Shown piece after piece: positions 1-39,307 of a DNA stretch of 39,307 bases. Source of the stretch: Nocardioidaceae bacterium (GTDB taxonomy: Bacteria > Actinomycetota > Actinomycetes > Propionibacteriales > Nocardioidaceae); NCBI GenBank assembly GCA_013696555.1, contig JACCYJ010000265.1, positions 1 to 39,307 of the forward strand. Reading direction: 5' to 3'. Position 1 is the stretch's first letter, and each line of letters opens with the position of its first letter. Under the pieces are notes generated by a model. The model was not told the origin of the DNA and searched no databases. It saw only the letters and a list, made by a program, of their open reading frames with translations. Made by a program: the position numbers and the translations under genes.

Positions 1-1564
1 GCTCGGCACCGTCGACGTCCCAGCCAGTGACCGGGCGCATCAGCGCAGCCCACTCGTCGAACGGCTCCGTGAACACTCCCCGCAAGAACTTGCACAAGAT
101 CATGGAGTCCATGACCGCCGCGCGGTCCTCGGTCTCGATGGCGGCGTCCACGTGGGCCTGTCCGCCGTCGAGCCGGTCGAGATCACCGGACAGGTCGGCC
201 TCGTACGCGCCAGAGCGGTTGTGGTCGGCACCGCGTGCGTTGACGGCCAGCCCGAGCGCCATCGCGTGCATGGTGCGGGGCTCGTACCCGGGCATCTCCA
301 TGCCTTTGACGTGCGGCGCGAAGTCGGCCGAGCCGGCTCCAACCCGCTCGGCGGCGCGGCGCGACCCTTCGGCCAACAGCGGCCCGATGCCCGTGCCGGC
401 GCCGATCTCGTCGAGCGCGCGCAGCAGCGCCGCGCCGTCTCCGAACCGCAGCCACGGTGCGTCGAGAAGCCCGCGCTCCGCGCACTCCATCGCCCACGCG
501 ATCGTGCCACCGGCCGAGATGGTGTCGAGGCCGAGCTCGTCGCAGCGGGCGCTGGCGGCGAGTACGTCGTCAGGGTCCGAGACACCGCACATCGGTCCGA
601 GCGCAAACACGTTCTCGTACTCCACCCGCGCCTTCTTGCCGCCCTTTGCGGCATAGATGTGCTCACAGCCGATCGAGCAGGACGCACAGCTGTTGCGGGC
701 CACCTTGCGGAGGTCGGAGATGTCCTCGGCCGCCAGCCGTGGCGCCTGCTCGAAGGTGGCAGCGGTGAAGTTCCGGGTCGGCAGCGTTGACAACGCGTTG
801 AAGGCCAGCAGGTTGGCCAGGGTGCCGAGCTCACGGTACTTTGCGGTCGCCTTGCCAAGAGAGCGGCTGCGCAGGTCGCGGGATGCCGCGAGCACCGCAT
901 CCCGGTCGGCGGGGGCGACCTTCGTCGCCGCTCGTACGGCCACCGCCTTGAGCTTCTTGGAGCCCATGACCGCGCCCAGTCCGCCCCGGCCAGCGTGGCG
1001 GCCGTCGTGCGACACGGTGGCGTAGCGCACGCGGCGTTCCCCCGCGGTTCCGATCGCGGCGATGCGCCACCCTGCCCCGAGCCGCTTCTTCAGGGCCGCC
1101 TCGGCTTCAGCGGCCGAGTGCCCCCACACGTCGTCGGCCGGCTCGACCCGCGCACCGGCGCCGTCGACGAGCAGTATCGACGGCCGGGTGCAGGCACCGC
1201 GTACGACGATCGCGTCGTTGCCGGTGAGTTTGCCGGAGATCGCAAAGTGGCTCGACGCCAACGCGTCGGTCAGTAGTCCGGTCAACGGCGACTTGGCCAC
1301 GACGGCGAACTTCGCGCTGGTGGTGAGCGGAGTTCCGACAAGGGGGGAGAAGCAGAATGCCAGTGGCGCCTCGGGTGCCAACGGGTCGACGCCGACGGGC
1401 GCGAGCTCGGTCAACAGCCAGGCACCGAGCCCGACCCCGCCCAGATGGTCGCGCAGGACGCGGTCGGAGAGCTTGACGACGGTCGCCCGCCCGGTGCCGA
1501 CGTCGACCACCAAGGCCCGGCCGAAGTATCCACCCGGCGCATCGGTCATCGGTTCGGCGGTCAT
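1..1564 (-). CDS. Aldehyde ferredoxin oxidoreductase (AOR family), partial at left edge
   Basis: This reading frame runs unbroken from an ATG at 1564 to the left edge (about 521 codons). The family is usually about 600 residues, so roughly the last 80 residues are missing. AOR-family enzymes oxidise aldehydes (or related substrates) to acids in the cytoplasm using a bis-pterin tungsten or molybdenum centre and a 4Fe-4S cluster, passing electrons to ferredoxin. The N-terminus has the family pattern GYFGRALVVDVGTG followed by a GGxGLGAWLL-type segment. The cluster motif C-x2-C-x3-C lies at Cys293, Cys296 and Cys300; the fourth Cys would lie in the missing C-terminus. A GGAGG box 8 nt before the ATG is inside the end of the upstream MobA-MoaD gene, whose stop lies 4 nt from this start, so the two are probably translationally coupled. 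The exact substrate cannot be told from sequence. The family call is firm. Confidence 0.9.
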   Translation of the reverse strand, partial: MTAEPMTDAPGGYFGRALVVDVGTGRATVVKLSDRVLRDHLGGVGLGAWLLTELAPVGVDPLAPEAPLAFCFSPLVGTPLTTSAKFAVVAKSPLTGLLTDALASSHFAISGKLTGNDAIVVRGACTRPSILLVDGAGARVEPADDVWGHSAAEAEAALKKRLGAGWRIAAIGTAGERRVRYATVSHDGRHAGRGGLGAVMGSKKLKAVAVRAATKVAPADRDAVLAASRDLRSRSLGKATAKYRELGTLANLLAFNALSTLPTRNFTAATFEQAPRLAAEDISDLRKVARNSCASCSIGCEHIYAAKGGKKARVEYENVFALGPMCGVSDPDDVLAASARCDELGLDTISAGGTIAWAMECAERGLLDAPWLRFGDGAALLRALDEIGAGTGIGPLLAEGSRRAAERVGAGSADFAPHVKGMEMPGYEPRTMHAMALGLAVNARGADHNRSGAYEADLSGDLDRLDGGQAHVDAAIETEDRAAVMDSMILCKFLRGVFTEPFDEWAALMRPVTGWDVDGAE

Positions 1565-1568
1565 GCGC

Positions 1569-2411
1569 TCAACCTCCGGCGTCCGCGGAGACGAACGTGA
1601 CCGTGTCGCCGCTTACCAACGGCGTTGCGCCGTCACGGGTCACCTGCTCGCCGTTGACGGCGGCCACCACATGGCGGTCGAAGTCGAGATCAGCGGCTTG
1701 TGCCGCTGCTGCGATCGTCGCCGCCTGGACGGCACGGACACCTCGATGACCGTTACGCGCGAGCGTCCCGAAGCATTCGACCCGGACGACCGGGGCGGGC
1801 CGGGCAAGCGCCTGCTCGTAGTCGGCCGGCGCGTTGACGTTGATCAACGAGTCGAGCGATGGGTCTGCGGCGGCCAGCCGCCGGTCAGCGACCAGGTCGT
1901 CGTCACTCAGGCGCAGCACCCGGCACCGATCGAAAAGGAACGCCGGCTTGAGCTGTCCTGCGGCCAAGAGATCGTCGATTTCGACCGCCAGCGAGGGCCG
2001 GTAGGCGGCGGCCAGCGGCTGTCGGTGGCCGTTGGCAACGGGCAGGACCACGTCGTGGTCGTCGTCCATGGCCTCGACCACCCGCGAGACGAATGCGGTG
2101 TGCAGGAACGGCATGTCGGTGGAGCAGCAGAACGCCACGTCGGCGACGTCACGCAGCGCATGCAATCCGATCGCCAGGCCCTGCAGCGGGCCGAGACCCT
2201 CCTGGTCGTCCTCGCGGATCTCGACGTCGGGGGGCAGCTCCGGGAGCGGCTGGTCAGGCGCACGTACCACCACCACGGGACCCGCGACTCCCCTGGCCAC
2301 GACGCCGACGGTGCGCCGCAATAGGGTCGACCCATGCCAGGGCAGCCCCGCTTTGGACGTGCCCATCCGCGACGAGCGTCCGCCCGCGAGCACGACCCCT
2401 GCCGCTTGCAC
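1569..2411 (-). CDS. MobA-like nucleotidyltransferase fused to a MoaD/ThiS-type sulfur carrier
   Basis: This is a 280-residue two-domain protein. Residues 1 to about 200 are a MobA-like molybdopterin nucleotidyltransferase: the signature LAGGRSSRMG lies near residues 8-17 with a Lys just after it, and a TDMPF segment near residue 100 is the usual metal-binding position. Residues from about 203 to the end are a beta-grasp sulfur carrier of the MoaD/ThiS type (VRVECFGTLAR start) ending in Gly-Gly, the residues that are adenylated and thiocarboxylated in this family. The fusion joins an early pterin-sulfuration carrier to a late cofactor-finishing enzyme, and it sits directly upstream of an AOR gene that needs such a cofactor. 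The start is GTG at 2411; there is no Shine-Dalgarno box, but a TACCCT box 6 nt upstream suggests a leaderless message. Seen: both domains and the GG end. Inferred: dedicated service to the AOR enzyme. Confidence 0.85.
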   Translation of the reverse strand: MQAAGVVLAGGRSSRMGTSKAGLPWHGSTLLRRTVGVVARGVAGPVVVVRAPDQPLPELPPDVEIREDDQEGLGPLQGLAIGLHALRDVADVAFCCSTDMPFLHTAFVSRVVEAMDDDHDVVLPVANGHRQPLAAAYRPSLAVEIDDLLAAGQLKPAFLFDRCRVLRLSDDDLVADRRLAAADPSLDSLINVNAPADYEQALARPAPVVRVECFGTLARNGHRGVRAVQAATIAAAAQAADLDFDRHVVAAVNGEQVTRDGATPLVSGDTVTFVSADAGG

Positions 2412-2417
2412 ATTGCG

Positions 2418-2423
2418 AGGGTA
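2418..2423 (-). promoter_or_regulatory. Likely -10 box of the MobA-MoaD/AOR operon
   Basis: TACCCT on the minus strand lies 6 nt before the GTG start, the spacing expected when transcription begins at the start codon itself. No ribosome binding site is present. Confidence 0.45.
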
Positions 2424-2566
2424 GCCCGATCATCAACCGGGCGAGGCGCGTCCGTTGTGCCGGGCGACGAACCCCGCAGCGCCAGTCATCGAGCTGGGCG
2501 TCGAGAAGCTCGGGGCCTCCCGCGTCTGATACGTCACCAGCGAGACTCCGAAGGTCAGCCGACCGC

Positions 2567-3209
2567 TCACAGATCGACGGACTCGCCGCTGTCCAAGTGT
2601 GTTCGAACCGGCTGACGTAGCGCTGCGACACCCGGTCGACGTGCCCCTCCACCAGGCCGATGCCGCGCTGGTTGAGCAGCCCGTCGTGGATCTGGAGCAC
2701 CCGCGGTGCACGGACGCTGATCAGAAAGTCGAGGACTTCACCGATCTTGGACCACGGTGCATGGATCGGCAGCAGCAGCATCTCTATGCCGGCTTCCGGC
2801 ACGATGAACGAGTCGCCGGGGTGGTACACCGAGTCGGCAATCAGATAACCGAGGTTCGGTACCACCTGGACGTCGGCGTGGATCAACGCGTGCTGACCGC
2901 CGAAGGCCGCACCCCGAGACCAGCGGCGTCGAACGACTCACCCGGCTCGACGGCTGTGACCCGGTCACCGAGGCCGTCCAGCTGGCGGCGTACGGACTCC
3001 GGACACCAGATCCGCAGCTCCGTGCGCTGGAGCGCGGTCTCCGTCAGGGCATCGACGTCGATGTGGTCGGGGTGCTCGTGCGTGATCAGCACCGCGTCGG
3101 CGCCGTCCAAGGCAGTGTCGGTCTCGCTGAACATGCCAGGGTCGATCACCAACGCATGCCCGTCGTGGTCCAGGCGTACGCAGGAGTGGGTGTACTTGGT
3201 GAGCCGCAC
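2567..3209 (-). pseudogene. Metallo-beta-lactamase-fold hydrolase, broken by two frameshifts
   Basis: The GTG-initiated N-terminal piece (about 100 codons from 3209) carries the metal motif HEHPDHID and the family start RLTKYTHSCVR. It runs off frame near 2911, where adding one base (CGG-CCTTC to CGG-GCC-TTC) restores a continuous FGGQHALIHAD sequence. The second piece carries the normal core (NLGYLIADSVYHPGDSF, then LPIHAPW). A second one-base deletion near 2597 puts the true ending, LDSGESVDL and stop at 2567, out of frame. UlaG/YtnP-like hydrolases of this kind are cytoplasmic and of mixed function, so the ancestral substrate is unknown. A leaderless-type -10 box is intact in front of the start. 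Two independent indels favour real decay, but sequencing error in this stretch cannot be excluded from the sequence alone. Confidence 0.8.
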
Positions 3210-3215
3210 GCTCCG

Positions 3216-3221
3216 ACACTA
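3216..3221 (-). promoter_or_regulatory. Likely -10 box of the frameshifted hydrolase gene
   Basis: TAGTGT on the minus strand sits 6 nt before the GTG at 3209, the same geometry as other leaderless starts in this window. Confidence 0.4.
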
Positions 3222-3268
3222 CGCCGCGCAGACTCGCCATCCGTTCGTACGAGTGTTCGACTTAGCGG

Positions 3269-3500
3269 ATGCGGTGGGACCGGCAGGTGCTGACGGCCGC
3301 CGGATGCCGACGCGCTGCCGGGCCTCGGCCGAGTGGCCGGCCCGTGGCGCACCGTGCGGACGCCGGAGTTCGCCGGAACCACCTTCCACGAGGTGGCGGC
3401 GAAGACGGCGCTCAACGCGCTGCCGGCGGCGGCGGCGACGCCGTTCCGCTGGACCGGTGACGGTGAGTTCCCACAGATTCCCGGCTACTCGCCAAGCTGA
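3269..3500 (+). pseudogene. 5' fragment of an Rv2578c-like radical SAM gene
   Basis: An ATG at 3269 begins MRWDRQVLTA. After a frame change near 3300 the other frame reads DADALPGLGRVAGPWRTV, then TPEFAGTTFHEVAAKTALN and PFRW, ending at a TGA at 3498. This matches what I recall of the start of actinobacterial Rv2578c-like radical SAM proteins (MRWxxQAV, then TP-F-G-TFHEV-xKSALN-VP). In those proteins the next segment is NPYRGCSHAC, which brings the iron-sulfur cysteines. Here that segment and the whole catalytic domain are absent. The fragment is therefore a remnant with one frameshift and a large 3' deletion. The stretch from 3500 to 3666 holds no frame I can assign. Family recognition is from memory of the motif and not from a search. 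Confidence 0.55.
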
Positions 3501-3666
3501 GGGCCGACAACCGGGTGCAGATCGCGATCTTGGTCCACGACCTACCTGCTCTGAGCGCTGCCAGCGTTCGGCCGCCCAGCCCGCCTCACTCTCCAGTGGC
3601 GCAGGATTGCGGTTCGTCGGCGCCCGGACCCGCGGACTTGCGCCACTCGGTGGAAACCCGAGCGGA

Positions 3667-3942
3667 TCAGCGCACCTCGAAGCCGGACTCACCGTCGACG
3701 GGGGCCTCGTCGTCGACGTCGACCGCGTTGACCTCCGCCGCCGACGGCCCCCGGCGAGCCCAGCGTACGAATCCGGCCACCGCGTCGGAATCACCCTGTA
3801 CGGCGACCTCGACAGTGCCGTCTTCGCGGTTGCGGACCCATCCGGTGAGGCCACGCTGCTCCGCCTCCCGCTGCGAGCCGTCGCGGAAGAACACCCCCTG
3901 CACCTGCCCGTGCACCACGATCCGTCGGCGTACCTGCGCCAC
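3667..3942 (-). CDS. acyP: Acylphosphatase
   Basis: Acylphosphatases hydrolyse the carboxyl-phosphate bond of small acyl phosphates in the cytoplasm. This 91-residue protein has the full family length and the two signature stretches: GQVQGVFFRD near residues 11-20, with the phosphate-binding loop and catalytic Arg, and GLTGWVRNREDGTVEV near residues 30-45, with the catalytic Asn. The start is taken as GTG at 3942 because a GGAGG box lies 8 nt upstream; an in-frame GTG at 3951 and an upstream ATG would leave no ribosome binding site and add residues outside the fold. It is divergent from the helicase gene, about 100 bp away. The call is firm. Confidence 0.92.
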   Translation of the reverse strand: MAQVRRRIVVHGQVQGVFFRDGSQREAEQRGLTGWVRNREDGTVEVAVQGDSDAVAGFVRWARRGPSAAEVNAVDVDDEAPVDGESGFEVR

Positions 3943-4024
3943 GCCCGTCACCTCCGACTCCGCTCGGCCAGCGATGCTGCAGACCTGTCGCCATAGCAGC
4001 ACGATTGCATCATCTCTCGTCGCC

Positions 4025-4030
4025 TACGCT
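4025..4030 (+). promoter_or_regulatory. Likely -10 box of the hrpA gene
   Basis: TACGCT lies 10 nt before the ATG at 4041, with no ribosome binding site between, so the message probably has almost no leader. Confidence 0.45.
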
Positions 4031-4040
4031 GGCCGGCGCG

Positions 4041-7000
4041 ATGTCTGACCACCCCCCGCCGGCACCAGCCAACTTGCGCGACCGGCTGTCCACCGTGTCC
4101 CTTCGGGACGAGGTGCGACTGGGTCGCCGACTCGATGGCGCCGCGAGGCTCCGTGACGAGTCGCGTCGTCGCAAAGTGCTCGGCGACATCGAGATCGGCA
4201 TCGCGCACGCCGAGTCGGCACTGAAGTCCCGCCGCGCCGTACTCCCCCACATCAGCTATCCCACCGAGCTGCCCATCAGCGGGCGGCGCGACGACATCGC
4301 GGCGGCGCTCCGGGACCACCAGGTGGTCGTGATCGCCGGCGAGACCGGCTCCGGCAAGACGACTCAGATCCCGAAGATCTGCCTCGAGCTCGGCCGCGGA
4401 GTCCGGGCCATGATCGGCCACACCCAACCGCGCCGGTTGGCCGCGCGCACGGTTGCCGAGCGGATTGCCGAAGAGCTCGGCGGCGACGTCGGGGACGTGA
4501 TCGGCTATCAGGTGCGGTTCACCGATCAGGTCAGCAACCGCACGCTGGTCAAGGTCATGACTGACGGCATTCTGCTCAACGAGATGCAGCGTGACCGGAT
4601 GCTGCACGCGTACGACACGATCGTGATCGACGAGGCGCACGAGCGCAGCCTCAACATCGATTTCATCCTCGGCTACCTCCACCGGCTGCTGCCCCGGCGA
4701 CCTGACCTCAAGGTCGTCATCACCTCGGCCACCATCGACCCGCAGCGCTTCGCCGACCACTTCAGCGGTGCTCCCATCATCGAGGTGTCCGGGCGCACAT
4801 ATCCGGTAGAGACCCGTTATCGGCCGGTCGTCGACCCGGAGCAGCCGGAACGCGATCAGGTGCAGGCGGTGTGCGACGCGGTCGGGGAGCTGATCGCCGA
4901 GGGCCCGGGCGACATCCTGGCCTTCTGCTCCGGCGAGCGGGAGATTCGCGACACCGCCGATGCCCTGACGCAACAGGCATGGCGTGACACCGACATCCTG
5001 CCGCTGTACGCCCGATTGTCGGCTGCCGAGCAGCACCGCATCTTCCAACCACACACGCGGCGCCGGATCGTGCTGGCGACAAACGTCGCCGAGACGTCGC
5101 TGACCGTCCCCGGCATTCGGTACGTCATCGACCCGGGAACGGCTCGGATCTCGCGGTACAGCAAGCGGCTCAAGGTGCAGCGGCTGCCGATCGAGGCGAT
5201 CTCGCAGGCCTCGGCCGACCAGCGGAAGGGCCGCTGCGGTCGCACCGCGGATGGCATCTGCATCCGGCTGTACACCGAGGAGGACTTCACCTCGCGGCCG
5301 GCGTTCACCGACCCGGAGATCCTGCGGACCAGCCTCGCCTCGGTCATCCTCCAGATGATCGCCCTCGACCTCGGCGCGGTCGAGGCGTTTCCGTTCCTCG
5401 ACCCCCCCGACCGGCGCAGCATCCGCGACGGGATCGACCTGCTCGTGGAGCTCGGCGCGATCGAGGCCGGGGCGCGGGGTCAGCAGCGACTGACCGCCAT
5501 CGGTCGCACGTTGGCACAGCTGCCACTCGACCCGCGGCTTGCCCGGATGGTGCTCGAGGCCGACCGCCTCGGCTGTCTGCGCGACGTCCTCATCATCGTC
5601 GCTGCGCTGTCGATCCAGGATCCGCGCGAGCGACCTGCGGACCACCAGCAGGCGGCCGACGCGAAGCACGCCCGATTCGCGGACGCCACTTCGGACTTCG
5701 CGGCGTACCTGAACCTCTGGCGCTACCTGCGGGAACGGCGCAAGGAGCTCTCTTCGAACCAGTTCCGGCGCATGTGTCGGGAGGAGTTCCTCCACTACCT
5801 CCGAGTCCGCGAGTGGCAGGACGTCCATGTGCAGCTGCGCTCGGCGGCAACCGAGCTAGGCATGGCGCTCGGCGATGCCGTCGCCGCACCGGAGGCGGTG
5901 TCCCGGTCATTGCTGGCCGGACTGCTGTCCCAGGTCGGGCTGCGCGACGACGACGGGCGTGACTACCTCGGCGCCCGTGGCGCCCGGTTCGCCATCTGGC
6001 CCGGCTCGGCGCTGGCGCGCAAGCCACCACCATGGGTGATGGCCGCCGAGCTGGTCGAGACCAGGCGGCTCTGGGCTCGCGACGCCGCCCGCACTGACCC
6101 CGCGTGGATCGAGGCGGCCGCCGGGCACCTGGTCAAACGCACGTACGCCGAACCGCACTGGGAGAAGCACCACGGCGAGGTCGTCGCGCTCGAGCGGGTC
6201 ACGCTGTACGGCATCCCACTCGTCGCCGGACGAAGGGTCTCGTACGGTCGGATCGACCCGGCCACCTCGCGCGAGCTGTTCATCCGGCACGCCCTGGTCG
6301 ACGGCGACTGGGACACGCGGCACGCATTCTTTGCGGCGAACCGCGCGCTGATCGCCGAGGTCGAGTCGCTCGAAGAGCGGGTCCGGCGCCGTGACATTCG
6401 GGTCGACGACGAGACGCTGTATACCTTCTACGACGAGCGGGTCGGCGCCGAGGTGGTGTCCGGGCGCCACTTCGACACCTGGTGGAAACAGACCCGACGC
6501 CAGCACCCGGACCTGCTGGACTTCGAGACGTCGTTGCTCGTACGAGACGGTGTCGACGAAGTGGATCCGGCTGAGTACCCGATGGAGTGGCACTCCGAAG
6601 ATCTGACGTTGCCGGTGCGCTACGCCTTCGACCCGGGTGCGCCCGACGACGGCGTCACCGTCGACGTACCGCTGGACCAGCTCAACCGACTCGACCCGAA
6701 CGACTTCCTGTGGCAGGTGCCGGGAAACCGTGAGGAGCTGCTCACCGCCCTGATCAAGTCGCTGCCGAAGGAATGGCGGCGGCAGCTCGTGCCGGCACCC
6801 GACCACGCGCGCGCCCTGCTCGAGCGGCTGACCCCTGGTGACCGGCCGCTGGTCGATGCGGTCGCCGACGAGCTGCGCCGGATGACTGGCGTGGTCGTGC
6901 CCCCGGATGCGTTCGACCTCGATCGGGTTCCGGGGCACCTGCGAGTGACCTTCAGGGTGGTCGAGAACGGCCAGGCTCTGGCCACCGACAAGGATCTCCA

Positions 7001-7925
7001 CCAGCTGCGCGGTCGGTTGCGAGGCAGGCTGCGCGCGGCGCTGACCGAAGCAGCGACGCGGATCGAGCGGACCGGCATGACATCCTGGGACCTTGCGGAG
7101 CTGCCGCGTGTCGTCGAGCAGATCGGTGGCCGCGTCCGCGGGTATCCGGCGTTGGTCGACGAGGTTGCGAGCGTCGGCGTCCGGGTGTTCGAGGACGAGC
7201 CAGCTCAGGCCGCCGCCATGCGCGCCGGCACCCGGCGACTGCTGCTGCTCAGCCTGTCCTCCCCACTGCCCGCGGTGGTGCGACAGCTCGACAACCGCAC
7301 GAAGCTGGCCCTTGCGGCCAGCGCGTATCCCTCCGTCCTGGCGCTGCTCGAGGACTGCTGGGCTGCCGCAGCCGACGCCGGGATAGCCGAGCGGGGCGTG
7401 GCCTGGACAGCTGCCGAGTTCGCGGCGCTGCGCGAGCGGGTACGCAGTGACGTGGCCGACGTGACGCTCGGCCTCGTGCGAATTGTGGCCGAGGTGCTCG
7501 AGCTGGCCGCCTCAGTCGGCCAGCGCCTCGATGCGATGGTCGGCCCGGAAATTGTGATCGACGACATGCGTACGCAACTGGCTGGCCTGATCCACGACGG
7601 CTTCGTGCTCGAGACCGGCCGCGACCAGCTGCGGCACCTCCCGCGCTACCTGCAGGCAATGCTGCGCCGGCTCGACCGGATGGGCGACGACCCGGTACGC
7701 GACGCAGCGTCGACCGTCGTCGTGCACGACCAGGAGGATGCGTACGACCGACTCGTCGAGCAGCTGCCCGAGGCCCGCCGCACAGACCGTGACGTGTGTG
7801 CGATCCGCTGGTCGATCGAGGAGCTCCGGGTCAGCCTGTTCGCACAGACACTCGGTACCGCGTACCCGGTCTCGATCAAACGGATTCGGCGGATGATGGC
7901 TGCAGTATCTAGTCTCGGCGCATGA
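4041..7925 (+). CDS. hrpA: ATP-dependent RNA helicase HrpA (DEAH box)
   Basis: This 1294-residue protein has the usual length and layout of bacterial HrpA. HrpA-family proteins unwind RNA with ATP in the cytoplasm and have been linked to mRNA processing and ribosome rescue. Seen: Walker A GETGSGKTTQ near residue 100, the DEAH box in IDEAHERSLN near residue 198, the SAT motif near residue 229, and the motif VI arginine fingers in QRKGRCGR near residue 395. Winged-helix and ratchet-like regions should follow, then the long C-terminal DUF3418-type region typical of HrpA. The ATG at 4041 is preferred over one at 4005 because a TACGCT box lies 10 nt upstream of it and homologues usually start near this point. 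Long antisense open frames opposite this gene are GC-driven shadows. The next gene starts within its stop codon. Confidence 0.93.
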   Translation: MSDHPPPAPANLRDRLSTVSLRDEVRLGRRLDGAARLRDESRRRKVLGDIEIGIAHAESALKSRRAVLPHISYPTELPISGRRDDIAAALRDHQVVVIAGETGSGKTTQIPKICLELGRGVRAMIGHTQPRRLAARTVAERIAEELGGDVGDVIGYQVRFTDQVSNRTLVKVMTDGILLNEMQRDRMLHAYDTIVIDEAHERSLNIDFILGYLHRLLPRRPDLKVVITSATIDPQRFADHFSGAPIIEVSGRTYPVETRYRPVVDPEQPERDQVQAVCDAVGELIAEGPGDILAFCSGEREIRDTADALTQQAWRDTDILPLYARLSAAEQHRIFQPHTRRRIVLATNVAETSLTVPGIRYVIDPGTARISRYSKRLKVQRLPIEAISQASADQRKGRCGRTADGICIRLYTEEDFTSRPAFTDPEILRTSLASVILQMIALDLGAVEAFPFLDPPDRRSIRDGIDLLVELGAIEAGARGQQRLTAIGRTLAQLPLDPRLARMVLEADRLGCLRDVLIIVAALSIQDPRERPADHQQAADAKHARFADATSDFAAYLNLWRYLRERRKELSSNQFRRMCREEFLHYLRVREWQDVHVQLRSAATELGMALGDAVAAPEAVSRSLLAGLLSQVGLRDDDGRDYLGARGARFAIWPGSALARKPPPWVMAAELVETRRLWARDAARTDPAWIEAAAGHLVKRTYAEPHWEKHHGEVVALERVTLYGIPLVAGRRVSYGRIDPATSRELFIRHALVDGDWDTRHAFFAANRALIAEVESLEERVRRRDIRVDDETLYTFYDERVGAEVVSGRHFDTWWKQTRRQHPDLLDFETSLLVRDGVDEVDPAEYPMEWHSEDLTLPVRYAFDPGAPDDGVTVDVPLDQLNRLDPNDFLWQVPGNREELLTALIKSLPKEWRRQLVPAPDHARALLERLTPGDRPLVDAVADELRRMTGVVVPPDAFDLDRVPGHLRVTFRVVENGQALATDKDLHQLRGRLRGRLRAALTEAATRIERTGMTSWDLAELPRVVEQIGGRVRGYPALVDEVASVGVRVFEDEPAQAAAMRAGTRRLLLLSLSSPLPAVVRQLDNRTKLALAASAYPSVLALLEDCWAAAADAGIAERGVAWTAAEFAALRERVRSDVADVTLGLVRIVAEVLELAASVGQRLDAMVGPEIVIDDMRTQLAGLIHDGFVLETGRDQLRHLPRYLQAMLRRLDRMGDDPVRDAASTVVVHDQEDAYDRLVEQLPEARRTDRDVCAIRWSIEELRVSLFAQTLGTAYPVSIKRIRRMMAAVSSLGA
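7910..7915 (+). promoter_or_regulatory. Likely -10 box of the VOC gene, inside hrpA
   Basis: TAGTCT in the last codons of hrpA lies 6 nt before the ATG at 7922, so the small downstream gene may have its own leaderless transcript besides read-through. Confidence 0.4.
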
Positions 7926-8308
7926 TCACCTCGATCCACGCGCTCATTTACTCCGACGACGCTCAAGCGACTCGGGCGTTCCTGCGCGACGTGCTCCGGT
8001 GGCCGTCTGTGCAGGACTCGGATTCGGTGCCGGACTGGCCGATCTTCTGCAGCGGACCCAGCGAGGTCGGCGTGCACCCCACGTCGAGCACCTGGCAAGG
8101 CGAGGTGTACACGCATCCGCGCCATCACGAGCTCTCATTGATGTGTGACGACATCGAAGCAACTGTCGGACAACTGCGGTCGCGCGGTGCCGCGTTCAGC
8201 GGGGAAGTCGAAGACATGGGCTTCGGTCTGGCCATTTCAATGCGGTTGCCGGGCGCCGACGACGTCCTGCTGTACCAGCCCAAGCACCCGACCGCCTACG
8301 GCTTGTAG
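7922..8308 (+). CDS. VOC-superfamily (glyoxalase/dioxygenase-like) protein
   Basis: This 128-residue protein has the start expected of the vicinal oxygen chelate fold (a beta strand with THxLIYSDD-like wording, then ATRAFLRDVLRWP). The second half carries HHELSLMCDDIEATVGQLRSRG, a typical second beta-alpha repeat. Members bind a metal and act as glyoxalases, dioxygenases or antibiotic-binding proteins; the specific role is not readable here. The ATG overlaps the hrpA stop codon by 4 nt (ATGA), and there is a possible separate promoter. DUF2252 follows 11 nt later in the same direction. The fold is fairly sure, the function is unknown. Confidence 0.82.
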   Translation: MITSIHALIYSDDAQATRAFLRDVLRWPSVQDSDSVPDWPIFCSGPSEVGVHPTSSTWQGEVYTHPRHHELSLMCDDIEATVGQLRSRGAAFSGEVEDMGFGLAISMRLPGADDVLLYQPKHPTAYGL

Positions 8309-8319
8309 GAACGACCACC

Positions 8320-9645
8320 ATGGCTGCACCTACCAAGCAGGCCAAACGCCGAGACGTCATAATCGAGGTGTTCGAAGAGGCGTTCGCGGAGCTGATGGCC
8401 GCGGACCCGACCGGCTTCCGCACCAAGTACCGCAAGATGGCCGGTGACCCGTTCGCGTTCTACCGCGGCAGTGCGTGCCTGTTCTACGCCGACATGAAGG
8501 CGTTCAAGGACCCATGGGCCGACGACAAGACCAGCCGGGTCTGGATCCACGGCGACCTGCATGCGGAGAACTTCGGCACGTACATGAACTCCCACGGGGT
8601 GCTGGTGTTCGACGTCAACGACTTCGACGAGGCCTATCTCGGCAACTTCTCCTGGGACCTACGCCGCTTCGTCGCCAGCCTGGCGCTGATGGGCTGGCAG
8701 AAGGCACTGCCCGAGGATGCGCTGCGCTACCTCTCCAGGGTTTATTTGCAGGCGTACGTCAACCAGGTCCAGCAGTACGTCGACGGTCCGGCCGATGAGG
8801 ACTTCGCGCTGCGCCTCGACACCACGGAGGGCGTCGTGCACCGGGTGCTGCAAGACGCACGGACGTCGACCCGAGTCGGCATGCTCGACTCGCTGAGCCA
8901 CGTCAAGGACTACGAGCGGCAATTCACCGAGGGGTCGGGCGTACGTCGGCTCAAGAAGTCTGAGGAGCACGATGTGTACGACGCGTTCCTGCGCTACCGC
9001 GAGACGATCCCCGAGTCCAAGCGGGAGCACCACGACACGTTCTATGTCGTCAAGGATGTGGTGGGCAAGGCCGGCTTCGGCGTCGGGAGCGCCGGTCTAC
9101 CGGCGTACAACGTCTTGATCGAGGGGTTCAACCAAGCGCTCGAGAACGACGTCGTGCTCAGCATGAAGCAGGGCAACGTGCCGGCGCTGAGCCGAATCGT
9201 CGACGTGGCGCGGGCACGGGACTACTTCGAGCACGAGGGCCACCGCACCACGGTCAGCCAGCGTGCGCTCCAGGTGCATGCCGACCCGTTTCTCGGCTAC
9301 ACCACCGTCGACGGTGTCGGGTACGTGGTCGACGAGATGTCACCGTACGAGTCGGACCTCGACTGGGCCACGATCACCGAGCCGGAGGACATCGAACCGG
9401 TGTTGATCGATCTCGGTCGTGCGACGGCGAAGATCCACTGCGTCAGCGACGAAGATAGCGACCAGAGCCTCGTGGAGTTCCAGACTGAGGAGGTGATCGC
9501 CGCCGCGGTCGGCTCCGACCCGAGCGACTTCGTCGCGGAGATCGTCGACTGGTCGATGGCCTACGCGCACACGGCCCGAGATGATTACGCGCTGTTCGTG
9601 GATGCCTTCCGCGCTGGTCGCATCGGTGGCGTCAGCGCCACCTGA
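8320..9645 (+). CDS. DUF2252 family protein
   Basis: This 441-residue protein belongs to the DUF2252 family, whose members resemble aminoglycoside-phosphotransferase-like kinases. Seen: WIHGDLHAENFGTY near residue 75 followed by VFDVNDFDEAYLGNFSWDLRR, which matches the family's HGDxHxxN catalytic-loop and DFD metal-loop wording. The protein appears cytoplasmic: no signal peptide or membrane span is visible. An AGGAA box lies about 8 nt before the ATG. The biological substrate of this family is not established, and nothing in the neighbourhood points to one. Confidence 0.85.
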   Translation: MAAPTKQAKRRDVIIEVFEEAFAELMAADPTGFRTKYRKMAGDPFAFYRGSACLFYADMKAFKDPWADDKTSRVWIHGDLHAENFGTYMNSHGVLVFDVNDFDEAYLGNFSWDLRRFVASLALMGWQKALPEDALRYLSRVYLQAYVNQVQQYVDGPADEDFALRLDTTEGVVHRVLQDARTSTRVGMLDSLSHVKDYERQFTEGSGVRRLKKSEEHDVYDAFLRYRETIPESKREHHDTFYVVKDVVGKAGFGVGSAGLPAYNVLIEGFNQALENDVVLSMKQGNVPALSRIVDVARARDYFEHEGHRTTVSQRALQVHADPFLGYTTVDGVGYVVDEMSPYESDLDWATITEPEDIEPVLIDLGRATAKIHCVSDEDSDQSLVEFQTEEVIAAAVGSDPSDFVAEIVDWSMAYAHTARDDYALFVDAFRAGRIGGVSAT

Positions 9646-9656
9646 CCCCGCCGCCA

Positions 9657-9709
9657 CGACTTGTCACTGTCAAAACCAAGTTATGGCCTGGTGTATCGGT
9701 GACAACTCG
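9657..9709. repeat. Palindromic intergenic element, copy 1
   Basis: TTGTCAC at 9661-9667 pairs with GTGACAA at 9699-9705, and the centre contains a CCA...TGG pair around TTATGG. It is a degenerate copy of the element at 10583-10638 in the same orientation. It lies between the DUF2252 stop and the aldo/keto reductase stop (convergent genes), where it could also end transcription. Confidence 0.7.
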
Positions 9710-9729
9710 CCAAGCGTGGGGTGCTGATC

Positions 9730-10560
9730 TCAACCGTTGAAGCGATCGGGATCAGGGCCGATGCGGTTGCCGCGGTCCAGGGCGTTGAGATCACCCATGT
9801 CGGCAACGGACAGCTCGAAGTTCAGCACGTCGAAGTTGTCGCGGATCCGCTCCGGAGTGACCGACTTTGGGATGACGATGTTGCCCAGCTGGAGGTGCCA
9901 GCGCAGGATCACCTGCGCCGGTGACTTGTCGAGCCGGTCGGCGATGACGCCGATGGCATGGTTGTCCAGGTCCTGCGCCTGGCCCAGTGGGCTCCATGCC
10001 TCGGTTGCCACACCCATTTCGGCGTGGACGTCTCGCATCGGCTCCTGGGTGAACGTCGGGTGCAGCTCGATCTGGTTGACCGCCGGCGGGACGGTGCTCT
10101 CGGCCGCGAGGCGGTGCAGGTGGTTGGCCTGGAAGTTCGAGACCCCGATCGCCCGTGACCGACCGTCGGCGTAGATTTTTTCCATCGCGCGCCAGGTGTC
10201 AAGGTACCGGTCTCGGGTCGGGGTGGGCCAATGGATGAGGTACAGGTCCACGTACCCCAGAGCGAGCCGCTCACAGCTGGCGTCGAACGCCGCCAGCGCG
10301 GAGTCGTACCCCTGGTCGGAATTCCACAGCTTCGTCGTGATGAACACGTCCTCGCGCGCCAGCCCAGAGTCCCGAACGGCCTGACCAACGCCCTCCTCGT
10401 TGCCGTATGCGGCAGCGGTGTCGATGTGCCGGTAGCCGACCTCCAGCGCCGTTAACGTCACGGACGCGGTGTCCTCGGCCGGTACCTGAAACACTCCGAA
10501 GCCGAGCTGAGGGATCTCGACGCCGTTGTTGAGCCGAATATCCGGGACCACCTGGTTCAC
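9730..10560 (-). CDS. Aldo/keto reductase
   Basis: This 276-residue protein is of normal length for the AKR superfamily (NAD(P)H-dependent carbonyl reduction, cytoplasmic). The catalytic tetrad is visible as Asp47 and Tyr52 (HIDTAAAYGNE), Lys77 (ITTKLWNSDQG) and His110 (DLYLIHWP). The sequence most resembles the 2,5-diketo-D-gluconate reductase branch, but the substrate is not predictable. The start is GTG at 10560, with GGAGG 8 nt upstream. The gene stands alone on the minus strand between two copies of a palindromic element. Confidence 0.93.
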   Translation of the reverse strand: MNQVVPDIRLNNGVEIPQLGFGVFQVPAEDTASVTLTALEVGYRHIDTAAAYGNEEGVGQAVRDSGLAREDVFITTKLWNSDQGYDSALAAFDASCERLALGYVDLYLIHWPTPTRDRYLDTWRAMEKIYADGRSRAIGVSNFQANHLHRLAAESTVPPAVNQIELHPTFTQEPMRDVHAEMGVATEAWSPLGQAQDLDNHAIGVIADRLDKSPAQVILRWHLQLGNIVIPKSVTPERIRDNFDVLNFELSVADMGDLNALDRGNRIGPDPDRFNG

Positions 10561-10582
10561 GGGGCACTCCTCCGCGCATCTT

Positions 10583-10638
10583 CTCGAGTTGTCACTGCGT
10601 CACCAGGCTATGACCTGGTCTGACGGTGACAACTCGAG
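10583..10638. repeat. Palindromic intergenic element, copy 2
   Basis: A perfect 13-bp inverted repeat, CTCGAGTTGTCAC (10583-10595) and GTGACAACTCGAG (10626-10638), encloses a second palindrome: CGTCA/TGACG and CCAGG/CCTGG around the centre CTATGA. Nearly the whole 56 bp can fold into one long hairpin or cruciform. It lies in the divergent interval between the aldo/keto reductase and the next gene, so it could carry regulatory sites, but its second copy downstream of the same gene suggests a repeated mobile-type element. Confidence 0.8.
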
Positions 10639-10688
10639 GGTTGGGGCAGAGTTGGGCGGTTGTCGGTGGTGTCCGACAAGGTGGGGAC

Positions 10689-11261
10689 ATGGCCACGACG
10701 CAGTACTACACTGCCACTAGCATCGACGGCTTCATTGCCGACGAGCACAACTCCCTCGACTGGCTGTTCGAGCAGGACTCCGGCGACGACAACGAGGACC
10801 GGTTTCGTTCGTTCATGGCCGCGGTCGGGGCGATCGCCATGGGTTCGACGACGTACGAATGGGTGCTGGACCACGAACACATCCTCGACGACCCGGCCAA
10901 GTGGCGGATTTGGTACGGCGACACGCCCGCGTGGGTGTTCAGCCACCGGGAGCTGCCGCCCATCCCCGGCGCCGATATCAGGTTCGTGAGCGGTGACGTC
11001 CGGCCGGTGCATCAGGCGATGACCGCGACTGCAGGTGACGCCAACATCTGGTTGATCGGCGGCGGTGATCTTGTCGGCCAGTTCGCCGACCACGGGCTGC
11101 TGGACGAACTCATCCTCGGCGTTGCGCCCGTGATGCTGGGCGCCGGAGCACCACTGTTGCCGCGACGACTGACCGGCCTGCGGCTGGCGGAGACCCGCCG
11201 GGCCGGCACGATGATCGAGCTGCGGTACTCGCTTCCGGGGCGTGAAACGATGCCGGAATGA
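10689..11261 (+). CDS. Dihydrofolate reductase-like (RibD C-terminal domain) protein
   Basis: This 190-residue protein fits the family of stand-alone RibD-C/DHFR-like reductases. The start YYTATSIDGFIADEHNSLDWL is the family hallmark, the middle holds a glycine-rich nucleotide-binding segment (IWLIGGGDLVGQF), and it ends with a typical TMIELRYSL strand. Such proteins probably bind NADPH, but few have known substrates and they are not functional DHFRs in general. The ATG at 10689 is chosen because the fold begins there and a purine-rich GGTGGGGA lies just upstream. Its stop overlaps the next start by 4 nt (ATGA), so it is cotranscribed with the alcohol dehydrogenase. Confidence 0.85.
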   Translation: MATTQYYTATSIDGFIADEHNSLDWLFEQDSGDDNEDRFRSFMAAVGAIAMGSTTYEWVLDHEHILDDPAKWRIWYGDTPAWVFSHRELPPIPGADIRFVSGDVRPVHQAMTATAGDANIWLIGGGDLVGQFADHGLLDELILGVAPVMLGAGAPLLPRRLTGLRLAETRRAGTMIELRYSLPGRETMPE

Positions 11262-12304
11262 AAGCGACCCTCATCCACCAGCCAGGTGACGTCCGGCTCG
11301 AGGACGTACCCGACCCGCAGCTGCATGCCGACACCGATGCGCTGGTACGAGTCGTGGCTTCCTGCATTTGCGGCTCGGATCTGTGGCCGTACCGCGGTGC
11401 CAACACCTTCGACGAACCCTGGCGCATCGGTCACGAGTTCGTCGGCGTCATCGAGCAGGTCGGTGCCGCTGTCGAGACCATTGGCGCCGGCGACTTCGTC
11501 ATCGCACCGTTCGTGTGGTCCGACGGCACCTGCCCGATGTGCCAGCGGGGCGTGCAGACCTCGTGCGACAACGGTGGCGGTTGGGGTGGCGAGGACGCTG
11601 ACGGCAACCCCGTCGACGGCGGTCAAGGCGAATGGGTGCGGGTGCCGATGGCCGACGGGACGCTCGTCGCGACGCCGTCCGAGCCCGACCCGGCACTCGT
11701 CCCATCGCTGCTCGCGCTGTCCGATGTCATGGGCACCGGACACCACGCTGCCGTCGCCGCCGGAGTACACGAAGGATCGACCGTCGCGGTGGTCGGCGAC
11801 GGAGCCGTAGGCCTGTGCGGCGTCCTCGCCGCCAAGCGGCTCGGCGCGCGCACCATCGTCGCAATGTCGCGGCACGAGCCCAGACAGCAGGTCGCCAAGC
11901 AGTTCGGCGCCTCCCATATCGTGGCTGAGCGAGGGAAGGCGGGTGTCGCGCAGGCTCGCGAGATCCTCGACGGCATCGGCGCCGACTCCGTACTCGAGTG
12001 CGTCGGCACCGGTGACGCGATGACCCAGGCGATCGACGTGACTCGCGACGGAGGCGTCGTCGGCTACGTCGGCGTGCCGCACGGGGTGGAGCTGCCGATC
12101 CGCAAGATGTTCGGCTCCAACATCGGGATCAACGGTGGTGTGGCCCCCGTACGCGCATACCTGCCCGAGCTGCTCGACGACATCTGGTCGGGCCGGATCG
12201 ACCCCGGCGCGGTCTTCGACGCCACGTTGCCGCTGGGGCAGGTCGCTGACGGCTACACCGCGATGGACGAGCGTCGGGCCATCAAGGTGCTATTGCAGCC
12301 GTGA
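11258..12304 (+). CDS. Zinc-dependent alcohol dehydrogenase (MDR superfamily)
   Basis: This 348-residue medium-chain dehydrogenase has catalytic-zinc ligands Cys38 (CICGSD) and His59-Glu60 (GHEFVGVIE), and a Rossmann nucleotide site VAVVGDGAVGLCG near residue 170. The structural-zinc lobe shows Cys92, Cys95 and Cys103 (CPMCQRGVQTSC) but not the usual fourth Cys. The cytoplasmic reaction is oxidation of an alcohol or reduction of an aldehyde with NAD(P); the substrate is unknown. It begins within the stop of the RibD-like gene, and the thiolase pseudogene begins within its own stop (GTGA), so the three once formed one operon. Confidence 0.92.
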   Translation: MKATLIHQPGDVRLEDVPDPQLHADTDALVRVVASCICGSDLWPYRGANTFDEPWRIGHEFVGVIEQVGAAVETIGAGDFVIAPFVWSDGTCPMCQRGVQTSCDNGGGWGGEDADGNPVDGGQGEWVRVPMADGTLVATPSEPDPALVPSLLALSDVMGTGHHAAVAAGVHEGSTVAVVGDGAVGLCGVLAAKRLGARTIVAMSRHEPRQQVAKQFGASHIVAERGKAGVAQAREILDGIGADSVLECVGTGDAMTQAIDVTRDGGVVGYVGVPHGVELPIRKMFGSNIGINGGVAPVRAYLPELLDDIWSGRIDPGAVFDATLPLGQVADGYTAMDERRAIKVLLQP

Positions 12305-13487
12305 CCGACTGCTTCATTCTCGATGCCGTCCGTACCCCGATCGGCAAGCACGCAGGCGGGCTCGCTGGCGTACGCCCCGACGACCTGGCTGCCACGGCGG
12401 TGCGTGCGCTCATACGGCGCGCACCTGACCTCGACCCGGTGCGGATCGACGACGTGTAGTCGGGGAACGCCAACAGCGCTGGTGAGGACAACCGGGACGT
12501 AGCCCGGATGGCCGGGTTGCTAGCCGACCTGCCGCCGAGCGTGCCCCGTGTCACCGTCAACCGGCTGTGCGGCTCGGGTCTGGAAGCGGTGATCGGCGCT
12601 GCCCGAGCGGTCGAGACCGGTGACGCGACGACGGTGATCGCCGGTGGCGTGGAGTTGATGAGCCGGGCGCCGTGGGTTCTGCAGAAGCCGTCCGCCGGCT
12701 TTCCTCGTGGGGACGAGACGCTCCACTCCACTGCGCTGGGCTGGCGGATGGTCAACTCGCGCCTGCCGGGGAAATGGACGGTCGCCCTCGGGGAAGGTGC
12801 CGAGATCCTCGCGGACCGCTACCACCTCTCTCGGAACGCTCAGGACGCGTTCGCCTTGCGCAGCCATGAGCGAGCCGCGGCGGCTTGGGATCGCGGTGAC
12901 TTCGCTGCCGAGGTGGTCCGTCCCGGTGCCTGACGCGGCGGACGTCGAGCGGGACGAGTCGGTACGCGTCGACACCAGCCTCGAGCGGTTGGCGACGCTC
13001 AAGCCAGTGTTCCGCCCGGACGGCACCGTGACGGCCGGCAACTCCTCACCGCTCAACGACGGCGCTGCCGCGCTGTTGCTCGGCGACGAGGAAGCCAGCC
13101 GGCGCACCGGCAAGGGGCCGCTGGCCCGCATCGTCGGACGCGCGGTGACGGCGGTCGAGCCGCAGCTGTTCGGTATCGGGCCTGTACAGGCCGCACGGCT
13201 CGCGCTGAAACGGGCAGGCGTCGGCTGGGACGACCTCTCGGTGGTGGAGCTCAACGAGGCGTTTGCCGCCCAGTCGCTGGCCTGCCTCGCCGAGTGGGCG
13301 GCCTTCGACCCGGACATCGTCAATCAGCGCGGCGGCGCGATCGCACTGGGTCACCCGCTCGGTTGTTCCGGGGCGGCGCATCCTGGGCTCGTTAGCGTGG
13401 CAGCTGCACGCACGCGGCGGAGGCTGGGGCCTCGCCGCAATCTGCATCGGCGTGGGCCAGGGGCTGGCAGTTGTGCTGCACGCGTAG
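12301..13487 (+). pseudogene. Acetyl-CoA acetyltransferase (thiolase), decayed
   Basis: Joined over three lesions this reads as a full thiolase (about 390 residues; condensation or cleavage of acyl-CoA). Seen in order: an N-terminus FILDAVRTPIGKHAGGLAGV; an in-frame TAG at 12457-12459 in the segment that is normally DVxxGNAN-AGEDN; the nucleophile motif NRLCGSGLEAV with its Cys; a 4-nt insertion near 12925 that throws the frame in EVV(PVPDAAD); NEAFAAQSL with the usual active-site His absent from this short motif; GGAIALGHPLGCSGA; and a 1-nt insertion near 13373, after which ...LAAICIGVGQGLAVVLHA ends at 13487. One nonsense and two frameshift lesions make a real pseudogene likely. It starts in the ADH stop codon, so loss followed operon assembly. 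Confidence 0.9.
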
Positions 13488-13602
13488 GGACCAGGCGGGC
13501 CGCGTGCCGCCGCACGTTACCTCGAAGCGTGACCACTCGTCGCCATGGTCGATGTGGGACACGGTGCGTGCAGGTGGGTTGCCCAGCGAGGTGGGTCCAG
13601 TG

Positions 13603-13731
13603 GTGATAGCGCAGGAACTGTTGCGCGTGCAGTTCGACGATTCGAGTTCGGCGGTGATCGGGGCCTTGACGGGCATCGATGCTCGAGCGTTCTTATGGGA
13701 ACCGGTGAAAGCGGACCTCCTCTCGGTCTGA
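13603..13731 (+). pseudogene. Possible N-terminal remnant of a DinB-fold protein
   Basis: A short frame reads AQELLRVQFDDSSSAV, then GIDARAFLWEPV, and stops at 13731. This resembles the first helix pair of DinB/maleylpyruvate-isomerase-like proteins (LLRxQF..., then FLWEP--CWSV), with the frame lost just where CWSV would come. The body of such a protein (about 150 residues) is absent. This is a weak call from motif memory. The flanks 13488-13602 and 13732-13794 show nothing else I can support. Confidence 0.3.
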
Positions 13732-13794
13732 GTCTGGCCGCCTGCCGGCACTCGGCATACCCTGGCAGCACAGCCGGCTTATGGGTGGCGCGAC

Positions 13795-14106
13795 ATGAAA
13801 GAACTGCTGGAGCTTCTTCGCTGCACTGTGTCTGGACGACCCAGGCAATCAGCCGCGGACGATCTCAAGATGCTGCAGATGCAGGCACGCCTGTCGCGCC
13901 TGGCAACCGAGATGCAGCAGATGGCTCAGCAGTCGACGCCGCAGTTCGCCCGCGGACACCATGGCCGGGCCGTCAGCCTCGCGTACGACAAGACCTTGCT
14001 GCAGGCTTGCGCGCTTGCCGGAGTCCCCGTCCCGGATGAGGACGGCGGTCCCGCAACCCGGCTACTGGCCGAAGCCAATCTGCTCCGGGCCGGCTGGCGA
14101 TGGTGA
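13795..14106 (+). CDS. Small protein of unknown function (103 residues)
   Basis: I do not recognise this protein. It is 103 residues with no signal peptide or membrane span. The middle is Gln- and Met-rich and predicted helical (MLQMQARLSRLATEMQQMAQQ). The C-terminal half has the look of a real folded or conserved segment (GRAVSLAYDKTLLQACALAG, then a Leu-rich helix ending in AGWRW). Codon use is in keeping with neighbouring genes. Ribosome binding is weak (GGTGGCG before the ATG). It lies alone between the thiolase ruin and bsaP, convergent with the latter. Confidence 0.55.
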   Translation: MKELLELLRCTVSGRPRQSAADDLKMLQMQARLSRLATEMQQMAQQSTPQFARGHHGRAVSLAYDKTLLQACALAGVPVPDEDGGPATRLLAEANLLRAGWRW

Positions 14107-14137
14107 TCTATGGGGTCCCGACACCATGGTGCAGGGT

Positions 14138-14335
14138 TCAGCCGGAGACCGCCTCGCCGTGCCGTGAACAGCGGGCAGACCACCCTTTCGGCACCACCTG
14201 CACGATCATTCGCCGGCAACACTCGGCGCAGTAGCGCGGCGGCTCCAGCGCAGCCCGCTGCAGGCAAACGGCATGGTCCCGCCCGCGGAGAAGCTCTCCG
14301 CAGTGGCCGCAGTACGGCCCATCGACCACCGTCAC
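14138..14335 (-). CDS. bsaP: Biotin synthase auxiliary protein
   Basis: This 65-residue Cys-rich protein matches the small gene that follows bioB in actinobacteria, BsaP, which is needed by that class of BioB for sulfur insertion into dethiobiotin. Seen: Cys9 and Cys12 in YCGHCGELL, Cys24, Cys36/39/40 in YCAECC, and Cys56 (ARCSRHG), a set suited to an iron-sulfur cluster or metal site. Its ATG overlaps the bioB stop by 4 nt (ATGA), so the two are coupled. It is cytoplasmic by sequence. Which cysteines bind a cluster is not readable here. Confidence 0.85.
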
Positions 14336-15342
14336 AGCGTCTTGCTCAGCTCCTTGATCGGCATTTCCAGCTCGTCGAGCAGCTCCAGATCGTCGGCTGG
14401 ATCGCGGCCGAGCGTGGTCAGGTAGTTGCCGACGATGACCGCGTTGACGCCGCCGAGTAGCCCGTCGCGAGTACCGACGTCGCCCAGCGTCAGCTCGCGC
14501 CCGCCGGCGTACCGCAGGATCGTCGTCGGCATCGCCAGCCGGAACGCGGCGATTGCCCGCAGTGCATCTGCTGAGCTCATCACGGGCAGGTCACCGAAGG
14601 GCGTTCCCGGCCGCGGGTTGAGGAAGTTGAGTGGCACCTCGTCCGGTTGCAGCTCCGCCAGCTCGACCGCGAGCTCAGCACGTTGCTCCAGCGTCTCCCC
14701 CATACCGACTAAACCGCCACAGCACAGCTCCATCCCGGCCGTGCGCACCATTTCACAGGTCCGCCGACGTTCCTCGTACGAGTGCGTGGTGACGACCTGC
14801 GGAAAGTACGAGCGCGCTGCCTCAAGGTTGTGGTTGTAACGGTGGACGCCCATGGCGGCGAGTGCATCGACCTGGTCCTGGGTCAGCATTCCCAGCGAAC
14901 AGGCGATATTGATATCGACTTCGGCGGTTATGGCGGCAATGCCATCGCGCACCTGTGCCAGAAGTCGGTCATCGGGGCCGCGGACGGCTGCCACGATGCA
15001 AAACTCCGTCGCGCCCGTGGTTGCAGTCTGTCGCGCGGCTTCGACGAGCTGTGGAACGTCCAACCACACCGAGCGCACGGGGGAGGTGAACTGCCCGGAC
15101 TGCGAACAGAAATGGCAGTCCTCAGGGCAGCCGCCCGTCTTGAGCGACACGATGCCCTCGACCTCGACCTCGGGTCCGCACCAGCGCAGCCGCACCTCGT
15201 GAGCGAGCTGCAGCAGATCGGGGATCGCGGCGTCTGGGAGACACAGCACCGCGACAACGTGCTCGTATGCCAACCCGCGCCCGTCTCGCAGCACCCGATC
15301 GCGGGCGACCGCGAGCACGTCCGGTGTCGCAGGGGCGGTCAC
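14332..15342 (-). CDS. bioB: Biotin synthase
   Basis: BioB is a radical SAM enzyme that inserts sulfur into dethiobiotin, the last step of biotin synthesis. This 336-residue protein has the SAM-cluster motif C-x3-C-x2-C at Cys72, Cys76 and Cys79 ([14 protein letters not shown]), the [13 protein letters not shown] segment and the C-terminal [16 protein letters not shown] typical of the family. GTG at 15342 is chosen as start: it has no Shine-Dalgarno box but a TACATT box 6 nt upstream, and longer upstream frames would run over the divergent bioA start. It is coupled to bsaP downstream and divergent from bioA-bioF-bioD. Confidence 0.95.
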
Positions 15343-15348
15343 AGCCGC

Positions 15349-15377
15349 AATGTAGCGAGACACCCGGCCGGTAGCCT
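15349..15377. promoter_or_regulatory. Overlapping divergent bioB/bioA promoters
   Basis: Minus-strand TACATT at 15349-15354 lies 6 nt before the bioB GTG; plus-strand TAGCCT at 15372-15377 lies 9 nt before the bioA ATG. The two boxes are exactly 17 bp apart, so each falls where the other promoter's -35 element should be. Only one polymerase could bind at a time. No BirA- or BioQ-type operator palindrome was evident in the 44-bp interval. Confidence 0.45.
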
Positions 15378-15386
15378 GACCGGGCC

Positions 15387-16697
15387 ATGACGTGGACGCC
15401 CGCTGCACCGGCCCTGTCGGGCATAGCGCTGAGCGACTTCGACCGGCGGCACCTGTGGCATCCGTACACCTCGATGACGACACCGCTGCCAACCCGAACC
15501 GTGGTCGACGCGTCCGGTGTGCGGCTACGGTTCGACGACGGCACCGAGGTCGTCGACGCGATGTCCTCCTGGTGGAGTGCGGTCCACGGCTATCGGCACC
15601 CGGTGCTCGACTCCGCGGTACGCGCGCAGGTCGATGCGATGGCGCACGTGATGTTCGGGGGGCTCACCCACTCCCCCGCGGTCGAGCTCGCGCGCCGACT
15701 GATCGCGTTGTCCCCTGCCGGGCTCGAACGCGTCTTTTTCGCCGATTCCGGCTCGGTGAGCGTCGAGGTCGCGATCAAGATGGCGCTGCAGGCGCAGCGT
15801 GGCGCCGGTCGCCCCGAGCGCACTCGGTTGCTCACGGTACGCGGGGGCTACCACGGCGACACGTTCGGCGCGATGAGCGTGTGCGACCCGGTTGGCGGCA
15901 TGCACGCGATGTTTGTACAGACCTTGCCGAAGCAGCTATTTGCGCCGCGGCCTCCCGCCGGCCTGGACGCCGACATCGCGGCATGGACCGAGGCCGTCAC
16001 AGCACTGGTCGAGCAGCATGCCGACGAGATTGCGGCGATCATCGTGGAGCCCGTGCTCCAGGGGGCCGGTGGCATGCACATCTATCCACCCGCTTGTTTG
16101 CGCGCATTGCGACAGCTCGCCGACGAGCACTCGGTGCTGCTGATCCTCGACGAGATTGCGACCGGCTTCGGACGTACCGGCGTGATGTTCGCGGCCGAGC
16201 ACGCCCACGTTGCGCCCGACATCATGTGTCTGGGCAAGGCGTTGACCGGGGGCTACCTAAGCCTGGCAGCAGTCGTCGTGTCCGCCGGGGTCGCTGCGAC
16301 GATCTCGGGTTCGGAGTCCGGTGTGCTCATGCATGGGCCCACCTTCATGGCCAACCCGCTCGCCTGCGCCGTGGCATGCGCCTCGATCGACCTGCTGCTC
16401 GACGGCGGCTGGCCGAGCAAGGTCGAGGCGATCAATGACCAACTCCGCTCCGGGCTCGGCTCGCTTCGACAGCACTCGGGCGTCGCGGACGTACGTACCC
16501 TCGGTGCCGTCGGGGTGGTGCAGCTGGAGCGCGTCGTCGATGTCGGTCGCGCCAGCGCAGCGGCGGTCCGCAACGGCGTGTGGTTGCGACCGTTCCGCGA
16601 CCTCATCTACACAATGCCGCCATACGTCTGCACCGATGCCGAGGTGGCGGCGATCTGCGCTGCGATGGCGGCGGTCGTCGACGGGGAGTGCGGATGA
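15387..16697 (+). CDS. bioA: Adenosylmethionine--8-amino-7-oxononanoate aminotransferase
   Basis: BioA transfers the amino group of S-adenosylmethionine to KAPA, giving DAPA, with PLP in the cytoplasm. This 436-residue protein has [12 protein letters not shown] near the N-terminus, the substrate-side [41 protein letters not shown] with the PLP-contacting Asp, and the Schiff-base Lys284 in [15 protein letters not shown] near the end is also family-typical. Length is normal. The start ATG lies 9 nt after a TAGCCT box and has no ribosome binding site, so the bioA-bioF-bioD transcript probably begins close to the start codon. bioF starts within its stop. Confidence 0.96.
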
Positions 16698-17830
16698 TGA
16701 CCGCCCTGGACGGGTGGCTGGCCGAGCAGGCGGCGGGTCGGGAGGCAGACGGGCTGGTGCGCCGGTTGGCACCGCGCCGTTCCGACCAGAACTTGCTAGA
16801 CCTGGCCGGCAACAACTACCTCGGGCTGTCCGGTCACCCACGAGTCGTCGCCGCGGCGGTGGCTGCCGCTGGTCGCTGGGGTGCCGGTGCGACGGCCTCC
16901 CGGCTGGTGACCGGATCGCTCACCTTGCACACGGAGCTGGAGCGAGAGCTCGCCGCCTTCACTGGGCGAGAGCGGGCGTTGGTGTTCTCCTCCGGTTACC
17001 TGGCGAACCTTGGTGTCCTGACCGCACTCGCCGCCGAGGACACTCTGCTGGTTTCCGACGCCCATGTGCACGCCTCGTTGGTCGACGCATGCCGGCTGGC
17101 CCGTGGCGACGTTCGTGTCATGGCGCACTGCGACGCGGCCGCTGTGGAGTCAGTGCTTGCGGCGCGGACGCAGCCACGGGCACTGGTGGTCATCGAGTCG
17201 GTCTACTCGGTGCTCGGTGACGCTGCGCCGCTACCCGAGCTGGCAACTGTCTGCGCACGTCACGACGCGACGCTGCTGGTCGACGAGGCGCACGGTCTCG
17301 GGGTAGCCGGACCGGGCGGTCGTGGTTTGGTCGCGAGCCTCCCGGCTGACGTCGCCAAGCGGGTGGTGCTGACCGTCACCTTGTCGAAGGCGCTCGGGGC
17401 GCAAGGTGGTGCGGTTCTCGGCCCCACCGCTGTCATCGAGCACCTGGTCAATGCCGCCCGCCCGTTCATCTTCGATACCGCCCTGGCACCGACTTCGGCC
17501 GCGGCCGCTCTCGAGGCGCTCACCATGCTCCAAGAGTCGCCGTGCCTGGCCGATGCGGCTCGCGCCTGCGCCGGGTCGCTGGCAGCGGCGGCTGGTATGC
17601 CTGCACCGGCCGCAGCCGTCCTCTCGGTTCCCATGCCGAGCCCGGAGGCTGCCCTCGCGGCCCAGGCAGCAGCCGCCGAGCGAGGCGTGGAGGTCGGTGC
17701 CTTTCGGCCGCCGTCCGTCCCCGACGGCGTTTCCCGGCTGCGGCTCACCGCCCGCGCCGACCTCGACGCCACCGCGCTCGCGCACGCCGTCGAGGTGGTG
17801 CGCGAGGTCGTCCGGGCAGTCGTTGCATGA
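16694..17830 (+). CDS. bioF: 8-amino-7-oxononanoate synthase
   Basis: BioF condenses pimeloyl-ACP/CoA with L-alanine to KAPA, using PLP. This 378-residue protein has [10 protein letters not shown], the [16 protein letters not shown] segment, [16 protein letters not shown], and the PLP Lys232 in [11 protein letters not shown]. The ATG at 16694 overlaps the bioA stop (ATGATGA); an adjacent ATG at 16697 is equally possible, and GGGGAG lies about 6 nt upstream. No pimelate-making gene (bioC/bioH/bioI/bioW) is nearby, so the acyl precursor must come from elsewhere. Confidence 0.95.
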
Positions 17831-18495
17831 CGTACATCTTGGTGACGGGGACTGACACCGGGGTCGGCAAGACGATCGCCACCGCAGCGCTGGCGGTCAT
17901 CTCCGCAGCTGCTGGTGCCGTCAGCGTGGTCAAGTTGGCGCAGACCGGAGTAGGCCGGCACGACCTGGGCGATGTCAATGAGGTGGCCCGGCTCAGTGGC
18001 GTCACCGATGTGTACGAATTCGTACGTCTGGAGGAGCCGCTCGCGCCAGAGACGGCGGCCCGGCGCGCGGACATCGCGCTGGCGACGGTCACCGAACACG
18101 CTGACCGAATAGCCGCACTGACCGCCACGACGGTTCTCATCGAAGGCACTGGCGGGGTCCGAGTACGCCTCGACACCGGCGGCGGCACGGTGCTTGACCT
18201 CGGCGCGGCGCTGCTGGTGTACGGCACCGTCGAGGTCGTCATCGTGACGCGCGCCGGGCTCGGCACACTCAACCACACCGAGCTGACAGTGGCCGCGGTC
18301 CGCGATGCCGGGCTAGCGGTTCGCGGTCTGGTGGTCGGCTCCTGGCCGGTTCACCCAGACCTCGCGTCGCGGTGCAACCGGGAGGACCTTCCCCGACTCA
18401 CCAGCTTGCCGCTGTTGGCCGTACTCCCGGAGGGATGCGGTGGCTGGGAGCCGGAGACCTTCCGTGCCGCTGCGCCTCGTTGGTTCAGCGCATGA
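17827..18495 (+). CDS. bioD: Dethiobiotin synthetase
   Basis: BioD carboxylates DAPA to dethiobiotin using ATP and CO2. This 222-residue protein has the P-loop GTDTGVGKT at residues 8-16, KLAQTGVG with the substrate-side Lys, the PLAPETAARR substrate segment and IEGTGGVRVRLD. The ATG at 17827 overlaps the bioF stop by 4 nt. It is the last gene of the bioA-bioF-bioD operon, and a strong hairpin lies 12 nt after its stop. Confidence 0.95.
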   Translation: MTYILVTGTDTGVGKTIATAALAVISAAAGAVSVVKLAQTGVGRHDLGDVNEVARLSGVTDVYEFVRLEEPLAPETAARRADIALATVTEHADRIAALTATTVLIEGTGGVRVRLDTGGGTVLDLGAALLVYGTVEVVIVTRAGLGTLNHTELTVAAVRDAGLAVRGLVVGSWPVHPDLASRCNREDLPRLTSLPLLAVLPEGCGGWEPETFRAAAPRWFSA

Positions 18496-18507
18496 GGCTG
18501 AAGCTTC

Positions 18508-18567
18508 ACCTGGCGAATGTGCACTTCACCTGGCATGCACGCCGGGTGAAGTGCACTCGTACCAGGT
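18508..18567. repeat. Long hairpin between bioD and def
   Basis: GTGCACTTCACCTGGC (18519-18534) pairs with GCCGGGTGAAGTGCAC (18541-18556) around a 6-nt loop with a single T-G mismatch. After a symmetric 5-nt internal loop (CGAAT/TCGTA) the arms resume as ACCTGG (18508-18513) and CCAGGT (18562-18567). A further TTCACCTGGG follows at 18568-18577. No T-run follows, so it could be a U-less terminator for the bio operon, a repeat element, or an operator upstream of the def promoter. Confidence 0.75.
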
Positions 18568-18604
18568 TCACCTGGGAAAGCGACATGGTCGCCAGCGGGT
18601 CGGG

Positions 18605-18610
18605 TACGCT
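18605..18610 (+). promoter_or_regulatory. Likely -10 box of def
   Basis: TACGCT lies 8 nt before the GTG start of def, with no ribosome binding site between. Confidence 0.45.
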
Positions 18611-18618
18611 GCGCGGCC

Positions 18619-19185
18619 GTGACGACGTTGCCCACCGGTGGGACCGTCCGACCCATCACGCGCTGGGGCGAGGCGGTCATGCATCGGCCGCTGCGCCCTA
18701 TCACGAGTTTCGACGATATCCTGGCGGTGCTGGTCGCGGACATGGTCGCCACGATGTACGCCGCGGACGGTGTGGGCCTGGCCGCGAACCAGATCGGTGT
18801 CGACGCAGCGGTCTTCGTCTTCGACTGCCCCGACGATGACCACAATCATGTCCGAGGCGTCGTGTGCAACCCGGCGCTCGAGCTGCCCGAAGGCAAGGAC
18901 CGCAAACTTGATGACTCTGAGGAAGGCTGCCTGTCATTGCCGGGCGTCTTCGCAGACTGTGCCCGGCCTGACTCGGCCACCGTCCATGGTATGGACTACA
19001 CCGGCTCCGCAGTGACCTACACCGGGACTGGTCTGCTCGCGCGCTGTCTGCAGCACGAGACGGACCATCTGTACGGCACCGTCTTTGCCGACCGTCTGCC
19101 AGAACGGGCACGCAAGCAGTTGTTGCAGCAGGCCGAGGAGCTGGCGGCCGACTACGCACCCGGGTGGCCGGTGCGGTATGGCTGA
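18619..19185 (+). CDS. def: Peptide deformylase
   Basis: Peptide deformylase removes the formyl group from the N-terminal methionine of new proteins. This 188-residue protein has all three motifs: GVGLAANQIG (residues 51-60), EGCLSLPG (102-109, metal ligand Cys104) and QHETDH (145-150, ligands His146 and His150, catalytic Glu147). The GTG start at 18619 has a -10-like TACGCT 8 nt upstream, suggesting a leaderless message. The stop overlaps the start of the next small gene by 8 nt. Confidence 0.95.
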   Translation: MTTLPTGGTVRPITRWGEAVMHRPLRPITSFDDILAVLVADMVATMYAADGVGLAANQIGVDAAVFVFDCPDDDHNHVRGVVCNPALELPEGKDRKLDDSEEGCLSLPGVFADCARPDSATVHGMDYTGSAVTYTGTGLLARCLQHETDHLYGTVFADRLPERARKQLLQQAEELAADYAPGWPVRYG

Positions 19186-19426
19186 TCGCGTGTCACGCCT
19201 GCGCTACCAGTACCGATCTGACGACGACCCGGCGCGGATGCTGAAAGCGGTTCGGCAAGCCGGGCACGACGCCCACGACGAGACAAGCATCGATGGCAGC
19301 GTCTCGCTGGTGATGCTCGACGTCGGAGATCGTGAGCAGATGCGCCAGGTCCTGCGATCCGCGCGGCCGCGAGCCCGTCGTCGTCACGCTGTGCTGTTCG
19401 AGGACGAGCTAACCGGCGGCGCCTAG
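19178..19426 (+). CDS. Small protein of unknown function, coupled to def
   Basis: I do not recognise this 82-residue protein. The ATG at 19178 lies inside the last codons of def (8-nt overlap), so translation would be coupled. The sequence is charged, with RLRYQYRSDDDPARMLKAVR near the start and an Arg-rich stretch (SARPRARRRH) toward the end; no signal or membrane segment is visible. The alternation of predicted helix and strand looks like a small folded domain. The evidence is position and plausible composition only. Confidence 0.5.
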   Translation: MADRVSRLRYQYRSDDDPARMLKAVRQAGHDAHDETSIDGSVSLVMLDVGDREQMRQVLRSARPRARRRHAVLFEDELTGGA

Positions 19427-19570
19427 TCATCCCTGCCACACCTCGCAGGTGCCGCAGCTACTGCGGTCGGCGTGGGGCGCCGAGGGGCGGCGGTGGTGAG
19501 TCAGCTCGCCGATCTGCGTCGTGGAGGTGACGCTCGGCTGCGGTGATTCCCGCTGCCTTCCTGCCTCGAA

Positions 19571-19640
19571 TGGTGCGTTCGGGCGCCGCACATCGGCGTG
19601 TCGGCGGCCGCATCGCGCCAAACGAAGAGGCGGTGGCCGG
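19571..19640. repeat. Intergenic repeat B, copy 1
   Basis: Shares CATCGGCGTGTCG and CGCCAAACGAAG, in the same order, with 28041-28122. Its ends CGTTCGGGCGC and GCGCCAAACG are imperfect inverted repeats, so it can fold. It lies in the convergent interval 19427-19647 between a plus-strand gene end and the subtilase end; the rest of that interval holds smaller GC-rich inverted repeats and no gene. Confidence 0.6.
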
Positions 19641-19647
19641 GTGCCGA

Positions 19648-20460
19648 TCAGCCGGTGTCAGCGTTGTCCGCGGCTGCCTGCAGCACAGCCTTGACCTGAA
19701 ACGACGTCAAACCCGGGTGTTTGGACAACAATGCGGTGATCAGCCCTGCCACATGCGGTGTCGCGAAGCTGTTTCCGGTAGCAACGATCGAGCCACCCCC
19801 TTGCCACGCCACGTCGACATCGATGCCACACGCGCCGTACTCGACCGGCGGACGAGGGTTGTACGCGATCGCGTACGGGTCGCTGCCCGGTCGGGCCGCC
19901 ACTGAGAACACCGACGCGAACTGTGACGGATAGGTCGGCCCCGGGACATTGTTCGCCGCGCATACGAGCATGACGTTGCGGAAGTACGCCTCGTCGGCGA
20001 TATCGTGCAGCGGCCCGAACCACTGGTCACTCTTGCTGCTCAGGCTCATGTTGACGACGTTCATGCCGTTCTCCAGCGCCCAGCGGATGCCGGCGAAGAA
20101 GGTGGCACCCTTTCCCTTGAGGTTCGCGCCGAGGACTCTGACGCTGTAGATCTCAGCTTCTGGTGCCAGCATCCGGATGATCGCCGCACATGCGGTGCCG
20201 TGCCCGACGAGATCCTCGTGCAGACCGGCTACCACCTTGGTCGCGCCGTCGGCGTCCAATTCGATCGAAACCGCCCCCGCCAGACCGCCGACCCGTGGAT
20301 GGTCGGCCTCGACGCCGCTGTCCACCACCGCCACTTTCACGCCGCGTCCGGTCGCGCCGCTCCACGCCCAGTCGCGGGCCGGAAGAGGCAACGGCAACGC
20401 TGCGACGGTCTCGATTCGATCGGGGTCGAAGGCACCGGCCCAGGCAGGTAGTCCGCTCAC
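19648..20460 (-). CDS. Intracellular S8 (subtilisin-like) serine protease
   Basis: This 270-residue protein is a subtilase with its complete triad: Asp47 in AVVDSGVEADHP, His87 in GHGTACAAI and Ser231 in TGNSFATPHVAGL; Asn170 (CAANN) is placed for the oxyanion hole. There is no signal peptide, prodomain or C-terminal extension, so it probably acts in the cytoplasm. It starts within the stop of the GAF gene (ATGA), making a two-gene operon that is divergent from crp-tldD-tldE. Small cytoplasmic subtilases next to peptide-processing genes can act in peptide maturation; that role here is inference from position only. Confidence 0.92.
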   Translation of the reverse strand: MSGLPAWAGAFDPDRIETVAALPLPLPARDWAWSGATGRGVKVAVVDSGVEADHPRVGGLAGAVSIELDADGATKVVAGLHEDLVGHGTACAAIIRMLAPEAEIYSVRVLGANLKGKGATFFAGIRWALENGMNVVNMSLSSKSDQWFGPLHDIADEAYFRNVMLVCAANNVPGPTYPSQFASVFSVAARPGSDPYAIAYNPRPPVEYGACGIDVDVAWQGGGSIVATGNSFATPHVAGLITALLSKHPGLTSFQVKAVLQAAADNADTG

Positions 20461-21191
20461 CGGCGGGACCGCGCAAAGGCAGCGACCTCTTCCAGCACCC
20501 GCCGCGCCAGGACCGATGCGTCCGATCCCAGGCTGGCGAGGTCGTGGAAGGCGGCGGCCAAACCGGCAAGCTCGTCATCTTCTCTGGTGGCAAGCTCGCG
20601 CAGTGCGGCACCGAACGCCGCCTCGTCGTCCGACTGCGCAATAGCGCGCAACAGAACGGCGCCAAGGTTGTCGTAGACCTGGGCCAACCGCACGATCGAA
20701 GCAACCTGATCCCCCACGGTCCCAAGGACGTCAAGCGCGCGCCCGGTGTCGTCTGCTCCGAGCTGCGGATCGAGTGCCTCGATGACCCCGAGCACACCGC
20801 CCTCCTCGTCCATCAACGGGACCGCCAAGATGCTCGTCGGCACATAGTTGGTGGCCTCAGCGACGTCGCGGGCGTGGCGCGGGTCGCGGCTGACATCACC
20901 CACCGCTATCCCTTGACCCGCCATCGCGACCCAGCCGGCGATGCCGCGTCCCATCGGCATCGTCACGTCGATGATCGCCTGTGAGCCGGCTCCGTCGGCG
21001 GCGACAAACCGCAACGACGCACCGTCCGGCTCCACCAGCGCAACGGAACACGCCGCTGCGTCGAGCAGCTGCCGCACGCTGGCCGCCGCACGTGCCAGTT
21101 CGGCACGAAGTGTCGTCGGTCGAGTCGCTTGACCGGCGAGGTCACCGATGCGTACGAGGAGCGCGGCCAGCTCTGGCGACGGCGTAGTCAT
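20457..21191 (-). CDS. GAF-domain protein
   Basis: This 244-residue protein is dominated by one GAF domain from about residue 20 to 170 (hallmarks VALVEPDGASLRFVAADG, GRGIAGWVAMAGQGIAVGDV and YVPTSILAVPLMDEEGGVLGVIEA). The last 75 residues are helical and acidic with no output enzyme domain visible. GAF domains bind small ligands such as cyclic nucleotides, or act in dimer contacts. It is the first gene of the GAF-subtilase operon and faces the Crp-family gene across 70 bp, so both sensors could share control. The ligand is unknown. Confidence 0.85.
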   Translation of the reverse strand: MTTPSPELAALLVRIGDLAGQATRPTTLRAELARAAASVRQLLDAAACSVALVEPDGASLRFVAADGAGSQAIIDVTMPMGRGIAGWVAMAGQGIAVGDVSRDPRHARDVAEATNYVPTSILAVPLMDEEGGVLGVIEALDPQLGADDTGRALDVLGTVGDQVASIVRLAQVYDNLGAVLLRAIAQSDDEAAFGAALRELATREDDELAGLAAAFHDLASLGSDASVLARRVLEEVAAFARSRR

Positions 21192-21261
21192 GCGGACATC
21201 TTGGCGGATGCACTCGATAACCGTAATGACGTGTCACCTGATTTGTGGTCGACTGAGCGCC

Positions 21262-21918
21262 GTGCAGTGGCAACTGCTGTCCAGCCTGTCCGAGGCAGAC
21301 AGGGCTCGCGTGCTCGACGCGACGCGACCCTGCCGCTTCGATCGTGGCGAGGTGCTCGTCCACGAGGGTGACCCAGGCGAGAGTTTGCACCTGGTACGGC
21401 GGGGCCGCCTCGGCGTGCGGGTGTCGCGTCCGACCGGGGAGTCGCTGACGTTGAACGTCCTCTCGCCGGGGGATGCATTCGGCGAGCTGGCGGCCATAGG
21501 ACAGGCGCATCGGCGCACCGCAACGGTGGTGGCATTTGAGCCCGCAGAGACCCTTGCGCTGAGCGGAACTGCTTTCCAGGCGCTCTGCCAACAGCACCCG
21601 GCCGTGGAACGGCTGGTCGTCCGCTTGCTTGTCGAACGCGTCGACCAGCTGAGCCAACGACTCATCGAGGCCTTGTACGTCGGAGTGGACCAGCGCGTGT
21701 TTCGCCGGCTCAACGAGTTGTGCGACATCTACGGTGACGGGGCGCCTGGCACCGTCATTCCGCTCACCCAGGACGATCTCGCCGGACTGGCCGGTGCCAG
21801 CCGACCGACCGTCAACCAGGTGTTGCAGCGGCTCTTGGCCGAAGGCGTTCTCGAAGTGGGTCGGGGACGACTCCGCGTGCTGGACCCGGCGGGATTGCGG
21901 CTTAGAGCCGCCGCCTGA
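21262..21918 (+). CDS. Crp/Fnr-family transcription regulator
   Basis: This is a 218-residue two-domain regulator. Residues about 10-120 are a cyclic-nucleotide-binding domain with a phosphate cassette retaining Glu and Arg (GELAAIGQAHRRTATV). The C-terminus is a winged helix with LTQDDLAGLAGASRPTVNQV as the recognition region. The GTG at 21262 fits the usual length; in-frame ATGs at 21229 and 21190 would add residues outside the fold. It lies 5 nt before tldD, so it is probably cotranscribed with tldD and tldE and may control the peptide genes beyond. Ligand binding is predicted from the cassette, not shown. Confidence 0.88.
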   Translation: MQWQLLSSLSEADRARVLDATRPCRFDRGEVLVHEGDPGESLHLVRRGRLGVRVSRPTGESLTLNVLSPGDAFGELAAIGQAHRRTATVVAFEPAETLALSGTAFQALCQQHPAVERLVVRLLVERVDQLSQRLIEALYVGVDQRVFRRLNELCDIYGDGAPGTVIPLTQDDLAGLAGASRPTVNQVLQRLLAEGVLEVGRGRLRVLDPAGLRLRAAA

Positions 21919-21923
21919 GTCGG

Positions 21924-23333
21924 ATGAACGAGCTGCCTGTCGACGACGATGACCTCGGCGCCGTGCTCTGGAGTGCCTTGCGTGCGGGCGGCCACTGGGC
22001 CGAGGTGTTCCTCGAACGGCGATCCACCGAGACTCTTCGGCTCGCCGGTGGTGGCGTTGCCGAGATCCGCAGTGACCTCGACCTCGGTGCCGGTGTCCGC
22101 GTGGTGACATCGGGTCGTGCGGGATACGCGTACACCAACATCGTGACCCGTCGTTCGCTCGTCGAAGCCGCTGAGGCCGCCGCGATCGCGAGCGGCGCCG
22201 CGTCCTCGGTACGGGCGGAACGTCCGGTCGACCTTCGGCAGCGAACCGTCTCGCCCGCGCAACACGCGCAGCGTGCTCCCGCCGACGTCACCTCGCCCGA
22301 AAAGGTTGCACTCTTGCGCCGGGTCGACGCCGCCGCCAGAGGGCGAAGCATCCAGGTACGCGACGTCACGGCAACCCATGTCGACGTAACCCAGTCGATG
22401 CTGGTGGCTACGACCGACAGCGGCATCGCCCGGGACCAGCGGGTACGGACCCGGCTCACCTGCCAGGTCACCGCCCGGCGAGACGGCCGGATGCAGACCG
22501 GCTTCGACGGGCCCGGCATCGGCGGCGGCATGGAGCTGTACAAAGGTGATGCCCCGGAAACCATCGGCGTCCGAGCCGCCGAACGTGCCGTACGCGCGCT
22601 CGATGGCATCGAGCCGCCGAACGGGCGTTTGCCCGTCGTCCTCGGGCCGTCCGGCGGCGGATTGCTTCTCCACGAGGCGTGCGGGCACGGCCTCGAGGCC
22701 GATGCCCTGACCCATGGCGGCAGCATTTACGCGCGCACCATCGGCGACCTAGTGGGCAGCGAGCTGATCACGGCGGTGGATGACCCCGGCATCGCCGGAG
22801 GATTCGGCTCGTACGGTATCGACGACGAGGGAGCCGAGGCGAGGCGCACGGTGCTGCTGGACCGTGGGATCCAGCTTGGTGCGCTGAGCGACCGCTCCAA
22901 CCCCGTCACCGGGACAACAGGGACGTCCGCCAACGGCCGGCGCGCGTCGTACGCGGATCCACCGCTGGCACGGATGAGCAACACCTATATCCGGCCCGGT
23001 TCGTCGTCAGCCCAGGATGTCCTCGGCAGCGTTGTCGACGGGATCTACGTCGCCCGGCTGCGTGGTGGTGATGTTGACGTGACGTCGGGCGAGTTCGCCT
23101 TCACCGCTGCCGAGGCTTCTCTCATCGAGGATGGTGGGATCGGTCGGCCGTTGCTCTCCCTGAGCTTGCTCGGCAACGGACCCGACGCGCTTAGATCTGT
23201 CGAAGCCGTGGCTGACGACCTCTCGTTCGTGCAGGCGCTCTGCGGCAAGGAGGGCCAGTGGGTGCCCGTCTCGTACGGCAGCCCCACCCTTCTTCTCGGC
23301 GGCATCACCGTGACGGGGTCCGGCGGTGGCTGA
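21924..23333 (+). CDS. tldD: TldD-family metalloprotease subunit
   Basis: TldD is the catalytic half of the TldD/TldE heterodimer, which in enterobacteria removes leader peptides (microcin B17 maturation) and degrades CcdA. This 469-residue protein carries the active-site motif HExxxH as HEACGHGLEAD (His250, Glu251, His255) and the C-terminal CGKEGQWVPVSYGSP segment that supplies a further metal ligand. Length is normal. It is the second gene of a crp-tldD-tldE operon and overlaps tldE by 8 nt. A set of short peptide genes lies just beyond, which makes a peptide-trimming role here plausible. Confidence 0.93.
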   Translation: MNELPVDDDDLGAVLWSALRAGGHWAEVFLERRSTETLRLAGGGVAEIRSDLDLGAGVRVVTSGRAGYAYTNIVTRRSLVEAAEAAAIASGAASSVRAERPVDLRQRTVSPAQHAQRAPADVTSPEKVALLRRVDAAARGRSIQVRDVTATHVDVTQSMLVATTDSGIARDQRVRTRLTCQVTARRDGRMQTGFDGPGIGGGMELYKGDAPETIGVRAAERAVRALDGIEPPNGRLPVVLGPSGGGLLLHEACGHGLEADALTHGGSIYARTIGDLVGSELITAVDDPGIAGGFGSYGIDDEGAEARRTVLLDRGIQLGALSDRSNPVTGTTGTSANGRRASYADPPLARMSNTYIRPGSSSAQDVLGSVVDGIYVARLRGGDVDVTSGEFAFTAAEASLIEDGGIGRPLLSLSLLGNGPDALRSVEAVADDLSFVQALCGKEGQWVPVSYGSPTLLLGGITVTGSGGG

Positions 23334-24669
23334 GCTGTTAGACCTTGCGTCGGGCATCCTCCCCTTGGCTGCACCGGGTGAGGAGTTGGAGGCGTACGCG
23401 GTCCACCGGACCTCGACGACGGTCCAGGCCGGAACTGGCGGGGTGGTCCGGAACGTGGGGAAGGCGGAGGCCCGAGGAGTCGGCGTACGACTGCTGGCCA
23501 GGACCCGCATGGGGTACGCGTCGACAGCGGACCTGTCTCGCGCCGGTCTCGCCGACGCCGTGGTTCGATCTCGCCAGAACGCTGCTGCTGCTGATCCGGA
23601 CGAGGCAGTCGCATTGCCCACGCCCGAGCCCGTCATCGCGGCAACGCAGCTATGGAACGAAGTGTTGTCCCAGCTACCGCTGGAGGCCAAGGTGGGGTTG
23701 GCGACGGATATCGCTCGGCGGGTAACGATGATCGACCCGCAGATTCGGTCGATCGACACGGCGGAGTACTACGACGAGTCGGTGGTCACCGCTGTGGCCT
23801 CCACCAGTGGTGTCCGAGTTGAGGATCGGCACGGGTACGTCGAGTTGTCCACGGACGCAATCGGAGAATCCACCGACGGTAGTGTCGCGGACTACAGCTA
23901 CTGGTGCGGACGCGATCCCGGCCTCATCGACATCGAGTGGTTGGCTGCGGAGGCGGTGTCTCGGACCATCCGGCTGATGTGCTCTTCCGCGAAGCGGCTC
24001 ACGGGCCTACCGGTCGTCCTGGACCGCGCGGTGGTCGGGTCTCTCCTGGTGGCGATCGGCCGCGCCTGCTCCGGTGGGCCGCTGTCGTCGGGGCGCAGCG
24101 CATTCGCTGATCTGCACGGTTCGCTCGTAGGAGCCGCCTCGGTAAATCTGATGGATGACGGCCGCTGTCCGGCGGCACCAGCAGCAGCGCTGATCGATGA
24201 CGAGGGAGTGCCGAGGCGAAGCACGACGCTCATCGACGGCGGCGTCCTTGTTGGCGCCTTGCACACAACGACAACAGCACGAGCGATTGGCGGGAATGCC
24301 CGAACGACGGGAAACGCGCGCCGGATAACACACAGGTCGTCGCCGCGGGCTGCCCCATCGGCGTTGGTTCTGCAGCCGACGTGCTCCCTGGCCCAGCTGT
24401 TGGCCGCGGCGGGTGACGCCACCTATCTCCAACAGGTGACTGGCAGTCAGTCCGGCATCAGCTCGGTCACGGGGCGGGTCAACGCCGGTGCTATGGGTTT
24501 CCGCCTCCGTGCGGGTGAGCCAAGTGGTCGCTTGCCAACGACAGCGGTCGCCACCAACCTGCAGGCGTTTCTGTCCTCGATCCTCATGGTCGCTGACGAC
24601 ATCCTGGCCGTACCCGACGTGCCCGTGCTTGCCGCGACGGTCTTGTGCGCGCCGGGCTGGTTGCCCTAG
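23326..24669 (+). CDS. tldE: TldE/PmbA-family protease subunit
   Basis: This 447-residue partner of TldD lacks the HExxxH motif, as expected of TldE/PmbA. It has the family's N-terminal domain (AYAVHRTSTTVQAGTGGVVRNVGKAEARGVGVRL pattern, here in two halves) and the C-terminal TGSQSGISSVTGRVNAGAMGF region that lines the cleft. The GTG start lies 8 nt inside tldD, so the two subunits are made together. Its stop codon at 24667-24669 abuts, with no spacer, the stop codon of the convergent peptide gene at 24670. Confidence 0.9.
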   Translation: MAELLDLASGILPLAAPGEELEAYAVHRTSTTVQAGTGGVVRNVGKAEARGVGVRLLARTRMGYASTADLSRAGLADAVVRSRQNAAAADPDEAVALPTPEPVIAATQLWNEVLSQLPLEAKVGLATDIARRVTMIDPQIRSIDTAEYYDESVVTAVASTSGVRVEDRHGYVELSTDAIGESTDGSVADYSYWCGRDPGLIDIEWLAAEAVSRTIRLMCSSAKRLTGLPVVLDRAVVGSLLVAIGRACSGGPLSSGRSAFADLHGSLVGAASVNLMDDGRCPAAPAAALIDDEGVPRRSTTLIDGGVLVGALHTTTTARAIGGNARTTGNARRITHRSSPRAAPSALVLQPTCSLAQLLAAAGDATYLQQVTGSQSGISSVTGRVNAGAMGFRLRAGEPSGRLPTTAVATNLQAFLSSILMVADDILAVPDVPVLAATVLCAPGWLP

Positions 24670-24819
24670 CTACTTGGGGTCGAGCGGGCCAAGCGTCGAT
24701 CGACCGTCGGCGGTCGCACGGTTGGCGGGGCTCATGTGTCCTGCAACGTCGTCTTCGGTCTCAGCCGCCTCATCGACGTTGTCGGCCACGGGCTCAGGCG
24801 CCTTGTCTGACGAGCGCAT
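24670..24819 (-). CDS. Small peptide 1, candidate precursor with DDVAGH box (49 residues)
   Basis: The ATG at 24819 has AAGGAG 6 nt upstream, a near-ideal ribosome binding site. The 49-residue product is very acidic in its first half (Asp/Glu-rich, TEDDVAGHM at 21-29) and ends with GRSTLGPLDPK. The DDVAGH box at residues 23-28 recalls the DVE(A/G)H box of the two other small peptides nearby, although what follows His differs. There is no Cys and no membrane span. It stands last in the minus-strand order peptide 3, MFS, peptide 2, peptide 1 and abuts tldE. I do not recognise the family. A TldD/E substrate is an inference from position and peptide shape. Confidence 0.7.
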   Translation of the reverse strand: MRSSDKAPEPVADNVDEAAETEDDVAGHMSPANRATADGRSTLGPLDPK

Positions 24820-24846
24820 CGCTTCTCCTTGTGCTCTGTGTTGACG

Positions 24847-24888
24847 GTGGTGGAGGCCGCACCTGCGTACGGTGCGGCCTTCCACCAC
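24847..24888 (-). terminator. Strong stem-loop between peptide 2 and peptide 1
   Basis: GTGGTGGAGGCCGCACC (24847-24863) pairs with GGTGCGGCCTTCCACCAC (24871-24888), with a single bulged T and a 7-nt loop. It lies 28 nt upstream of the peptide 1 start and 54 nt after the peptide 2 stop. There is no T-run, so it may be a leaky terminator or a stem that stabilises the upstream peptide 2 message. Confidence 0.7.
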
Positions 24889-24942
24889 ACGCCGCCTTCG
24901 GGCTACGGCGATCGGAGCATGTCGGGGTCTTGTTCTTCGACC

Positions 24943-25080
24943 TCAGTACATGCCCTTCCGGCGGTGGCCCTCGACGTCGTCGTCACCCTCGGAACCCTCG
25001 GCATCGGCGTACATGCCCCTCCGACGGTGAGCCTCGACGTCTTCGGCGGACTCGTTGTTGCCTTGCTGCTGTTCGGTCAT
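24943..25080 (-). CDS. Small peptide 2, candidate precursor with two DVExHRRxGMY repeats (45 residues)
   Basis: The ATG at 25080 is preceded by AAGGAG with a 6-nt gap. The 45-residue product has a 13-residue polar leader (MTEQQQGNNESAE), then DVEAHRRRGMY at residues 14-24, an acidic linker (ADAEGSEGDD), and DVEGHRRKGMY at residues 35-45 ending exactly at the C-terminus. The two 33-nt units differ by both synonymous and conservative changes, which argues for selection on the protein. Length and leader match peptide 3, which has the same box at the same residues. A repeated, sharply bounded core in a tiny acidic gene beside TldD/TldE and an exporter is the usual look of a ribosomally made, modified peptide. 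No modifying enzyme apart from the protease is evident. Confidence 0.8.
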   Translation of the reverse strand: MTEQQQGNNESAEDVEAHRRRGMYADAEGSEGDDDVEGHRRKGMY

Positions 25081-25150
25081 GACCTGCTCCTTACCGTTTC
25101 CGTCCGGCATTTGCACCGGCTAGCCACCAGGATTACTGGTAATGGTCTCT

Positions 25151-25161
25151 TCGTACCGTCG
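25151..25161 (-). promoter_or_regulatory. Shared upstream motif of peptide 2
   Basis: TCGTACCGTCG (CGACGGTACGA on the gene strand) lies 70 nt before the peptide 2 start; the same 11-mer lies 61 nt before the peptide 3 start. It may be part of a promoter or an operator. Nearby, ACCAG-GATTA-CTGGT at 25126-25140 is a small palindrome. The surrounding 25162-25197 is unusually A/T-rich for this genome. Confidence 0.4.
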
Positions 25162-25197
25162 CCTGGCTGACACAAATGACAACAAATTTCTCACCCA

Positions 25198-26886
25198 TCA
25201 ACCTCCCGGGCTCGCAGCCAGTCCCAACCCCCTCGAGGGGTGCGTCCTGCTGAGACGGGCCGACGCCCCCTCCAGCAGGGCCGCCGAGGGCCCCGCCTCG
25301 GTCAAGGCGTCGGTGAAGTCGTCACCGGGCACCCGCAGCAGACGGGACGGGTCCAACGACACGACCGTCGCAGTACGAGGTGTCTGCTCGATCAATCCGA
25401 TCTCCCCGAAGTACTCTCCGGGGCACAGGTCCCGAATCCGCTTCTCATCGAGCGCCTCTCCATGTGCCGACACCGTCATCCGCCCCTGGACTATGACGTA
25501 GAAAGCGTCGGCCTCCTCACCCTCTCGTACGATTGCCACTCCAGCCGGCACGTCCACGTACTCCGCGGCACCCGCCAGTTGTTCGACCGCGCCGGACGAG
25601 CTCGACTCGAAGAGGTCACAGCCCTCCAACCACCGCACCGCAGGTGCCAGCTCGGCTTTCCGTTTCGCGGACTGCCGGTCCATGACTCGCAGCGCCGGTA
25701 CGCCAAGCAGGCACAGCAGCGGCACGCCTGCACCCGCCAGCCACAGAGTTGCGTCGAATCCGAACACATCGATGGCCAACGGAGTAAGCAATGCGGCGAG
25801 AACGATCGAACCCAGAACCAGCGCGCCAAAGACTCCGAAAACCCTCGCCGTCTGCGTGGAGGGCAGCGCCCGCTGCAACGCGGTCACCGCCAATACGTCG
25901 ACGACGATGGTGCCCGCTCCCCGGACGACCTCTACGACGAACCCCAAAACGGGGCTAGAGGTTGTCAGGAAGAGAAGTGTCGGCAGGCAGTAGAACGCGA
26001 TCCCCACCAAGATCACGGGGCCGAGTTGAGGAAGCCTTTCGATCCGCGGGATGAACCCCGCGATGAGGATTCCGCCGACGCCAAGGCCCATGAGCAGGTA
26101 CCCATATCCCTCCGCACCGGTTCCTAGGATGTCACGAGAGAGAACGACGAACTGCACCGTGTCCACGCCATATACGAAGCTCGCGACGAGACTGAATGCC
26201 ACGAGAACCGCAGCTGTCTGCGACGCCATAATCGCCTTGACACCTACCAACATCTGGCGAAGTGGACCGACGTCGCCGCCTTCGGTGACGTCCACAGTCC
26301 TGCTCCTCGTGCGGACGCGACTCACGACGACAGCGGACAGCAGGAAGCTGACCGCGTTGAGCAAGATGCATGCCCACGCGGGGCCACCCAGAAGCATGAG
26401 TGCCCCAAGCGCCGGGCCGGCGATGACGACCAGTTCTTCGACGGTGTTCCGCAGGGCGTTCGCGGACCCGAGATCTCGCTCCCCCACCACCTGGGGCGTC
26501 AGCGCCGCCGATGCGGGCTCGTACACCGTGCCGATGGTTGACGCGACCGCAGCGGCCACTATGGCTAGCACCACCGGTGCATGGGCCGCTGTCAACAGCG
26601 CAAGCACCACCATGACCGCAGCGGATGAGAGATCGAGCACCACCATGAGCCGAACCCGTTCGAAGCGCTCCGCGATCACCCCCGCGTACGCGCTGAACAG
26701 CAGGGCGGGCACGAACCGTCCGATCGTGGCGGCGCCCACCCAACCTGCTGACCCGGTTTCTTGAAAGATCCAGACCGTAATCGCCACTGCGTATGCCCAA
26801 GAACATGCGAAGGAAACGGTCGACGCACCCATGAGCAGCCGGAAGTCCCGGTGCCGAAGGCTTGTCAGTATGGCGGGTCGCTTCAC
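25198..26886 (-). CDS. MFS transporter with C-terminal cyclic-nucleotide-binding domain
   Basis: This 562-residue membrane protein has about twelve hydrophobic spans in residues 1-405, and an MFS-type loop AGVIAERFERVR after the second span. Residues about 415-545 are a soluble CNB domain with a phosphate cassette retaining Glu and Arg (GEYFGEIGLIEQTPRTATV). Export could thus be gated by a cyclic nucleotide. The start is GTG at 26886 with GGAG 10 nt upstream; an ATG at 26912 is in a frame that stops at once. It lies between peptide 3 and peptide 2 in the same direction, which suits a peptide exporter or immunity pump, but MFS substrates cannot be read from sequence. Confidence 0.88.
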   Translation of the reverse strand: MKRPAILTSLRHRDFRLLMGASTVSFACSWAYAVAITVWIFQETGSAGWVGAATIGRFVPALLFSAYAGVIAERFERVRLMVVLDLSSAAVMVVLALLTAAHAPVVLAIVAAAVASTIGTVYEPASAALTPQVVGERDLGSANALRNTVEELVVIAGPALGALMLLGGPAWACILLNAVSFLLSAVVVSRVRTRSRTVDVTEGGDVGPLRQMLVGVKAIMASQTAAVLVAFSLVASFVYGVDTVQFVVLSRDILGTGAEGYGYLLMGLGVGGILIAGFIPRIERLPQLGPVILVGIAFYCLPTLLFLTTSSPVLGFVVEVVRGAGTIVVDVLAVTALQRALPSTQTARVFGVFGALVLGSIVLAALLTPLAIDVFGFDATLWLAGAGVPLLCLLGVPALRVMDRQSAKRKAELAPAVRWLEGCDLFESSSSGAVEQLAGAAEYVDVPAGVAIVREGEEADAFYVIVQGRMTVSAHGEALDEKRIRDLCPGEYFGEIGLIEQTPRTATVVSLDPSRLLRVPGDDFTDALTEAGPSAALLEGASARLSRTHPSRGLGLAASPGG

Positions 26887-26922
26887 GACCGGACCACTCC
26901 GGAGCCGGTCATGACGAGCGGA

Positions 26923-27060
26923 TCAGCGGGTGGGTGGAGCGGAAGGTGGGGTGGGGTACGCGTCGTCGATGGCCGAGTCGGCGTCCAGGAAGTGGCCGAA
27001 GCGGCCGTGCCCCTCGACGTCGTCGGCGTCGGAGTCGGCTTCGTGCGGCTGGTCGGTCAT
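26923..27060 (-). CDS. Small peptide 3, candidate precursor with DVEGH box (45 residues)
   Basis: The ATG at 27060 has GAGGAG with a 5-nt gap. The product is 45 residues, exactly the length of peptide 2. A 13-residue acidic leader (MTDQPHEADSDAD) is followed by DVEGHGRFGHF at residues 14-24, the same positions as the first box of peptide 2. The second half (LDADSAIDDAYPTPPSAPPTR) has no second box and is Pro-rich. Together the boxes give the consensus DVE-(A/G)-H-(R/G)-R-x-G-(M/H)-(Y/F). It precedes the MFS gene by 36 nt in the same direction and is divergent from the metallo-hydrolase gene. The family is not one I recognise. Confidence 0.78.
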   Translation of the reverse strand: MTDQPHEADSDADDVEGHGRFGHFLDADSAIDDAYPTPPSAPPTR

Positions 27061-27121
27061 CAGGTCTCCTCACTCGGCTCCCCGCGGGGCGCAGACTGTC
27101 AGCATCGCGCCCGGACATCAG

Positions 27122-27132
27122 TCGTACCGTCG
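27122..27132 (-). promoter_or_regulatory. Shared upstream motif of peptide 3
   Basis: The same 11-mer as at 25151-25161 (CGACGGTACGA on the gene strand), 61 nt before the peptide 3 start, in the divergent interval with the metallo-hydrolase gene. Confidence 0.4.
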
Positions 27133-27177
27133 TCGACCTAACAGAATGCTGTCACCAACACCAGGTGTCCAGCCCCC

Positions 27178-27183
27178 TAGGCT
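27178..27183 (+). promoter_or_regulatory. Likely -10 box of the metallo-hydrolase gene
   Basis: TAGGCT lies 8 nt before the ATG at 27192, with no ribosome binding site between. Confidence 0.4.
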
Positions 27184-27191
27184 GTCTGGCC

Positions 27192-28019
27192 ATGCGCATC
27201 GTCCTCCACGGGGTCCGGGGCTCGACTCCCGCCCCGGGGGCGGACTTCCTTCGCGTCGGCGGCAGCACGTCATGTCTCGGAGTGGCCCCTATGGGCTCTG
27301 CTGCCCCAACACTGCTTTTGGACGCCGGGACCGGATTATCGTCAGTCAGCCGTTCGTTGGCCGGGGCTCCCTTCGTCGGTGACATCTTGTTGACGCACCT
27401 CCACTGGGACCACGTTCAGGGATTGCCGTTCTTCCGAGCGGGTGACCGTGATGATGCCGCGGTCAGGCTGATGCTTCCCGCGCAGTGCGAAGCGTCACCC
27501 GATCGTCCCGGCTCGGCCGCCGAGCTCCTCGGTCGTTCGATGTCGCCGCCCCACTTCCCCATCGGGCCTGACGGGTTGCGAGGCGATTGGACGTTCGACG
27601 CCATTGCCGAAGGCAGCTTCGTGGCAGGCGGTTGTACGGTGACGGCCGTCGAGGTGCCCCATAAGGGCGGCCGGACGTTCGGTTACCGGGTCGAGGCTGA
27701 CGGCGCGAGTCTCGCGTACCTGCCGGACCACCACCCGGCGATCGACCCCGGCCCCGGGCTCGAGCTAGCGCGTGACGTCGACGCGCTGTGCCACGGGGCC
27801 ATGTTCGCCGACTCAGAGCGCGCAATCGCCCATGCGTACGGCCATGCGACCCTCGGTGAAACACACCGGTTGGCTCAGGAAGCCGGCGTCGGCCGGCTCG
27901 TACTCATCCACCATGCGCCCTCGCGTACCGACGACGAGATCGACGCGTTGGCGCGGCAAATCCCCGCGGACGACCCGCCGGTGTCGGTCGGCCGCGAAGG
28001 CGACGTCGTGCTCGGGTGA
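27192..28019 (+). CDS. Metallo-beta-lactamase-fold hydrolase (possible phosphodiesterase type)
   Basis: This 275-residue protein has the binuclear metal motif HxHxDH as LTHLHWDHVQGLPFF (His69, His71, Asp73, His74). The N-terminus RIVLHGVRGSTPAPG and the late HAYGHATLGET and LVLIHHAPSRTDDE segments place it in the RNase Z/phosphodiesterase-like branch and not the lactamase branch. Relatives with this motif include cyclic-nucleotide phosphodiesterases, and three CNB-domain genes lie close by, so cNMP hydrolysis is a reasonable guess. There is no signal peptide. It is transcribed away from peptide 3 and ends convergent with the CNB protein gene, with repeat B between them. Confidence 0.85.
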   Translation: MRIVLHGVRGSTPAPGADFLRVGGSTSCLGVAPMGSAAPTLLLDAGTGLSSVSRSLAGAPFVGDILLTHLHWDHVQGLPFFRAGDRDDAAVRLMLPAQCEASPDRPGSAAELLGRSMSPPHFPIGPDGLRGDWTFDAIAEGSFVAGGCTVTAVEVPHKGGRTFGYRVEADGASLAYLPDHHPAIDPGPGLELARDVDALCHGAMFADSERAIAHAYGHATLGETHRLAQEAGVGRLVLIHHAPSRTDDEIDALARQIPADDPPVSVGREGDVVLG

Positions 28020-28040
28020 GCACTCGGAGCACACCTGGCA

Positions 28041-28122
28041 TCGTTCGGCGCGTTGCGGCGACTGTCATCGGCGTGTCGCCGACCGGAGTCCGCCAAACGA
28101 AGGGGCCGTACTTGCTGGGGTG
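28041..28122. repeat. Intergenic repeat B, copy 2
   Basis: CGTTCGGCGCGTTGCGGCGAC is partly complementary to GTCGCCGACCGGAGTCCGCC and the AAACG after it, giving an imperfect hairpin of about 22-nt arms. CATCGGCGTGTCG and CGCCAAACGAAG are shared with the copy near 19571. Like that copy, it lies between the ends of two convergent genes, where it may stop transcription from both sides. Confidence 0.65.
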
Positions 28123-28142
28123 CGGCGCGACGTCCTAGCGAG

Positions 28143-28811
28143 TCACGCCATGGCGGATCGAGCGGCCTCACACTGGCGTAGCCGACCGCAGACGTTCACC
28201 AGCAGGGTGTGGGCCACGTCAGGATGGGTCTTGATCACCTGGTTGAACTCGAATCTGTCGATCGCGAATGTCTTCATCCCGTCGTCACCAGCCTTGACTG
28301 TCGCCGAGCGGGGCTTGCCGTCGATCAGCGAGATCTCACCGAAGTAGTCTCCGGGCTTCAGCTCACCCCGAGCCGATCCGCCCACGGTCACCTGGGCACT
28401 GCCGTCCATGACGTAGTGGAAGGCAGCGGCGCCACGACCTTCAGCAGCGACTTCCCTACCGGGCTTGTGGTCGACCTCGCGACCACCCTCGATCAGTTGC
28501 CTCAGCACTCGCTTGGGACAGCCGGCGAACAGCCGCACTTCCCCGAGCCGGGTTGCGATGTCGTCGCTCAATCTGGCCACCTCCTGCGGTCTGCTCACCT
28601 TAGAGGCCAGGATCATTCGTTCGCCAGAGTCACCGGCAGGCTGGGGTCGGCGAACACCTTCCCTCGTTGACTGCGGTTTGACCGCCTTCCGCTGCAACAA
28701 GAGTTCGCTAGGATTCTGCTCTTCGCACACGCGATGCGGGGATGGTGCCTTCCGATCGCGGTAGTCACCGCCGCACGCGAGTTTTTCCCTAGCGAGAGCC
28801 TCGTCGGACAT
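28143..28811 (-). CDS. Cyclic-nucleotide-binding domain protein
   Basis: This 222-residue protein has a single CNB domain in residues about 95-215, with the phosphate cassette GDYFGEISLIDGKPRSATV retaining Glu and Arg. No DNA-binding or enzyme domain follows, so it resembles a stand-alone cNMP sensor or regulatory subunit. The first 70-90 residues are polar, Arg/Lys/Pro-rich and probably disordered. The ATG at 28811 (GAGGA with a 5-nt gap) is chosen; a TTG at about 28571, with GGAGG 8 nt upstream, would give a domain-only protein and cannot be ruled out. It follows cobT by 43 nt on the same strand. Confidence 0.8.
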   Translation of the reverse strand: MSDEALAREKLACGGDYRDRKAPSPHRVCEEQNPSELLLQRKAVKPQSTREGVRRPQPAGDSGERMILASKVSRPQEVARLSDDIATRLGEVRLFAGCPKRVLRQLIEGGREVDHKPGREVAAEGRGAAAFHYVMDGSAQVTVGGSARGELKPGDYFGEISLIDGKPRSATVKAGDDGMKTFAIDRFEFNQVIKTHPDVAHTLLVNVCGRLRQCEAARSAMA

Positions 28812-28854
28812 CTCAATCCTCGGCTTCACGGGTTCAGTCGCCCGGCGTCTGACA

Positions 28855-29928
28855 TCAGCCACGCCTGCTGACACCGGCCGACTCAAAGGTCGCCATCTCG
28901 CCGAGCAATGCGGCTGCGCTTCGGACCAACGGCAAGGCGAGAACCGCTCCGGTTCCCTCGCCCAGACGCAGCCCCAGATCGAGAAGCGGGGCCAGCCCCA
29001 GCCGAGCTAGCGCATGCGAGTGTCCCGCCTCGGCACTGAGGTGCCCGGCGATGCAGTAGTCGATCGCCAGCGGCTGGATTCTCTGGGCAACGAGGGCCGC
29101 CGCCGACGCGATGACCCCGTCGAGGATCACCGGGGTTCGGGTGCCGGCGGTTGCCAGGATCAGTCCCGCGAGGGCCGCGTGCTCCAGCCCGCCGAGGCAC
29201 GCCAGCACACGGATCGGGTCGTCGGATCGTGGCCGGTGCAGTGTCAGAGCCGTCTCGATGACCTCAATCTTGCGACGCCAGGTTTCGTCGTCGACGCCGG
29301 TCCCTCGACCGGTCACCTCGGTCGGCGGGGCGCCGGTGAAGGCCGCTATCAGGGCCGCGGAGGCGGTGGTGTTCGCGATGCCCATGTCGCCTGTGAGAAG
29401 ACAGTCAGTCCCCGCTGCGATCAACTCGCGTGCCGTCTCGACACCGACTCGAAGCGCCATGAGCGCCTGCGTGCGACTCATCGCCGGTTCACTACTCAAG
29501 TCGGCAGTTCCCGCGCGTACCCGGCGGGACAACACGTTGTCAGAGAGGGATACGGCCGAGGCGACGCCGACATCGAGCACTATCACCTCGGCCCCCACCT
29601 GCCGAGCCAGCACGTTGACCGCAGCGCCCCCTGCGCCGACGGTCGCCACCATCTGCGCGGTCACCCGCTGCGGCCAGGGCGTGACGCCGCGGGCGTGGAC
29701 ACCGTGGTCGCCCGCGGCCACGACGACGGTCGCCCGTTTCGGAACGGGAGGTGGGCACACCCCGGCCATCGCTGCCAGTGCCAGACCGAGTTCCTCCAGG
29801 CGCCCCAAAGCTCCAGCTGGTTTGGTGAGGGCAGCATTTTGTGCGACCGCCTCCGTCCACGCTGCCTGGTCCAGCGGTTCGATGCTTCCCGCGACACGCT
29901 CGACCAACTCGTCACCGATCCGCTCCAC
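28855..29928 (-). CDS. cobT: Nicotinate-nucleotide--dimethylbenzimidazole phosphoribosyltransferase
   Basis: CobT activates the lower-ligand base dimethylbenzimidazole for cobalamin assembly. This 357-residue protein has AALTKPAGALGRLEELG near the start, VVVAAGDHGVHARGVTPWP, TGDMGIANTTASAAL, and the catalytic Glu at about position 324 in LGEGTGAVLALP. The GTG at 29928 is chosen because AAGGAGG lies about 7 nt upstream; an in-frame start at 29994 would add 22 residues before the fold. No other cobalamin gene and no cobalamin riboswitch is visible nearby, so it may be an isolated salvage or repair copy. Confidence 0.93.
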   Translation of the reverse strand: MERIGDELVERVAGSIEPLDQAAWTEAVAQNAALTKPAGALGRLEELGLALAAMAGVCPPPVPKRATVVVAAGDHGVHARGVTPWPQRVTAQMVATVGAGGAAVNVLARQVGAEVIVLDVGVASAVSLSDNVLSRRVRAGTADLSSEPAMSRTQALMALRVGVETARELIAAGTDCLLTGDMGIANTTASAALIAAFTGAPPTEVTGRGTGVDDETWRRKIEVIETALTLHRPRSDDPIRVLACLGGLEHAALAGLILATAGTRTPVILDGVIASAAALVAQRIQPLAIDYCIAGHLSAEAGHSHALARLGLAPLLDLGLRLGEGTGAVLALPLVRSAAALLGEMATFESAGVSRRG

Positions 29929-30030
29929 GCTGACCTCCTTCGTCAGGCAGCCAACCAGCGCGTGTCCCCAAGCCACCGGACGGGGTAGCGTCATGCCTCA
30001 CGCACTCCGCCCGTGCTGCGAGGAGATTCC

Positions 30031-30558
30031 ATGAGCCTGGACCGCCCGGTCAGCCCTAACCCATACGACCTGCTGCCACGTGTCGGCGTCTTCTCGGTCA
30101 CCAGCGACGACGTGACCGACGGTGAGCCGCTGCAGGATGCACAGGTTCAGGACGAGGGCGACACCTCACCGCACCTGCGCTGGGAAGGTCACCCGGCACA
30201 GACCAAGAGCTTTGTCGTGACCTGCTTCGACCCTGACGCTCCCACTCCGAGCGGGTTCTGGCACTGGGTGCTCGTCGACTTACCCGCGGACGTGACTGAG
30301 CTCCCGGCGGGCGCCGGCTCTGGGGACGACGACCTTCCCGGCGGAGCGTTCCACGTCCGCAACGACAACGGCACCGCACTGTTCTCCGGAGCCGCGCCAC
30401 CCGAAGACGACCAAGTGCACCGCTACTTCTACGTGGTCCACGCGGTGTCGGAGGACACGCTCGGGGTGGACGCCGACGCCACACCGGCCGCTGTGGCGAT
30501 CAACTTGGCTTTCAAGACACTGGCCCGGGCGATACTCGTCGGCACTCACCAACGCTGA
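30031..30558 (+). CDS. YbhB/YbcL family (phosphatidylethanolamine-binding-like) protein
   Basis: This 175-residue cytoplasmic protein belongs to the bacterial PEBP/Raf-kinase-inhibitor-like family. Seen: [17 protein letters not shown], the ligand-site [21 protein letters not shown] (in two parts), and [16 protein letters not shown] near the end, each family-typical. The physiological ligand of bacterial members is unknown. An AGGAG box lies 5 nt before the ATG. It starts about 100 bp from the divergent cobT and precedes the ABC-2 genes by 33 nt. Confidence 0.9.
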
Positions 30559-30591
30559 CCAGGCTCAGGACGGAGGCGTCATAGGGCGCGG

Positions 30592-31431
30592 ATGGTGACC
30601 GGGCTGTCCTCGATAGGCGTATCAACTCGGGTCCGGCTCTACGCGGCTGTGGCAGTGCGGGGCTTTCGGCGCTACTCCACCTACCGGGCGGCAACCGTCG
30701 GAGGGGTCTTCACCAACACGGTCTTCGGTGTGATCATCGCGTACACGTTCGTCGCGCTGTGGGAGCAGCGACCGAATCTCGGCGGCTACACGCAGCAGGA
30801 AGCACTCACCTTCGTCTGGGTCGCCCAGGCGCTCATCATGCCAGTGGGCCTGCTCGGCGGTGGCATCCTCGAGGAGTTCGCCGAGCGGGTCCGGTCCGGC
30901 GCGGTCGCGACCGATCTGCACAGGCCGACTCCGCTGCTGTGGTGGCGTCTCGCCGAAGACTTCGGCCGTGCCGCGTACCACTTCCTCACCCGCGGCCTAG
31001 CCCCGGTGCTCATCGGAGCCCTGCTCTTCGACCTGGCCTGGCCCCGGAGTGTGTCGACGTACGCCTGGTTCCTCATCGCGGTGGCGCTGGCGGTCGGAGT
31101 CGGGTTCGCAATTCGCTACCTGATGGGGCTGTTGGCGTTCTGGGTCATCGATATCCGTGGCTATCTGGCGCTGCTCACGATCACCCAGCTCTTCTTCTCC
31201 GGCATGGTGTTACCGCTGGTCATTTTCCCCGGTTGGTTGCGTGGCCTGGCCGAGGTGCTGCCATTCCGCTGCCTCGTGCAGGTGCCGGCTGACGTGCTGT
31301 TGCACGAGGGCACCGGCACCGAGGTCCTCCCCTTGCTCGCACTGCAGCTGCTGTGGGTAGCGGTGCTGCTCTTCGTGGGTCACCTGCTGACCGCGGCAGC
31401 GGTCCGAAAGGTGGTGATCCAAGGTGGCTGA
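30592..31431 (+). CDS. ABC-2 type transporter permease (first of two)
   Basis: This 279-residue protein has six hydrophobic spans in the arrangement of the ABC-2/DUF990 permeases. The N-terminal amphipathic VAVRGFRRYSTYRAATVGG is typical, and a C-terminal span pair surrounds FPGWLRGLAEVLPF with the common EVLPF loop. With the next permease and the ATPase it forms a complete exporter. The ATG at 30592 is used; GTG at 30595 is the alternative. The substrate is unknown. Confidence 0.9.
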   Translation: MVTGLSSIGVSTRVRLYAAVAVRGFRRYSTYRAATVGGVFTNTVFGVIIAYTFVALWEQRPNLGGYTQQEALTFVWVAQALIMPVGLLGGGILEEFAERVRSGAVATDLHRPTPLLWWRLAEDFGRAAYHFLTRGLAPVLIGALLFDLAWPRSVSTYAWFLIAVALAVGVGFAIRYLMGLLAFWVIDIRGYLALLTITQLFFSGMVLPLVIFPGWLRGLAEVLPFRCLVQVPADVLLHEGTGTEVLPLLALQLLWVAVLLFVGHLLTAAAVRKVVIQGG

Positions 31432-32227
31432 CTCAATCCGGGCGTTCGCAGTCATCGCCGGCGCGTGGGTGCGCGCGAGCATGACCTACCGAGCGTCATT
31501 CTGGAGCCTGGCCGTCGGGCAGGCTCTCTTCACGCTGGTCGACTTCGTGGCGATCACGATCATGTTCAGTCACATCGACCGGCTGGGTGGGTTCGACGTC
31601 GCCCAGGTCGCCTTGCTCTACGGTTTCTCGGGCTTCGCGCTCGGCGTCGCCGACCTGCTTGTCGGCAACGTCGAACTGTTGGGCCGCCGGGTGCGCGACG
31701 GGTCGTTCGACGCAATGCTCGTTCGTCCGGTCGCACCGTTGGTCCAGGTAGCCGCCGACCAGTTCGCGCTGCGCCGGTTGGGCCGCATCGTCTCGGCCGT
31801 CGGTGTTCTCGGTTGGGCATTAGTCGCAACCAACATCGACTGGAGCATCACCAAGGTGGCTGTCGCCGTGGCGACGCTCGTCAGCGGCTCGGTGATCTTC
31901 TGCTCGGTCTTCGTGCTCGGCAGCGCCTTCCAGATCCTTGCCGGCGATGCCTCCGAGATGATGAACGCGTTCACGTACGGTGGCAACACGCTGACCCAGT
32001 ACCCGTTGTCAATCTACCCGTCCGAGGTGGTCAAAGGCGTCACGTTCATCCTGCCCTTGGCGTTCGTCAACTGGTACCCGGCGCTGTACATACTCGGCGT
32101 CGAGGATCCCTTCGACATGCCGGTCGCGTTCCACTTCGCTTCCCCGGTGGCCGCGACGCTGCTGGCTGCGGTAGCCGCCGGCTGCTGGCGCGCCGGGGTG
32201 CGTCGCTATCGCAGTACGGGGAGCTGA
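31424..32227 (+). CDS. ABC-2 type transporter permease (second of two)
   Basis: This 267-residue permease has about six spans. It shares with its neighbour the family's N-terminal layout (AGAWVRASMTYRASFW), RVRDGSFDAMLVRP in the cytoplasmic loop and a late LPLAFVNWYPALYILG segment. The GTG start overlaps the first permease gene by 8 nt, so the subunits are made together as a heterodimer. It is followed by the ATPase gene after 1 nt. Confidence 0.9.
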   Translation: MADSIRAFAVIAGAWVRASMTYRASFWSLAVGQALFTLVDFVAITIMFSHIDRLGGFDVAQVALLYGFSGFALGVADLLVGNVELLGRRVRDGSFDAMLVRPVAPLVQVAADQFALRRLGRIVSAVGVLGWALVATNIDWSITKVAVAVATLVSGSVIFCSVFVLGSAFQILAGDASEMMNAFTYGGNTLTQYPLSIYPSEVVKGVTFILPLAFVNWYPALYILGVEDPFDMPVAFHFASPVAATLLAAVAAGCWRAGVRRYRSTGS

Positions 32228-32228
32228 C

Positions 32229-33197
32229 GTGGCCATGATCGAGGTCGAAGACCTTCGGCGTACCTTCGTGGTCCGCACGAAATCGGGAACGCTGCGGCGT
32301 GGGCGTCAGGAGATCCTTGCCGTGGCCGGTCTCAGCTTCGCGATCGAACCGGGTGAGATGGTCGGTTACATCGGCCCCAACGGAGCGGGCAAGTCGACCA
32401 GCATCAAGATGCTCACCGGGATCCTGGTGCCGACATCGGGGTCGGTCCAGGTCGCCGGGATGGATCCGTCCAGACGACGGACCGACCTCGCTCGGCGGAT
32501 CGGTGTCGTCTTCGGCCAGCGCTCCGGGCTGTGGTGGGACCTTCCGCTACGCGACTCCTTCGACTTGCTCGCCCGGATCTACGACGTCCCCCGTCCCCGC
32601 TACACCACCAACCTGGCAGCGTACGTCGACCTGCTCGACCTCGGCCCGCTGCTCGACCAGCCGGTACGCCAGCTGTCGCTGGGACAACGGATGCGTGGTG
32701 ACCTGGCGGCAACGCTGTTGCACGACCCACAGATCCTCTTCCTGGACGAACCGACCATCGGCCTCGATGTGGTCAGCAAGACCCGGTTGCGGGAGTTTCT
32801 GCGTGACCTCAACGCCGAGCGTGGAACCACCGTCCTGCTCACCACGCACGACCTCGGTGACATCGAGCAGCTATGCCGGCGCGTGATGGTCATCGATGCG
32901 GGGCGCATGGTGTTCGACGACACCATCGCCGCGCTGCAACGGGTGGGTGGGGCCACCCGTACCGTCGTCGTCGACCTGGAGCGACCCGGCGAACCGGTGG
33001 TCGTCCCGGGAGCCGTGGTCACCCGGGTGGAGGGGGCGCGACAGTGGCTGACGTTCCCCGCCGACGCGAGTGCAGCCCCGATCGTCAGCGCGTTGGCAAG
33101 TGGGTACGACCTCGTCGACCTGTCGATCCAGGAGCCGGCGATCGAGGACGTCATCCGGCTGCTCTACGCCCGCGGTGGAGCGCATAAGGCAGACTGA
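32229..33197 (+). CDS. ABC transporter ATP-binding protein (ABC-2 exporter)
   Basis: This 322-residue ATPase has Walker A GPNGAGKST near residue 50, signature LSLGQRMRGD near residue 145, and Walker B ILFLDEPTIGLD near residue 170, with an H-loop LLTTHDLGD. A small C-terminal domain (residues about 235-322) is common in ABC-2 exporter ATPases. The GTG at 32229 lies 1 nt after the permease stop; an ATG two codons later is as likely. The substrate is unknown. An alpha/beta hydrolase follows in the same direction. Confidence 0.93.
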   Translation: MAMIEVEDLRRTFVVRTKSGTLRRGRQEILAVAGLSFAIEPGEMVGYIGPNGAGKSTSIKMLTGILVPTSGSVQVAGMDPSRRRTDLARRIGVVFGQRSGLWWDLPLRDSFDLLARIYDVPRPRYTTNLAAYVDLLDLGPLLDQPVRQLSLGQRMRGDLAATLLHDPQILFLDEPTIGLDVVSKTRLREFLRDLNAERGTTVLLTTHDLGDIEQLCRRVMVIDAGRMVFDDTIAALQRVGGATRTVVVDLERPGEPVVVPGAVVTRVEGARQWLTFPADASAAPIVSALASGYDLVDLSIQEPAIEDVIRLLYARGGAHKAD

Positions 33198-33202
33198 GGC
33201 CC

Positions 33203-34171
33203 ATGCTCGACCGCATTCCTGACCGGCTGCGCGACGTGCTGGGCGATCCGTTCGTGGCCGAGACCGTCGAGCTTCCCGACGACTACGAGGGGCGCGTCGT
33301 CGCGACGCTCGTGCACCGCCCCGCGGACGACACCACGACCCGGGCGGTCCTCTACGTCCACGGTTTCTGCGACTACTTCTTCCAAGCCGGGATCGCCGAG
33401 TTCTTCGGGTCGCAGGGGTACGCCTTCTACGCGATGGACCTGCGCAAGTACGGACGGTCCCTGCTGCCGCACCAGACCCCGAACTTCTGCCTCGATCTTG
33501 CGGAGTACGACGCCGAGCTCGACGAGGCGTACCGGATCATCACCGACCGCGACGGACACGGCGAGGTGGTTGTGGTCGCGCACTCCACCGGTGGTCTCGT
33601 CGTCGCGCTGTGGGCCGACCGCCGGAGGGCCGAGTCCCGCCCGACTCCGACGGCATTCGTGCTCAACAGTCCGTGGCTCGACATCCAAGGCTCGATGCTG
33701 TTGCGCACGGTAGGCACTCGTGCCCTGGAGCAGGTCGGCATGCGCCGCCCGTACCAGGTGATCCCCCGCAGCGTGTCCCCCGTGTATGTGGAGTCGCTGC
33801 ATCGCGACCATCGCGGCGAGTGGGACTTCGACCTGGCCTGGAAGCCGGCCGACAGCTTTCCGGTCCGTGCCGGCTGGCTGCGCGCCGTGCGACGCGGCCA
33901 CCGCCAGCTGCATGGCGGGCTCGACGTCGGAGCGCCGGTGCTGGTGCTGACCGCGGCTCGCACGCTTTTCGCCACCGCCTGGTCGGACGACACCACCACC
34001 AGCGACGTCGTCCTCGACGTCAAGCAGATCGCTCGCTGGGCACCTCAGCTGGGGCGGCAGGTAACGATCGCGCGAATCGACGGGGCGATGCACGACGTGT
34101 ACCTGTCGGCCCGTCCCGCACGTGAGTCGGCGTTCGCACTGACCAGCCGCTGGCTGCGGGCCTTCACCTGA
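33203..34171 (+). CDS. Alpha/beta hydrolase (serine hydrolase)
   Basis: This 322-residue cytoplasmic protein has the hydrolase fold with an oxyanion-loop YVHGFCDYF, MDLRKYGRS after strand 4, the nucleophile elbow AHSTGG in the second quarter, and the late GAMHDVYLS that supplies the catalytic His. It resembles lysophospholipase/monoglyceride lipase-like enzymes. It starts 5 nt after the ABC ATPase stop and may share its transcript. The substrate is not determined. Confidence 0.88.
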   Translation: MLDRIPDRLRDVLGDPFVAETVELPDDYEGRVVATLVHRPADDTTTRAVLYVHGFCDYFFQAGIAEFFGSQGYAFYAMDLRKYGRSLLPHQTPNFCLDLAEYDAELDEAYRIITDRDGHGEVVVVAHSTGGLVVALWADRRRAESRPTPTAFVLNSPWLDIQGSMLLRTVGTRALEQVGMRRPYQVIPRSVSPVYVESLHRDHRGEWDFDLAWKPADSFPVRAGWLRAVRRGHRQLHGGLDVGAPVLVLTAARTLFATAWSDDTTTSDVVLDVKQIARWAPQLGRQVTIARIDGAMHDVYLSARPARESAFALTSRWLRAFT

Positions 34172-34385
34172 CGCTGTCTTGCATCCGGCGAGTCCGCCTC
34201 GTGCGCTGACTTCCGAGAAATCGTTGGTGTGGAGGCACAAGCACCAACAACCTCTCGTGGGTCGGCGGCCAAGGATCGGGACTTGAACGGGTGAAGCGTC
34301 AGTCCGCCATGTGAAGGTTTACCTGCGAATGGTGAGTCGGGGAGTGGATGATCGGGCAGAAACCCGCGGATGAGGGGCGCCGATG
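34172..34385. other. Convergent intergenic stretch with a small hairpin, no gene
   Basis: GTTGGTG (34223-34229) pairs with CACCAAC (34242-34248) and could end transcription of the alpha/beta hydrolase. A TTTACCTGCGAATG segment at about 34318-34331 resembles part of the bioD-def hairpin (TTCACCTGGCGAATG). I see no gene here. Confidence 0.5.
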
Positions 34386-35141
34386 TCAGGCCAGGAGTCG
34401 CCAGATCGCGAGGACGCCGACGACGACGACGAACGCCCGCAGCGCGGCCGGATGCAACCGACGACCCACGGTGGCACCGATCTGGCCGCCGACTGTCGCC
34501 CCCAAGGCGATCAGCCCGACAGCAGCCCAGTCCGGATCGGCAAGCAGAACGAAGACGATGGCGGCGACGCCGTTGACGAGCAACGCCAGCACGTTCTTGA
34601 CCGCGTTGAGTCGCTGCAGGTTCTCGTCGAGGAGCAGGCCCATGATCGCCATCATCAGCACGCCTTGCGCTGCGCCAAAGTAGCCGCCGTAGATGCCGGT
34701 CGCGAAGATCAACCACAGCAGGAGCAGCCCCCCGCGAGACGGAACCGTGTCGTCGCCGTCGCGCCCGAGCCGGCGGTTGATCCACGGCTGCGCCGCCACG
34801 AGCAGGCAGCCGAGACCGATCAGGACGGGAACGATGGCGTCGAAAGCGTCCTCCGGCAGCACCAGCAGCAGGCCCCCGCCAACCAGCCCACCGACAGCCG
34901 CGGCCGGCCCCAATCGCAGCAGCCGCCTGCGTTGCCCGCGCAGCTCGCGACGGTAGCCAACAGCACCGGACAGCGAGCCGGGAACCAGGCCGATCGTGTT
35001 GGAGACATTGGCGACCACGGGGTCATACCCGAGCGCCAGGAGAGTCGAGAACGTCACGAGCGTGCCCGACCCCACGATGGTGTTGATGGTGCCGGCCAGC
35101 AAGCCGGCGGCGAGAACCAGGAAAGCTTCGCCCAGGCTCAC
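34386..35141 (-). CDS. TauE/SafE family membrane permease
   Basis: This 251-residue protein has about eight membrane spans and the family's twin Gly-rich starts (ALGYDPVVANVSNTIGLVPG in the first half and FATGIYGGYFGAAQGVLMM in the second). TauE/SafE proteins are thought to export sulfite, sulfoacetate or similar organosulfur anions. The gene begins within the stop of the upstream SPFH gene (ATGA overlap) and so is cotranscribed with it. The actual substrate is unknown; the partner genes do not point to sulfur metabolism. Confidence 0.9.
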   Translation of the reverse strand: MSLGEAFLVLAAGLLAGTINTIVGSGTLVTFSTLLALGYDPVVANVSNTIGLVPGSLSGAVGYRRELRGQRRRLLRLGPAAAVGGLVGGGLLLVLPEDAFDAIVPVLIGLGCLLVAAQPWINRRLGRDGDDTVPSRGGLLLLWLIFATGIYGGYFGAAQGVLMMAIMGLLLDENLQRLNAVKNVLALLVNGVAAIVFVLLADPDWAAVGLIALGATVGGQIGATVGRRLHPAALRAFVVVVGVLAIWRLLA

Positions 35142-36262
35142 GCAGGCGGTGCCGCCGGCGGTGCTCCAGGCGGGTCCTCGGGCAGGTCGATCGGTGGCGG
35201 GGTGGCCCGGGCGTCCGAAGGTGCGGCGCTCTCGGCGGAGGCGATGGCAGCCGCAACTTCATGGTGGGCGGCGTCCAGCGTCTTGTCGATCTGCGCCGCC
35301 ACGGGCTCGTCGAGGTCGATGCGCCGCCGAGGGCCACCACTGTCCTTCGGGATGCCCGCGATGGACCCGACCGCCGATCCCAGACCCTCGAGCGCTCGCC
35401 CGATCTCGCTCGGGACCACCCACACCTTGTTGGCGTCACCTGCGGCGATCTTCGGCAGCATCTGCAGATATTGGTATGCCAGCAGCGATTGGTCGGGCGC
35501 CCCGTCGTGAATGGCCTGGAACACCGTCTGAATCGCCTGACCTTCGCCCTGCGCCCGCAGTATCGACGCCTCGCGGTCGGCCTGGGCTCGCAGGATCTGC
35601 GCCTCTCGGGCGCCCTCCGCGGTCAGAATCGCGGACTGCTTCTCACCCTCAGCGGTGAGGATCGACGACTGCCGCATGCCCTCCGCGGTGAGGATCGCGG
35701 CCCGCTTGTCTCGATCCGCGCGCATCTGCTTCTCCATCGACTCCTTGATCGACGGCGGCGGGTCGATGCCCTTGAGCTCGACCCGGTTGACTCGGATACC
35801 CCACTTGCCGGTGGCCTCGTCGAGTACCCCGCGCAGAGCCGTATTGATCTGGTCCCGGCTGGTCAGCGCCTGCTCCAGCGTCATCCCGCCGCTAATGTTG
35901 CGCAGCGTGGTCATCGTCAGCTGCTCGATCGCCTGGATGTAGTTAGCGATCTCGTACGTCGCCGCCACCGCGTTGGTCACCTGGAAGTAGATGACCGTGT
36001 CGATCGAGACCACCAGGTTGTCCTCGGTGATGACCGGCTGGGGCGGGAACGAGACGACCTGCTCGCGCAGGTCAATCGTGTAGCGCACCCTGTCGACGAA
36101 CGGTGTGATGACGTTCAGGCCCGCCGACAGCGTCGTCCGGTACTTGCCGAATCGCTCGACGACACCCGCCCTTGCCTGCGGAATGATCTTGATGGTGCGG
36201 GCCAGCGTGACGACGACGAGCAACGCCAACATCACCAGCACAATGGTCAAGGCGAGCTCCAT
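35138..36262 (-). CDS. SPFH/band-7 (prohibitin-like) membrane protein
   Basis: This 374-residue protein has one N-terminal membrane span (residues 3-22), then the SPFH domain (VVERFGKYRTTLSAGLNVITPFVDRV, in two halves) up to about residue 190. A helical region with repeated ILTAEGxxxxxILTAEG/ILRAQ units follows, a coiled coil that drives oligomer formation, and a Pro-rich acidic tail. Such proteins form cage-like membrane scaffolds and work with NfeD partners. The ATG at 36262 (AGAGGA upstream) is chosen because it directly precedes the span. The NfeD gene lies just upstream. Confidence 0.92.
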   Translation of the reverse strand: MELALTIVLVMLALLVVVTLARTIKIIPQARAGVVERFGKYRTTLSAGLNVITPFVDRVRYTIDLREQVVSFPPQPVITEDNLVVSIDTVIYFQVTNAVAATYEIANYIQAIEQLTMTTLRNISGGMTLEQALTSRDQINTALRGVLDEATGKWGIRVNRVELKGIDPPPSIKESMEKQMRADRDKRAAILTAEGMRQSSILTAEGEKQSAILTAEGAREAQILRAQADREASILRAQGEGQAIQTVFQAIHDGAPDQSLLAYQYLQMLPKIAAGDANKVWVVPSEIGRALEGLGSAVGSIAGIPKDSGGPRRRIDLDEPVAAQIDKTLDAAHHEVAAAIASAESAAPSDARATPPPIDLPEDPPGAPPAAPPA

Positions 36263-36284
36263 GAGCGGTGTCCTCTCTTGCCGG

Positions 36285-36734
36285 TCAGTCGTCCGGGTAG
36301 ACGACAGCGGTAGCGCCCTCGATGGCGAAGACACTGACCCGGGCACCGGGCTCGATCGTGCTCCCCGGCTCGTACGAGCGAGCAGTCCACAGCTCGCCCG
36401 CCAACCGGACTCGCCCCTCGAGCTCGGTGACGGGCTCCACGACCACCGCGGTCTTGCCGACCAGGGCTGCATGCCCGGTCGTCAACTCGGGACCGGCATG
36501 AAGGCGGCGGACAACGTTCGGGCGTACCAACGCGAGCATCGCTGCCGACACCGCCACAGCCGTTGCGACCTCGGCTGCAAAGGGCACACCCAGCACCGCT
36601 ACGACTCCGGCAGCGAAGGCACCAACCGCGAGCATGAGCAGGACAAGGTCCAGGCTGACCAGCTCCGCGACCGCGAGCATGACGCCCAGGCCCGTCCAGA
36701 CCACCCAGGCGTTGTCTCGAAGCCAGTCGTACAT
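36285..36734 (-). CDS. NfeD family membrane protein
   Basis: This 149-residue protein has two to three membrane spans in the first half, then an OB-fold NfeD domain (LVGKTAVVVEPVTELEGRVRLAGELWTARSY pattern), the usual partner of SPFH proteins. The two genes are neighbours 22 nt apart and would form a membrane microdomain complex. The ATG at 36734 has a TAAACT box 6 nt upstream and no ribosome binding site, so it probably has its own leaderless promoter. Confidence 0.92.
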   Translation of the reverse strand: MYDWLRDNAWVVWTGLGVMLAVAELVSLDLVLLMLAVGAFAAGVVAVLGVPFAAEVATAVAVSAAMLALVRPNVVRRLHAGPELTTGHAALVGKTAVVVEPVTELEGRVRLAGELWTARSYEPGSTIEPGARVSVFAIEGATAVVYPDD

Positions 36735-36740
36735 GTGCGC

Positions 36741-36746
36741 AGTTTA
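36741..36746 (-). promoter_or_regulatory. Likely -10 box of the NfeD-SPFH-TauE operon
   Basis: TAAACT on the minus strand lies 6 nt before the NfeD ATG; it includes the stop codon of the upstream ABC ATPase gene. Confidence 0.45.
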
Positions 36747-37547
36747 GTCGAGCCGGTGCAAGGCGGAGCGGCGTCGAGCGGAATACCGCCCCTCCTCGTG
36801 GAGCAATCGCAAGGGCATCCCGAAGGTCGCAGACAAGGCGGCCTCGGTCAGCGTCTCGCGAAGCGGCCCGACAGCAACGACCCTGCCCGAGCGCAGCAAC
36901 AGCACATGGGTGAATCCCGGCGGGACCTCCTCGACGTGATGACTGACCATCACCGTCGTCGGCGCCGCCGGGTTGTCGGCCAGCAGGCTCAACGTGGCCA
37001 CCAGGTTTTCTCGACCGCCGAGATCGAGGCCGGCGGCCGGCTCGTCCAGCAGCAGCAGCTCGGGGTCGGTCATCAGCGCCCGCGCGACCTGCACCCGCTT
37101 GCGTTCACCCTCGCTCAGCGTGCCGAACCGACGCGAGGCCAGATGCGCGGCGCCGACCTCTGTGAGGAGGTCCGTCGACCGCTTGTGATCCATGTCGTCG
37201 TACTCCTCGCGCCACCTGCCAACTACCGCGTACGAGGCAGACACGACGACGTCGGACACGAGCTCGGTGGCGGGGATGCGCTCGGCCAACGCAGCGCTGG
37301 TCAGCCCGATCCGCGGACGCAGCTCGAACACGTCGACCGCACCGACCACCTCGCCCAGCACACCGACGATCCCAGTCGTGGGAAACAGGTGGGTGCTGAC
37401 GACTTGGAGCAGGGTTGTCTTGCCTGCGCCGTTAGGGCCGAGCACGACCCATCGCTCGCCCTCACACACCTGCCAAGAGACGTCGTCGAGCAGTCGATCC
37501 CCACCCCTGACCACCGTCACGTCGGCGAGCTCGATGGCAGTGTCCAT
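36744..37547 (-). CDS. ABC transporter ATP-binding protein (stand-alone)
   Basis: This 267-residue ATPase has Walker A GPNGAGKTT near residue 38, signature LSEGERKRV near residue 145, and Walker B LLLLDEPAAGLDLGG. The H-loop VSHHVEEVPPGFTH is typical of the ModF/YlmA-like ATPases without an adjoining permease. The ATG at 37547 has AGGAG only 3 nt upstream; a GTG five codons earlier is in frame. No permease gene is adjacent on this strand, so its partner or role (transport or translation factor) is not known. Confidence 0.88.
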   Translation of the reverse strand: MDTAIELADVTVVRGGDRLLDDVSWQVCEGERWVVLGPNGAGKTTLLQVVSTHLFPTTGIVGVLGEVVGAVDVFELRPRIGLTSAALAERIPATELVSDVVVSASYAVVGRWREEYDDMDHKRSTDLLTEVGAAHLASRRFGTLSEGERKRVQVARALMTDPELLLLDEPAAGLDLGGRENLVATLSLLADNPAAPTTVMVSHHVEEVPPGFTHVLLLRSGRVVAVGPLRETLTEAALSATFGMPLRLLHEEGRYSARRRSALHRLD

Positions 37548-37606
37548 GGTCTCCTCGCACAAGATCGGGCAGCCTTCAACCTACGGCACCACGACCGCGC
37601 CGCTAC

Positions 37607-37612
37607 TACGCT
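37607..37612 (+). promoter_or_regulatory. Likely -10 box of the unknown-serB genes
   Basis: TACGCT lies 6 nt before the GTG at 37619, with no ribosome binding site between. Confidence 0.45.
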
Positions 37613-37618
37613 GCCCGG

Positions 37619-38344
37619 GTGGAAGATCTGCCTCGCTCGGCGCGCCTCGTCTGCTGGTTCAACGCCTGGATCGCGGGAAGCGCAGCGCTCGACGACCTCG
37701 CCGACGACGTCCTAGACAACGACGCTGGTCACGACGTGATCGGTCTCGGCGGCGGCGCGGACGGACTACAGCCGCTGCTGCTCGCGGCGGGCGCTCTGCG
37801 GCGCCGTGGCGCGAGCGCCGCGACACTGGCGCTGCCGGTGCCGGGCGATCCGGCCGGACTCGCGGGGCCTCGAACGTTCACCGAGGCAGCAATCGAGGCC
37901 GGTGAGGCGGTGATTTTCGTCGGAGCGGCCACCGGGCTCGTGCCGACCACGGTCGGCGCCGAAGTCGTCTGGGCGGCGCACCCGGCCGAGCCGGCCGGAC
38001 TCCTCGATGTCGCCGAGCAGGAGCGTACGCTCCGCGAGGTCTTGGCGGCGACGACCGTCCTGGTCAGTGGCGTCGATCGGGAGCGGTGGCGCCCGGAGTT
38101 GGCTGCCACGCTGACAGCGGCGCGTTCGCGGCATGCTCGGGCGCTGCCGATCACCTACTCGACCCGCGCTGTCCGCCTGGCTGACATGGCGCTGCGCTGC
38201 CGCTCGATTGCGAACCTCGATCTTGCGTTTCCCCAGGACGACCGCATCACCGGCGCGCTGCGGGAGCTGGAGCGGTCGGCACGGCACGCGCTGGTGGCAG
38301 CGACCTCTGAGCCGGCGAAGCAGCGGGCGGATGCCGCTCGGTAG
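37619..38344 (+). CDS. Conserved protein of unknown function upstream of serB
   Basis: This 241-residue Ala-rich protein is one I remember only as a hypothetical gene next to serB in actinobacteria. It has IGLGGGADGLQPLLLAAGAL, a Gly-rich turn, and PVPGDPAGLAGP in the middle; there is no signal peptide or membrane span. A leaderless-type start (TACGCT, 6 nt, GTG) fits. The serB start overlaps its end by 14 nt, so the two are cotranscribed. The role is unknown. Confidence 0.8.
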   Translation: MEDLPRSARLVCWFNAWIAGSAALDDLADDVLDNDAGHDVIGLGGGADGLQPLLLAAGALRRRGASAATLALPVPGDPAGLAGPRTFTEAAIEAGEAVIFVGAATGLVPTTVGAEVVWAAHPAEPAGLLDVAEQERTLREVLAATTVLVSGVDRERWRPELAATLTAARSRHARALPITYSTRAVRLADMALRCRSIANLDLAFPQDDRITGALRELERSARHALVAATSEPAKQRADAAR

Positions 38345-39307
38345 CCTCCCCGGTGTGGACGGCCCCGGGACCGACTCCCCCACACTGCTGGTCACTCTCA
38401 CCGGACCGGACCGCCCCGGGGTGACATCACGTCTCCTCGGCGCCTGCGTGGCACCGAGTGTCGTCGTCTTGGACATCGAGCAGGTACTGATTCGGGGACG
38501 GCTCGTCATCAGCGTCCTGCTGACGATGCCCCGAGACGACACCGGGATCCGGTCGGCGCTGCGCAGCGTCGCCACCGACCTCGGCATGGAGCTCGACGTC
38601 TCTGTGGGGTACGGCGACGACGACGCTCGGCCCCCCGCCCGCCTGCACGTGACCGTGCTCGGCGCAACACTTCCGCCCGCTGCCATGGCGGCCATCGCCG
38701 GACGGATCGCCGACAACGGCGCCAACATCGACCGCATCGTACGGATGGCGTCGTACCCGGTGACCGCCGTCGACCTCGAGGTCTCCGGCGCGGACCCGCT
38801 TACCCTGCGCCGCGCACTGGCGGCGGAGGCCGCTCGGCAACGCGTCGACGTGGCGGTGCAGCCGGCCGACATCAACCGGCACGCGCAACGCCTGGTCGTC
38901 GTGGACGTCGACTCAACACTCGTGCAGGGCGAGGTGATCGAGATGCTCGCCGCGGCCGCGGGCTGCCTGCCCGAGGTGGCAGCGATCACCGCGGCGGCGA
39001 TGCGGGGCGAGCTCGATTTCGCCGCCTCCTTGCGCTCCCGGGTGGGGCTACTCGAAGGCCTCGACTCCCGCGCCCTCGACGCGGTCTACGAGTCGCTGAC
39101 CTACGCACCCGGCGCGCGGACCATGGTGCGCGCGCTCAAACGGCTCGGTTATCGGTTCGCTCTGGTCAGCGGCGGCTTCACCCAGGTGATCGACCGGATT
39201 GCCGCCGATCTTGGCGTCCACTACGCCGCCGCTAACACCCTGGAAATCGAGGATGGGCGGCTCACCGGACGCGTGAGGGGTCCGGTGCTCGATCGGGCCG
39301 GCAAGGC
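38331..39307 (+). CDS. serB: Phosphoserine phosphatase with ACT-like N-terminus, partial at right edge
   Basis: SerB makes L-serine from phosphoserine. The 325 codons present include an N-terminal regulatory region of two ACT-like halves (LLVTLTGPDRPGVTSRLLGA, then LHVTVLGATLPPAAMAAIAG near residues 105-125), as in the mycobacterial SerB2 type. The HAD phosphatase domain follows, with the nucleophile motif DVDST (Asp192, Asp194) and the second motif ALVSGGFTQVIDRIA. The last metal-binding motif lies beyond the window. The ATG at 38331 overlaps the upstream gene; a GTG at 38355 is an equally possible start. Confidence 0.93.
   Translation, partial: MPLGSLPGVDGPGTDSPTLLVTLTGPDRPGVTSRLLGACVAPSVVVLDIEQVLIRGRLVISVLLTMPRDDTGIRSALRSVATDLGMELDVSVGYGDDDARPPARLHVTVLGATLPPAAMAAIAGRIADNGANIDRIVRMASYPVTAVDLEVSGADPLTLRRALAAEAARQRVDVAVQPADINRHAQRLVVVDVDSTLVQGEVIEMLAAAAGCLPEVAAITAAAMRGELDFAASLRSRVGLLEGLDSRALDAVYESLTYAPGARTMVRALKRLGYRFALVSGGFTQVIDRIAADLGVHYAAANTLEIEDGRLTGRVRGPVLDRAGK

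Follow-up and report, generated by a model that had tools for sequence, protein, structure and literature searches.

Organization of the locus

The window, meaning the whole 39,307-nucleotide stretch of Nocardioidaceae DNA analyzed here, carries a cassette in which small peptide genes lie among genes for a protease, a transporter, and proteins with cyclic-nucleotide-binding (CNB) domains. The initial annotation of this DNA centered on positions 21262-28811; all of the items it listed exist, but the most conserved partners of the small genes lie outside it, at 19648-21191. These are a minus-strand gene for a 270-residue S8 subtilase (19648..20460; Peptidase_S8 3.6e-24), which is the candidate processing protease, and a minus-strand gene for a GAF-domain protein (20457..21191; GAF 9e-15) that overlaps it by 4 bases. 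On the plus strand are a Crp/Fnr-type regulator with cNMP-binding and HTH domains (21262..21918; cNMP_binding 1.4e-21, HTH_Crp_2 1.3e-15), for which an alternative upstream start is possible at 21148, and the genes tldD (21924..23333; PmbA_TldD_3rd 3.3e-50) and tldE (23326..24669; PF01523, PF19289, and NCBIfam PmbA/TldD matches). Pfam and NCBIfam thus bear out the names first given to this pair, both of which are neighbors specific to the genus of the window.

The three small genes proposed earlier, of 45, 45, and 49 residues with ribosome binding sites, are all found on the minus strand, and each has a good Shine-Dalgarno sequence, AGGAG or GAGGAG, 5' of its ATG. P1 (24670..24819; 49 residues) has AAGGAG upstream and contains a single DDVAGH box. 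P2 (24943..25080; 45 residues) has EDVEAH-RRRGMY as one unit and DDDVEGH-RRKGMY as another, and the protein ends with the latter. P3 (26923..27060; 45 residues) contains a DDVEGHGRFG box followed by an acidic, proline-rich tail. Between P3 and P2 sits the gene for the candidate exporter (25198..26886, minus strand), an MFS transporter that, as first described, is fused to a CNB domain (MFS_3 5.3e-22, C-terminal cNMP_binding 1.3e-19). The resulting order on the minus strand, P3, CNB-MFS, P2, and P1, makes a single transcript possible. The metallo-hydrolase that had been predicted proves to be a Lactamase_B_2 protein of the MBL fold (27192..28019, plus strand; 1.2e-20), resembling RNase Z and cyclic-nucleotide phosphodiesterases at scores below the model cut-offs (NF041851 1.1e-11). 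It and a further cNMP-binding-domain protein (28143..28886, minus strand; cNMP_binding 3.8e-11), also found in the sister genome, are local partners.

In that sister genome, the second of the genus, the cassette is split over two contigs. The first carries peptide deformylase, a further two-box peptide, S8, GAF, Crp, and tldD, and the second carries tldE, P2, CNB-MFS, P3, the MBL hydrolase, the CNB protein, and a cyclase. The extra two-box peptide lies between the peptide deformylase gene and S8 (L071:1734-1898, on the same contig as L099); no box ORF matching it was seen in the window at 19186-19647.

The small genes belong to a real conserved family, beyond what chance would produce. P2 and P3 have orthologues at the same positions in the sister genome, with dN/dS of about 0.25 for P2 (32 codons) and about 0.54 for P3 (45 codons), values that come from very few sites. 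Among 89 boxes from 25 peptides there are 37 different codon combinations for the one box, indicating that the motif is kept at the protein level. The complete genome contains five exact DNA matches to DVE[GA]H, three of them within P2 and P3. P1 is the weakest of the three small genes, with no orthologue seen in the sister genome, and its DDVAGH box is also present in peptides of two other loci (L100 and L102). P1, P2, P3, and their long relatives have no meaningful match in Pfam or NCBIfam; DUF6982 gave one sub-threshold match, on a repetitive protein.

Anatomy of the box peptides

Common to P1, P2, and P3 is a D[DE]V[EA][GA]H box, which in relatives takes the form of a D/E-rich stretch followed by [VT]-E-G-H. 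The boxes are mostly in tandem with a spacing peak at 16 residues, and their number ranges from 1 to 9 or more, with eight in G023 (six then followed by KLARTNF), seven in G090, five in G227, and three in G007. Each box has a net charge of -2 to -7 and is followed by a basic segment. The mean charge of the four residues after the box histidine is +1.32, compared with -0.25 expected (sd 0.11) when the non-box residues are shuffled inside each peptide. If each of the 29 peptides is represented by its last box alone, the charge after that box is positive in 23 and negative in none. In 18 of 28 multi-box precursors the C-terminus falls 3-7 residues past the last box (null mean 8.6, p 2.5e-4), although P1 and P3 are exceptions to this short-tail rule. 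The sequences share ancestry and tandem copies do not count as independent observations, so the p values of these tests serve as guides only.

The tail that follows the last box matches the internal segments by residue class in seven peptides, with the segments RVLR (two loci), LRAPGR, [KR]LRGTT, VRRPL, G[FY][KR]RP, and, in P2, RR[KR]GMY. The simplest reading of these tails is that the segment after the box would be the product. P3-related tails of the form EGHGRFG(Q/M)FL are found in the sister genome and in G185.

Alternatively, the box proteins may not be precursors at all, but binding modules in which acidic residues and histidine hold a metal or a protein partner, making them a multivalent scaffold, buffer, or regulatory ligand of S8-GAF and its cyclic-nucleotide circuit. 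This would account for conservation that is much stronger in the box than in the intervening segments, for the wide range in copy number, and for members that are rich in histidine (L132). It does not account for precursor ends that coincide with segment ends, for tails that repeat the internal segments in the seven peptides, or for the consistent basic charge after the box, and the most constant partner of these proteins is a protease. We therefore regard it as rather unlikely.

Distribution of the family

Homology searches with a single 45-residue peptide returned mostly noise, and it was S8 and CNB-MFS that worked as anchors. CNB-MFS orthologues that adjoin box peptides are 74, 57, and 50 percent identical to that of the window. 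Loci in other genera, reached through either anchor, contain S8, GAF, Crp, usually CNB-MFS, and ORFs with repeated boxes. In line with the earlier proposal, the small genes form a real conserved family and look like precursors. When about 85,000 species genomes were scanned with an S8 alignment, the best 80 of 448 relatives were taken as loci; among these best 80, 23 ORFs in 21 loci have at least two copies of [DE][VT]EGH, while five permuted motifs gave zero ORFs with two copies. Under looser criteria, in which ORFs were partly accepted by eye, a box ORF is found in 36 of 86 S8 rows and in 16 of the 18 within the window's own S8 clade. Where a single box occurred in an ORF that was basic or long (L104, L112, L149, and a further case in each of L114 and L129), it was judged by eye to be chance; the permuted motifs gave 5-7 such matches.

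Loci with box ORFs occur in Actinomycetota (including Acidimicrobiia and Gaiellaceae), Chloroflexota/Thermomicrobiota, and Dormibacterota. The presence of a box is clustered on the S8 tree, with 15 changes compared with 27.6 in shuffles, and several gains or losses are needed. Around half of the S8 loci are without a box ORF, the Streptomyces/Nonomuraea clade included and some on short contigs, so that other substrates of S8 may exist there. Six loci of the Streptomyces, Rhodococcus, and Nonomuraea type (L145, L146, L157, L159, L164, and L166) keep S8, GAF, and a cyclase, with no box peptide found.

Among 298 genomes sampled from the order, S8 is present in 10 and the tandem-box pattern in 7. 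In four of these seven (G007, G023, G090, and G227), each of which also has S8, several V/T boxes are spaced in register, whereas the other three are single matches with alanine codons in S8-negative genomes and look like chance. In-register tandem boxes are thus found in 4 of 10 genomes with S8 and in 0 of 288 others (p ~6e-7, a hand calculation made after setting aside the three S8-negative single matches). The pattern is insensitive and misses the window itself because one P2 box has alanine in place of glycine. In a sample of the phylum, an exact scan for tandem boxes found 2 of 397 genomes, neither with S8, and one of these (G524) has a real box peptide beside cyclases. At L098:745-9045, a four-repeat peptide with KMPREDMAG after the box has as neighbors a Crp-type gene and two large genes of the cyclase type; its genome has no detectable S8 orthologue, and the contig ends nearby.

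The subtilase and its partners

Of the two proteases and processing enzymes initially put forward as partners of the small genes, the subtilase and TldD/TldE, it is the subtilase that holds. S8 is located with box peptides in many genera and is their most constant partner. The catalytic triad, Asp47, His87, and Ser231, is invariant in 11 orthologues. The protein starts around 45 residues before the catalytic aspartate, and no signal peptide or hydrophobic leader was seen in it. Among solved structures it is closest to subtilisins, and the matches include an intracellular serine protease. When the genes of 88 loci were clustered, S8/GAF was found at 78, CNB-MFS at 41, Crp/CNB at 38, and a class III cyclase at 20. 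The GAF protein is likely to regulate S8. CNB-MFS, which had been singled out earlier as a neighbor of the small genes, is thus a recurrent one, and its gene neighborhood makes it a candidate exporter of the peptides. An apparent "FHA cluster" in the same analysis is a mixture, mainly of ABC ATPases.

The recurrence of Crp/CNB proteins, CNB-MFS, and cyclases points to a cyclic nucleotide as the likely signal of the cassette, with the caution that CNB domains can bind other ligands, as does that of the exporter HetC, which binds ppGpp (PMC10986499). No cyclase lies beside the cassette on the window's contig, and several are found elsewhere in its genome. In one relative the neighboring cyclase is a cyclase-AAA-TPR protein in which TPR repeats are present.

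These components also invite comparison with cyclic-nucleotide defense systems of the Pycsar type, in which the subtilase and box proteins would make up an effector branch. PADLOC models for Pycsar match the CNB domains, the Crp-type regulator, and the cyclase of a relative, and a PADLOC model named "subtilase" matches S8. However, these matches reflect generic similarities of CNB, cyclase, and S8 domains. Pycsar is defined by a pyrimidine cyclase together with a CNB-TIR or CNB-TM effector, and here generic cyclase and CNB matches are what is observed, with no TIR effector among the proteins scanned and a cyclase in the relative that is of the cyclase-AAA-TPR kind. A defense role of this type appears very improbable.

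At L068:8673-11124, an MBL hydrolase 52 percent identical to that of the window adjoins CNB-MFS. Neither S8 nor a box peptide was found beside them, and MBL and CNB-MFS may be a pair of their own.

TldD and TldE as a local addition

Microcin B17 is a TldD/E-processed peptide, and the likeness to such systems is that, in the genus of the window, the TldD/E pair physically adjoins the small genes. Each of its two genomes has tldD/tldE flanked by the Crp gene on one side and the small genes on the other, and elsewhere TldD/E trims the leaders of RiPPs with little sequence dependence (PMC10885120). The initial annotation pictured a natural product that depends on TldD/E for leader trimming and on the MFS protein for export. 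Conservation of the small genes next to tldD/tldE or the CNB-MFS gene had been set as a test, and the outcome is divided: it holds for CNB-MFS and fails for TldD/E. Neither protein is found at any S8/peptide locus outside the genus, and the TldD/E domain PF19289 is missing from the whole genome in five near-complete, peptide-bearing cases (G007, G023, G297, G227, and G185); in G090, which also bears peptides, the pair is far away in the genome. The lack of a modification enzyme was remarked on at the outset, and none recurs across the 88 loci, where S8/GAF, CNB-MFS, Crp, and cyclase are the recurrent families; unclustered enzymes may lie elsewhere in the genomes. This result and the lack of a match to any known precursor family model set the cassette apart from known RiPP clusters. 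A product that depends on TldD/E is very improbable, and TldD/E as the core enzyme is rejected.

TldD/E is instead a local addition in the genus of the window, where it may carry out secondary trimming. At E<=1e-60, nothing in the 148 other genomes sampled from the order matches the TldD of the window. The window's genome has a second TldD/E pair (G000:C6:6822-9595), which makes the pair in the window an extra copy.

Proposed mechanism

Starting from the repeats, charge pattern, and peptide ends of the family, the S8-GAF association, and the intact triad, we infer that the products of the small genes are multi-copy precursors, cut at the box by the subtilase into short peptides that are exported under cyclic-nucleotide control, a model to which we give roughly even chances. 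In each unit of the precursor an acidic spacer would precede a D[DE][VT]EGH recognition box, which a short basic segment would follow. A cytosolic subtilase, made together with the GAF protein, would recognize the box and cut at its end or close to it, possibly following the histidine, so that P2 would yield basic segments such as RRRGMY and RRKGMY. The freed peptides would be exported by CNB-MFS and could act as signals or as antimicrobials. A cyclic nucleotide would control both synthesis and export through the Crp-type regulator and CNB-MFS, with a class III cyclase encoded alongside in many relatives.

A fuller version is more tentative: it is possible, at rather less than even chances, that this is an undescribed class in at least three phyla, combining tandem DVEGH precursors, a GAF-controlled intracellular subtilase, a cyclic-nucleotide-gated MFS, a cyclase (AAA-TPR) acting as a sensor in feedback, and peptides that serve as messengers or antimicrobials. 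If the model is correct, the ribosomal repeat peptides would be extended by a large family, and the system would tie peptide processing and export to cyclic-nucleotide signaling in Actinomycetota and Chloroflexota.

Relation to known systems

The DVEGH peptides are apparently a wide, undescribed bacterial family. No Pfam or NCBIfam model for them was found, nor, in open-access text, a relevant bacterial paper on the motif or on combinations of the partners. Current mining tools probably miss the family because it offers neither a precursor model nor a modification enzyme as a handle; the box provides one that can be searched. A multi-copy precursor cut by a subtilase is already known from cyanobactins, and what differs here is the motif, the partners, and the control. 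There is a fair chance that the system merits a class of its own.

Cyanobactin precursors can hold several cores each. Their processing also relies on a subtilisin-type protease and a short motif, and with subtilases of the PatA type the cut follows G(L/V)E(A/P)S (PMC10885120), which aligns with DVEGH over five positions. The alignment suggests where the cut might fall, though it is not evidence of a cut site. Unlike cyanobactin loci, the loci described here have no PatA/PatG architecture (TIGR03895 scores 23.6 bits, with the cut-off at 421), no C-terminal recognition sequence of the AYDG type, and no recurrent heterocyclase or other modification gene, and S8 is a lone 270-residue catalytic domain with a GAF partner. 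Models for NHLM/TOMM cassettes with a CNB protein likewise show similarity at the domain level only (TIGR03896, 36.1 bits against 161; TIGR03903, 76.5 against 706).

RRNPPA quorum sensing includes tandem propeptides in which several short peptides per precursor are possible, and these are processed outside the cell after secretion (PMC11343458). Short polar or basic C-terminal products, here proposed ones, would be common to both systems, and in many relatives a TPR protein, the cyclase, is near the cassette. In contrast, the protease here is without a signal peptide and the proposed exporter is CNB-MFS, and the N-termini of P1-P3, like those of the other precursors, are by inspection polar and acidic and not those of secreted propeptides with a signal sequence. 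HetC offers a parallel of another kind, as a peptide exporter with a cyclic-nucleotide-binding-type domain that is required for function. It is, however, an ABC transporter with its own C39 peptidase and with ppGpp as the best ligand in vitro (PMC10986499), whereas the present cassette pairs an MFS protein with a separate serine protease.

In G007 a second box peptide (L217:7462-9276) lies around 12 kb from the first, and the two share a similar N-terminus (EKPxDEGIxSGRI) and C-terminus (GVRVKI and GIRIKI), making them paralogues conserved at both ends. Longer cationic segments are found in others, including AQKKAKSRAHKKADS in L120 and, in two Chloroflexi loci (L128:4974-5513 and L175:1338-1736), IAKIAKIAKI between DDDDTEGH boxes; the latter segments look like cationic amphipathic peptides that would be restrained by acidic spacers.

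Follow-up and report, generated by a model that had tools for sequence, protein, structure and literature searches.

Short peptides that share the acidic sequence DVE(G/A)H, followed by a few divergent residues, are encoded on a contig of a Nocardioidaceae bacterium next to genes for a protease, a transporter and cyclic-nucleotide-binding proteins, and the question is what function these peptides perform. Two of them had been pointed out earlier from one stretch of 39,307 nucleotides, here called the window, which is a complete contig of a 2.8 Mb genome that its named relatives assign to the Nocardioidaceae. Taken together, our results suggest that they belong to a widespread, undescribed system that cuts and secretes small peptides under second-messenger control.

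Box peptides and neighbouring genes in the window

Peptide 2 (MTEQQQGNNESAEDVEAHRRRGMYADAEGSEGDDDVEGHRRKGMY; 24943..25080, minus strand) and peptide 3 (MTDQPHEADSDADDVEGHGRFGHFLDADSAIDDAYPTPPSAPPTR; 26923..27060, minus strand) are both 45 amino acids long and carry the box at residues 14-24, exactly as the original prediction placed it, and the ATG of each is preceded by a good Shine-Dalgarno sequence (aaggag and gaggaga, respectively). Their genes are 1.84 kb apart with the transporter gene in between, and the repetition of the box at residues 35-45 of peptide 2 was likewise borne out. Membership of a larger family allows a finer division of this element. In peptide 2 the first box proper is DVEAH (residues 14-18; 25027..25041) and the second, recovered as a pattern match, is DVEGH (residues 35-39; 24964..24978); the unit logic of the family makes RRRGMY (25009-25026) the putative core behind the first, and RRKGMY (24946-24963) would be its counterpart behind the second. 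Peptide 3 has one pattern-matched box, DVEGH (27007..27021), followed by GRFGHF (26989-27006) and a proline-rich tail. The variable part is made up of the residues behind the box (RRxGMY, GRFGHF). A third box peptide, absent from the original prediction, is encoded on the same strand at 24670..24819: peptide 1 (49 amino acids, MRSSDKAPEPVADNVDEAAETEDDVAGHMSPANRATADGRSTLGPLDPK), which has the Shine-Dalgarno sequence aaggaga and the variant box DVAGH (24736-24750). The window contains three matches to the degenerate box pattern, where 0.20 would be expected, and none of 100 shuffles reached three. In a profile search, peptides 1-3 gave no NCBIfam match.

Comparison with a sister species (genome G001) indicates, at the level of sequence, that the units of the window peptides turn over fast and that the boxes persist. 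The sister orthologue of peptide 2 has a different core and a single box (DAEGH), the second box being lost, and peptide 3 is kept with one extra box; the dN/dS of about 0.5 for peptide 3 covers 34 codons only, which is too short to weigh. The 13-residue leader described as common to peptides 2 and 3 holds in the window, but the sister species departs from it by starting its first box one residue earlier. Loss of the box in relatives had been named as grounds for abandoning the prediction; the box is conserved in the paralogous peptides and many homologues with it were found, but the sister peptide 2, which keeps one box only, counts against the prediction in part. The claim that the two 33-nucleotide units of peptide 2 reveal selection did not survive, since three codons differ and only one of them silently, so that this comparison alone shows no selection. 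The sister species also encodes, downstream of its protease gene (L122:1161-1901, plus strand), an extra box peptide (DTEGHARRLAEEQ..DDDVEGHIYVQEPG..), for which no counterpart was found in the window.

The protease (19648..20460, minus strand; 270 amino acids, without a signal peptide) is assigned to family S8 by its domain match (Pfam Peptidase_S8, 3.6e-24) and its Asp-His-Ser triad, D47/H87/S231, which is invariant in 43 sequences. Its start overlaps the stop of the gene for a GAF-domain protein (GTGA; 20457..21191, minus strand; 244 amino acids, Pfam GAF 9e-15). The nearest solved relatives of the latter include the cyclic-nucleotide GAF domains of a cyanobacterial adenylate cyclase and PDE2A, which makes binding of a cyclic nucleotide a prediction from likeness; no clear NKFDE motif was seen in the window protein. 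A regulator of the CRP type follows on the plus strand (21148..21918; Pfam cNMP_binding 2e-21, HTH_Crp_2 2e-15), its true start probably lying downstream of the listed ATG. The gene between peptides 2 and 3 encodes an exporter of 562 amino acids (25198..26886, minus strand; Pfam MFS_3 5e-22) with a C-terminal cNMP-binding domain (1e-19). A separate protein consisting of a cNMP-binding domain (28143..28886, minus strand; Pfam cNMP_binding 4e-11) has an uncertain start and is weakly linked to the cassette, and no class III cyclase was found near the window.

An MBL-fold hydrolase beside peptide 3 (27192..28019, plus strand; Pfam Lactamase_B_2, 1e-20) is a possible further member; its similarity to cyclic-nucleotide phosphodiesterases is weak (45 bits against a cut-off of 400), and it is a guess that it could close a cyclic-nucleotide loop. 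An MBL-fold hydrolase with likewise weak similarity to these phosphodiesterases stands beside the cassette at L145:8866-9672. Between the CRP gene and the peptides lie the profile-matched genes for TldD (21924-23333, plus strand) and TldE/PmbA (23326-24669, plus strand), an arrangement confined to this genus among the loci compared.

The box-peptide family and its anatomy

A two-box pattern, which favours DVEGH by construction, was run over 84,980 genomes and returned 60 stretches. In about three quarters of cases this is a short acidic peptide in which the box stands 2-12 times, as in DVEGHKLRGTTLNPEDDSEDDVEGHKLRGTTLNPEDDPEDDVEGHRLRGTT. In a class sample of 394 genomes the pattern matched seven times and the reversed pattern not once. 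Matches in Myxococcus, Pyxidicoccus, Sorangium, Serinicoccus and Variovorax were dropped because the box lies there in frames that are long and not acidic and that seem to run antisense to other genes. With loci reached through the transporter and the protease included, the collection covers 55 loci in Nocardioides, Aeromicrobium, Naasia, Jatrophihabitans, Thermoleophilia and Chloroflexota; it comprises 64 acidic peptides, which between them have 215 boxes. Profile searches found a model for these peptides in neither Pfam nor NCBIfam. Within the open-licence part of PMC, no biochemical paper on DVEGH was found, and among the matches listed, strings related to it led only to unrelated literature. 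The family is large and, as it appears, unnamed.

Each peptide has 1-12 copies of the D-V-E-(G/A)-H box, mostly with 14-25 residues from His to His. The mean net charge is -4.4 in the ten residues before the His and +1.0 in the eight after it. Identity over the six residues after the His is 48% when units of the same precursor are compared and 9% across loci, a contrast that is unaffected by the choice of boxes by motif. Between loci the box is 83% identical, partly as a result of pattern selection. From one repeat to the next, pN/pS comes to 0.09 in the box, 0.82 in the unit and 0.98 in the acidic spacer. Because the motif itself served to find the boxes, their values are inflated, the figure of 0.09 being partly fixed by that selection. 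It is on this wider comparison, read with that limit, that the box can be upheld as a constrained element. A conserved tag joined to a variable product is the anatomy of a precursor, and the box peptides share with RiPPs in general the combination of a conserved leader element and a variable core in a ribosomal precursor.

Several larger or extended forms were seen. In Chloroflexi, two proteins of about 440 amino acids (L053:2310-3644 and L054:3844-5172) have two N-terminal DVEGH boxes (..DEQDVEGHLF..DDDVEGHAISIHFPDAEQARRFRNELLAAG..) and a repetitive C-terminal part, and are possibly larger box-containing proteins. In Chloroflexota, the box peptides at L065:3-287 and L069:1-306 have a basic helix-like C-terminal extension (..SRPHKK and ..KRTHQKG) and lie at the opposite end of the cassette from a second box-peptide gene.

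The cassette at other loci and its relation to known systems

The genes that recur beside the peptides are those for the cytoplasmic S8 subtilase, the GAF protein, the MFS exporter with its cNMP domain, the CRP regulator and sometimes a class III cyclase. Neighbours were clustered, and the counts given here rest on profile searches of six-frame translations, because greedy gene calling by codon-position GC is rough; they are lower bounds, many loci being truncated contigs of metagenome-assembled genomes. Both the S8 and the GAF gene lie within 3 kb of the peptide at 43 of the 55 loci, and at 14 of the 16 loci that have 3 kb of sequence on both sides. In Nocardioides sp. PD653-B2 (L079) the two are fused. 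The exporter is present at 34 of the 55 peptide loci, and in 33 of these 34 its cNMP domain has the phosphate-binding sequence FGE(I/L)..PRTATV or a close variant. The CRP-type regulator is found in cassettes of Nocardioidaceae and Chloroflexota, and a large class III cyclase with an AAA ATPase domain accompanies some loci. At seven peptide loci, several of them truncated, no S8, GAF or MFS gene was seen in the sequence covered. No tailoring enzyme, metal transporter or metalloregulator recurs among the 104 neighbours of box-peptide loci. One recurrent neighbour cluster (c4) was discarded as the antisense frame of the S8 gene. Models of anti-phage systems with cyclic nucleotides (Pycsar, PADLOC) matched only the shared cNMP, cyclase or subtilase domains.

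The association can also be approached from the protease, independently of the motif. Among 245 Nocardioidaceae genomes, a search with S8 alone gave 13 matches, all with E<1e-100, and no other genome reached 1e-40; the system is accessory and occurs in about 5% of these genomes. A box peptide lies near 12 of the 13 S8 genes, and none is recognisable at the Nocardioidaceae cassette L126. At the level of the phylum, the same search led to a box peptide at L116, to a single terminal box-like sequence, DDDTQGF, at L115, and to L114, where an open reading frame and its ribosome-binding site alone revealed, beside S8, GAF and MFS genes, the repeats EDDTEGQRKRLDED with Gln in place of His. No peptide was recognised at L112 and L113. 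Nor was a box peptide found at L017 and L018, two loci with MFS relatives where S8 is absent. A search of plasmids with S8 found two megaplasmids, those of Miltoncostaea and Gemmatirosa; in the latter the S8 protein is distant and no clear GAF protein or box peptide was seen.

The S8 and GAF genes are also found with other precursors. Related S8, GAF and cyclase genes, together with an MFS gene, occur in aroma-sacti clusters (NF045560) of Streptomyces and of family f20 genomes, three of the five such clusters having a related radical SAM gene. In these precursors a short C-terminal unit comes after a leader that ends in PEVQAH, GDVEAH, QDVMAH, VDTAH or GEVEGQ, and the S8 proteins of these clusters nest inside a well-supported group with those of the box peptides (100/98). 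The Miltoncostaea megaplasmid has no box peptide; on it, the genes for S8, GAF, a precursor resembling NHLP (33.5, under the curated cut-off of 40), an MBL-fold protein and the MFS-cNMP exporter follow one another. The S8/GAF module is thus found with three or more kinds of ribosomal precursor, and this is the strongest argument for regarding the box peptides as its substrates. In one Streptomyces aroma-sacti cluster, a second small peptide (L120:2504-3139, minus strand; MSENTKPAAGDNNETETPEVEAHSVLDLQETPGVIDREIVPGNCVSTVSLVLG) has a box, then a longer tail with one Cys.

The box peptides thus share with the aroma-sacti type (StsA-related; NF045560/NF045559) the S8, GAF, cyclase and MFS relatives and the (D/E)V-x-(A/G)-(H/Q) box at the leader end. 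The aroma-sacti precursors differ in that their leader forms a folded domain and is followed by one unit, often with a radical SAM enzyme in the cluster, whereas the window peptides are without that leader domain and a radical SAM gene, and members of their family are often many-boxed. The NF045560 domain gave no match of its kind in peptides 1-3 or in six rich relatives, phmmer detected no aroma-sacti relatives in box-peptide loci, and the radical SAM proteins of the clusters have no relative there. No literature match was found in open-licence PMC for 'aroma-sacti' or for RiPP, cNMP and MFS combined.

Precursors with several units are known elsewhere. Cyanobactins are made from a multi-unit precursor, PatE, whose recognition sequences are repeated and which is processed by the S8 proteases PatA and PatG. 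The system described here may work in a similar way, but the window S8 reaches 23.6 bits against a PatA cut-off of 421, there is no YcaO or macrocyclase domain, and an MFS-cNMP protein is present instead. In yeast, the alpha-factor precursor MFalpha1 consists of tandem units with acidic spacers and is cut by Kex2, a protease of the subtilisin family; this is an analogy only, as it is eukaryotic and processing takes place in the secretory pathway. The closest named S8 families in NCBIfam are the leader peptidase QhpE (NF049966) and mycosin (TIGR03921), and the window S8 falls under both curated cut-offs (116.1 against 165 bits and 112 against 279 bits, respectively); no Qhp or type VII secretion genes were seen at the window locus. 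The actinobacterial peptide-processing systems of the FxSxx-COOH type also combine a small fast-evolving peptide, proposed to be a peptide signal or toxin, with a protease and, in some, a CRP-like cNMP regulator (PMC7159879). They have a zincin-like metallopeptidase and an AP-ATPase (PMC7159879, section 24), in place of which S8, GAF and MFS-cNMP are found here.

A proposed mechanism and its alternatives

We propose, with a probability of about 0.6, that the box peptides are multi-unit precursors that the S8 protease would cut at or near the box, with the MFS protein as their exporter under cyclic-nucleotide control. Peptides 1-3 would be ribosomal precursors of this system, kept soluble by their acidic leader and spacers, and each DVE(G/A)H box would be a recognition tag, marking where a leader or spacer ends and a short, variable and usually basic unit begins. 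The gene for the S8 protease shares an operon with the GAF gene; the enzyme, which is cytoplasmic, may cut at or near these tags and free the units, which the MFS protein would export, gated through its cNMP domain. A cyclic nucleotide could act on the MFS protein, on CRP and perhaps on GAF, so that expression and activity would be set by CRP and GAF, along with the class III cyclase at loci that have one. Outside the cell the released units would most likely act as signals or antagonistic peptides. What the sequences show of this scheme is the family with its box/unit anatomy, the cassette, the intact S8 triad, the phosphate-binding motif of the cNMP domain and the presence of related S8/GAF modules beside known types of RiPP precursor; cleavage and its site, export, gating and function are inferred. 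Against it stand the cassettes in which no peptide was recognised, the seven peptide loci where S8, GAF and MFS were not seen and the fast change of the core in the window peptides; moreover, MFS proteins usually export small molecules.

In one alternative, the peptides are RiPP precursors and S8 cleavage comes after a chemical modification of their units, carried out by a protein of the cassette or by an enzyme whose gene lies elsewhere; the box would then be a leader end or a recognition sequence for that enzyme. The related S8/GAF modules in radical-SAM aroma-sacti clusters and beside the NHLP-type precursor fit this, as does the box at the aroma-sacti leader end. However, neither an aroma-sacti-related radical SAM enzyme near any box-peptide locus nor a recurring tailoring family among the neighbours was found, and this reading is considered unlikely. 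Since no tailoring enzyme recurs, unmodified units are plausible; the fuller statement, that tandem unmodified units cut by the subtilase at DVE(G/A)H and exported by a cNMP-gated MFS protein form a new, widespread class in Actinomycetota and Chloroflexota, a bacterial counterpart of the alpha-factor logic, is put forward tentatively, with the odds somewhat against it. A maturation protease may also be sought next door, as TldD/TldE mature some RiPPs, such as microcin B17 and klebsazolicin, and their genes stand between S8/GAF/CRP and the peptides; but the pair occurs at two loci only, the window and the sister species, so that it probably lies outside the peptide system, and a role of this kind was rejected as very improbable.

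The peptides might instead remain uncut inside the cell, where as disordered molecules they would regulate or inhibit S8 or GAF or serve them as adaptors, the repeats giving avidity. They are acidic, repetitive, probably disordered and nearly always beside S8/GAF, and a cytoplasmic subtilase needs control. On the other hand, units that are alike within a precursor and unlike between loci, together with an MFS exporter in the cassette, fit a substrate better than an inhibitor, which leaves intracellular regulation improbable. Metal binding or modification of the His, as suggested originally, could draw on the fact that each box of the window peptides contains His, Asp and Glu; yet Gln replaces His in the L114 repeats and the GEVEGQ precursors of the aroma-sacti type, in otherwise equal systems, so that the His is not essential, and the neighbours include no recurring metal transporter or metalloregulator. 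The Gln-box variant led us to reject such chemistry as the main reading, and we give it next to no weight.

If processing and export by S8 and MFS hold, soil and marine Actinomycetota and Chloroflexota would possess a secretion system for small peptides, in phyla for which, to our knowledge, few peptide signals are known, and the sequence of the product could be read from the genome. The cNMP-domain MFS protein would tie cyclic-nucleotide signalling directly to peptide export, and the S8, GAF and cyclase genes of aroma-sacti clusters would be explained as a maturation and export module common to several precursor types. The system is open to experiment in cultured strains, namely Naasia lichenicola YIM 131853, Aeromicrobium sp. 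9AM, whose multi-box precursor has DVEGHRVLR five times, and Nocardioides sp. Root240. In the last of these, a second box peptide lies 12 kb away from the main cassette and directly adjoins a giant surface-type protein (L027:11776-19482, minus strand; PKD, fn3, TIG and C25-like peptidase domains).
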